From assembly GCA_009844405.1 (NCBI GenBank), contig VYBO01000045.1:1-39807 (forward strand): 39,807 nt of DNA, given 5' to 3'. Below the pieces are notes generated by a model. It saw nothing but the letters and a program-made list of their open reading frames with translations. It was not told where the DNA came from and did no database searches. The first letter of the stretch is position 1; each line of letters opens with the position of its first letter. This document shows positions 1 through 39,807 of the stretch, piece by piece. The position numbers and the translations under genes are program-made. The DNA comes from Acidimicrobiaceae bacterium. Its GTDB lineage: Bacteria; Actinomycetota; Acidimicrobiia; Acidimicrobiales; Aldehydirespiratoraceae.

Positions 1-116
1 CACCGCCATGACCACCACCACAGCCGCCCCAACCATTTAAGCGACACACCACTAGTGCTCTCGAACCGTGTCAGGGCGTCCCGGCCAACCCGACTCGGTG
101 CCCGGCAACGCGGCGG
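1..116. other. Window edge, no supported gene
   Basis: A short plus-strand open frame reaches a TAA stop at 38-40 and could be the last dozen codons of a gene that begins outside the window; it is Thr/Ala-rich and gives no family clue. The remaining bases lie downstream of the ferredoxin reductase stop. I see no terminator hairpin or RNA gene. Confidence 0.2.
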
Positions 117-1319
117 CTAGAACTCGGCGGCGAGGGCCTCGTCGAAGCTGGCGCCCTGCTCGATCAGGGCCCGGTAGCGCATCACGTGGCGGGGCCGGTT
201 GAATCCGAGCACCCCGACAATGCGTCCTGCCCGACCGTAGATCGCGGCGAAGCGCCGCTCGTCGACCGAGCCGGTCACCACGCGAACCTCGTCGTCGCCG
301 CGCACCCGGCCGGCCAGCTGGATCTTGCGGTCGTACTGGTCGCTCCAGAACCACGGTACCGGAGTGAACGGTCCCGCCGCCGCGTCGAGCAGGCGGCGGG
401 CAGCGTGGGCTCCCTGCTGGGCCGCGTTGTCCCAGTGCTCCACCCGCATCGTCTCGCCGAAGAGCGCGTTGGGCCAGCGGGCCACGTCACCCGCGGCGGC
501 CACCCTGTCGGCGGCCAGGCACGAGGCGTCGCACATCACGCCGTCGTCCACCTCCAGGCCCGATCCGTCCAACCATTCGGTGTTGGGGATCACGCCGATG
601 CCGACCACCACCACGTCGGCGTCGATCGTCGAGCCGTCCGACAGGGTCACCCGCTCCACCCGGCCGTCGCCGGAGATGCGCTCCACGCCGACGGCGGTTC
701 GCAGGTCGACGCCGTGGTCGCGGTGGACTTCGGCGCACACCTCGCCCATCTCGTCACCGAGCACCCGGCTGAGAGGGGTGGGCAGAGCCTCCACCATCGT
801 GACGTCGAGGCCGCGGCCCCGCGCGGTTGCGGCCACCTCGGCTCCGATGAAGCCGGCGCCCACCACGACCACCCGCTGCGGCATCGCCTCGAGGTCGGCT
901 CGCAGCGCCAGACAGTCGTCAAGTGACCGCAGCACGTGGACTCCGCCGACCTGATCGGTGCCCGGCATCGTGCGGCAGCGGGCCCCGGTGGCGATAACTA
1001 GCCCGTCGAACGCGACGGTCTCGCCGGAATGGAGGGTCAGCTCGCGGGCGTCCAGGTCCAGAGCGGTCGCCCGCACGCCGAGACGGGCCTCGATGCCGTC
1101 CTCCTCCAACTCCTCAGGGTCGGTCAGCGCAGCCCGCTCGGGCTCCCAATCGCCCGCCAGCACCTGTTTGGACAGCGGAGGCCGGTCGTAGGGCAGGTGA
1201 GTCTCGGCACCGATCAGCGTGACCCGACCATCGAAGCCCTCGCGACGCAGAGCCTCGGCCGCGTTCAACCCGGCCAGCGAGGCCCCGACGATGGTGACGG
1301 AGCGCGGGGCCCGGGTCAT
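117..1319 (-). CDS. FAD-dependent ferredoxin reductase (rhodocoxin/putidaredoxin reductase type)
   Basis: A 400-residue flavoprotein expected to pass electrons from NAD(P)H to a small ferredoxin in the cytoplasm. The N-terminus has a Rossmann FAD motif (TIVGASLAGLNAAEALR, about residues 9-25), followed by the family segment LPYDRPPLSKQ. A second dinucleotide fold (VVVVGAGFIGAEVAA) lies near residue 150 and the C-terminal FAD-contact motif AAGDVARWP near 275. Length and motif order match ferredoxin reductases that serve P450 or ring-hydroxylating systems. It starts 24 nt after the stop of the ferredoxin gene, so the two are almost certainly co-transcribed redox partners. The terminal acceptor is not encoded next to them; upstream are a selenoprotein ArsC homologue and an acyl-CoA ligase. 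The family call is firm, the physiological partner is inferred. Confidence 0.92.
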   Translation of the reverse strand: MTRAPRSVTIVGASLAGLNAAEALRREGFDGRVTLIGAETHLPYDRPPLSKQVLAGDWEPERAALTDPEELEEDGIEARLGVRATALDLDARELTLHSGETVAFDGLVIATGARCRTMPGTDQVGGVHVLRSLDDCLALRADLEAMPQRVVVVGAGFIGAEVAATARGRGLDVTMVEALPTPLSRVLGDEMGEVCAEVHRDHGVDLRTAVGVERISGDGRVERVTLSDGSTIDADVVVVGIGVIPNTEWLDGSGLEVDDGVMCDASCLAADRVAAAGDVARWPNALFGETMRVEHWDNAAQQGAHAARRLLDAAAGPFTPVPWFWSDQYDRKIQLAGRVRGDDEVRVVTGSVDERRFAAIYGRAGRIVGVLGFNRPRHVMRYRALIEQGASFDEALAAEF

Positions 1320-1343
1320 GTGCAGCCGGCTCCCAGAGTCGGC

Positions 1344-1538
1344 TCAGTCTTCGGCAATCGAGATGGCCTGCTTGGGGCAGCGCTGCACGCACTCCTCCAC
1401 CCTGGCCCGATCGGCCTCGCCGGGCGTCTCGTCGAGGATGTAGAGGAAGTCGTCGTCTCGCACCTCGAAGATGTCGGGCGCGATCTGCATGCAGACGGCG
1501 TTGCTCTCGCACAGGTCAAAGTCAACGACTATGCGCAT
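1344..1538 (-). CDS. Small single-cluster ferredoxin (3Fe-4S type)
   Basis: A 64-residue acidic ferredoxin. Cysteines fall at 10, 16, 50 and 54; C10 and C16 with C54-Pro match the C-x5-C...C-P pattern of one-cluster actinobacterial ferredoxins that normally carry [3Fe-4S], and APDIF after C16 is also typical. C50 is an extra cysteine, so conversion to [4Fe-4S] cannot be excluded. The start is supported by an AGGAGA ribosome site a few bases upstream. The ferredoxin reductase follows after 24 nt and is the obvious electron donor. Upstream lie 112 bp carrying an interspersed repeat and then the ArsC-family selenoprotein gene. Confidence 0.9.
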   Translation of the reverse strand: MRIVVDFDLCESNAVCMQIAPDIFEVRDDDFLYILDETPGEADRARVEECVQRCPKQAISIAED

Positions 1539-1627
1539 CGGCTCTCCTTGTGGTCGTTTGGCGATGTGGTCGGCTTGGCCTTAGCCCACGGTAGCGAACG
1601 GCACCGGCCGGCCGCGAGATCAGGCGT

Positions 1628-1669
1628 GTTCCCGCTCTTGTTCGCTGCGCTCACGGGCCGCTCGGGCCC
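1628..1669 (+). repeat. Interspersed repeat family, copy A (5' half)
   Basis: Carries the family core TTCCCGCTCTTGTTCGCTGC followed by GCTCACGGGCCGCTCGGGCC. It overlaps the 3' end of the arsC-like gene: the last codons (Gly-Pro-Ser-Gly-Pro) and the TGA stop are read from the repeat, so its insertion probably replaced the original C-terminus or stop. Confidence 0.8.
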
Positions 1670-2037
1670 AGGAATTCAGCCAGCCGATCCTTGGCCTTCA
1701 TGTCACCGAGGGGCCGTCCGATGATGGCACGGTCGCCCCGCACCAGCACCGGGCGCTGCAAGAGCCTCGGATACTGGAGCAGCACGTCCACCACCGCGTC
1801 GGGGTTGCCGACGTAGTCGTCGGCGTCCAGCCCCAGCTTCGAGAACTGCGAGTCCTTGCGGACCAGGTTCTCCACCGGATCCTCCAGCCGGTCGACGATG
1901 CCCTGGAGCGTGTCGCGGTCGGGACGATCGGACATGTAGAGAACAACGTCGATGTCGGCTCCGGCATCCGTGGCGACCGCCACGGCATTCTTGGAGGAGT
2001 TTCAATGCTTGTTGTGATAGATGGTGGTGTCGGCCAT
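1651..2037 (-). CDS. ArsC-family (arsenate reductase-like) selenoprotein, in-frame UGA at the catalytic Cys position
   Basis: Read from ATG 2037 the frame gives MADTTIYHNKH, then TGA (2004-2002), then NSSKNAVAV and 116 open codons after the TGA in all. With Sec at the TGA the product is 128 residues and U12 falls exactly where the catalytic Cys12 of R773-type ArsC lies (YHN-x2-C). Three arginines matching the ArsC catalytic set are present at R60, R95 (LLQRPVLV) and R108 (IIGRP). A ribosome site (AGAGG, 8 nt spacing) precedes ATG 2037, which lies 12 nt after the acyl-CoA ligase stop. UGA is an ordinary stop in neighbouring genes, so this is not code reassignment. A SECIS-like hairpin follows the UGA. 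A gene caller would start at GTG 1983 and lose the whole active site. Expected role: thiol/selenol-dependent oxyanion reduction or a related Grx-linked redox reaction; arsenate as substrate is unproven. The alternative is a nonsense-mutated pseudogene. Confidence 0.82.
1968..1985 (-). promoter_or_regulatory. Bacterial SECIS-like stem-loop directing Sec insertion
   Basis: Transcribed from the minus strand, CCGTGGC-GGTC-GCCACGG forms a perfect 7-bp stem with a GGUC tetraloop. The stem starts 16 nt and the loop 23 nt after the UGA at 2004-2002. The published bacterial SECIS model asks for a short upper stem, a small apical loop with a G among its first two bases, and a loop about 16-37 nt downstream of the UGA; all three hold. 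A lower CUCC/GGAG pairing is also possible. It lies inside the coding region, as bacterial SECIS elements do. Confidence 0.75.
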
Positions 2038-2049
2038 GGGCGGTGCCTC

Positions 2050-3675
2050 TCAATCCTCTTCCTGTCGGGCTACGTAGACCTCTCGCCTCTCCAAGAACAC
2101 TGGCCGCCTGGTCTCGTAGACCTCCCGCAGCTTGTGCTTGAGAATCTTGAGGGTGGCATTGCGGGGCAGGGGGCCGGGGTGGATCTCGAGCTGCTCGGGA
2201 ACCTTCTGGCGGGCCAGGCCGGCTGCCAGGCAGGCCTCGACCATCTCCTCGAAGGTCAGATCGTCCGAGCCGGGCGCGGTCTCGACCACCGCGCAGACCC
2301 TCTCCCCTCGCGTGCGGTCCGTCAGCCCGATCACCGCGACCGCCCCCACCTTGTCGTGGGCGCACAGAACGTCCTCGATCTCCTTGGCGGAGATGTTCTC
2401 GCCCTTGCGGATGATGATGTCCTTCACCCGTCCGGTCAGCGTCAGGTGCCCGTCGGGGCCCAGCACGCCCAGATCGCCGGTTCGGAAGCGGCCGCGGGCG
2501 TCGAAGGCCCTTCGGTCGAGGGCGGGGTCGGTATAGCCCGAGAACAGCATCGGGCCGCTCACCCTCACCTCGCCCTGGACGCCGGTGGGGGCGCGAGCCT
2601 CCCCGCCGTCGGCGGCCATGGCCACGATGGACACGTCGCAGCCGTGTACCGGGCGGCCGTCGGTGTACGCCAGATGGTGGTCGCTGTCACGCGGAGATCC
2701 CTGCGAGATCATCGGGCACTCGGTCATGCCGTACCCGTGGGCCACGGGCACCCCCATCTGCTCCTTCACCCGGAAGTAGATCTCGGGCGGCTTGGGAGCG
2801 CCCCCGCCCGAAAGGACCCGCAGAGTGGGCATGGCCGGGCGGCCGGTCGACTCGCGAGACTTGCGGTCCTCCTCGAGGAACATCTGGTAGAAGGCCGTCG
2901 AGCCGCCGGCCATGGTCACACCGTGACGGGCGTAGGTCAAGACCGCCGCGGCCGGATCGAACCGCTCGACGAGGACGGCGCCGAATCCGGCCGCCAGCAT
3001 CGCCACCATGTAGTCGGGTCCGCCGATATGGGCATACGGGAAGGCGATAGAACCCACGTCGTCGCCGCTCATGTCGAGCGCCCGGGCCAGCCCGACTCCG
3101 CCGGCGATCAACGACGCGTCGGTGTGCTTCACGCCTTTGGGATCAGAGGTGGTTCCCGAGGTGTAGTACAGCCAGCGCACGGTGCCGCCGCCATCGGATC
3201 CCGGCACCGGCGGCAGAGTGGCCGGATCGCCTTCGGGGAGGGAGTCGTAGCCGGCGAGGGTCCGAGCCTCGTGGGCGAGCCCCGCGATGACCTCGCTAGC
3301 CATGCCGCCGTAGTCGAAGCCGTTCCAGACGCCCGGATGCACGACCATCTCGGCTCTCGTCTGCCGGATGCAGAACCCGACCTCACGCTTGCGGTAGATG
3401 TGGATGATCGGGTTCTGCACCGCGCCCATACGGCTGAGGGCGAAGCTCAGCAGCACGGTCTCGATTCGGGTGGGCAGCACCCAGGTGACCGGCGTGCCCT
3501 CGGTGACGCCCATGGCCAGCAGCCCCGCGGCCACACGCTCGGCCTGGTCCCTGAACTCCGCGAAGGTCAGCGAGCGTCCCGCCTCGTCGACAAGCATCAT
3601 CGTGTCGGGTGTGGCTGCCACCCGTCTGTTGAGCAGCTCCCAGAAGGTCCGGGCGTCGTAGATCGGCTCGGTCAT
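2050..3675 (-). CDS. Acyl-CoA ligase (AMP-forming, FadD-like)
   Basis: A 541-residue member of the ANL superfamily that activates a carboxylic acid through an acyl-adenylate to its CoA thioester. Visible motifs in order: the P-loop-like YYTSGTTSDPKGVKH, the adenylate-binding YGMTEC, the hinge region RTGDLGVLGPDG, then LTGRVKDIIIRKGENISAKEIE and a C-terminal PRNATLKILKHKLRE carrying the catalytic lysine region. The best match is the medium-chain or cyclohexanecarboxylate-CoA ligase group. I start at ATG 3675 (MTEPIYDARTFWELL); the open frame continues to 3849, but that extension is Arg/Ala-rich and comes from a duplicated non-coding segment. First gene of the run leading to the selenoprotein, 12 nt away. 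A possible response-regulator operator lies about 245-285 bp upstream. Confidence 0.9.
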   Translation of the reverse strand: MTEPIYDARTFWELLNRRVAATPDTMMLVDEAGRSLTFAEFRDQAERVAAGLLAMGVTEGTPVTWVLPTRIETVLLSFALSRMGAVQNPIIHIYRKREVGFCIRQTRAEMVVHPGVWNGFDYGGMASEVIAGLAHEARTLAGYDSLPEGDPATLPPVPGSDGGGTVRWLYYTSGTTSDPKGVKHTDASLIAGGVGLARALDMSGDDVGSIAFPYAHIGGPDYMVAMLAAGFGAVLVERFDPAAAVLTYARHGVTMAGGSTAFYQMFLEEDRKSRESTGRPAMPTLRVLSGGGAPKPPEIYFRVKEQMGVPVAHGYGMTECPMISQGSPRDSDHHLAYTDGRPVHGCDVSIVAMAADGGEARAPTGVQGEVRVSGPMLFSGYTDPALDRRAFDARGRFRTGDLGVLGPDGHLTLTGRVKDIIIRKGENISAKEIEDVLCAHDKVGAVAVIGLTDRTRGERVCAVVETAPGSDDLTFEEMVEACLAAGLARQKVPEQLEIHPGPLPRNATLKILKHKLREVYETRRPVFLERREVYVARQEED

Positions 3676-3727
3676 GCAGGTCGCTCCGATAGCTAGAACA
3701 GGGATGGAGCGTAACGCGCGGCGGAGA

Positions 3728-3845
3728 CCTCCAGGCGAGACGCGCCGGAGCCCGCCAGCGCCATGCCGGCAGGCACGGTCACACCCCAGCGGAGCCCTCC
3801 AGGCGAGACGCGCCGGAGCCCGCCAGCGCCATGCCGGCGGGCTCC
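3728..3845. repeat. 43-bp direct repeat with hairpin upstream of the acyl-CoA ligase
   Basis: The same 43 bases (CCTCCAGGCGAGACGCGCCG...) occur at 3728-3770 and 3796-3838 with 25 bp between; six bases before each copy also match apart from one. The second copy runs into a perfect 10-bp inverted repeat (GGAGCCCGCC at 3815-3824, GGCGGGCTCC at 3836-3845). It sits in the 5' leader of the ligase gene. Function unknown. Confidence 0.8.
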
Positions 3846-3919
3846 GCACGGTCCCTGGAGGGGGGAATGTGGATCCGGTTCTGGCCGATCCTGTCGTTCA
3901 GACCCGGGTCCTATCGACT

Positions 3920-3959
3920 AGGTTACACCATCGTCACGGGTTTGTCACATTCTTGTCAC
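3920..3959. promoter_or_regulatory. Four direct repeats of GT(C/T)AC at 11-bp spacing, PHO-box-like operator
   Basis: On the plus strand AGGTTAC, TCGTCAC, TTGTCAC and TTGTCAC begin at 3920, 3931, 3942 and 3953, each a 7-mer followed by 4 other bases. Seven-base direct repeats with an 11-bp period are the architecture bound by PhoB/OmpR-family response regulators. The only gene it can plausibly control is the minus-strand acyl-CoA ligase operon, with a possible -10 (TAGGAC) just beyond. The remainder of 3676-4151 contains no convincing gene. Confidence 0.5.
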
Positions 3960-4099
3960 AGATTTTTCTGACGACCAGGTTGATTCTCGGAGAACTCCGC
4001 TCCCTCCGCTTTCTCAAACGAGTGCCGTACACGGGTGCAGGCGGTTCCTCGGCCTCCACGGAGAGGCGGGCCGGCGCGTCAACGCGCCACCCGGAGAAT

Positions 4100-4144
4100 T
4101 CTCGGGTTGGTTGTCGGTGCTGAGTCCGCAGAATCAACCCGAGA
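4100..4144 (-). terminator. Stem-loop just after the solute-binding protein gene
   Basis: TCTCGGGTTG (4100-4109) pairs perfectly with CAACCCGAGA (4135-4144) and three further inner pairs are possible, leaving about 19 loop bases. It begins 8 nt past the stop codon at 4152. There is no U-run, so it would be an atypical terminator or an mRNA 3'-end stabiliser. A related sequence occurs near 31628. Confidence 0.45.
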
Positions 4145-4151
4145 TTCTCGG

Positions 4152-6149
4152 CTACTGGTCGGTCCGGTACAGGTAGCGGATGTCCCAGAGGGCGTACAGG
4201 GTGGGCGTCGTGTTGCCGAACACGTCGCGCGTCGCGGTCAGCCGCTCACCCAGCGTCGTGTAGATGAGGGGCACGTTGGCGGCCGCGATCTCCTGGGCGT
4301 TCAGGTAGTACCGCACCCGCCGGGCGTGGTCGAGCTCCTGACTTCCCAGCACGTACATCGCGTCGATCTCGGCTTCCCAGTCGGTGGCGGGCTCGGGCTG
4401 GCTGGGGTACCACAGGTGCAGGTCCCCGGTGCTGTGCCACAGGCTGATGCCGGCGTAGGGGTCGGGGCCTCCGGTGAAGCCGATGACGACGGCCTCCCAG
4501 TCGTAGGTGCTCGTCAGCTGGCCGACGAGCACGCCGAAGTCGATCGCCTCGTAGTCCACCTTGAGCCCCAGGTCCTCCATTCCCTGCTGGATGATCCGGG
4601 TGACCTCCTGCCGCACGCTGTTGCCGGTGTTGGTCACCAGCTTGAACTCGATCGCGTTGCCGTCGGAGTCCTCGCGGATCCCGTCGCCGTCGGCGTCGGT
4701 CCAGCCGAGGCTGTCGAGGATCGCGTTGGCCTTCTCGAGGTCGTAGGGGTAGCGCCTGACGTCCGGATTGTGGAAGTCGCCGGCCGAGGGGCTCACGGGG
4801 GACCACTGCGGGTAGCCGAGGCCGTGCTGGACGTCATCGATGATGGCGCCCTTGTCGATGCTGTGGGCCACAGCCTGGCGGAACTGGACGTTGCCGAACC
4901 AATCCAGCTTGTGGGCGGCGACGTAGGGATCTCCGGTGTCGGGACTGGCGCCCGGATTGACGTTGAAGGTGAGGAACGTCGTGCCGAAGTCAGGCCCCCG
5001 CCGGTGGATCGTGAAGTCTCCCTCGTCCTGGAGGGGCTCGAGCTGGGCGTACTCCTCGCCCAGCACGATGTGCATGTCCGACTCCCCCGACAGGAAGCCG
5101 GCAAGCTCGGCGTCCAGTTCGTCGACGAAGTTGTGGACGATGCGGTCCAGGTACGGCAGGCGGTTGCCGTCGCCGTCGGCCAGCCAGTAGTCGGGGTTGC
5201 GGGCCAGGACCACCCGCTCGCCGGGCTCGTAGCTGGAGATGGTGAACGGGCCGGTGCCGATGATCTCCGCCGGGTCGGCGTCGATGCCCCACGTATCGAT
5301 GAAGGTGCCGTCGTCGACGCGGGACTCGAGGATGTGGCGCGGGAATATGGCGGTACCCATGGAGCGCAGGAACGGAGCGAACTGCACCGGCAGGGTGAAC
5401 TCGACGGTGTGGTCATCGATCACGGACACGGCCATACGGCTCTGCTGCCAGTCTCCGTCGGCGTCCAGGTACTGGAACTCGAAGGTCGAGCGGTCGCTGG
5501 CGGGGATGTCGTCGTTGTAGATGATCCGGTTGAAGGTGAAGTCCACATCGTGGGCAGTGAAGGGCTCGCCGTCGTGCCAGGCGACGTCTTGCCGCAGGCG
5601 GAAAGTCCACTTCAGGCCGTCCGCGGAGCGCTCCCAGGACTCCGCCAGAGCCGGTTCCACCCGATCGTTCAGCCACGAGGTTTCGGTGAGTCCCTCGAAC
5701 AGATGTCCGAGCACGCCGAACGACGACGCGTCGTTGGAGACGGCCAGGTTGAAGGTGAGCGGCTCGGAGATGGTCGTGATGGTGAGCGCGCCCCCGGGAG
5801 TGCCGATCGAGTACTCGAACTGCTCGGCGTTCCGCTTGAGGCGGTCCACGGTCGACATGTCAGCGGTCGTGGCAGCCTCGTCGACCGGCCCGGCAACCTC
5901 GGCATCCTCGGCCGGCTCAGCAAGCTCTGCTGGCGCAACCTCCTCCGCAGGCTCAACAACCTCGACCGGCTCAACAACCTCCTCCGCAGACTCAGCCTCC
6001 TCCGCAGGCTCGGCCGGTTCAGGCTCCTCGGCCGGCGCAATATCGCCAGTCACCGGAGCGTCGGTACTCTGGCCGCCTGAGCAAGCGACGAGGAACGACA
6101 CGGCAAGGGCCAGACCAATGCGAAGCACCATCCGAGCAAGGGAAGTCAC
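4152..6149 (-). CDS. Family 5 extracellular solute-binding lipoprotein (peptide/nickel ABC type)
   Basis: A 665-residue SBP_bac_5 protein of the DppA/OppA/NikA fold, which captures an oligopeptide or similar ligand outside the membrane and hands it to an ABC permease. Residues 1-23 form a lipoprotein signal with lipobox LVAC (C23). Residues about 36-95 are a low-complexity Glu/Pro/Ala linker (repeats of EPAE and EVVEP). The mature domain starts near residue 110 with GGALTITTISEPLTFN and VLGHLFEGLTE, and contains the family segment LRQDVAWHDGEPFTAHDVDFTFNRI. No permease or ATPase of this class is adjacent, so it is an orphan in this window. A DADGDG stretch near residue 490 resembles a calcium-binding loop. 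Family firm, ligand unknown. Confidence 0.9.
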   Translation of the reverse strand: MTSLARMVLRIGLALAVSFLVACSGGQSTDAPVTGDIAPAEEPEPAEPAEEAESAEEVVEPVEVVEPAEEVAPAELAEPAEDAEVAGPVDEAATTADMSTVDRLKRNAEQFEYSIGTPGGALTITTISEPLTFNLAVSNDASSFGVLGHLFEGLTETSWLNDRVEPALAESWERSADGLKWTFRLRQDVAWHDGEPFTAHDVDFTFNRIIYNDDIPASDRSTFEFQYLDADGDWQQSRMAVSVIDDHTVEFTLPVQFAPFLRSMGTAIFPRHILESRVDDGTFIDTWGIDADPAEIIGTGPFTISSYEPGERVVLARNPDYWLADGDGNRLPYLDRIVHNFVDELDAELAGFLSGESDMHIVLGEEYAQLEPLQDEGDFTIHRRGPDFGTTFLTFNVNPGASPDTGDPYVAAHKLDWFGNVQFRQAVAHSIDKGAIIDDVQHGLGYPQWSPVSPSAGDFHNPDVRRYPYDLEKANAILDSLGWTDADGDGIREDSDGNAIEFKLVTNTGNSVRQEVTRIIQQGMEDLGLKVDYEAIDFGVLVGQLTSTYDWEAVVIGFTGGPDPYAGISLWHSTGDLHLWYPSQPEPATDWEAEIDAMYVLGSQELDHARRVRYYLNAQEIAAANVPLIYTTLGERLTATRDVFGNTTPTLYALWDIRYLYRTDQ

Positions 6150-6240
6150 GGGACCGAAGTCTAGCCCTTTCGGCTACTCCCAGAGCGTCGCCTGCTTCAG
6201 TGTGGGTGCCATGGCCACGAACTCCGTCTCGGGCGTCTAG

Positions 6241-7020
6241 ATGGCCGCGACACCGACCACTGAGCGCTTCGAGTTCGCGGGCGGGGCTGGAGCCGAGCTG
6301 GCGGCTGTGCTTCACCGGCCCGGTGACGGCACGGCAGTGGTCGGGGCAGCCCTGCTGTGCCACTGCTTCACATGCTCCAAGGACCTGTTCACCACCACCC
6401 GCATCGCCAAGGGCCTGGCCGCCGGCGGCTACTTGACCCTGGCCTTCGACTTCACCGGCTTGGGCGAGAGCGGAGGCGAGCTGGCCGACACCACGGTGGC
6501 CACCAACGTCAGCGACATCACCGCAGCCGCAGTGGCGCTGATCCGCCGCGGGGCCGGACCCTGCGTGCTGGTCGGGCACAGCCTGGGCGGGGCGGCCGCG
6601 GTGCTGGCCGCATCCCGCCTGCACACCGTGGCCCAGGTGGTGGCAGTGGCCTCCCCGGCCTCGGTCGCCCACGTGGAGCATCTCTTCTCCGACGAGGCCC
6701 TGGAGCAGATCCGCTCCCAGGGCTCGGGCGAGGCGAGGATCGGGCCCAATCCGGTGAGGATCGGTCGGGACTTCCTCGACGACTTGCGCCGGCACGATGT
6801 GGCTGAGGCTGCGGCTGCCCTGGGCCGGCCCATGCTCGTCGTGCAGGCCGGAGCCGACACCGTGGTGGGCCGCGAGCAGTCCGAGGCCTTGGCGGCCGCC
6901 GGCTCAGCCACGCTGCACACGGTCGCCGGCGCCGACCACCTCTTCACCGACCGCAGCCACTCCGACGAACTGGTCCAGACCATCCTCGCCTGGCTGACAG
7001 GCGTCAGGGCCGGAGCCTGA
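6241..7020 (+). CDS. Alpha/beta hydrolase (OsmC-associated family, OsmC domain absent)
   Basis: A 259-residue cytoplasmic serine hydrolase. HCFTCSKD (about 41-48), FDFTGLGES, the nucleophile elbow GHSLGG (S114) and ASPASVAHVEHLF match the N-terminal half of the bifunctional hydrolase/OsmC proteins of bacteria. The likely triad is S114, D206 (GADTVV) and H233 (GADHLF). The OsmC redox domain usually fused after this hydrolase is missing, and the gene ends cleanly at TGA. ATG 6241 has no strong ribosome site. It is divergent from the solute-binding protein across 91 bp. Substrate unknown. Confidence 0.85.
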   Translation: MAATPTTERFEFAGGAGAELAAVLHRPGDGTAVVGAALLCHCFTCSKDLFTTTRIAKGLAAGGYLTLAFDFTGLGESGGELADTTVATNVSDITAAAVALIRRGAGPCVLVGHSLGGAAAVLAASRLHTVAQVVAVASPASVAHVEHLFSDEALEQIRSQGSGEARIGPNPVRIGRDFLDDLRRHDVAEAAAALGRPMLVVQAGADTVVGREQSEALAAAGSATLHTVAGADHLFTDRSHSDELVQTILAWLTGVRAGA

Positions 7021-7048
7021 TCCCGGCTCGGCGGACCGGCCGGGTGCC

Positions 7049-7546
7049 CTACCCGTCCGGGTCGGCGTCGGCGGGGAGGATGCGCAGGTGCCGGCCGCTC
7101 ACGGATCGCACTACCCGGAAGTGGCGCTCGTCCAGTGTCCCGATGGTGTCGGTGCCGTACCGATCTGCCAGCACTACCAACGAAGCGTCGGTCAGGCCCA
7201 GCTGTCGAGTTGGGGTCCGTGCCGGTTCTTGGCGACCAGCCAGCACTACCAACGAAGCGTCGGTCAGGCCCAGCGGCAGGTCCCGGTAGCGCTCGACGAC
7301 GGTACGGGCCCTCGCCATGTCGTCAAGGCCGAAGGATGCCAGCTCGTAGGCGCCTGAGGACAACTCTGCGAGCAGTGTCAGTTCGGCGTCAACACCGGCG
7401 ATCCGCGCGGTCAGGTAGTCCAACTCGGCGAGCACCAGAGGCGACAGCACCAGCGGCCGAACGGTGCGGAGGACCTGTGCGCACTCGGCGTGCATCCGCT
7501 GATCGGGCACGAAGGCAGCCAGCAGCAGGCTGGTGTCGACGATCAA
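7049..7546 (-). CDS. vapC: VapC-like PIN-domain toxin with an internal 24-residue insertion
   Basis: A PIN-domain ribonuclease toxin, which normally cleaves RNA using three or four acidic residues and Mg2+. The first acidic motif is IVDTS at the N-terminus, the second LAELDYL near residue 42, the third GLTDASLVVLA. The third motif is present twice, separated by GRQEPARTPTRQ, because the gene carries a 36-bp duplication around a 36-bp foreign segment (net in-frame gain of 72 bp). Removing one unit gives a normal PIN order of LGLTDASLVVLADRYGTDTI then TLDERHF. The toxin starts at TTG 7546 overlapping the antitoxin stop (TTGA). Whether the enlarged protein is still toxic is unknown. Confidence 0.85.
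   Translation of the reverse strand: MIVDTSLLLAAFVPDQRMHAECAQVLRTVRPLVLSPLVLAELDYLTARIAGVDAELTLLAELSSGAYELASFGLDDMARARTVVERYRDLPLGLTDASLVVLAGRQEPARTPTRQLGLTDASLVVLADRYGTDTIGTLDERHFRVVRSVSGRHLRILPADADPDG
7167..7274. repeat. Repeat-spacer-repeat unit in vapC (36-36-36 bp)
   Basis: Two identical 36-bp copies (7167-7202 and 7239-7274, starting GCCAGCACTACCAACGAAGC) flank a 36-bp spacer (7203-7238) that resembles neither flank. The repeat is native vapC sequence encoding the third active-site motif. Confidence 0.95.
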
Positions 7547-7770
7547 GTCCCGAAACTCAGGTCGGCCAGGAGTTCGTCTACTCGCTCGGCCGCCGTCAGA
7601 TCGCCCCAGCCCTCAGGGAACAGGGGGACAGTGGGGGCCACCTCCCGCCGGCTGAGAGCCTCTTCGAGGGCATCGCGCACGATGGAAGCCTCGGTTCGGC
7701 GATCCTGGCGTGCGGCCTGCTCCAGCCGCCGCTTCAGGTCGTCGGGAAGATAGACCGTCGTCTGCTTCAC
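7543..7770 (-). CDS. vapB: Ribbon-helix-helix antitoxin (VapB-like)
   Basis: A 75-residue antitoxin beginning at GTG 7770 with KQTTVYLPDDLKRRLEQAA, the beta-strand plus helix pattern of CopG/Arc DNA-binding antitoxins; the C-terminal half (PLFPEGWGDLTAAERVDELL) would wrap the toxin. It overlaps the vapC start by 4 nt, giving translational coupling. A TACAAT -10 ends 7 nt before the GTG, so the mRNA is probably leaderless. The longer open frame up to 7887 runs through the promoter and is not used. Confidence 0.85.
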   Translation of the reverse strand: MKQTTVYLPDDLKRRLEQAARQDRRTEASIVRDALEEALSRREVAPTVPLFPEGWGDLTAAERVDELLADLSFGT

Positions 7771-7802
7771 GCAATGTATTGTACCATGTATTGCACTAGT
7801 GC
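7771..7802 (-). promoter_or_regulatory. vapBC promoter and probable autoregulatory operator
   Basis: The minus-strand -10 TACAAT lies at 7783-7778. On the plus strand it is flanked by two ATGTATTG direct repeats and by the perfect palindrome GCACTAGTGC (7793-7802), a suitable site for RHH-antitoxin binding. Confidence 0.55.
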
Positions 7803-7953
7803 CGACTGGCATTAGAGCGAGCGCGGATTGATCGGCGGCCGATCGCGTCGCAGGGTGGTCATTTCCGCTCCTGTTCGCTTCGCTCACGGGCCGCTCGGGC
7901 CACGGCCCCGCCCCGTATGGGCCGGGTCGCGCGTCTATCCGCGGGGCCTCTTA
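7801..7953 (+). repeat. Interspersed repeat family, copy B (near full length)
   Basis: About 150 bp, almost identical to copy C at 38143-38296, including the leading segment GAGCGAGCGCGGATTGATCG, the core CCGCTCCTGTTCGCTTCGCT and the tail CTATCCGCGGGGCCTCTTA. It fills the gap between vapBC and the imuA promoter and ends three bases before the LexA box. Confidence 0.9.
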
Positions 7954-7955
7954 GA

Positions 7956-7976
7956 CGAACATATGTATTGTATACT
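7956..7976 (+). promoter_or_regulatory. LexA (SOS) box and -10 of imuA
   Basis: CGAACATATGTATT at 7956-7969 matches 12 of 14 positions of the mycobacterial SOS box CGAACATATGTTCG. TATACT at 7971-7976 follows and ends 6 nt before ATG 7983, so imuA is probably leaderless and repressed by LexA. Confidence 0.7.
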
Positions 7977-7982
7977 GGCAGA

Positions 7983-8741
7983 ATGACGAGTCCAAGGCCA
8001 TCATCTGCACAGCTGGCGGCAGTACGGTCGGCAGAGGTCGGCACGCTCGCCGGAGGAGCCCATGAGCGGCGGCTTCCCGTGGAGGAGGCGCTGGCGCCGC
8101 TGCTGCCTGAGGGCAGTATCCGGCGGGGAACCGCCGTCGCTGTCAGCGGCCACGGAGCGATGACGCTGGCGGTGGCGCTGACAGCTGAGGCCTCCCGGCG
8201 AGGCAGCTGGGTGGCCGCGATCGGGATGGCCGATCTGGGCGTGGCCGCCCTGGCCGAGAGGGGCGTCGACCTGGAGCGCTGGGCACTGATTGACCTGCCG
8301 GGGGCGACTAGGAGCAGGAGTCTGATGGCAGATGCGGAAGGGGCGGTGGTGGACGGCTTCGATCTCGTGATGCTGGGATCCGCGGCACGGGTAGGAGGGG
8401 CGACGGCGCGGCGGCTGCTGGCCCGGATGCGCGAGCACGGCGCCTCGCTGGTCTGCGCTATCGGCGGCGCTTCGACAGACATCGTGGCCGGCCTGCAGCC
8501 GGAAGTCCGATTGATGATCACCCAGACGCGGTGGACGGGTATCGACAACGGTCACGGGCGGCTGCTGGCCCGCCAGGCCGAAGTGACCATCGGAGGCCGG
8601 GGCGCGGCGTCCCGACCCCGCCGGATGCCTGTGTGGCTGCCCTCTGAGGACGGCCGGGTGGCCTGCGCGGAACTCGCCCGGACCTCCGCGTCCACTCTCG
8701 ACCTCGGCCTACAAGACCTCAGGGAACGCCGAGCGGGCTAG
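7983..8741 (+). CDS. imuA: ImuA, RecA-like accessory protein of the SOS mutasome
   Basis: A 252-residue RecA-fold relative. The N-terminus resembles the family pattern RRLPVEEALAPLLPEGSIRRGTAV; a degenerate nucleotide-binding region (GHGAMTLAVALTAEA) replaces a true Walker A. GSWVAAIGMADLGVAALAERGVDLERWALID is characteristic of ImuA/ImuA'. It acts with ImuB and DnaE2 in damage-induced translesion synthesis. I chose ATG 7983 over an earlier in-frame start at 7917 because the latter lies in the repeat and upstream of the LexA box and -10. imuB follows after 21 nt. Confidence 0.85.
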   Translation: MTSPRPSSAQLAAVRSAEVGTLAGGAHERRLPVEEALAPLLPEGSIRRGTAVAVSGHGAMTLAVALTAEASRRGSWVAAIGMADLGVAALAERGVDLERWALIDLPGATRSRSLMADAEGAVVDGFDLVMLGSAARVGGATARRLLARMREHGASLVCAIGGASTDIVAGLQPEVRLMITQTRWTGIDNGHGRLLARQAEVTIGGRGAASRPRRMPVWLPSEDGRVACAELARTSASTLDLGLQDLRERRAG

Positions 8742-8762
8742 CCCCGGCCCGGCAACGTATCG

Positions 8763-10265
8763 ATGGCACGCGAACCCCCGCTCCCCCAACCCCAGGCACC
8801 GCCCGAACGGATGATGGCCGTGCGCCTCGGCGCCTCCCACGCTGACGACTGGGAGCCGGTGGCCGCAGCACTGGAGCAGTTCACTCCTGAGGCCGAGGCG
8901 CTGCGGCCCGGATTGCATGCTTTCGGGGCGAGAGGCCCATCGCGCTATTTCGGCGGCGAGCGGGCTCTGGCCGAGCTCGTCGCCAAGGCGGTCGCCGGCG
9001 CGATGCCGTCAGCATCGAGAGCCGGAGTAGGAGTGGCCGACGGCCTCTTCGCGGCCGGCCTTGCCGCCAAGGCGGCTTCTGCCTCCACTGATGTCCTAGT
9101 GGTCCCGCCCCAGCAGAGCCAACCGTTCCTGGTCGATCTGCCCCTGATCTCTCTGCACGATCCGGTCTCGCCGCTGCACGGCGACGAGGACGGCGCCGAG
9201 GCGCTGCTCGACGTGCTGTGGCGGCTGGGGATCCGGACGCTGGGTGATCTGGCCGCGCTGAGCGAGGCCGATGTGCTGGGACGCTTCGGCTGGACGGGGC
9301 TGCTGGCTCACCGTCTGGCCTGCGGGCTCGACGACCGCCCGCTACAAACCGAGGCCGCCGGGGAAGATGCGGGGGCCGAGGCCGAGATCGATCCGCCTGC
9401 CGACCGGATCGAGACGGTGGCGTTCATGGCCCGAGCGCTGGCCGACACCATGATGGCCCGGCTGGACCGCGACGGCCTGGACTGCATGAGCGTCAACATC
9501 GAGGCCCATTCCGACAGCGGCCATGCCAGTCACCGCCGCTGGCGCCACGAATTCCGCTTCAACGCGCCAGCTGTGGTCGACCGGGTTCGCTGGCAGCTGG
9601 AGGGCTGGTACCGGTCTCCCGAGCGCCCGGCAGGACCGATCACGCTCATCCGGATCAAGCCCTGTGCGGTGGCTCCCGCAAACGGCCGCCAACTGGGGAT
9701 GTGGGGCGCGAGGAGCGAGGCCGATGAGCGGGCGGCCAAGGCGCTGGCCCGCGTGCAGGGGCTGCTGGGCGCCGAGGCGGTGACCGTGCCCCACCTGGCT
9801 GGCGGGCGCCGTCCAGCCGATACCGGCCGCCGCGTGCCGCTGCACGCCGCCGGGGACGCCGACCGTGGCCAAGACTCGTCAGCGACCGGCCCACGCAACG
9901 GCAAGAAGAAAAAGAAGACCAAAACCAAAGTAGTGGACGCTCCTTGGGCGGGGCGGCTGCCGGCGCCGTCGCCCGCGGTGGTGCCACCGCAACCTGAGCC
10001 TGTTGTGGTAACCGATTGTGAGGGCGCGCTAGTCACCGTCGGCGGAAGAGGCGAGGCAAGTGCGCCGCCACAGCGGTTCACGGACTCTGCGGGACGCAGT
10101 CAGGCGGTGACTGCCTGGGCCGGTCCGTGGCCGCTGGACGAGCGTTGGTGGCGTCCGTCTGCTCGCCGCCGCCAGGCCCGTTTCCAGCTAGTCCTCAACG
10201 ATGGCTCGGCCCATCTATGCGTGCTGGAGTCCGGCCGCTGGTGGCGCGAGGCCACCTACGACTAA
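8763..10265 (+). CDS. imuB: ImuB, non-catalytic Y-family polymerase homologue, N-terminally short
   Basis: A 500-residue mutasome hub. LRPGLHAFGARGPSRYFGGE, the helix-hairpin-helix-like LLDVLWRLGIRTLGDLAALSEADV, RLACGLDDRPL and the C-terminal WAGPWPLDERWW...RWWREATYD are all ImuB hallmarks. A basic linker (GKKKKKTKTK, about residue 379) precedes the C-terminal protein-interaction region. The protein begins at what is normally about residue 65-75: the palm segment that usually opens ImuB (VLVVWCPDWPVTAA and CSAAARAAGVRRG in typical members) is absent and cannot be found in the 21 bp before the start. ImuB lacks polymerase activity anyway, so it may still scaffold DnaE2. GTG/ATG alternatives upstream are blocked by the imuA stop. 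Confidence 0.87.
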   Translation: MAREPPLPQPQAPPERMMAVRLGASHADDWEPVAAALEQFTPEAEALRPGLHAFGARGPSRYFGGERALAELVAKAVAGAMPSASRAGVGVADGLFAAGLAAKAASASTDVLVVPPQQSQPFLVDLPLISLHDPVSPLHGDEDGAEALLDVLWRLGIRTLGDLAALSEADVLGRFGWTGLLAHRLACGLDDRPLQTEAAGEDAGAEAEIDPPADRIETVAFMARALADTMMARLDRDGLDCMSVNIEAHSDSGHASHRRWRHEFRFNAPAVVDRVRWQLEGWYRSPERPAGPITLIRIKPCAVAPANGRQLGMWGARSEADERAAKALARVQGLLGAEAVTVPHLAGGRRPADTGRRVPLHAAGDADRGQDSSATGPRNGKKKKKTKTKVVDAPWAGRLPAPSPAVVPPQPEPVVVTDCEGALVTVGGRGEASAPPQRFTDSAGRSQAVTAWAGPWPLDERWWRPSARRRQARFQLVLNDGSAHLCVLESGRWWREATYD

Positions 10266-10296
10266 CTGCGCAGCCGATGACTGAGCAGCCGAGCGG

Positions 10297-10548
10297 TTAG
10301 CTGCTCCGAGCAGTCACCGTGCCGAGTCGCGCCGCGTCGTACAACTCCCAGGGGAGCGGGAGAGGCAGCGACTCGCCATTGGCTCTCATATCGGACACGA
10401 TGTCGGCCACTAGGGATCGAATGCCGCCCGAAGCCTCGGCCTCTGTGGGCGCCAAATGGCTCACCAGCAAGAACCCATTGCACGCGCCCACCCAGGCGTC
10501 ATCATCTTCCGACCAGGAAGTGCGATACTCGTAGCCTGGATCATCCAT
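10297..10548 (-). CDS. Orphan HicB-like antitoxin fold protein
   Basis: 83 residues: YRTSWSEDDDAWVGACNGFLL followed by a helical segment (PTEAEASGGIRSLVADIVSDM) resembles the HicB partial RNase H fold (strand-rich start, then an EAL-type helix). A strong ribosome site AAGGAGAG precedes ATG 10548, and a TATAAT (minus strand, 10598-10593) lies upstream. It has no C-terminal DNA-binding domain and no adjacent HicA on its strand. It lies between imuB and hicBA in the opposite orientation. Confidence 0.6.
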   Translation of the reverse strand: MDDPGYEYRTSWSEDDDAWVGACNGFLLVSHLAPTEAEASGGIRSLVADIVSDMRANGESLPLPLPWELYDAARLGTVTARSS

Positions 10549-10653
10549 CGTCGCTCTCCTTGAGGTAGAGGGCGAGCAAGACCTGCCGGCCGATTATACT
10601 CAAGGCATCGGATGGCCGGGATCGGAATGAGTGGAAATGCTAGGATCTAGCCC

Positions 10654-10899
10654 GTGATAGCCAGAGTACCTCTGGTCTTGGACCCACAGCCTGAAGGGGG
10701 CTACACCGTCACCTCACCGCTGCTGCCGGAACTGATCACCGAGGGCGAAACGGTGTCCGAAGCCCTGGCCAACGCCGAGGATGCCTTCGCCGCAGTCATG
10801 GAGATCTATGAGGACACGGGGCGCCTGCTGCCTCAGAGCATCTGTCTGGACGACACGAACGGCCCAGTATCAGTTGAGGCTCTCGTCGCCATTCCGTGA
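10654..10899 (+). CDS. hicB: HicB-type antitoxin
   Basis: 81 residues with GGYTVTSPLLPELITEGETVSEALANAEDAF, the classic HicB pattern in which a degraded RNase H fold ends in an Ala-rich helix. It should neutralise the downstream HicA. Start GTG 10654 lies 7 nt after a TAGGAT -10 (10641-10646), so the transcript is probably leaderless. The last four bases (GTGA) overlap the hicA start. Confidence 0.85.
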   Translation: MIARVPLVLDPQPEGGYTVTSPLLPELITEGETVSEALANAEDAFAAVMEIYEDTGRLLPQSICLDDTNGPVSVEALVAIP

Positions 10900-11108
10900 A
10901 ATACAGGGAGGCGGCTAGAAAGCTGTCGAAGCTGGGATGCCGCGAGATAGCCCGCCGAGGCAGCGGATCTCACAGAAAATGGTTCAATCCGCAAACTCAA
11001 AGACACGCCGTACTGCCCGATTGGGGCGGCCGTGATCTGAAGGTCGGGACCGTGCGTTCCGCTGTCAACCAGTTGGGTCTCAACTGGAACGAGTTCCAAG
11101 AGATGTAG
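10896..11108 (+). CDS. hicA: HicA mRNA interferase toxin
   Basis: 70 residues, dsRBD-like fold: KYREAARKLSKLGCREIARRGSGSHRKWFNP carries the catalytic His26 in the G-S-H-x-K/R motif, followed by HAVLPDWGGRDLKVGTVRSAVNQLGL. Translationally coupled to hicB by a GTGA overlap. The module ends 20 bp before the LexA box of dnaE2, so a complete toxin-antitoxin unit sits inside the mutasome cassette. Confidence 0.9.
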   Translation: MKYREAARKLSKLGCREIARRGSGSHRKWFNPQTQRHAVLPDWGGRDLKVGTVRSAVNQLGLNWNEFQEM

Positions 11109-11128
11109 TTCCCAGGAAGGTCTGTTAG

Positions 11129-11150
11129 CGAACGTATGTTTGTTTAAATA
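11129..11150 (+). promoter_or_regulatory. LexA (SOS) box of dnaE2
   Basis: CGAACGTATGTTTG at 11129-11142 fits the actinobacterial consensus CGAAC-N4-GTTYG completely. A TAAATA at 11145-11150 could serve as -10, with only about 10 nt to ATG 11161. dnaE2 is therefore expected to be damage-inducible on its own promoter. Confidence 0.8.
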
Positions 11151-11160
11151 GAGTCCGGGG

Positions 11161-14100
11161 ATGGGGTTCGACAACCCGGTCATCCCCTGGCGGGAACTGG
11201 AGCGCCGCCTGTCGGACCGGACGGGCGCACCGCAGTGGTCGAACGGGAGCCGCAGGAGCGGCCGCGCTGCCTCCAATGGAGCCGGCGTGGTCAACAACAG
11301 CCTCCCCCACGGTCAGACCAGCAGGCGCGAAGCCGCAGCCGAAGCCCGCAAACGCGAGAAGGTCAACAACAGCCTCCCCCACGGTCAGACCAGCAGGGGC
11401 TCCAGGGTGGGTCGGATGCCGTATGCGGAGCTGCATGCGCGCTCGCGGTTCAGCTTCATGGACGGCTCGTCGAACCCGGAGGAGCTGGTGGCCGAGGCCG
11501 TCCGGCTCGAGCTCGACGCCCTGGCGCTGACCGACCGGGACGGCTTCTACGGAGTGGTGCGGTTCGCCGAGGCCGCCGAGGAGGCCGGGCTGCCCACCGT
11601 GTTCGGCGCCGAACTCACTCTCGACCTGACCCGTTCGTCCCGGCGGTCCTCCCCGGCCCGTGCATCTGAGCGACGCAGGCGGGGCCGCACGGTCGTGGTG
11701 CTGGCCCGCGACCCGGCCGGGTACGCAGCACTGGGCACGCTGATCAGCCGGGCCCACATGGCCGGACGCAAGGGCGAGCCCCGACTGTCGACCGAGACGT
11801 TCCTGGGAGCGGCCGCGGCCCACCGCGACCGGTGGGCGATCCTCACCGGCGCACACGGCGGCGCGGTGCCCTCGGCGCTGGTCGAGCACGGTCCCCGGGC
11901 CGCGGCCGCCGCGCTCGACCGTCTGACCGGCGCGGCCGGCGCCGGCAACGTGTACGTGGAGCTGTGGGACCACGGCGACCCGCTGGACGGACACCGCAAC
12001 GACGCCCTGGCCGAGCTCGGCGTGCGCCGAGGGGTTCAACCGGTTTGTGCCAACGCGGTGCGCTACGCCACCCCCGGCGGCCGGCGCCTGGCCGACGCCC
12101 TGGCCGCGGCCGGCGACCGGCGCGGCCTCGACGACCATGACGGCTGGCTCGGCGCCTGGGGCGGGGCCCATGTGCGCTCCGGCGCCGAGCAGGCCCGCCG
12201 CTTCGCCCGGTACCCCGGCGCGGTGGAGGCCGCAGTCCGGCTGGGGTCGGAGTGCGCCTTCAGCCTGTCGCTGGTGGGGCCGGAACTCCCGCCCTACCCG
12301 TGCCCCGACGGCCTCGACGAGGCCGCCTTCCTGCGCCGTCTCGCCACCGAGGGCGCTTTGGTCCGCTACGGCCCGCCAGAAGCCGAGCGGGTGCAGGGCG
12401 CCTGGCGCCAGGTCGAGCACGAACTCGACCTGATCGAGCGGCTCGGATTCTGTGGCTACTTCCTGGTGGTGTGGGACATCGCGTCGTTCTGCCGCAGCCG
12501 CGACATCTACTGCCAGGGCCGGGGGTCGGCCGCCAACTCGGCGGTGTGCTACGTGCTGGGCATCACCAACGTGGACTCGGTGGCGCTGGGCCTGCTGTTC
12601 GAGCGGTTCCTGTCGCCCGAGCGCGACGGCCCGCCCGACATCGACATCGACATCGAGAGCGGCCGGCGCGAGGAGGTGATCCAGTACGTGTACGGCCGCT
12701 ACGGCCGGGACCGCACCGCGCTGGTGGCCAACGTGATCGCCTACCGGGCCCGCTCGGCGGTGCGGGACATGGCCCGGGCGCTGGGCCATCCGCCCGCCCG
12801 CCAGGACGCCTGGGCCAAGTCGCTGGACCGCCGGGGAGGGCTGGGCACGGGCGACGGCGAGGGCGACCCCGCCGAGGGCGCCGGCATACCCGCCGACGTG
12901 CTGGCGCTGGCCGCCGAGGCCGAGGGAGGACCACGGCATCTGGGCATCCACCCGGGCGGGATGGTGATCTGCGACCGGCCCATCGCCGAGGTGTGCCCGG
13001 TGGAGTGGGCGTCGATGACCGACCGGTCGGTGCTGCAGTGGGACAAGGACGACTGTGCGGCGGCGGGGCTGGTGAAGTTCGACCTTCTGGGGCTGGGGAT
13101 GCTCTCGGCGCTGCACTACGCGGTGGACCTGGTGGCCTCAGCCCACGGCGAGGACATCGACCTGGCAGCGCTGCCCCAGGACCCCGCCGTGTACGACATG
13201 CTGTGCGAGGCCGACTCGGTGGGCGTGTTCCAGGTCGAGTCGAGGGCGCAGATGGCCACGCTGCCCCGGCTGCGGCCCCGCTGCTTCTACGACCTGGTGG
13301 TGGAGGTGGCGCTGATCCGGCCGGGCCCGATCCAGGGCGGCTCGGTGCATCCCTACATCCGGCGCCGCAACGGCACTGAGCCGGTCACCTACCTGCATCC
13401 CCTGCTGGAGCGCTCGCTGGCCAAGACGCTGGGGGTGCCGCTGTTCCAGGAGCAGCTCATGCAGATGGCCATCGATGTGGCCGGGTTCACGCCGGCGGAG
13501 TCCGACGAGCTGCGCCGGGCGATGGGGGCCAAGCGGTCGGTGGGGCGCATGGAGCGGCTGAGGGGCCGGTTCTTCGCGGGCATGGCCGAGCGCGGCGTCG
13601 GCGCAGAGGCAGGCGAGCAGATCTGGCACAAGATGGTGGCCTTCGCCACCTACGGGTTCCCCGAGAGCCACTCGGCCTCGTTCTCCTACCTGGTGTACGC
13701 CTCGGCGTGGATCAAGCTGCACTATCCGGCCGCGTTCTGCGCGGCGCTGCTCAACGCCCAGCCGATGGGCTTCTACTCGCCCCACTCGTTGTGCCAGGAC
13801 GCCCGCCGCCACGGCGTGTCAGTGCTCGGCCCCGACGTGAACCGGTCGGCCGACGCAGCCGTGCTGGAGCCGTGCGAGACCTCCACGGGCGGGGTGGCGG
13901 TGCGCCTGGGCCTGTCGTCGGTGCGGGGCGTGGGTCCGGAGTTGGCGGCAGCAATCGCCGAAGGGGCCCCCTACAAGTCGATGGAGCACTTGGTCCGGAC
14001 CATGTCGCTGGAGCGGCCGCTGGACCTGCCGGTGCTGGAGGCGCTGACTGCGGCCGGGGCGTTCGACTCGCTGGGTTTGGACCGGCGCGAGGCCCTGTGG

Positions 14101-14592
14101 GCGGCTGGCGCGGCGGCGCAGTCGGATGCCGGCCGCATGCGGGGCGCGGTCACCGGGACGAGGGTGCCGGAGCTGCGGCCCATGTCGCCCCAGGAGCAGT
14201 CGGCGGCCGACCTGTGGGCCACCGGCGTGGCCCCCGACGGCCATCCCACCCGCTTCCACCGGTCAGATCTGGACGCCGCCGGCGTGGTGACCGCCGCGGA
14301 CCTGCTGACCTGCCCGGTCGGGAGGGTGAAGGTGGCCGGCACGGTGTCGCACCGCCAGCGCCCCATGACCGCCGGGGGGACCATGTTCATCAACCTCGAG
14401 GACGAGACGGGCTTCGTGAACGTGATCGTGTCGAAGGGCTGCCAGGCCCGGTTCCGCAAGACCGTCCTGACGTCTCGTGCGCTGATGGTGCGGGGCCGCC
14501 TGGAGCGCCACGAGGGCGCGGTCAATGTCATAGCCGAGCACCTGGCTTACCTGTCCCTGCCGGCCACCCTCCCCAGCCGCGACTTCCGCTAA
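11161..14592 (+). CDS. dnaE2: Error-prone DNA polymerase III alpha subunit DnaE2 (ImuC)
   Basis: 1143 residues, normal for DnaE2. MGFDNPVIPWRELERRLS is the family N-terminus and fixes the start. A PHP domain follows (YAELHARSRFSFMDGSSNPEEL), then the polymerase core with catalytic aspartates in PPDIDIDIESGRREEVIQYVYG, the segment GVPLFQEQLMQMAIDVAGF, the HhH region and a C-terminal OB domain (VKVAGTVSHRQRPMTAGG), ending in SRDFR as usual. It performs translesion synthesis with ImuA/ImuB under LexA control. Between the N-terminal motif and the PHP domain the linker carries a duplicated VNNSLPHGQTSR separated by REAAAEARKREK: a 37-bp DNA repeat around a 35-bp spacer, in frame. The active site is not affected. 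Confidence 0.95.
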   Translation: MGFDNPVIPWRELERRLSDRTGAPQWSNGSRRSGRAASNGAGVVNNSLPHGQTSRREAAAEARKREKVNNSLPHGQTSRGSRVGRMPYAELHARSRFSFMDGSSNPEELVAEAVRLELDALALTDRDGFYGVVRFAEAAEEAGLPTVFGAELTLDLTRSSRRSSPARASERRRRGRTVVVLARDPAGYAALGTLISRAHMAGRKGEPRLSTETFLGAAAAHRDRWAILTGAHGGAVPSALVEHGPRAAAAALDRLTGAAGAGNVYVELWDHGDPLDGHRNDALAELGVRRGVQPVCANAVRYATPGGRRLADALAAAGDRRGLDDHDGWLGAWGGAHVRSGAEQARRFARYPGAVEAAVRLGSECAFSLSLVGPELPPYPCPDGLDEAAFLRRLATEGALVRYGPPEAERVQGAWRQVEHELDLIERLGFCGYFLVVWDIASFCRSRDIYCQGRGSAANSAVCYVLGITNVDSVALGLLFERFLSPERDGPPDIDIDIESGRREEVIQYVYGRYGRDRTALVANVIAYRARSAVRDMARALGHPPARQDAWAKSLDRRGGLGTGDGEGDPAEGAGIPADVLALAAEAEGGPRHLGIHPGGMVICDRPIAEVCPVEWASMTDRSVLQWDKDDCAAAGLVKFDLLGLGMLSALHYAVDLVASAHGEDIDLAALPQDPAVYDMLCEADSVGVFQVESRAQMATLPRLRPRCFYDLVVEVALIRPGPIQGGSVHPYIRRRNGTEPVTYLHPLLERSLAKTLGVPLFQEQLMQMAIDVAGFTPAESDELRRAMGAKRSVGRMERLRGRFFAGMAERGVGAEAGEQIWHKMVAFATYGFPESHSASFSYLVYASAWIKLHYPAAFCAALLNAQPMGFYSPHSLCQDARRHGVSVLGPDVNRSADAAVLEPCETSTGGVAVRLGLSSVRGVGPELAAAIAEGAPYKSMEHLVRTMSLERPLDLPVLEALTAAGAFDSLGLDRREALWAAGAAAQSDAGRMRGAVTGTRVPELRPMSPQEQSAADLWATGVAPDGHPTRFHRSDLDAAGVVTAADLLTCPVGRVKVAGTVSHRQRPMTAGGTMFINLEDETGFVNVIVSKGCQARFRKTVLTSRALMVRGRLERHEGAVNVIAEHLAYLSLPATLPSRDFR
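11289..11397. repeat. Repeat-spacer-repeat unit in dnaE2 (37-35-37 bp)
   Basis: Identical copies at 11289-11325 and 11361-11397 (starting GGTCAACAACAGCCTCCCCC) flank an unrelated 35-bp spacer. The 72-bp period equals that of the vapC unit; one base of the 37 may match by chance, which would make it 36-36-36. Confidence 0.95.
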
Positions 14593-14812
14593 CGCCGGAG
14601 CGAGGACCGTCAGCAGGCGGGTGCGGCCAGCCCAGTTCGGCGAGCAGTCCGTCAGCGGCTTCGCCGATGATCCGCTCTCCGTTGCGGGCCATGTCGCACG
14701 GTGCTCGCGTCGCCATCCCTCGGATTGAACCGCTCTGCCAGGCCGAGATCGAAGCCCTGCTCGTTGCCGGAGCGGTCCCGGCGACAGCACCAGCTGAGGG
14801 GGGAACGCCGGG
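14593..14812. other. Intergenic region without a recognisable gene
   Basis: 220 bp between the convergent dnaE2 and enamidase-like genes. Short open frames exist on both strands but none has a ribosome site or a family pattern I can name; it may hold gene remnants. No clear terminator hairpin with a T-run was seen. Confidence 0.4.
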
Positions 14813-15976
14813 TCAGCTCTCGATGCCGGCCACGCGGCGAGACCGCAGGGTGCACAGCGAGCCCCGCACTCGCACCACGCCGTCGGTGATCACCACGGCT
14901 ACGCCGGGGAATTCCCCAGCCCCGATGGCCTCGACCGCCGAGTCGCACACCGAGCCAAGGGATGTGTCCATCACGACGATGTCGGCCACGGCCCCCGGAG
15001 CGATCACGTTGCCGTCGGAGCCGAAGGCCTTGGCAGCCTGGCCCGACGCGACGGCCCACGCCGTCGCCGGTGCGACCCCGGCCAGCGAGCAGATGTCGCC
15101 GATGGTCTTGAGGATGCCCAGCGACGTGACGCCGTAGCCGGTGGGCGTGTCGGTGCCGATCAGCAGCCGATCGAGTTCACCCCGGTCGGCCAGTCCCTCC
15201 ACCACTCGCAGCATCGGCTTGGTGCCGCCGGCCTGAACCACCTCGACGAACGGCGGACCGTCGTCGCTGCAGAGCATGTCGATGTCGTCGTCGGACAGGG
15301 AGGCGAACGTGTTGGCGTGCGACGCGATGGACGGAACCGCCGTCAGGACGTCCTCGGCTGAGAAGTAGGGATGCTCGTCGCCTCCGGGACCCCGGTCGGA
15401 GGTGCAGCCGCAGTGCATGTGGACCGTCATCCCGAGCCGACGGGCGTGCGTCGACAGTTCCCCGGCGCGCACCGGGTCCTTGAGCGAGCCGACGCCGATC
15501 TCGCCGATGATCCTCATGCCCGCTTCGTAGGCCCGGTCGATGTGGGAGAAGTCGGTGTCCTTCTCCAGCAGCATCGCTCCCCCGTGCACCTTGATGCCCG
15601 CGGGACGGTGGCGCTCGAAGGAGTGGAACGCTCCGAGAGCGATGCCGAGCGCCGACTCGGCTCCGGACCGGCCCGGGGCGTGGACTTCACCCGCCGAGAT
15701 GGCCCGGGTGACCGCCCCGTGCATCATGCGCTCCAGATACCCGACCGACTGCTGTTTGGGCGCGTAGTCGCCGAGAGTGGGATGCATATGGGTGTCGACG
15801 AGGCCGGGGGCGACTGTCATGCCCTTGCAGTCGATCACAGTGTCGGCGGTGCTGGCCGCGCCGGAGTCGAACGCCACTATGCGGCCGTCGTCGACGACGA
15901 TGGTGTCCGCCTCCAACGTGGGCTCCTCGAGCACGCCGGTGAGAACCTCGCCGACGTTGTGCAGTACAAGTTGCAT
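14813..15976 (-). CDS. Enamidase-like amidohydrolase
   Basis: 387 residues from ATG 15976 (MQLVLHNVGEVLTG); the frame extends further upstream but without family similarity. It resembles enamidase (Ena, 6-oxotetrahydronicotinate hydrolase of nicotinate fermentation) along its length: TVAPGLVDTHMHPTLGDYAPKQ with metal ligands HxH, HGAVTRAISAGEVHAPGR, GIKVHGGAMLLEK, MTVHMHCGCTSDRG, LIGTDTPTGYGVTSLGIL, and APGAVADIVVMDTSLGSVCDSAVEAIGAGEFPG at the end. Enamidase hydrolyses a cyclic enamide C-N bond. It is the last gene of an operon with an LLM flavoprotein and an ABC importer, which suggests breakdown of an imported N-heterocycle; the substrate is inferred. Confidence 0.82.
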   Translation of the reverse strand: MQLVLHNVGEVLTGVLEEPTLEADTIVVDDGRIVAFDSGAASTADTVIDCKGMTVAPGLVDTHMHPTLGDYAPKQQSVGYLERMMHGAVTRAISAGEVHAPGRSGAESALGIALGAFHSFERHRPAGIKVHGGAMLLEKDTDFSHIDRAYEAGMRIIGEIGVGSLKDPVRAGELSTHARRLGMTVHMHCGCTSDRGPGGDEHPYFSAEDVLTAVPSIASHANTFASLSDDDIDMLCSDDGPPFVEVVQAGGTKPMLRVVEGLADRGELDRLLIGTDTPTGYGVTSLGILKTIGDICSLAGVAPATAWAVASGQAAKAFGSDGNVIAPGAVADIVVMDTSLGSVCDSAVEAIGAGEFPGVAVVITDGVVRVRGSLCTLRSRRVAGIES

Positions 15977-16049
15977 TGTTGATCTCCCGGGGTCGTGCGT
16001 TGGAGCCAGGCGTTGCGCAGCCCAGTGGCCGTTCAGGGGTCGGCGCCGG

Positions 16050-17036
16050 CTACAGGTTGGCCATGATCTTGTTGGCGAACAGGTCGATCTGCGCGGGGTC
16101 ATCTGTCAGCGGATTGATGATCAGGTGGTCGATTCCGGCACCGGACAGGGCCCGGATGCGGTCGGTCATCTCATCGATGGTGCCGAACAGGTAGGCGTTC
16201 TGCAGGTCCTCGTCGGAGCGCTTGACATCCATGACGGTGCGGTAGGCGGCGAGTTGCTCGGCGATCACCCTCTCGCGGTCGGCCGAGTCGACGATGTGAA
16301 GCCACTGGGCGTGCGACATCGTGAAGGTGCTCATGTCCCGTCTGGCGCCCAGGTAGTTGCGCACCGATGCGATGTCGTCGGCGACGATCTGCGGGCTGGT
16401 GCCGCTGGACCGGCAGATCCAACCGTCGTGGCGACCGATTCGTGCCAGCACCGCCGGCGCCATGTTCGGAGTGTCGACATTGTCCACGACATGCACCTGG
16501 GAGCCGCCGCCGATCCAGACCGGGATGGGTTGGGCGGGCCGCGGGTACAGGGTCGTCCCGTCGGCCACGCTGTAGTGCGAGCCGCGAAAGCTGACCTCGT
16601 CGCGGCTAAGCAGCAGGTTGATGAGCTCGAGGGCCTCGTCGGTGCGCCGTCCCCGCTCGCGCCGGGAAATTCCCACCGACGCGAACTCCATGTCGTCGTG
16701 GCCGGTGCCGATCCCCAGGATCACCCGACCTCCGCCCGAGAGGCTGTCGAGGCTGGCGACCTCCTTGGCGATGATGGTGGGATGGCGGAACGGCGCGCAC
16801 AGGATGGCCGTGCCCAGACGGATCCGCTCGGTGGCGCCCGCAGCCACCGCCAGGGTGATCATCGGGTCCTGCCAGGCCACCGAGTACACGTTGGGAGCGA
16901 CGAGCAGGTGGTCGATGACCCACAAGCCGGCGAAGCCGGCCTCTTCCACCTTGGTGAAGTACGGCACCAGCGCCCGGGCCGACGCCGCCGTGGTCTGCGG
17001 CCCCGCGTAGGACGGCACCCGCCAGCCGAATTCCAT
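16050..17036 (-). CDS. LLM-class flavin- or F420-dependent oxidoreductase
   Basis: A 328-residue luciferase-like TIM barrel. Family signatures: EEAGFAGLWVIDHLLV, RIRLGTAILCAPFRHPTIIAKEVASLDSLSGGGRVILGIGTG, the helix ERGRRTDEALELINLL, and PAQPIPVWIGGGS. The C-terminus GIDHLIINPLTDDPAQIDLFA is usual for F420-dependent members, but FMN-dependent monooxygenases share these motifs. 34 nt after the permease gene and 73 nt before the enamidase-like gene. It could oxidise or hydroxylate the imported substrate before hydrolytic ring opening. Confidence 0.87.
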   Translation of the reverse strand: MEFGWRVPSYAGPQTTAASARALVPYFTKVEEAGFAGLWVIDHLLVAPNVYSVAWQDPMITLAVAAGATERIRLGTAILCAPFRHPTIIAKEVASLDSLSGGGRVILGIGTGHDDMEFASVGISRRERGRRTDEALELINLLLSRDEVSFRGSHYSVADGTTLYPRPAQPIPVWIGGGSQVHVVDNVDTPNMAPAVLARIGRHDGWICRSSGTSPQIVADDIASVRNYLGARRDMSTFTMSHAQWLHIVDSADRERVIAEQLAAYRTVMDVKRSDEDLQNAYLFGTIDEMTDRIRALSGAGIDHLIINPLTDDPAQIDLFANKIMANL

Positions 17037-17070
17037 CAGGTTCCTGCTCCGGCAGGTCTGCCCTCCGGCA

Positions 17071-17886
17071 TCACACCGACACTCCCACGGCCCGCATCTC
17101 GGCGCCCGCCGAGCCGTACAGCCGGCGCATAACCAGTCGGTACACGAGGCCGTGGATCTTGTCGAGGAGCAGGCCGAGCACGGTGAGCTGCACGAAGGCC
17201 ACGAACATCAACTCGGTGTCGAGAGTGCCCTGTGACACGATTATCAGGGCGCCGAGACCCTTGTTGGCCCCGACGTACTCGGCCACCACTGCGCCCACCA
17301 GCGCCAGCATGAGCGCCACTCGCAGACCGCTGAACACGGCGGGAACGGCGTGGAGGGCCTTGCACCTGGTCAGCGTCGTCCAGCGGGAGGCCCTCAGGGC
17401 ACGGAACAGCTCCAGCATCTCGGCCGGCGCGGTGGTGAGGCCGAGGTAGGTGTTCTCCAGCAGTGGGAAGAAGGCGATCAGCGCCGCGATGATCACCTTG
17501 GGAGTCATCCCGAACCCGAACCAGATCACCAGGATCGGAGCGAGCGCGAACTTGGGCAGGGCCTGGGTGACGATGACGTAGGGCATGATGACCCGTCGGG
17601 CGATCCCGAACTCCGAGGCCAGAGTGCCCAGCCCGATCCCGGCGACACCGCCCAGCGCGAACCCGAGCACGATCTCCTGGACAGTGATCCAGATGTGCGG
17701 GTTGGCCCGGCCCGAGGTCACGTAGTCGATCAAGCGGTCGAGCACCGGCCCCGGCTCTGGGAGGATCAGCGGGGAATTGGTCCTCGCCCACAGGTGCCAC
17801 ACCACGACCAGCACGACGGCCGACACCAGCACGAGCACCCGACCGAGCCACTTCTCCGAGCGGGCCGCCCGCCAGAAGCGCCTCAC
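17071..17886 (-). CDS. ABC transporter permease (SsuC/TauC/ThiX type)
   Basis: 271 residues, BPD_transp_1 fold with about six membrane segments. An N-terminal helix (VLVLVSAVVLVVVWHLWA) and the coupling EAA-type loop (MLELFRALRASRWTTLTRCKALHAVPAVFSGLRVAL) are clear. It would dimerise in the inner membrane and pair with the ATPase (16 nt upstream) and the NMT1-like binding protein. Starts at GTG 17886. Confidence 0.92.
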   Translation of the reverse strand: MRRFWRAARSEKWLGRVLVLVSAVVLVVVWHLWARTNSPLILPEPGPVLDRLIDYVTSGRANPHIWITVQEIVLGFALGGVAGIGLGTLASEFGIARRVIMPYVIVTQALPKFALAPILVIWFGFGMTPKVIIAALIAFFPLLENTYLGLTTAPAEMLELFRALRASRWTTLTRCKALHAVPAVFSGLRVALMLALVGAVVAEYVGANKGLGALIIVSQGTLDTELMFVAFVQLTVLGLLLDKIHGLVYRLVMRRLYGSAGAEMRAVGVSV

Positions 17887-17902
17887 GGCGCACCCTCCGG
17901 GC

Positions 17903-18685
17903 TCATTCGAGCTGCTCCCGGATCCGCTGGCGCAGCGACCAGAACCTCTCGTCCGCCTCGACCTGCTCGAAGGTGCGGGGCCGCTCCAAGTCCACGTCGA
18001 TCACGTCCTGCACGCCCCCGGGACGGGCCGACATGACCATCACCCGGTCGGACAGGAACAGCGCCTCGCCGATGTCGTGGGTCACGAACACCACCGTGGT
18101 CTGGGACTCCTGCCAGATGCGGAGGAGCTCCAGGTTCATGAGATCCCGGGTCTGGGCGTCGAGGGCGCCGAAGGGCTCGTCCATCAACAGGATTGAGGGC
18201 TCCACCGCCAGGGCCCGGGCCACCGACACCCGCTGCTGCATGCCTCCCGACAACTCGCCCGGCCGGTGCTGCAGGTACTCCGCGAGACCCACCATCTCCA
18301 GCACTTCGTGCGCCTTGCGCCTGTCCTCTTCGGTGGGCCGGCGCATCACCTCGAACGGCAGCATCACATTGTCGAGGACCCTGCGCCACGGCAGCAGCAC
18401 CGCCTTCTGGAAGACGTAGCCGATGCGCCGGTCGGGGGTCGTGACGACCTCACCGCCGATGCGCACCTCCCCGGTGGAGGGCGCTATGAGGCCGCCCACG
18501 CATCGCAGCAGCGTGCTCTTGCCGCAGCCGCTGGGCCCGACGATGCCGACGAACTCGCGGGGCGCGATGTCGAAGTCGATGCCCTCGATGGCCGTGATGT
18601 CTCCGGCGTCGGACGCGAAGGTCTTGGTGAGGCCGTCGATCTCGATGTGGCCGCGCCCCGGGAGTTCTCCGGTCTGGTCGTTCAC
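17903..18685 (-). CDS. ABC transporter ATPase (SsuB/TauB/ThiZ type)
   Basis: 260 residues. Walker A GPSGCGKST (50-58), Q-loop YVFQKAVLLPWR, signature LSGGMQQR, Walker B ILLMDEPFGALD and switch VTHDIGEAL are intact. The short Q-loop LLPW segment is typical of nitrate/sulfonate/taurine/thiamine-precursor importers. It sits between the binding-protein and permease genes with small gaps, forming one import system. Confidence 0.94.
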   Translation of the reverse strand: MNDQTGELPGRGHIEIDGLTKTFASDAGDITAIEGIDFDIAPREFVGIVGPSGCGKSTLLRCVGGLIAPSTGEVRIGGEVVTTPDRRIGYVFQKAVLLPWRRVLDNVMLPFEVMRRPTEEDRRKAHEVLEMVGLAEYLQHRPGELSGGMQQRVSVARALAVEPSILLMDEPFGALDAQTRDLMNLELLRIWQESQTTVVFVTHDIGEALFLSDRVMVMSARPGGVQDVIDVDLERPRTFEQVEADERFWSLRQRIREQLE

Positions 18686-18745
18686 GGTCTGCCCCTGAGC
18701 CCGGCGGGCTGGAGGGTGCCCGCCGGGCTCAGGCTAGTTGTCGAT

Positions 18746-19930
18746 CTAGTTGATGAACCGGTTGGAGATCACCGCCGAGGCGTCGGCTGCGTCGGGCAGG
18801 ATCCCGAGCTCGGTGGCCTGGTCGGCCACGTCCTGGATGGTGGTCACATCGCACCAGCCCATGCCGTTCTCGGCGACGCCGGGGCCCTCGGTCTGCATCT
18901 GGATGCGGTAGTCGATCACGGCGAGGTTGCGGTCCATGTTGTCGGCGCCGACCGCGTAGCGGGAGCCGATCTCAGCCGCCGCCTCGGGGTTCTCCTGGAT
19001 CCATACCTTGGCCTTCTCCAGTGCCTCGATGAAACGTCCTACGCCTTCGGTGTTCTCGTCCACCCAGCCGCGGTCGGCGAAGTAGACGTCGTTGGGGCCG
19101 GGCACCTGCGTGTACTGCCAGATCTCGTAGTCGCCGACCTGGTCGTCGGGGATCCCGCCGGCCTCCAGGAGGGCCCAGTTGATCGAGCCCCACGTCGAGG
19201 CGGCTTGGGCCTGGCCGCCGAGCAGGGCCTCTCCGAAGGCGATGCCGGTGGCCGCGAAGGTCACGTCCTCTTCGGTGATGCCGTTGTCGGCGAGCAGCAG
19301 CGCGGCGTACCACTTGCTGGTAGAGGCCTGGGATGTCACTGCGACCGTCTTGCCCCGGAGGTCCTCCGGGCTCTCGATGCCGGCTCCGGTGTTGACCAGC
19401 ATGGTCATCCAGTTCTGGGTGTACGGGCAGTAGATGCCTTCGAGGTCGGCCCCTGCGATGGTGGCGAAGAAGCCTGACAGCGCGTCGGCCATGGCGATGT
19501 CGGCGTTGCCGGCCACCACCTGGCGCACTGCGTCGCCTGCGCCTGCGCCGGGGAGCTGCTCGAGGGTGACGCCGGCCTCGGCGAAGTAGCCGTTCTCCTC
19601 GGCCACGTACAGGTCGATGAAGTCGATGAACTTACCGCCACCCCACGTGACCAGCCGGATGTCGATCGGCTCGGGCGGAGCAGCGGGCTCTGGCTCGGGC
19701 TCTGGTTCGGGCTCAGGCTCCGCAGCCGGCTCAGGCTCCGCGGCCGACTCCGGCTCAGGCTCCGCGGCCGGCTCAGGCTCGGGCTCGGGATCGGCGGCCG
19801 GCTCAGGCTCCGCCGCGGGAGCCGGGGCTGCGGGTTCCTCGTCGTCGCCGCACGCGGTGAACAGCAGGGCTGCGGCCAACGGCACGGCCAGCCAGCGCAG
19901 CCACCTCGTCCGATTCGTGGTCTGGTTCAT
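18746..19930 (-). CDS. NMT1/THI5-like ABC solute-binding lipoprotein
   Basis: 394 residues. Signal peptide with lipobox LFTAC (C27), then a long Glu/Pro/Ala linker (about 33-90). The mature domain ([77 protein letters not shown]) is the SsuA/ThiY/NMT1 fold that binds sulfonates, pyrimidine thiamine precursors and related small molecules. First gene of the operon, with a GGAGGGAG ribosome site and a near-consensus promoter upstream. The ligand cannot be read from sequence; the enamidase-like gene suggests a nitrogen heterocycle. Confidence 0.9.
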
Positions 19931-19963
19931 GATGGTCTCCCTCCCGTCTCGAGACTGCCAAAC

Positions 19964-19992
19964 TCTATAGGAAATCATCAATCGGATGTCAA
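19964..19992 (-). promoter_or_regulatory. Strong sigma-70-type promoter of the importer operon
   Basis: On the minus strand TTGACA (19992-19987 region) is followed after a spacer of 17 bp by TATAGA (19969-19964). It lies in the 92-bp divergent gap shared with the GntR regulator, the likely controller. I could not pick out a convincing GntR palindrome. Confidence 0.75.
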
Positions 19993-20022
19993 GTTCGCCG
20001 GTACGTGGCATGATGGAGGACT

Positions 20023-20700
20023 GTGAGTTCGTTCGAGCGGCCCAAGACCGCGCAGGAGGCAGTGCTCGCGGAGATCCGCGAGCAGCTGCTCGACGGTCGG
20101 CTCGCGCCGGGCGTATCCGTCCGCCCCGACGCGTTGGGCGACGAACTGGGCGTCTCGGCGGTGCCCGTGCGGGAGGCGCTGCGGATCCTCGAGGGCGAGG
20201 GCCACGTTCACTACCGGCCCCACCGGGGCTACGTGGTGGCGACGCTCGACGTGGACGACCTCGTCGAGATCTACCGGATCCGCGAGCTCCTCGAGACCGA
20301 GGCGGTGTACCGAGCTTTCCCCCGGCTCCAGGGAGACACGGTGGCACGCCTGCGCGAGATCGTCCGCGAGATGGACGAGGTGCAGGACGACGTCATCTCC
20401 CTGACCGCGGTGAACCGGCGGTTCCATTTCACCCTGTTCGAGGCGGCCGAGATGCCCCAGTTGGTGCGGGTCCTGCGGATCCTGTGGGATTCGTCGGACC
20501 GCTACCGCCTGCGCTACCTGACGTCGCCCGAGAACCGTCAGCTCGTGCACGACCAGCATCAGCGGATGATGAAGGCTGTCGCCGACGGCAATGCTGAGGC
20601 GTTCATCGACGAGAGCCACAAGCACCACGAACACGCCATTGCGGCGCTGGCCGAGACGTTCGAGACGGCGGCGATGGAACCCGAGCAGAAGTCCGCCTGA
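20023..20700 (+). CDS. GntR-family regulator (FadR/FCD subgroup)
   Basis: 225 residues. Winged-helix domain at 10-75 ([17 protein letters not shown], then [20 protein letters not shown]) and an all-helical C-terminal FCD effector domain with candidate metal ligands in [25 protein letters not shown] and [13 protein letters not shown] regulators usually sense an organic acid. Divergent from the importer operon and starting at GTG 20023, it probably represses or activates that operon. Confidence 0.92.
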
Positions 20701-20753
20701 ACGGGCCCTGCCTCACATGCGGGACCCTGCGCCGGCTGGCAGCCCCGCCGGAG

Positions 20754-22418
20754 CTACTGGCCCATCAGGTCGATCTTGCGCTGCTCGATCTTGCTGCGCA
20801 GGGGCGGGAAGACCTCCTCGGGATCGATGGTGACCGCCAGGAGCGCGGGTCCTCCCTGAGACATGGCCCAAGCGAACGCGCCGCCCAGGTCGGCCTCGTC
20901 GCTGACGGTACGGGCGGCGACGCCGAAGGCCTGCGCGACCGCGGCGAAGTCGATGGATCCCAGGCGCACGAAGTGGTCCTCGCCATACATCGCCTCGGCC
21001 TGGTGGCGCAGGATGCCGAGAGCACCGTCGACGAACACGACCGCCACCAGCGGCAGACCCAGATCCTGGGCCACGACGAGCTCTCCCATCGTGTGCACGA
21101 AGCCCCCGTCGCCGGCGATGGCGACAGCCGTCGTGCCGGGCAGGGCCACCGCGGCTCCGATGGCGGCGGGAAGGCTGAATCCCATTGCGTCGAACTCGCA
21201 GGACTGCAGCAGGCCCTCGGGCCTGGTGACGTCGAGTTGCTCGCAGACCCACAGCCGGTGGTTCCCGATGTCGGCCGACACGACCGTGCCTTCCGGCGCG
21301 GACTCGTTCAGCGAGGCGATCACCGAGGCTGCGCTCAAGCCCCGGGCGGGATCGTTCTGCGGCGGCGTGCGAGGCGGCTTGCCGGTGAACCACGGCTCAC
21401 GCTGCGCGACGCGAGGGGAGGTGGCGGCCAGGACCGGCCCCGCGCTGCCCACGATCCCCTGGTCGACCAGGTAGACCCGGTTGATCTGCGAGGCGTCTGC
21501 GTCGATCTGAACCAGTTGGGCGCCGCCGGCGAACAGGTCGGGGCGCCAGCCGAACGTCGTCTGCTCTCCGAGCGCACAGCCTGCGATCAGCACCAGGTCG
21601 GCCGAGCCGATGGCGTCGCGGGCGGTGTCCGTCCCGTAGAAGCCGAGCATGCCGACGCTGCGCCCATGGTCGGTTGGGATGCTCCCTATGCCGGAGCGGC
21701 TCGTCGCGACGGGCGCCCCGAGTCGCTCGGCCAGCGCGACGAGCGAGGCGCTGCCGGAACTGCGGAGCACGCCGTGGCCCGCCAGGACGGCCGGACGCTG
21801 AGCGCGGCCGAGGCGCGCGACCAGTTCATCGACGGTCGATGCGGCCGGAGCTGCCGCCGAGTCGGCCACGGGCGGCAGCGGTTCGACTCGCCCCGCGGTG
21901 TCGGCCTGGAGGTTCTGGGGCAGGGCGATGTGCACCGGGCCGGGGCGCCCGGATGCGGCGAGCTGAAGGCCGGTGGCGATCAGGTTGGGAACCTCGTCGA
22001 GCGACGCCGCCTGCACGGACCTCTTGCAGAACGGCGCGAACAGCCCGACGTTGTCGCAGTGCTGCAGGATGTTGCGGTGGACGTACCGCCGGTCGACCTG
22101 TGCAGCGAGAACCAGCAACGGGATGGAATCGGCCTGGGCATTGGCGACCGGAGTGACCAGATTGGTGGCGCCGGGTCCCGGAGCGCCGGAAAGGACGACG
22201 CCGGGCTCGCCCGCGGCCAGCGCGTATCCTGACGCCATGTACCCGGCCCCCTGCTCGTGGCGGGCCGGAATCACCCTGGGGGCGCCGGAACGGCCCAGTT
22301 CGTGATACGTCGGCAGGAAGTGCCCACCGGCAACCGTGAACACGGCGCCGACTCCCGCAGCATTGATCGCTTCCGCGATGAGGCGGCGTCCTAGCAGGTC
22401 GCCGGAGGCTTCAGGCAT
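20754..22418 (-). CDS. Thiamine-diphosphate-dependent enzyme (acetolactate synthase-like)
   Basis: 554 residues with the three-domain ThDP fold: N-terminal Pyr domain (AGVGAVFTVAGGHFLPTYHEL; catalytic Glu in ARHEQGAGYMASGYA), a central domain with LAGHGVLRSSG, and a C-terminal PP domain with the cofactor motif GDGGFVHTMGELVVAQDLG ending VVFVDG, where the usual Asn is Asp. The substrate could be pyruvate or another 2-oxo acid; benzoylformate decarboxylase and glyoxylate carboligase are relatives. Converges on the GntR gene and has its own upstream region, so membership of the same regulon is only suggested. Confidence 0.87.
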   Translation of the reverse strand: MPEASGDLLGRRLIAEAINAAGVGAVFTVAGGHFLPTYHELGRSGAPRVIPARHEQGAGYMASGYALAAGEPGVVLSGAPGPGATNLVTPVANAQADSIPLLVLAAQVDRRYVHRNILQHCDNVGLFAPFCKRSVQAASLDEVPNLIATGLQLAASGRPGPVHIALPQNLQADTAGRVEPLPPVADSAAAPAASTVDELVARLGRAQRPAVLAGHGVLRSSGSASLVALAERLGAPVATSRSGIGSIPTDHGRSVGMLGFYGTDTARDAIGSADLVLIAGCALGEQTTFGWRPDLFAGGAQLVQIDADASQINRVYLVDQGIVGSAGPVLAATSPRVAQREPWFTGKPPRTPPQNDPARGLSAASVIASLNESAPEGTVVSADIGNHRLWVCEQLDVTRPEGLLQSCEFDAMGFSLPAAIGAAVALPGTTAVAIAGDGGFVHTMGELVVAQDLGLPLVAVVFVDGALGILRHQAEAMYGEDHFVRLGSIDFAAVAQAFGVAARTVSDEADLGGAFAWAMSQGGPALLAVTIDPEEVFPPLRSKIEQRKIDLMGQ

Positions 22419-22548
22419 TGGATCTCCATCCCGACAGCGGCAGCAGTATCGTATAGTCGATCAAATACAGGAACTCCTTGGGCGGGGAGCTTCCAGAGAC
22501 AGGCCCGTAGGCATGGAGCCAAGGCTTGAATCGTTACACTGCCGCCAC

Positions 22549-23172
22549 ATGACACCGCCATCATCTGCATCCTCCAACTCAAGCTCCCCGACCGTGGCCC
22601 TGACCATGGACGGAGTCATCGCAAACTGGGTGAAGGGCCTGAGAGCCCATGTAGCCGCCCGGCACGGGGTCGCCGATCGGCAGTTGGCACTGAACGTCTC
22701 CTGGGATCTCTCCGAATGGGGCGTAGACGACCCGGCCGGCACGATCCGCGACTTCCTGCTGTCTCCGATGTCGGGGCGGCTCAAGCTCGTCGAAGGCGCC
22801 GAGGCCGGAGTAGCCAGGCTGCAATCGGCCGGGTTCAGGGTGGTGGCGGTGACGCGGCGCGACCACATGGTCGGCGACAATCCCGACGACCAGGACACGA
22901 CCCGGCACATCGCCCGTCAGTGGTTCGCCGGTCAGCCGCAGCTCGGCATTGGCGACGACGAAATCGTGTTCACCGAGGACCCGGTCGGGCTCGATGCCGA
23001 TGTCTGGGTCGACGACGCTCCCCGGCGCGTGAGGCGCCTGGTGGAGGCCGAGAAGCCGGTGTGGGTGCTGCCGCAGCCGTGGAACCGCTCGATGGTGCAG
23101 CATCCGGGCGTGCATGTGCTGTTCGACGGCTGGAGCTCGGTCGACGATCTGATCGCGACACACTCCTGTTGA
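22549..23172 (+). CDS. HAD-like 5'(3')-deoxyribonucleotidase-type protein with altered motif I
   Basis: 207 residues from ATG 22549 (TACACT -10 ends 8 nt before, so nearly leaderless). The fold resembles the NT5C-type nucleotidase family: motif I TMDGVIANW (19-27), motif II RVVAVTRRDHM, and a late acidic motif DADVWVDDAPRRVR. In the family motif I is D-x-D-G-V; here the first Asp, the phosphate-attacking nucleophile, is Thr19 while the acid/base Asp21 is kept. The protein is therefore predicted to be catalytically impaired or repurposed. The 3' end including the TGA stop is duplicated downstream in a repeat-spacer-repeat unit. Confidence 0.72.
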   Translation: MTPPSSASSNSSSPTVALTMDGVIANWVKGLRAHVAARHGVADRQLALNVSWDLSEWGVDDPAGTIRDFLLSPMSGRLKLVEGAEAGVARLQSAGFRVVAVTRRDHMVGDNPDDQDTTRHIARQWFAGQPQLGIGDDEIVFTEDPVGLDADVWVDDAPRRVRRLVEAEKPVWVLPQPWNRSMVQHPGVHVLFDGWSSVDDLIATHSC

Positions 23173-23249
23173 CACCCCGGCCAGCTTCTCCCGCAGGAAC
23201 GGCACTGCCAGCGGTCGACGATCTGATCGCGACACACTCCTGTTGACAC
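23138..23249. repeat. Repeat-spacer-repeat unit at the 3' end of the HAD-like gene (38-36-38 bp)
   Basis: Identical copies at 23138-23175 and 23212-23249 (starting CGGTCGACGATCTGATCGCG) flank an unrelated 36-bp spacer. The repeat contains the last ten codons and stop of the upstream gene, so only the 3' untranslated side was changed. Confidence 0.95.
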
Positions 23250-23405
23250 AGCCCGACGGCGTCGGCGCCACTGCGGCGCACCGCGGACGCCCGTCAAGGA
23301 GCAGTGTCACAGCCGCGCTCCATAATCGCGGCGAGCGCTGAACGCTCTCCTCGCAGCCCGGGACGACGGGCCGCCTCAAGCCCTCGAGGCGAAAGGCCCC
23401 GTCCC

Positions 23406-24335
23406 ATGCAAGGCAATCACCGACCCTTCCTGTTCCTCGCCAGGCTCGACGACGGCCGCTTCGTCGAGCGAGAGCACGCCCCAGGCGGGGCGCTGATGGC
23501 GGGCAGCGCGCAGACGCACCCCGCCGGCGGAGACCCACTGCTTCTGGACCTTGCCTCACAGGCGCTCGACCGGTCGCCGGGCAGCGTCGTGATGGCCCGC
23601 GCCGGTGGGGCTACAACCACCTACGAGGCGCCCCCGGCCGACGGGCTCGCCCTCATAGGCCTGCGGTGCCCGCCAGCAGCGACGGCGGTGGCGTGCAGTG
23701 TGCAATGCCAGACGCATTGGCCCGACGGCAGCCGGCGCCCGGGGGTGCTCGCATGGTCGGTGGACCGCGACGGGGACTCGCTCGCGCTGTTCCGCGACGA
23801 GCCTTCCTCGAGGGCGCAGATCCTGTCCGCCGTGGCCGGTCCTCTGCTCGACGCCGCCCTCCGCGCCCTGGGTCGCCCCACGCCTCCGTGCTCGGCGCCC
23901 GCCGTGTGGTTCCCCGACGGTGTGTTCTTCCACCAGGCTTCAGCCATGATGGCACGTCTCGACACGCCGTGTGCCCGCCGCCGAGTCGGCTGGGACGGCC
24001 TGTCCGCGCTCTACCCGCTCAACGTCACGGGCGCCCCGACGGAGCCCTGGACCACGCGCCGGCTGCGACGGCGCTTCCAGGCCTCCAACACATGGTCGTC
24101 GCTGCGGCGCAGCGCCGCCGGGCTGCCCGCCGGATCTCCCGCGATCCTGCCGGGCCTGACGCCGCCGGTCGCCGGATGGCTGGACGACGGATCGTTCGCC
24201 CGCTGGGTGCTCAGCCGGGTCCCGGATCCCCCCAGCACCCTGAATTGGCTGTGCCGCTCCCTCAGCGGACCGGTAGCGGACCATCTGACCCTCGCTCTCG
24301 GCGATGTGCACGACCACCCATCCGAAGGGTCGTGA
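23406..24335 (+). CDS. Uncharacterised protein
   Basis: 309 residues from ATG 23406 (MQGNHRPFLFLARLDDGRF); the open frame reaches back to 23304 but that part is Arg/Ser-rich. No signal peptide or membrane helix. Features include LIGLRCPPAATAVACSVQC, PGVLAWSVDRDGDSLALFRDEPS (a recognisable strand-turn-strand) and a long C-terminal half with WTTRRLRRRFQASNTW. I do not recognise the family. Codon bias is typical of real genes here and it converges on the cupredoxin-type gene across 98 bp. Confidence 0.6.
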   Translation: MQGNHRPFLFLARLDDGRFVEREHAPGGALMAGSAQTHPAGGDPLLLDLASQALDRSPGSVVMARAGGATTTYEAPPADGLALIGLRCPPAATAVACSVQCQTHWPDGSRRPGVLAWSVDRDGDSLALFRDEPSSRAQILSAVAGPLLDAALRALGRPTPPCSAPAVWFPDGVFFHQASAMMARLDTPCARRRVGWDGLSALYPLNVTGAPTEPWTTRRLRRRFQASNTWSSLRRSAAGLPAGSPAILPGLTPPVAGWLDDGSFARWVLSRVPDPPSTLNWLCRSLSGPVADHLTLALGDVHDHPSEGS

Positions 24336-24433
24336 CCTGACGGCGAGCGCACGGCCGCGAGGCCGGCCATCCTCGCCGGTCGGACTCCTCCGTAGGGACA
24401 GGCGCCTCGGCGGCTCTCCCGAAAGGCTGCCGA

Positions 24434-26116
24434 TCAGGCGGCGCTCACGCTCAACCGTTCCTCGCATCGGTGGCGCCAACCACCGGCGGGCATCAACGCG
24501 CACAGGCCGGCGCGCTGGTCCGGGTCGTGCAGCACGCTGGCGGCCCGGTCCAACAGGACTGCGTAGCACCGTTCCGACGCCGCCGAACCCGGCTCGAGCA
24601 GCCCACAGAACTCGGCGGCGGTCGGCGCGCCCTCCGGCGACCAGAACGCGTCCTGCATGGCGCCCGCCAGGCACTCGACGCGTGGAGGCCCCTGCGGGGC
24701 GCGACCGCACAGGGCCACCCCCGCGGCCGGGTCCATGCCGACATGGGCCGACACGTCCCGGCCCATCGACGCGAAGCACACGAGGCGGGCCGCCGGGGGA
24801 GCCGCGTCGCACAGTTCGGAGACCTTGGCGAAGTCCCAGTCCAACACGACGACCATGTGGCTGGTCTGGAAGAAATAGCAGTCGTCCACATACTGCTCGG
24901 CCACCGCGTCGCAGGGGTAGACAGGGTCGTCGAGGTCCAGGTACTCGGTGGTGTGGCCCATCAGTCCCGACAGGCCGCCGACCACGTTCTCCATGAAGAC
25001 CCCGGAGAGGCACGACGCCGCGTCGCTGTCGTTGTGGACCTGGTCGCACAGGTCGAGCGCCTCGTGCAGCTCGTATGACGTCCATGCCATCAGCCCGTGG
25101 CCGATGCCGTGCATGCAGTTGTGGCGGTCGAACCGGTCGCCGAAGGCCGAGCACAGCGACGAGACGTCATTGGCCAGGTGGGCGGTGCCGCGGTGCGCGA
25201 ACAGCGCCTCCAAGGCGCCGTGCATGGCGCCGGACTGGCATTCGTGCGGGGCGGACAAGACAGCGGCAGGCCCGTGGATCTCGTATGCGAGCCTTCCGAC
25301 CTCGTGGGCCCGGTCATGGCAGTCCCAGCCGCTCTCGGCCTGCGCCGCCGACAGCAGCCGCGTCGCCTGCCCGGGGCCGTGGGCCTCCACGAACCGGGCC
25401 AGGGCGTCGTCGTCGCGGAGGAGGCCGAGCTCGTCGGCCGTCCCCGCGGGCGCCGACGGGAACGACAGCGGGTCCAGCACCGCCGGCAGCGGCTCCACGT
25501 CCTCGGAGGCGCCGATTGCGACGACCATGCCGACCTCGGACGGCTCGAGGTGGTTGTGATACCGCCAGTAGCCGCTCCTGGTGAACGTATGCCGCCAAGC
25601 CTCGCCGGGTCGGATCACGCCACGCGGGTCGAACTCGGGGAGTATCGCGTGGGTGGGGTGGATGTTCGATGCAGGCCACACCGGCTGGTCGCTGTCGTTG
25701 ACGAACACCACCGCGTCGCCGAGGTCGATGTCGAGCCTGTCGGGCCAGAACCGCCCGTCGCGGTAAGCCACGGTGTTCTCGCCGCTCGGAGACGCCGCAC
25801 CGTCCGCATCCTCAGGCGACTCGATGCCGGGCGCATCATCTGCACCCGCCAGGGACTCGGCGCCGGCTGCACCGTTCCGTGCGGTCTCGGCGGGCGCTGC
25901 CGGCTCTGCCGCGGCGCTCTCGGTGAACGGCGGCGGCGGCCGCAGACTGACCGGACGGCTGCCGCCGTCGCCCATCATCAGACCTACCACGACACCGACG
26001 ATGAGGAAGGCGAGGGCGACCACCGCCAGCCGCCAGACCTCCGTCTTCCGGCCGCCGCGCGGCACCGCGGGCACCGTCTCGGACCGGACCTCGGAAGCTT
26101 CGGAGTCGGTGCTCAC
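24434..26116 (-). CDS. Membrane-anchored cupredoxin-like protein with Cys/His-rich C-terminal domain
   Basis: 560 residues. A single membrane helix (WRLAVVALAFLIVGVVVGLMMG, about 28-49) anchors it, followed by an Ala/Glu-rich linker. Residues about 112-205 form a cupredoxin-like domain: DIDLGDAVVFVNDSDQPVWP, NIHPTHAIL, WRHTFTRSGYWRYHNHLEPSEVGMVV. The YHNH-x2-P ending is the variant lacking the type-1 copper Cys. The remaining about 330 residues hold many Cys and His in repeating contexts (CHDRAHEVGRLAY, PHECQSGAMHGALEALF, HNCMHGIGHGLM, SCLSGVFMENVVGG), suggesting several disulfides or metal/haem sites outside the cell. I do not recognise that domain. Divergent from the Tat-type amidohydrolase. 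Confidence 0.75.
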   Translation of the reverse strand: MSTDSEASEVRSETVPAVPRGGRKTEVWRLAVVALAFLIVGVVVGLMMGDGGSRPVSLRPPPPFTESAAAEPAAPAETARNGAAGAESLAGADDAPGIESPEDADGAASPSGENTVAYRDGRFWPDRLDIDLGDAVVFVNDSDQPVWPASNIHPTHAILPEFDPRGVIRPGEAWRHTFTRSGYWRYHNHLEPSEVGMVVAIGASEDVEPLPAVLDPLSFPSAPAGTADELGLLRDDDALARFVEAHGPGQATRLLSAAQAESGWDCHDRAHEVGRLAYEIHGPAAVLSAPHECQSGAMHGALEALFAHRGTAHLANDVSSLCSAFGDRFDRHNCMHGIGHGLMAWTSYELHEALDLCDQVHNDSDAASCLSGVFMENVVGGLSGLMGHTTEYLDLDDPVYPCDAVAEQYVDDCYFFQTSHMVVVLDWDFAKVSELCDAAPPAARLVCFASMGRDVSAHVGMDPAAGVALCGRAPQGPPRVECLAGAMQDAFWSPEGAPTAAEFCGLLEPGSAASERCYAVLLDRAASVLHDPDQRAGLCALMPAGGWRHRCEERLSVSAA

Positions 26117-26264
26117 GTCGTGACACGCCGGGGCACGCGCCCCGGGCGCCCGGGGGCCTGCTCCACCGACGCCGCCTGGGAGGAGAATCGAAGCATGCGC
26201 CGATCATGGCGGCATCGTCGACCTCATGCAACCGCCGCCCCCAAAAAAGTGCGGGGTCCCAACG

Positions 26265-26316
26265 GGCGGGCCTCGTCCGCATGGCCCCTGGTCGCTCACC
26301 CACTCGCTCGGCCTCT
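26265..26316 (+). repeat. Interspersed repeat family, copy F (diverged 3' half)
   Basis: GGCCTCGTCCGCATGG followed by TCGCTCACCCACTCGCTCGG and CCTCTT aligns with the tail of copy E (32130-32165). It abuts the TATGCT -10 (26317-26322) of the amidohydrolase gene. Confidence 0.55.
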
Positions 26317-26330
26317 TATGCTGACCGTCC

Positions 26331-27992
26331 GTGAGCGGGCCGAGACCGACCGTCGGATCCATTGGTCGACGCCGCCTGTTGCTCGCGCTCGGCTTCGGAG
26401 CCACCAACGTGGCTGTGCTCCGCCGTCTCGGCCCGGGAACCGGTTCGAGCACCGGGCCCGACAGCGGTTCGCTCTCCGATGCGACCGCGCCCGGCGACCC
26501 TGTGACCGCCCCGGAGTCGCCGGACGCGGGTTCGGCTCCGGCGGCGGCCGTGGCGGGGCCGGTGCCGTCCGACGGCCCGCCGGAGGTTCCGGTGGTCGAC
26601 GAGTCTGCGGCCCGGGGCCCCGATCACGTCTTCGACCTGGCCATCGTCGGCGGCCGCGTCATCGACCCCGCCTCGGGATTCGACTACGTGGCGAGCATCG
26701 GCATCAGCGGCTCGACGGTCGCGGCCATCTCGTCAGATCCGCAAGCCCCGCCCCTTCAGGCAGCCACCACCATCGACGCGACCGGCCTGGTGGTGTCGCC
26801 CGGCTTCATCGACGTCCTGTCGTACAGTCCCAACGGCTACGGCGAATGGTTCAAGATGGCCGACGGCGTGACCACCAACCTCGGGATGCACGGCCTCGAC
26901 AACCGCGCCGAAGACTGGTTCACGGCCCATCCCGACGGCAGTTCGCCGATCCACTTCGGCGGGGCATCCGACCACGCCTTCGTGCGCCAGGTGCACGGCC
27001 TGGAGCCCTACGACACGGCGGCGGGCAGCACGCTGGAGGCCATGCTCACCGACGCCCGGGCCGACCTGCGCAACGGTTTCATCGGACTGCACATGCAGCC
27101 GGAGTACACGCCCGGCACCAGCGCCGACGCGCTGCTGGCCCACGCCGCGGTCGCCGCGGAGCACGGCGTTCCCCTGTGCGTGCACGCCCGCTACTCCGAC
27201 AACCTCCCGCCCGGCACCAACCTCCAGGCCATCAGCGAGCTCGTCTCCGCGGCCCGCGAGACCGGGGCCCACGTCCATGTCGAGCACATCAACTCGACCG
27301 GCGGCACCGGGGTGATGGCCGAGGCGCTCGGACGCATCGGCGACGCCATCGGCGAGGGGCTGTCCATGACGGCCTGCGTCTACCCGTACACCTTCTGGGC
27401 CACTTACCTCAAATCGGCTCGCTACCAGGACTGGCAGGAGAAGTACGGCATCGGCTACGGCGACCTGCAGGTGGCGGGAAGGTCGGAGCGCCTGACCGAG
27501 CAGACCTTCGCCGACGCCTACGCGGCCAACCGCCTCACGGCCGCGTTCGCCATGTCGCCCGAGGACGTGGACCTGCCGCTGCAGGCCGGCTTCGTGATGG
27601 TCGGCAGCGACGCCATCCTCGAGCAGTCCCACAACAACCACCCCCGGTCGACCGGCTGCTTCAGCCGGGTGCTCGGGCACTACGTGCGCGAGCGGCAGGT
27701 CCTCGACCTCGCGACCGCGCTCGCCAAGATGACGATCCAACCGGCCCGTCTGCTCGAGGGTCGCTGCCCGGCCCTGCGGCGCAAGGGCCGGCTCGGCATC
27801 GGCGCCGACGCCGACATCACCGTGTTCGATCCGGCCACCGTCACCGACCGGTCCACGATCGCCGACCCCGCGCAGGAGTCCGCAGGCATCCAATGGGTGG
27901 TAGTCGAGGGCCGGGTGGCCCGATCGCCCGACGGCTTCACCGCGGTTCAGCCCGCCGGCCGGGGCCTGCGGTCCGACATCGGCACGGCCTGA
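26331..27992 (+). CDS. Exported amidohydrolase (N-acyl-D-amino-acid deacylase-like)
   Basis: 553 residues starting at GTG 26331. A Tat-type leader (GRRRLLLALGFGATNVAVL, Arg pair near 13-14) and a Pro/Ser/Ala-rich linker to about residue 95 precede the enzyme: DLAIVGGRVIDPASGFDYVASIGI, VVSPGFIDVLSYSPNGYGEWFKMADGVTTNLGMHG, GLHMQPEYTPGTSADALLAHA, VHVEHINSTGG, MVGSDAILEQ and RKGRLGIGADADITVFDP. The usual metal HxH after FID is replaced by VLSYSPN, so metal binding must differ from D-aminoacylase or the enzyme is atypical. Probably acts at the outer face on an acylated or cyclic amide. Ends in TGA within a repeat; capA follows. Confidence 0.82.
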   Translation: MSGPRPTVGSIGRRRLLLALGFGATNVAVLRRLGPGTGSSTGPDSGSLSDATAPGDPVTAPESPDAGSAPAAAVAGPVPSDGPPEVPVVDESAARGPDHVFDLAIVGGRVIDPASGFDYVASIGISGSTVAAISSDPQAPPLQAATTIDATGLVVSPGFIDVLSYSPNGYGEWFKMADGVTTNLGMHGLDNRAEDWFTAHPDGSSPIHFGGASDHAFVRQVHGLEPYDTAAGSTLEAMLTDARADLRNGFIGLHMQPEYTPGTSADALLAHAAVAAEHGVPLCVHARYSDNLPPGTNLQAISELVSAARETGAHVHVEHINSTGGTGVMAEALGRIGDAIGEGLSMTACVYPYTFWATYLKSARYQDWQEKYGIGYGDLQVAGRSERLTEQTFADAYAANRLTAAFAMSPEDVDLPLQAGFVMVGSDAILEQSHNNHPRSTGCFSRVLGHYVRERQVLDLATALAKMTIQPARLLEGRCPALRRKGRLGIGADADITVFDPATVTDRSTIADPAQESAGIQWVVVEGRVARSPDGFTAVQPAGRGLRSDIGTA

Positions 27993-27994
27993 GA

Positions 27995-28027
27995 CGGCCC
28001 GTGAGCGAAGCGAACAAGAGCGGGAAC
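27995..28027 (-). repeat. Interspersed repeat family, copy G (core only)
   Basis: CGGCCCGTGAGCGAAGCGAA plus CAAGAGCGGGAAC, the reverse complement of the family core, occupies almost the whole 43-bp gap between the amidohydrolase and capA. Confidence 0.85.
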
Positions 28028-28035
28028 TCGTAGTC

Positions 28036-29247
28036 ATGGAACCGCGATCGCCGTTGGAACGGGGGGTGGCCTGGGTGCTGTTCCTCCTGCTCGTGGCCGG
28101 CGCGGCGGCCTCGATCGCCCTTGACGACTACGACTCCGGCACGGCGGCCCGGCCCGAACCGGCGCGAGTGGAGACCGCAACCACCCCGACGGTAGGCCCG
28201 CCGGCAGCCGCCGAGGAACTCACCGTCACCGCGGCGGTGGAAGACGGACCGCCCTCCTTCACGATCGCGGCCACCGGCGACCTGCTCATCCACGAGTCGG
28301 TTGCCGACGCGGCCCGCACGTCCGACGGCTGGGACTTCACGTCGATGTTCGCCAGCGTCGCGCCGATCCTCGGCCGAGCAGACCTGGCCGTGTGCCATGT
28401 GGAGAGCCCGATGTCGCCCAACAACGCCCGCCTCTCCTACTTCCCCGCGTTCCTCGTGCCCAGGGAATTGGCCGACGCGATCGCCTACGCCGGCTACGAC
28501 ACCTGCTCTCTCGCCTCCAACCACGCCACCGACACCGGGCGCGAGGGGATCGAGGGCACGATCGGCGCCCTCGACCGGGTCCAGGTCGCCCATGCCGGCA
28601 TGGCCCTCTCACCGGAAGCCCGCGACGAGGTCACGCTGATTCAGGTGGGTGACGCCACCGTCGCCCACCTCTCCTACACCTACGGCTTCACCAACAGAAG
28701 ACTCGATCCCGACGAGCCGTACCTGTCCAATGTCATCGACGAGGCGACCATCCTCGACGAGGCGCAGCGGGCACGGTCCGCGGGCGCAGACTTCGTGATG
28801 CTGTCAATGCACTGGGGCACCAACTACACCAGCGAACCCGACGGGATGCAGGTCGGCCTCGGACCCCGATTGCTGGCCTCCCCCGACATCGACCTGATCC
28901 TCGGCCACCACACCCACATGGTGCAGCCCGTAGTCCAGATCGGCGGAGAGTACATCGTGTACGGGTTGGGGAACTTCCTGTCGAACCAATCCCCGGAAAC
29001 CTGCGCGGAATGCCCGCTGCCCACCGAGGACGGCGTGATCGTCCATCTCACGGTGACCGAGGACGCGGCCGCCGGCCGGTGGTCGGTCACCGAGGTCGCC
29101 CATACCCCCACCTGGGTGGATCGCTCCAACTTCGAGATCGTCGACGTGCTGCGCGACACCGGGCGCGATCCGGCGCTGCTCCAGGACTCCGCTCGAAGGA
29201 CCGCCTCCGCCCTCGCCTTTCTGGGTACGACAATCGAGCCGCGCTAG
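28036..29247 (+). CDS. CapA-family protein (PGA_cap metallophosphatase-like fold)
   Basis: 403 residues. One N-terminal membrane helix (about 11-28, VAWVLFLLLVAGAAASIAL), then the CapA domain: FTIAATGDLLIHESVAD, LAVCHVESPMS, YDTCSLASNHATDTG, VMLSMHWGTNY, LILGHHTHMVQPV and YIVYGLGNFLSNQ. These His/Asp/Asn motifs match the calcineurin-like fold of capsule poly-gamma-glutamate CapA proteins. No capB/capC is present, so a role in polyglutamate is not implied; envelope-associated hydrolase or ligase activity is possible. Follows the amidohydrolase after 43 bp. Confidence 0.9.
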   Translation: MEPRSPLERGVAWVLFLLLVAGAAASIALDDYDSGTAARPEPARVETATTPTVGPPAAAEELTVTAAVEDGPPSFTIAATGDLLIHESVADAARTSDGWDFTSMFASVAPILGRADLAVCHVESPMSPNNARLSYFPAFLVPRELADAIAYAGYDTCSLASNHATDTGREGIEGTIGALDRVQVAHAGMALSPEARDEVTLIQVGDATVAHLSYTYGFTNRRLDPDEPYLSNVIDEATILDEAQRARSAGADFVMLSMHWGTNYTSEPDGMQVGLGPRLLASPDIDLILGHHTHMVQPVVQIGGEYIVYGLGNFLSNQSPETCAECPLPTEDGVIVHLTVTEDAAAGRWSVTEVAHTPTWVDRSNFEIVDVLRDTGRDPALLQDSARRTASALAFLGTTIEPR

Positions 29248-29264
29248 AGAGGCCGCGCTGGAGA

Positions 29265-29444
29265 GGCCGAGCGGGTCCGCGGGCCAACCCGGCCCACACG
29301 GGCGAGGCCGAGGCCCGAGCGGCCCGTGAGCGAAACGAACAAGAGTGGGAACACGGCCGAGCGGGTCCGCAGGCCAACCCGGCCCACACGGGCGAGGCCG
29401 AGGCCCGAGCGGCCCGTGAGCGAAACGAACAAGAGCGGGAACAC
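29265..29444 (-). repeat. Interspersed repeat family, copies H1 and H2 in tandem (90-bp period)
   Basis: Two nearly identical 90-bp units (29265-29354 and 29355-29444), each starting GGCCGAGCGGGTCCGC and containing the reverse-complement core GTGAGCGAAACGAACAAGAG, followed by a partial third start at 29445. They fill the gap between capA and carD. The units keep an open frame (RAARERNEQE) into which gene callers may wrongly extend carD. Confidence 0.9.
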
Positions 29445-29471
29445 GGCCGAGCGGGCGGTAGAATCAGCAGA

Positions 29472-29951
29472 GTGAGCTTCAAGGTCGGTGATCGGGTCGT
29501 GTACCCGCATCACGGTGCCGCTGAGATTGTGAGGCTGGAGAAGCGCACCGCCTTCGGCGAGGAGCAGGACTATCTCGTGCTGCGCATGACCCACGGCGAG
29601 ATGACCGTGGCCGTGCCCGCCGACAGGGCCGAGGACGTCGGGATGCGCTGGCCCATCAGCACCGAGGACGTGGACGACCTCTTCGAGGTACTGGCCCGCC
29701 GTGATGTGCGCGAGCCCGCCAACTGGTCGCGGCGCTACAAGAACCACCAGGAGAAGCTCAAGTCGGGCGACGTGTACCAGGTGGCCGAGGTGGTGCGCAA
29801 CCTGGCCCTGCGGGAGCGGGCCAAGGGGCTCTCCGCCGGCGAGAAGACGCTCTACAACACGGCTCGCAGCGTGCTGGTCTCGGAGCTGTCCTTCGCGCTC
29901 GACGTGACCGAGGACGAGGCGTCGCGCCGGGTTGACATCGCCCTGACCTGA
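29472..29951 (+). CDS. carD: CarD-family transcriptional regulator
   Basis: 159 residues: the N-terminal RNA polymerase interaction domain (FKVGDRVVYPHHGAAEIVRLEKR, YLVLRMTHGEMTVAVPADRAEDVG) and the C-terminal helical DNA-binding domain (RRYKNHQEKLKSGDVYQVAEVVRNL, SAGEKTLYNTARSVLVSELS). CarD binds the RNAP beta subunit and stabilises open complexes at rRNA and other promoters; it is essential in mycobacteria. Start GTG 29472 matches the usual N-terminus; the longer open frame is repeat-derived. Confidence 0.97.
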   Translation: MSFKVGDRVVYPHHGAAEIVRLEKRTAFGEEQDYLVLRMTHGEMTVAVPADRAEDVGMRWPISTEDVDDLFEVLARRDVREPANWSRRYKNHQEKLKSGDVYQVAEVVRNLALRERAKGLSAGEKTLYNTARSVLVSELSFALDVTEDEASRRVDIALT

Positions 29952-29993
29952 CTCCGGGCGGCGCCGTCGGGCGACGCCGGTCTTGGTCTTTTC

Positions 29994-30767
29994 TCAGCGA
30001 ACCAGTCCGCCGCCGTCGACGATCAGCGACTGTCCGTTGACCATGCTGGCCGTGTCGGAGGCGAGCCACACAGCCGCCTCGGCCACCTCGTCGGGAGTTA
30101 GCATCCGGCCGCCGATGTTGGTGGCCGCGATCATCTTGGCGATCTCGGCGTTGTCGCCGATGAAGCGCCGTATCATGGGAGTGTCGGTGGAGCCCGGCAG
30201 CACGGCGTTGACCCTGATACCCCGCCGGGCGTACTCCTGGGCGGCCGCCTTGGTCAGCCCGACCACACCGTGCTTGGCCGCGGTGTAGTGGGGCTGGCCC
30301 GGAGCGGCCACCACCCCCGCTCCCGACGAAGTGTTGACGATGGCGCCGCCGCCCTGTTCGGCCATGTGGCGCAGCTCGTGCTTCATGCACAGGAACACGC
30401 TGGTCAGGTTGACTGCGATCATGCGGTCCCAGCGGGCCTTGTCGAGATGGTGGAACTCCGACATCTGGTCCGCGATCCCGGCGTTGTTGAAGGCGATGTC
30501 CAGACGGCCGTGATCGGCGACGATCCGGTCCACCATCGAGATGACGGCGGCCTCGTCGGTCACGTCGACGGCCACGGCCGCGGCTCCTGCCGGTTCCTTC
30601 GAGGCCTCGTCGATGGCGGCGGCCGTGGCGAGCGCGCCCTCGGCGTCGATGTCGGCCACGACGACGTGGGCTGCGCCCTGCGCGGCGAATTGCTGCGCCG
30701 CGGCCCGGCCGATGCCGCCGGCCGCACCGGTGACCAGCACCACCTTGTCCTGCGCCAGGCCGCTCAC
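29994..30767 (-). CDS. Short-chain dehydrogenase/reductase
   Basis: 257 residues from GTG 30767. Classical SDR: cofactor motif VTGAAGGIGRAA near the N-terminus, ADIDAEGAL (Asp after strand 2 favours NAD+), NNAGIA, catalytic SSGAG, Y-x3-K in HYTAAKHG, then PGSTDTPM and the C-terminal MVNGQSLIVDGGGLV. The frame continues upstream into the thiolase region but without similarity. Begins 35 nt after the thiolase remnant stop, so it belonged to a fatty-acid or steroid type operon. Converges on carD. Confidence 0.92.
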   Translation of the reverse strand: MSGLAQDKVVLVTGAAGGIGRAAAQQFAAQGAAHVVVADIDAEGALATAAAIDEASKEPAGAAAVAVDVTDEAAVISMVDRIVADHGRLDIAFNNAGIADQMSEFHHLDKARWDRMIAVNLTSVFLCMKHELRHMAEQGGGAIVNTSSGAGVVAAPGQPHYTAAKHGVVGLTKAAAQEYARRGIRVNAVLPGSTDTPMIRRFIGDNAEIAKMIAATNIGGRMLTPDEVAEAAVWLASDTASMVNGQSLIVDGGGLVR

Positions 30768-30802
30768 CCCGGCGCGGCCCTGCGTGGAGGGATCCGGGTC
30801 TC

Positions 30803-31327
30803 TCACAGGCGCTCGATGATGGTGACGTTGGCCTGACCGCCGCCCTCGCACATGGTCTGCAGGCCCCAGCGCCCGCCGGTGCGCTGCACCCATCCTTGCG
30901 AGCCATCGAACGGATCGGCGTGGCCCAGATGCTCGGCCGCGATCAGCGCGGTCCCGATGGGCACCATGGACATGTTCTGCACGCCGCCCGCCACTACCAG
31001 GTCGTTCACCCCGGCCATGACGCCCATGGCCGCGAAGCTGACCGCCTGCTGGCCGGAGCCGCACTGGCGGTCCACCGTGACGCCGGGAACCGCCTCGGGC
31101 AGGCCTGCGGCCAGCCAGGAGGTGCGGGCGATGTCGCCGGCGTTGGGGCCCACGTTGTCGAGGTTTCCGAAGATCACGTCCTCGACGGCCATGGGGTCGA
31201 CGCCGGTGCGGCGAAGCAGCGCCTTGATGGCGGCCGCCCCCAAGTCGGCGGGATGCACCTCGGACAGCCCTCCGCCGCGGCGTCCGGTCGGGGTTCGGAC
31301 GGCATCGACTATGTATGCCTCACCCAT
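30803..31327 (-). pseudogene. Acetyl-CoA acyltransferase (thiolase) with the central part deleted in frame
   Basis: 174 residues against about 390 for the family. Residues 1-147 are a normal thiolase N-terminus (MGEAYIVDAVRTPTG; nucleophile C89 in DRQCGSGQQAV; NMSMVPIG; GSQGW). Residues 148-174 are the normal extreme C-terminus (RTGGRWGLQTMCEGGGQA, second active-site C160, NVTIIERL). Everything between, including the N-terminal domain end, the HPLG-type catalytic His and the dimer loop, is missing, joined without frameshift. GGAGGAG precedes ATG 31327, so a short protein could still be made but is unlikely to be active. Confidence 0.82.
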
Positions 31328-31379
31328 TCGACTCTCCTCCAAGCGCTCGTGTCCCTATTGATTATGCCTTCGACGCCGG

Positions 31380-31442
31380 TCACCCGAACTCCGGGATCAC
31401 CCTGGTGCCGATCAGCTCGAGGCAGGAGTCGGTCTCCCCTAA
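31380..31442 (-). pseudogene. C-terminal remnant of an LLM-type oxidoreductase
   Basis: The last twenty codons before a TGA read LGETDSCLELIGTRVIPEFG, the usual ending of LLM flavin-dependent oxidoreductases (a helix followed by VIPEF). Upstream sequence in this frame is Arg-rich and not homologous, so only the tail survives. It lies directly upstream of the broken thiolase. Confidence 0.45.
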
Positions 31443-31506
31443 TCGTCGCTCACGCCGTAGCGTTCGCGGTGCACTTCCGACACGGGGGCAGAGGGTAACG
31501 GTCCGC

Positions 31507-31753
31507 CTAGCGCCAAAGAGGGGGGTCCGTGGTTCGACACGGCGAAGCCACGACCGCCGTGCACGCCGCCGCGAGCGCCTAGTGTCCTGAGTCGCAAGTT
31601 CAGGCCGCTTGTTCGGGCCGCCATGAAATCTCGGGTTGGTTTTGTGCACTCAGTCCACACAAACACACCAAGAAAATCTGGCGGCGGACGTCTGCAACGA
31701 ATTCCCGGCTCAGGACACTAGCGTCAAAGAGGGGAGTCCGTGGTTCGACACCG
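31507..31753. repeat. Imperfect 36-bp direct repeats flanking the MITE-like element
   Basis: CTAGCG(C/T)CAAAGAGGGG(G/A)GTCCGTGGTTCGACAC occurs at 31507-31541 and 31718-31753, 211 bp apart. The second copy contains the GTG start of the acyl-CoA dehydrogenase fragment. This suggests a segmental duplication before or with insertion of the element between them. Confidence 0.75.
31581..31721. mobile_element. MITE-like element, 141 bp with 13-bp perfect terminal inverted repeats
   Basis: CTAGTGTCCTGAG at 31581-31593 is the exact reverse complement of CTCAGGACACTAG at 31709-31721. The interior has no coding capacity and includes a second imperfect palindrome around 31628-31670. CTAG or TA at each end could be the target duplication, as in IS630/Tc1-like elements. 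No transposase is present in the window. It is AT-richer than its surroundings. Confidence 0.6.
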
Positions 31754-32099
31754 CTCCGAACAAGACCCCGGAGGCTCCGACGAAACCGCGGAGCAGGCCG
31801 AGTTCAGGGCCAGGGTGCGGGAGTGGCACGACCGCCACGTCACCGCCCGGTCCTACGACGACCCGTGGAGAGTCCCGCTCTATGTCGACGAGGCCCGGGG
31901 CGAGGAATCCTTCCAGAACGGGCGGGCGTGGCAGCACACGCTGCTCGAGCACGGCTGGGCCGGTCTCACGTGGCCCCGCGCCCACGGCCGGGTTCGACCG
32001 GGACGTCCCCTGGCGGGGCATACCTGGAGCGAGCGCGAATGGGTGAGAGGCATTCGCGTCGCAAGGGGGTGTTTCCCGCTCTTGTTCGCTGCGACCTGA
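31740..32099 (+). pseudogene. Acyl-CoA dehydrogenase, N-terminal fragment
   Basis: From GTG 31740 about 90 residues match the N-terminal helical domain of acyl-CoA dehydrogenases (AEFRARVREWHDRHVTAR, GRAWQHTLLEHGWAGLTWPRAHG). Similarity stops near 32020, where interspersed repeat copy E begins, and the frame ends at 32099 within the repeat. About 300 residues including the FAD and active-site regions are missing. Cause: deletion or repeat insertion. Confidence 0.75.
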
Positions 32100-32167
32100 G
32101 GGCCGCTCGGGCTACGGCCTCGCCCGTATGGGCCGGAATCACTCGCCTATTCGCTCGGCCTCTTGGG
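32026..32167 (+). repeat. Interspersed repeat family, copy E (diverged, full length)
   Basis: TGGAGCGAGCGCGAATGG, then the core TTCCCGCTCTTGTTCGCTGC, ending GCTCGGCCTCTT. It terminates the acyl-CoA dehydrogenase fragment on the plus strand and supplies the last nine codons and stop (EAERIGE) of the oxygenase gene on the minus strand. Confidence 0.8.
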
Positions 32168-33038
32168 TAGCCGCTCCGGCGGGGATCACTCCGTAGGTCA
32201 CGCCGAGGCGGCTGAGCCAGCGCCGGTAGGCGATCGCTGAGCGGTCGGCCCGGATCGGGGTCTCTGCCCTGGGATCCAGCGGCAGCAGCTTGGGGGACTG
32301 GTTCTCGAGGATCGGCTTGTCCTGGCCGATTATGTTCTGCTGGAACCAGCGGATCTCCTGATCGGTGCTCACATCGTCGAGCACGCTGAGGAACAGGTGG
32401 GCCCTGATCCGGGTGTCGGTGATGGGGTGGATGAAGATGCCGATGGCGTCCAGCCGCTCAGCGGCGGCCGGTGACGACTTGTAGAGCATGGCGGCGTAGG
32501 GGTGCGGCACCCGGTAGATGTAGTCGGCCAGGACCGCCTGACAGGAGGACGCGGCGGCGCGCGGCTGGTAGAAGACGCAGTCGAAGGCCCAGAGCTCCCC
32601 GTCGCGCTCCTCGACCCGGTACTCGGCCACCTCGGTGTGGGGTTCCTCACCGAGCATGCCCGTATGCACATAGGGGAAGTGGGCCATGTCCAGGAAGTTC
32701 TCCACCGCCCGGGGAGCCGAGACGTCGATGCCGACAGTCACGGCGTTGAGGGTTCGCCGGTCGTCCTCATCGGTCTCCGGGACGGCGAACACGTCGCCGT
32801 CAGGCTCCCCGAGGGTTGTCCATACGAAGCCGTAGTCGGTGCGAACCTCCAGCTCGCGGCCCGATTCGGCCTGGGCCCGGAACGTGCCGTCGCCGTCGAG
32901 CCGGCAGGACAGCGGCTCGCCCAGCAGCAGGGTGTGCAACGGACCCCGGCGAATCTCATCGAGATCCGCCACCGAGTGCCACTGATTCAGAATCACCGGG
33001 TCGGAACAGCCCCGGATACTGGTCTCTGCCATTGTCAT
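32139..33038 (-). CDS. Ring-hydroxylating oxygenase alpha-subunit-like protein without a Rieske centre
   Basis: 299 residues from ATG 33038 (GGAGG site 6 nt upstream). The catalytic domain is recognisable: NFLDMAHFPYVHTG gives the mononuclear iron ligands (D117, H120, H125 region) of the phenylpropionate/vanillate O-demethylase alpha subunits, and the second half (IFIHPITDTRIRAHLFLS, WFQQNIIGQDKPILENQSP) fits this group. At the N-terminus DPVILNQWHSVADLDEI...LLLGEPLSCRLDGDGTFRA is the usual lead-in, but it passes straight to SGRELEVRTDYGFVWTTLGEP; the about 50-residue C-x-H...C-x2-H Rieske segment is absent. Either the cluster is supplied in trans, or the reaction differs, or the gene has an in-frame deletion. 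The C-terminus is read from repeat E. Confidence 0.8.
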   Translation of the reverse strand: MTMAETSIRGCSDPVILNQWHSVADLDEIRRGPLHTLLLGEPLSCRLDGDGTFRAQAESGRELEVRTDYGFVWTTLGEPDGDVFAVPETDEDDRRTLNAVTVGIDVSAPRAVENFLDMAHFPYVHTGMLGEEPHTEVAEYRVEERDGELWAFDCVFYQPRAAASSCQAVLADYIYRVPHPYAAMLYKSSPAAAERLDAIGIFIHPITDTRIRAHLFLSVLDDVSTDQEIRWFQQNIIGQDKPILENQSPKLLPLDPRAETPIRADRSAIAYRRWLSRLGVTYGVIPAGAATQEAERIGE

Positions 33039-33108
33039 GACAGCCTCCGCTCGTGCTTGCAATCGCCACAGTAGGCGATGACCGGCACACGACCGGATCC
33101 ACCCATGA

Positions 33109-34104
33109 TCATCGGGCCGAGCCCACGTAGGCGTCCAGCTCGGCCGTCCAGGCCTGCTTCCGGGCCTCGGGCGCGAAGCTGGCGTCGAGGCTGTTGCGGG
33201 CGCAGCGGGCCACTTCCTCCCGCGAGAGGCCGAGCGCGGTCGCCACCGCCAGGTAGTTGTCGGCCACGTAACCGCCGAAGTAGGCGGGATCGTCGGAGTT
33301 GATGGTGACCTTGAGCCCGGCGTCGAGCAGGCGCTTGAGGTTGTGATCCGCCAAGTCGTCGACCACGCACAGCGCCAGGTTCGACAGCGGGCACACCGTC
33401 AGCGGCGTCTGCGCGGCCACCAGCCGGGCCACCAGGTCGGGATCCTCGGTGCAGCGCACTCCGTGGTCGATCCGCTCGGCGCCGAGCGCATCGAGGGCTC
33501 CGGTGATATAGGCCGGCGGCCCCTCCTCGCCGGCATGGGCCACCGGCCGCAGACCGGCGTCCCGGGCCATGGCGTAGGCCTCGGCGAATTCCTCGGGCGG
33601 ATGGTCTACCTCGGAGCTGTCGAGCCCCACGCCGATGATGCTGTCCAGCCAGCCCTCGGCAGCCCGGAACGTCTCGCAGGCGGCTTCGCCGGGAAGGTGC
33701 CGCAGGAAGCACATGATGAGCGCGGAGGAGATCCCGCACTGGGCCTCGGCGTCGGCCATCGCCGCGGTGAAGCCCTCCATGAACACGTCGAATCCCACGT
33801 CCCTCTCGGTGTGGGTCTGAGGGTCGAAGAACATCTCCGCCCGCCTCACACCGTCGGCATGGGCCCTGCGCAGGTATGCGGCCATCAGGTCGTAGAAGTC
33901 CTGGGTGGTCTGCAGCACGGCCGCGCCCTGGTAGTAGATGTCGAGGAACGACTGGAGGTCGGTGAACGAGTAGGCGGCCCGTACCGCGGCCTCGTCCGCG
34001 AAGGGCAGCTCGACCCCGTTGCGTCCGGCCATCTCGAAGAGCATCTCCGGCTCCAGGGTTCCCTCTATATGCAGGTGCAACTCGGCTTTGGGCAGCCCCC
34101 GCAC
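33109..34104 (-). CDS. Adenosine/adenine deaminase
   Basis: 331 residues, cytoplasmic zinc amidohydrolase that deaminates a purine. Metal and active-site motifs in order: PKAELHLHIEGTL (H10, H12), VAHAGEE (His plus catalytic Glu), ERIDHGVRC, and TINSDDPAYFGGYVADNY near the C-terminus. The DDPAYFGGY form is commoner in adenine deaminases of the ADA type than in adenosine deaminase, so adenine is plausible. Start GTG 34104. Directly downstream of an amidohydrolase remnant that may once have been its operon partner. Confidence 0.9.
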   Translation of the reverse strand: MRGLPKAELHLHIEGTLEPEMLFEMAGRNGVELPFADEAAVRAAYSFTDLQSFLDIYYQGAAVLQTTQDFYDLMAAYLRRAHADGVRRAEMFFDPQTHTERDVGFDVFMEGFTAAMADAEAQCGISSALIMCFLRHLPGEAACETFRAAEGWLDSIIGVGLDSSEVDHPPEEFAEAYAMARDAGLRPVAHAGEEGPPAYITGALDALGAERIDHGVRCTEDPDLVARLVAAQTPLTVCPLSNLALCVVDDLADHNLKRLLDAGLKVTINSDDPAYFGGYVADNYLAVATALGLSREEVARCARNSLDASFAPEARKQAWTAELDAYVGSAR

Positions 34105-34139
34105 GAAACCGGCCAGTTCAGCGTCGCCGGTCAGCGGGC

Positions 34140-34246
34140 TCAGCGCTCCTCGCGCGAGTACGGGATGGCCAGCGCGGCCGGCGCGGCCGCGGACCCTCGA
34201 GCGGCAGCACGATGCCGCCCCGGATAAGGAATGTGGTGCCAGTCAT
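34140..34246 (-). pseudogene. Remnant of an amidohydrolase-type gene, ends retained
   Basis: From ATG 34246 the frame reads MTGTTFLIRGGIVLPLEG, the usual first strand of guanine deaminase/TrzN-type amidohydrolases, with AAGGAG upstream. It then enters Pro/Arg-rich sequence; in another frame the segment ends ALAIPYSREER then TGA at 34140, a plausible original C-terminus. Most of the gene is missing. The rest of 34105-34406 holds nothing I recognise. Confidence 0.4.
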
Positions 34247-34406
34247 ATCGCGGGCGACTCCTTGTGGTCACTGTCTTCAAGCTCGACTCGATTCCTCCGA
34301 CTAGAGCCTGCCAAGCGGGTGGCGGGCGCATCGACTCGTCGGCGCCGGCGACCCGCCGACACGACAGAGCGCTCGGTGTCGATGCGTTCGACACAGCGGA
34401 GGCGAG

Positions 34407-37400
34407 TCATATGCCGAGGCGCCCGACCAGCGCTTCGATGCGATGTCCGATAGCCGAGGCGTCCAGCCAGGCCCGAAGCTCGGCTCGGGCTGCCGCGTTC
34501 GTGACGGTCCTGCCCTCGGCCCGCCGCTGGCGCTCGAACCGTCGAAGACGCTCGGTGGCCTGGTAAGTGGCCTGATGGCCGGCGACCGCTAGCTCCCGGT
34601 GCAAGGCCAGCTTCGGATCGTAGGCAGGCACGGGCAGCTGCCAGAGGTGTTTGTGGAGATGACGAGCGCCGAACTGACCCTTTGGCATGTATGGCCTCAC
34701 GGCGTGGGCCAGAGTCTGCGAGTTGATCACAGCCACGAGGAAGCATGCCTCGGCGAGACCTGAACAATCGATCCGATACAGAGAACTGTCCACTATCGCC
34801 GGGCTCCCGACGAGTGCCGCCGCGGTAGGATGACCCGACGTCGCATACAGCAGGCGGGCGTCGTGCACCTGCAACTGGGATTCGAGCTTCCCCAGGAAGT
34901 CGATCTGGTCGAGGAGGCTGAGCTTGTTGTGACCAGACCTGTTCTGCTCCCAGAACTGCTCGATTGTCCGCCAACGCCTGCGCACACGCTCGCCGACCCT
35001 CAGGTAGTCGAAAGATCCGTCCGCCTTTCGGGGCATCGAGGCTGCGCCCGCTTTGACGGGGAGCACCGCCTGGCAAGGCTCCATCGCCACGAAGGGGGCG
35101 ATCGTGTCGCCGCGGTGGACCTCGAACACATGCTCGCCCTCGACCGAGCCGACAACTTCCAGGTCGGGGACGTCAAGATCCTTCCACGGCTGCTTCTCCT
35201 TCGGGGACCGCACCGTCGACACCTGGTACACGCCCCGAGCCAGCGAGATCTTCGACGGCCAAGCCTTGACGAAGAAGAAACGCCTCGGCACGAGCGTCGC
35301 GCCCTGCTTGGCCAGGTCGGCATACGGCGACTTGTCCGAACTCCTCGCCGCGCCGGCGCCCGGAGTGCGCGTGTTCGGCCCTCCCGCCGGACCTTCCCAT
35401 AGCACGGCCTGATCCGGTAGCCGCCGGTCCCCACCGCCGCGACGAGCGAATACCACCGAGCCCGGCACCGGGAAGAAGTCGTTGGGCTCGATTCTCTCGA
35501 GGTCCCAGGGCGGCTCGCTCAGGTCGGCCAGCACCGAGCCCCAGCGCCCGCTGCGCCACTTGCGGTACTGGTCCTGCCCGAGCGCGGAGTGCGGCATCAC
35601 CATGGCCGACCGTCCGTCCTCGGCCAAGTACAGGTCGAAGCAGCGGGCGTAGAACAGGGCCGCGAGGTCCTGGTGGGGTGCATATTGGCCGCCGGCCCAG
35701 ATCTCGTAGAGGCCTGCTGAGAGCTGCCGAAGCGAATCACGGACGCTCGCCTCAGCCTGGCTGTAGGTGAGCCAGGGTGGATTGCCCACGATCCGGTCGA
35801 CCCTTCCTTCGCCGGTAGTCAGCCACCAGGGACGCACCAGGTTGCGGGTGTAGTACGCCCAGACGTGATTGCGGTTGCTGGCGTGCAGCTCCTTGAGTGT
35901 GTTCAGCGTCTGAGCCAGGACGTCGCGGTCGCGTCCCGCAGCAACATCGAACTCCTCGAGGGCAGCCGTCGGGTCGAGGCCGGCGGCTACGTCCGTCGCT
36001 GCGCGGATCATCAGACGATCGAAGCGCCCGCGCTCGGCGATCAGGCTCTTCGGGAAGGCCAGCTGGAGAGTGCCCGCGCCCGAGTGCTCAGGCAGAACCT
36101 CGACGTGTATGTCGGGCGCGTCGCCTAGCAAGGTTCCCGCATCGGAGCGCAGTTGCATGCTGTCGCCCAGATAGACGGGCACGGCAAGTTCGCTGACGTT
36201 CGATGCGCTCCCGATCACATCACGCGCCGCCAGCACCCAGGTGGCCCTGGCGAGATGCACCGCCACCGGATGTATATCCACGCCGATCACCGACCGTTGC
36301 AGTCCCGTCATGGTGTCCTCAAGAGTCATCCCTGCGCTTCGCGCAGCCGTGGTGTAGCGGACGGTCGCGGCTCGCAGGAACGTGCCGGAGCCGCAGGCTG
36401 GGTCGAGCACCCGCTGCAACAGGGGCTCGTCCACGACCTCCTCGACCACAGCTTCCGCAAGCCAGTCGGGCGTGTAGTACTCGCCGAGGCGCTTGCGCTC
36501 GGCCGCGCCGATGACGCTCTGGTAGAGGACCCGGGCGATGTCGTAGTCCGCAGCGGCCCAGTCGAAGCGCGCCACCCAGCGGGCCAGCGAGGCGACCTCG
36601 TCCGTGCCCGAGTCGAACTCGACGGGCCAGCCGAAGAAGTCGGACTCCACCACGCCGGCCACGTCCACGGCGTCGACGAACACCGAGCCGTCGAGCAGGT
36701 GGCCGGGGTTCCTCGCGGCATGATCCTCCAAGCTCACGCCGAACGCGGCCTGCACAGCCAGCGCGACAACCGTCGACAGGTACGTGTGGCGCACGAACAG
36801 CTCGTCGAGGCCGGCCTCTGCGTTCACGGCCTCACCGAGCGCTACGGCGAGCAGCGTCTGCCACAGTTCGCGCTTGACGGCCACGGTGGGAGAGCCTCGG
36901 TTGGCGTCGTAGATGGCTTGAAGGGCGGCCATGTGGCCTCGTGCCCGCGCGCTGGCGCCAAAAGCCGCGACAAGCGCATCCGGTGTTGGGGCGCGATGAG
37001 GCGTTGGAAGTGCTTGAGTGCGGGAGGTGAGCCACTCGATCCAGTCATGTACGCCGTTCGCGTCCCGCATCACGAATGTGGACGCGGGCGTGATCTGCTC
37101 AGCGGGTTCTGCGGGCAGCCTGACGAACCAGTGCCGGCCGTCAGTGAGAACGCCGATTCGAGCTTCGGCGCCAGGCCGCCTGAGATACTCCTCAAGCTGG
37201 GCAAGGTGTGTCGGATCGGGGTTGGCGCCCGATCCCGCCGTGCGGCGCTTGACCTCAATGATCAGGTCCTCGGTTCGAATGTCGTTGCGATCGGCCTCGC
37301 GGCGGACGGACTCCCTGCTCGCCAGCTTGGCCTCGACCAGCAGATCGACTACGGCGCCGGAGATATCAGCCTCGCTGGAGCGCGTCTCGGCAGGCTGGTT

Positions 37401-37496
37401 GACCGCCATTTGGTGATGACTCAGCATGCGGTCTGCGGCCGACTCCGCCGCGGTCAGTCCGACGACTTCGGAGTTTGCAGTAGGCGGAGACGACAC
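34407..37496 (-). CDS. Type IIG-like restriction-modification protein (Eco57I class)
   Basis: 1029 residues combining nuclease, adenine methyltransferase and specificity regions in one chain. N-terminal PD-(D/E)xK-type motif RTEDLIIEVKRR (D77, E81, K83). AdoMet motif I DPACGSGTFLRAA near residue 365 and catalytic motif IV NPPW near 570 place it with gamma-class N6-adenine methyltransferases of the Eco57I family. The C-terminal about 350 residues (including NRSGHNKLSLLDQIDFLGKLESQL and AVRPYMPKGQFGARHLHKHLWQLPVP) form the target-recognition part. Such proteins methylate one strand of an asymmetric site and cut at a distance, and protect against phage. No separate R, S or BREX genes are adjacent. 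Starts at GTG 37496; ATG 37427 is an alternative. Confidence 0.82.
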   Translation of the reverse strand: MSSPPTANSEVVGLTAAESAADRMLSHHQMAVNQPAETRSSEADISGAVVDLLVEAKLASRESVRREADRNDIRTEDLIIEVKRRTAGSGANPDPTHLAQLEEYLRRPGAEARIGVLTDGRHWFVRLPAEPAEQITPASTFVMRDANGVHDWIEWLTSRTQALPTPHRAPTPDALVAAFGASARARGHMAALQAIYDANRGSPTVAVKRELWQTLLAVALGEAVNAEAGLDELFVRHTYLSTVVALAVQAAFGVSLEDHAARNPGHLLDGSVFVDAVDVAGVVESDFFGWPVEFDSGTDEVASLARWVARFDWAAADYDIARVLYQSVIGAAERKRLGEYYTPDWLAEAVVEEVVDEPLLQRVLDPACGSGTFLRAATVRYTTAARSAGMTLEDTMTGLQRSVIGVDIHPVAVHLARATWVLAARDVIGSASNVSELAVPVYLGDSMQLRSDAGTLLGDAPDIHVEVLPEHSGAGTLQLAFPKSLIAERGRFDRLMIRAATDVAAGLDPTAALEEFDVAAGRDRDVLAQTLNTLKELHASNRNHVWAYYTRNLVRPWWLTTGEGRVDRIVGNPPWLTYSQAEASVRDSLRQLSAGLYEIWAGGQYAPHQDLAALFYARCFDLYLAEDGRSAMVMPHSALGQDQYRKWRSGRWGSVLADLSEPPWDLERIEPNDFFPVPGSVVFARRGGGDRRLPDQAVLWEGPAGGPNTRTPGAGAARSSDKSPYADLAKQGATLVPRRFFFVKAWPSKISLARGVYQVSTVRSPKEKQPWKDLDVPDLEVVGSVEGEHVFEVHRGDTIAPFVAMEPCQAVLPVKAGAASMPRKADGSFDYLRVGERVRRRWRTIEQFWEQNRSGHNKLSLLDQIDFLGKLESQLQVHDARLLYATSGHPTAAALVGSPAIVDSSLYRIDCSGLAEACFLVAVINSQTLAHAVRPYMPKGQFGARHLHKHLWQLPVPAYDPKLALHRELAVAGHQATYQATERLRRFERQRRAEGRTVTNAAARAELRAWLDASAIGHRIEALVGRLGI

Positions 37497-37593
37497 TGGG
37501 CTGACCCTAATGTCGTGAGGCTCCTGTCTGGGGGAGCCTTACGGGCTTCCGTCTGCGGCCCTTCCGATCCCCGCTCAAGACCCGTGGTCGTGC

Positions 37594-38019
37594 TCAGTGG
37601 GAGGCGACCACCACGTTGTCGAGCACCTCGCTGTCGCCGGTGCGGACGTACCACTCCCAGCGGGATCCGTCGGGATCGGTGAGCCAGGTCTCGGTCTTGG
37701 TGGCGTAGCAGCACAGCGTGTCGTCCACCCCGGTGGTCTCGAGTCCGGCTCCGGTCAAGCGCTGCTCGGCTTCGCTCACCTGCTCGCTGGTCTCGGTCTC
37801 CACGCCGAGATGGTTGATGGTCCCGCCCGCCCCGCAGCATCCGGCGGGGTCCGAGGCATCGTCGGCCGCCTCGAAGAGCACCAGCTTCAGGGGCGGCTCG
37901 TCGATGGCGAAGTTGGCGTAGCCGGGCCGGCGGCGTGCCGGCTCCGTGCCGAACATCCGGGTGTAGAAGTCCACCGCGGCCTCCAGGTCGGACACGTTCA
38001 GAGCCAATTGCAGTCTCAC
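37594..38019 (-). CDS. ArsI/CadI-family VOC metalloenzyme
   Basis: 141 residues, two beta-alpha-beta-beta-beta VOC modules. LQLALNVSDLEAAVDFYTRMFG, GGTINHLGVETET, DDTLCCYATKTETWLTDPDGSRWEWYVRTGDSEV match ArsI (C-As lyase that demethylates methylarsenite) and CadI. The vicinal Cys pair C103-C104 that binds arsenite in ArsI is present, with likely iron ligands Q4, H70 and E122. An additional CC pair occurs at 61-62. GTG 38019 is preceded by AAGGAGAG. No arsR or efflux gene is adjacent; the only other arsenic-type gene is the ArsC-family selenoprotein 35 kb away. Confidence 0.87.
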   Translation of the reverse strand: MRLQLALNVSDLEAAVDFYTRMFGTEPARRRPGYANFAIDEPPLKLVLFEAADDASDPAGCCGAGGTINHLGVETETSEQVSEAEQRLTGAGLETTGVDDTLCCYATKTETWLTDPDGSRWEWYVRTGDSEVLDNVVVASH

Positions 38020-38142
38020 TGTCTCTCCTTCGTCTCAAATCCTCTGTCCCAGTTGCCGGTCCCGGATCATCGTGAACCGACGCCCCCATCTAACCCAGGG
38101 CCGGACGAAGGTATTCCAATAGTTCAATCCCCGAAGTGGTGC

Positions 38143-38296
38143 GCCGACCAGGCATTGGAGCGAGCGCGGATTGATCGGCGGCCCATCGCGTCGCAGGGTG
38201 GTCATTCCCGCTCCTGTTCGCTTCGCTCACGGGCCGCTCGGGCCACGGCCCCGCCCCGCATGGGCCGGGTCGCCCGTCTATCCGCGGGGCCCCTTA
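38143..38296 (+). repeat. Interspersed repeat family, copy C (near full length)
   Basis: Almost identical to copy B: GAGCGAGCGCGGATTGATCG, core CCGCTCCTGTTCGCTTCGCT, tail CTATCCGCGGGGCCCCTTAA. The TAA stop of the fic gene (38296-38294) is the final three bases of the repeat. Confidence 0.9.
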
Positions 38297-39628
38297 ATCC
38301 TCGACTAGCGACTCCACCACCGCTTCGGCCACTCTCCGGGCAACCTCGCTCGGCTCCAACCGAGCAACTCCGCCGTCGGGTAGGCGGGCAATCCACCTGT
38401 CCACATCCGGTAGGTCCAGCGTCAACTCGGCCACTCCCGGAGACTGCGAGTCGTCTTGCCGCCACTTGCGGATGCCCGCAGGATCCGGAAGCGACCAGAA
38501 GATCGCGGGGCCGTTGCCCGTCGCGAGCCATCGCGTCATCTCGAGGCTGCGATAGCCGGTCCAGGCAAGGTAGCGGTCCCGATCCAAGCCGGGCACTTCG
38601 ACATCGATACGGAACAGCCACGCGTTGCCCGCCGAGTCGCCCTCGCATAGAGCGGCGTAGTCACCGACGGATAGTTCCGCGTCGTACCACCGTGTGGAGA
38701 CATCGCCAGTGTCGCCCACCGCGGACTCGATGGCGTCTGTCACGAGTGAGAACAGCAGACTTACGGCGTCGTTCCAGATTGCGACACGCCGTGCCTGCGC
38801 CTTGCGAAGCAATTCTTGGGCCGCGTCGTACCCTTCGTGCCTCTTCGCAGCCCTCTCCAGGTCGCGCAAGGCGTCCTCGGCTCTGGCCAGGATCAACTCC
38901 GACAAGGGCTCCAGGTCACCGCCCAGGTCCGACTCAGCGAGCGCGTCGTAGTACCTCAACCGGTCCTTCCTGCGGATGATGACGCTCGGAAGGCCAGCCC
39001 TGATCAGTTCCAGATTCATGACCGCCCTTGCCGTGCGGCCGTTGCCGTCGGTGAAGGGGTGGATGTGCGTCAGCCATGCGTGCAGGACGATGGCGCGCAG
39101 CAACGGAAGCGCCCCGGACTGATCAGCCGACCAGCGCTCCCAGTCCTCCATGTTCGACATGACCTGGTGCCAGGTAGCGGGTGGCGCGTGAGGCGATCCA
39201 GAGATGCGTACGGGACTCGAGCGGAACATGCCGGCGGTCGGCCCCCCGCCGAGAATCAGGCTGTGGAGTTCCTTCACCTGGCGACAGTCCGACGGCGACG
39301 GGTCCTTTGCGAGCTCGACCATGTGTGCAAGTGCTCGCGACAGGTTGATGGCGTCAGCCGAGTATGCGGGGTCGTGGCCTGTGACAGTCATGCCCTTCTC
39401 GACCGCCAACTCAGTTTCCCCAACGCTCAGTGTGCTGCCCTCGATGGCGTTCGACTCTGCGATTTGCTCGTAACGCTTGTCGCCGAAGTACGCGCGCAGT
39501 GTCGCGTCCGTCAGGCGTCCCCGTTCCCTGAGAAGGTCGGCGCGCTCCTGGAGCTTGGCGGCCTCTTCAAGCACATGCTGACCGGTGGCGTCGATCGTGT
39601 AGGGGCTGCCAACGAGGCTGAAGGTCAT
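38294..39628 (-). CDS. Fic-family protein with N-terminal autoinhibitory helix
   Basis: 444 residues from ATG 39628 (GTG 39643 is an alternative). The Fic core motif HPFTDGNGRTAR (about 190-201) is intact, so AMP or another nucleotide-phosphate transfer to a protein hydroxyl is expected. The inhibitory motif SNAIEGS (about 57-63, S/T-x3-E-G) precedes the Fic core in the same chain, making this a class II self-restrained enzyme. The C-terminal 170 residues contain helical and WRQDDSQSPG...LPDVDRWIARL segments of unknown role. Possible toxin-like or regulatory AMPylator. The stop lies at the boundary of repeat copy C. Confidence 0.9.
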   Translation of the reverse strand: MTFSLVGSPYTIDATGQHVLEEAAKLQERADLLRERGRLTDATLRAYFGDKRYEQIAESNAIEGSTLSVGETELAVEKGMTVTGHDPAYSADAINLSRALAHMVELAKDPSPSDCRQVKELHSLILGGGPTAGMFRSSPVRISGSPHAPPATWHQVMSNMEDWERWSADQSGALPLLRAIVLHAWLTHIHPFTDGNGRTARAVMNLELIRAGLPSVIIRRKDRLRYYDALAESDLGGDLEPLSELILARAEDALRDLERAAKRHEGYDAAQELLRKAQARRVAIWNDAVSLLFSLVTDAIESAVGDTGDVSTRWYDAELSVGDYAALCEGDSAGNAWLFRIDVEVPGLDRDRYLAWTGYRSLEMTRWLATGNGPAIFWSLPDPAGIRKWRQDDSQSPGVAELTLDLPDVDRWIARLPDGGVARLEPSEVARRVAEAVVESLVED

Positions 39629-39702
39629 GGGTTGCCCTGGCACGGATAAAACCTACAAGCCCCCTGTAGCCCAATACGTGAATTCGACGCCGGGAGCAAG
39701 AC

Positions 39703-39807
39703 ATGACAGTGCGGACCCGATACTCCGAGGATCAGCAGGCCGTGGCTGAGGCCTTCAGAGGCCCCGCGGATAGGCGGGCGACCCGGCCCATACGGGGCGG
39801 GGCCGTG
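39703..39807 (+). CDS. Gene start running off the window, possibly repeat-truncated
   Basis: ATG 39703 with GGGAG seven bases upstream opens MTVRTRYSEDQQAVAEAFR, which resembles the first helix of acyl-CoA dehydrogenases. After Arg19 the frame enters repeat copy D and reads GPADRRATRPIRGGAV, the standard repeat-encoded tail also seen at other copies, so the gene is probably cut short by the repeat just outside the window. Confidence 0.4.
   Translation, partial: MTVRTRYSEDQQAVAEAFRGPADRRATRPIRGGAV
39758..39807 (-). repeat. Interspersed repeat family, copy D (window end)
   Basis: Inverted relative to copy C: AGAGGCCCCGCGGATAGGCG then GGCGACCCGGCCCATACGGG, the reverse complement of the 3' part. 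It continues beyond the window. With copy C it brackets the fic gene as an inverted pair. Confidence 0.85.

Follow-up and report, generated by a model that had tools for sequence, protein, structure and literature searches.

A predicted ArsC-family selenoprotein of Acidimicrobiia with a conserved hairpin downstream of its in-frame UGA

Arsenate reductases with a predicted selenocysteine (Sec) were listed in two marine metagenomic surveys of 2005 and 2008, which reported 14 arsenate reductase selenoproteins with a UxxS motif (COG1393) from the Sargasso Sea (PMC1088965) and 77 with a UxxS motif from the Global Ocean Sampling (GOS) data (PMC2398784), and Sec-ArsC is also listed in reviews of 2022 and 2026 (PMC9312934, PMC13188914). 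In all of these survey and review papers Sec-ArsC stands as a prediction, and none of them cites enzymology for it. The original prediction for the locus described here was correct in recalling that ArsC-like selenoproteins appear in metagenomic surveys. In a literature search that covered the main texts of papers available without subscription, no report was found that deals with selenoproteins together with Acidimicrobiia or with one named genus.

The window, which is the whole stretch of 39,807 nucleotides that was analysed, is contig 46 of a 3.35-Mb Acidimicrobiia metagenome-assembled genome (MAG) that is 95% complete. Positions 1651–2037 on its minus strand hold a predicted ArsC-family selenoprotein gene, which runs from ATG 2037 to a TGA stop and encodes 128 residues including Sec12, as delineated by reading of the DNA, translation with TGA as U, a Pfam match, and alignment. 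The sequence GAGAGG (2046–2051, minus strand), read as the ribosome binding site, is located 8 nt upstream of the ATG, and the translation begins M-A-D-T-T-I-Y-H-N-K-H-U-N-S-S-K-N-A-V. The frame contains a single internal TGA (2002–2004, minus strand), which is codon 12 and is followed by 116 sense codons before the TGA stop at 1651. A 110-aa ORF with a GTG start at 1983 is the mechanical ORF call over the C-terminal part of the gene. The original prediction had described the frame from ATG 2037 with its ribosome site, the single TGA at the ArsC Cys12 codon with 116 further codons, and an automatic annotation that would start at GTG 1983 and hide the active site, and all three descriptions hold. 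Automatic calls of this kind divide the gene and leave its active site out of view, and the true gene is shown here across the class, largely from MAGs.

Our results favor a model in which the UGA at codon 12 would be decoded as Sec by SelB and Sec-tRNA-Sec, directed by a hairpin located 16 nt downstream, and in which Sec12 would take over the role of the catalytic Cys12 of ArsC in a protein that retains the three arsenate-binding arginines. Sec12 would most likely attack arsenate or a related oxyanion and form a seleno-adduct, which would then be resolved by an external thiol or redox partner. Judged from the sequence comparisons described below, codon 12 would almost certainly direct Sec insertion, and very probably this is a functional gene for an ArsC-family selenoprotein that would act as a Sec12 reductase in the manner of this model. 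The core of the original prediction, an ArsC-family selenoprotein, is in this way strongly supported by the decoding machinery and by the comparison of homologues. The sequences themselves display the reading frame, the equivalence of UGA and Cys, the Sec machinery, and a conserved RNA element, and from these we deduce Sec insertion and the reductase chemistry.

The product scores 49 bits against the Pfam ArsC family (PF03960), above the curated cut-off of 24, and matches E. coli ArsC structures with an E value of 3e-14; with Cys put in the place of Sec, it scores 77.4 bits against TIGR00014, below the cut-off of 106.05. In the alignment with plasmid ArsC, the UGA codon stands opposite Cys12, and His8, Ser15, Arg60, Arg95, and Arg108 are identical, in agreement with the ArsC similarity, including these three arginines, that had been predicted. 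The residues of a glutaredoxin-dependent arsenate reductase are found with Sec for Cys12 and with Arg60, Arg95, and Arg108 as the counterparts of Arg60, Arg94, and Arg107, and U12-N-S-S15 is the UxxS motif of the Sec-ArsC proteins in the surveys (COG1393/pfam03960). Sec12 is the sole selenol of the predicted product, which lacks Cys at any other position. Because the oxyanion pocket is intact and there is a single selenol, we infer an ArsC-type reaction in which Sec12 would attack and an outside reductant would complete the cycle.

The gene is the sole arsC of its genome and is not part of an ars operon. Profile searches of this 95% complete genome, which covered glutaredoxin (PF00462), the actinobacterial mycoredoxin, and the arsenite pumps Acr3 and ArsB, gave no match to any of the four; hence neither a glutaredoxin partner nor an arsenite exporter of these kinds was found. 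Together with the location outside an ars operon and the TIGR00014 score below the cut-off, this speaks against a plain role in arsenic resistance. Arsenate as the main physiological substrate is a tentative assignment that we place somewhat below even chances. Alternatively, the protein may be a selenoprotein other than an arsenate reductase, namely a Sec-dependent reductase of thiols/disulfides or of other oxyanions that is tied to the adjacent acyl-CoA ligase, and thus to thioester/disulfide metabolism, or to the adjacent ferredoxin pair, and the original prediction had likewise inferred a Sec-dependent oxyanion or disulfide reductase. We consider this alternative a serious possibility that falls short of being probable: the missing glutaredoxin, Acr3, and ArsB speak for it, as does the position of the acyl-CoA ligase directly upstream of arsC in many genera and lineages, whereas the retained ArsC motif with all three arginines of the arsenate pocket speaks against it, as do the lack of a neighboring ligase in many of the other UGA homologues and the restriction of the ferredoxin reductase close to arsC to the same genus and one other locus (L091). 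A broader proposal appears rather unlikely to us: in this clade, Sec-ArsC would no longer serve arsenic detoxification but would use its selenol to reduce another substrate, with a link to acyl-CoA activation in part of its range and with a reductant other than glutaredoxin. The missing partners put in question the label of arsenate reductase that the Sec-ArsC family has carried since 2005.

The neighbors on which the alternative substrates depend are all encoded on the minus strand. The acyl-CoA ligase ORF (2050–3849), assigned from the ORF list and a family search, is located directly upstream, probably has its true start further in, and has its stop codon 12 nt upstream of the arsC ATG. A small ferredoxin of 64 aa (1344–1538), which was assigned by eye from its sequence and gave no hit in NCBIfam, follows 112 nt downstream of arsC, and a FAD-dependent ferredoxin reductase similar to HcaD/AndAa (117–1319) was assigned by family search. 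The ligase position is not shared by all lineages, and clustering of the neighborhoods gave no partner that is conserved across all Sec forms; the neighborhood is a lead and not a function. Elsewhere in the window, two minus-strand ORFs (7049–7546 and 7543–7887) likely form a VapBC-type toxin–antitoxin pair, judged by eye from a PIN-like protein and its ribbon-helix-helix-like partner, and a short sequence is duplicated within the PIN-like ORF near its C-terminus, LGLTDASLVVLAGRQ...LGLTDASLVVLADRY. Two adjoining ORFs on the plus strand (7917–10265) resemble by eye an ImuA-ImuB-like mutagenesis cassette with a Y-family polymerase-like protein.

The SECIS-like hairpin, CCGUGGC-GGUC-GCCACGG (1968–1985, minus strand), is the perfect 7-bp stem with a GGUC loop 16 nt after the UGA that had been predicted, exactly as stated. 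The hairpin taken alone could be a by-product of the AVAVAT codons in which it lies. Codon-usage-weighted synonymous recodings of these residues yield a 7-bp stem in 12.3% of cases and a stem with a GGUC loop in 1.2%. Because 12.3% of the recodings make the stem and the 61-nt stretch folds with a z-score of only −0.99, the hairpin in one sequence is weak evidence, and the strong evidence for a SECIS element is comparative. Among conserved degenerate codons, in a test set that was not conditioned on the hairpin (an earlier codon listing came from a set conditioned on GGUC), synonymous entropy is 0–0.5 bits at the Ala and Val codons within the hairpin and 0.64–1.86 bits elsewhere (Mann–Whitney p 9e-4). 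In 11 sequences, hand-picked to represent the hairpin variants, 97% of cells are paired and five cells carry double-sided changes; the compensatory exchanges include replacement of G-C by U-A or C-G. The covariation score is higher than in any of the 500 shuffles or any slid control. All seven stem pairs are present in 39 of 54 distinct Sec sequences and in none of 26 Cys sequences, and the GGUC loop is present in 42 of the 54. In five loci from other families (L054, L056, L113, L114, and L116), an alternative hairpin lies 17 nt after the UGA, and its loop is of the CGUGC or CGUGA type. A search of the window with Rfam gave no match, and a SECIS covariance model run over the same genome scored 66.5 bits at arsC and 17.8 bits at the next hit, so that only arsC is clear and no list of other selenoproteins was obtained. 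The GGUC loop presumably resembles the loop of E. coli fdhF. A stem-loop located 3′ of the UGA, with a G in a small apical loop and conserved as RNA, is what we find here, and the Sargasso Sea study gives a small G-containing apical loop directly downstream of the UGA as the common feature of bacterial SECIS elements (PMC1088965).

In a search of 61 genomes, the gene was found in 14 of 15 other genomes of the same genus and in most of the family. Each of these genes contained an internal TGA, which direct translation placed at codon 12 in every genus or family match that was read. The same holds for all 39 named loci in the genome contigs, mostly from Acidimicrobiia MAGs and three from genomes labeled Verrucomicrobiales, and the protein after the UGA is conserved across the TGA homologues. 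No scattered nonsense mutations or frameshifts of the kind that would have spoken against the original prediction were seen in the relatives; instead, the identical lone TGA recurs at codon 12. Alignment of the homologues, which had been proposed as a check, showed TGA in 62 non-redundant sequences and, in the same column, Cys codons in 26 more distant ones (24 TGC and 2 TGT). At least seven changes between Sec and Cys are needed on the tree, of which five are forced by well-supported branches, although this tree is built from about 125 columns, leaves many forks unresolved, and does not give the direction of change; Sec and Cys have therefore been exchanged several times. Among the genomes tested, SelB scored over the cut-off for 17 of 17 TGA loci and for 8 of 20 Cys loci (Fisher p 7e-5); after correction for phylogeny, three independent pairs remain, too few for significance, and no pair opposes the association. 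One genus contains both states, with TGA and SelB in G109 and Cys and no SelB over the cut-off in G078, and the clade supplies such close Sec and Cys forms for testing why selenium has been kept.

Three further groups of sequences were observed. Two genomes that also hold the main Sec-ArsC, G022 and G029, carry a second, diverged ArsC paralogue (L064 and L065, respectively) in which the same codon is TGA (YYNAN-U-SKAR and YHNQN-U-SKAR) and which has a GGUC-loop hairpin of its own. L129, L133, L134, and L135, from other families of the class, form a Sec-ArsC group whose motif is HNPG/FNPG-U-GQAR/GQSR/GTAK; most of them have no Ser at +3, and the GGUC hairpin is absent from the group. The Sec-ArsC sequences of L104, L105, and L106, from the MAGs labeled Verrucomicrobiales, fall inside the Acidimicrobiia tree, a placement that points to horizontal transfer or to misbinning of contigs.

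The original prediction had also called for a search for selA, selB, selC, and selD, and the source genome contains counterparts of all four. A tRNA-Sec with a UCA anticodon (66.9 bits) was found with ARAGORN and Rfam; a candidate for a second one, L010, was rejected as a tRNA-Ser. SelB (572 aa, 284 bits, over the cut-off) is encoded directly after a SelA-like ORF, which was assigned by eye from the sequence next to selB rather than by family search, and SelD scores 362 bits. The selD gene of this genome (L067, about 1501–2415; G000:C3) itself has an in-frame TGA, in GAG-U-ACK, and is a predicted selenoprotein gene in which a GATCGCC-CCC-GGCGATC inverted repeat follows the TGA instead of the GGUC hairpin. 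Given this full machinery, it is highly improbable that the UGA in arsC is an ordinary stop, either in a pseudogene or in a gene whose sole product is a truncated protein that starts at GTG 1983: TGA does serve as a normal stop in the adjacent genes and the 110-aa ORF exists, but the lone TGA occupies the catalytic codon in all 62 non-redundant genes, whose remaining protein sequence is conserved, relatives have Cys in its place, and the product from GTG 1983 would be without the active site. Equally remote is a reading of the UGA as Trp, Gly, or Cys. The inserted residue is not visible in the sequence alone, but several observations argue for Sec: homologues have Cys at this position, the genome encodes tRNA-Sec, SelA, SelB, and SelD, the hairpin is of bacterial SECIS type, and TGA is the normal terminator of arsC and its neighbors.

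How, then, does this protein compare with known systems? It shares with the glutaredoxin-dependent ArsC of E. coli R773 (PDB 1i9d and others) the HN..C/U..S site and the equivalents of Arg60, Arg94, and Arg107, and differs from it in having Sec12 for Cys12, in scoring below the TIGR00014 cut-off, and in its setting outside an ars operon, in a genome where no arsenite pump (Acr3/ArsB) or glutaredoxin was found. The selenoproteins of the Deltaproteobacteria Desulfotalea and Desulfuromonas (PMC1794560) are likewise ArsC-related Sec proteins, but they were described as ArsC-like or distant homologues, unlike the ArsC described here, and the ArsC-like UxxC form (PMC9312934) has a second Cys in its motif whereas the present protein has none. 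Closest are the Sec-ArsC proteins of the marine surveys, which belong to the same family and have Sec at the catalytic position, the UxxS motif (U-N-S-S here), and a SECIS element after the UGA with a G in a small apical loop; compared by description, they may include members of the present clade. Those proteins are entries in metagenomic lists, whereas the present gene is placed in whole genomes of one actinobacterial class, together with the decoding machinery, an acyl-CoA ligase as neighbor, and a GGUC hairpin that is conserved across the clade. Thus Sec-ArsC is a kind of selenoprotein that was already known, and what is added is a whole actinobacterial clade with its host and RNA signal, repeated switching between Sec and Cys, and a functional puzzle.
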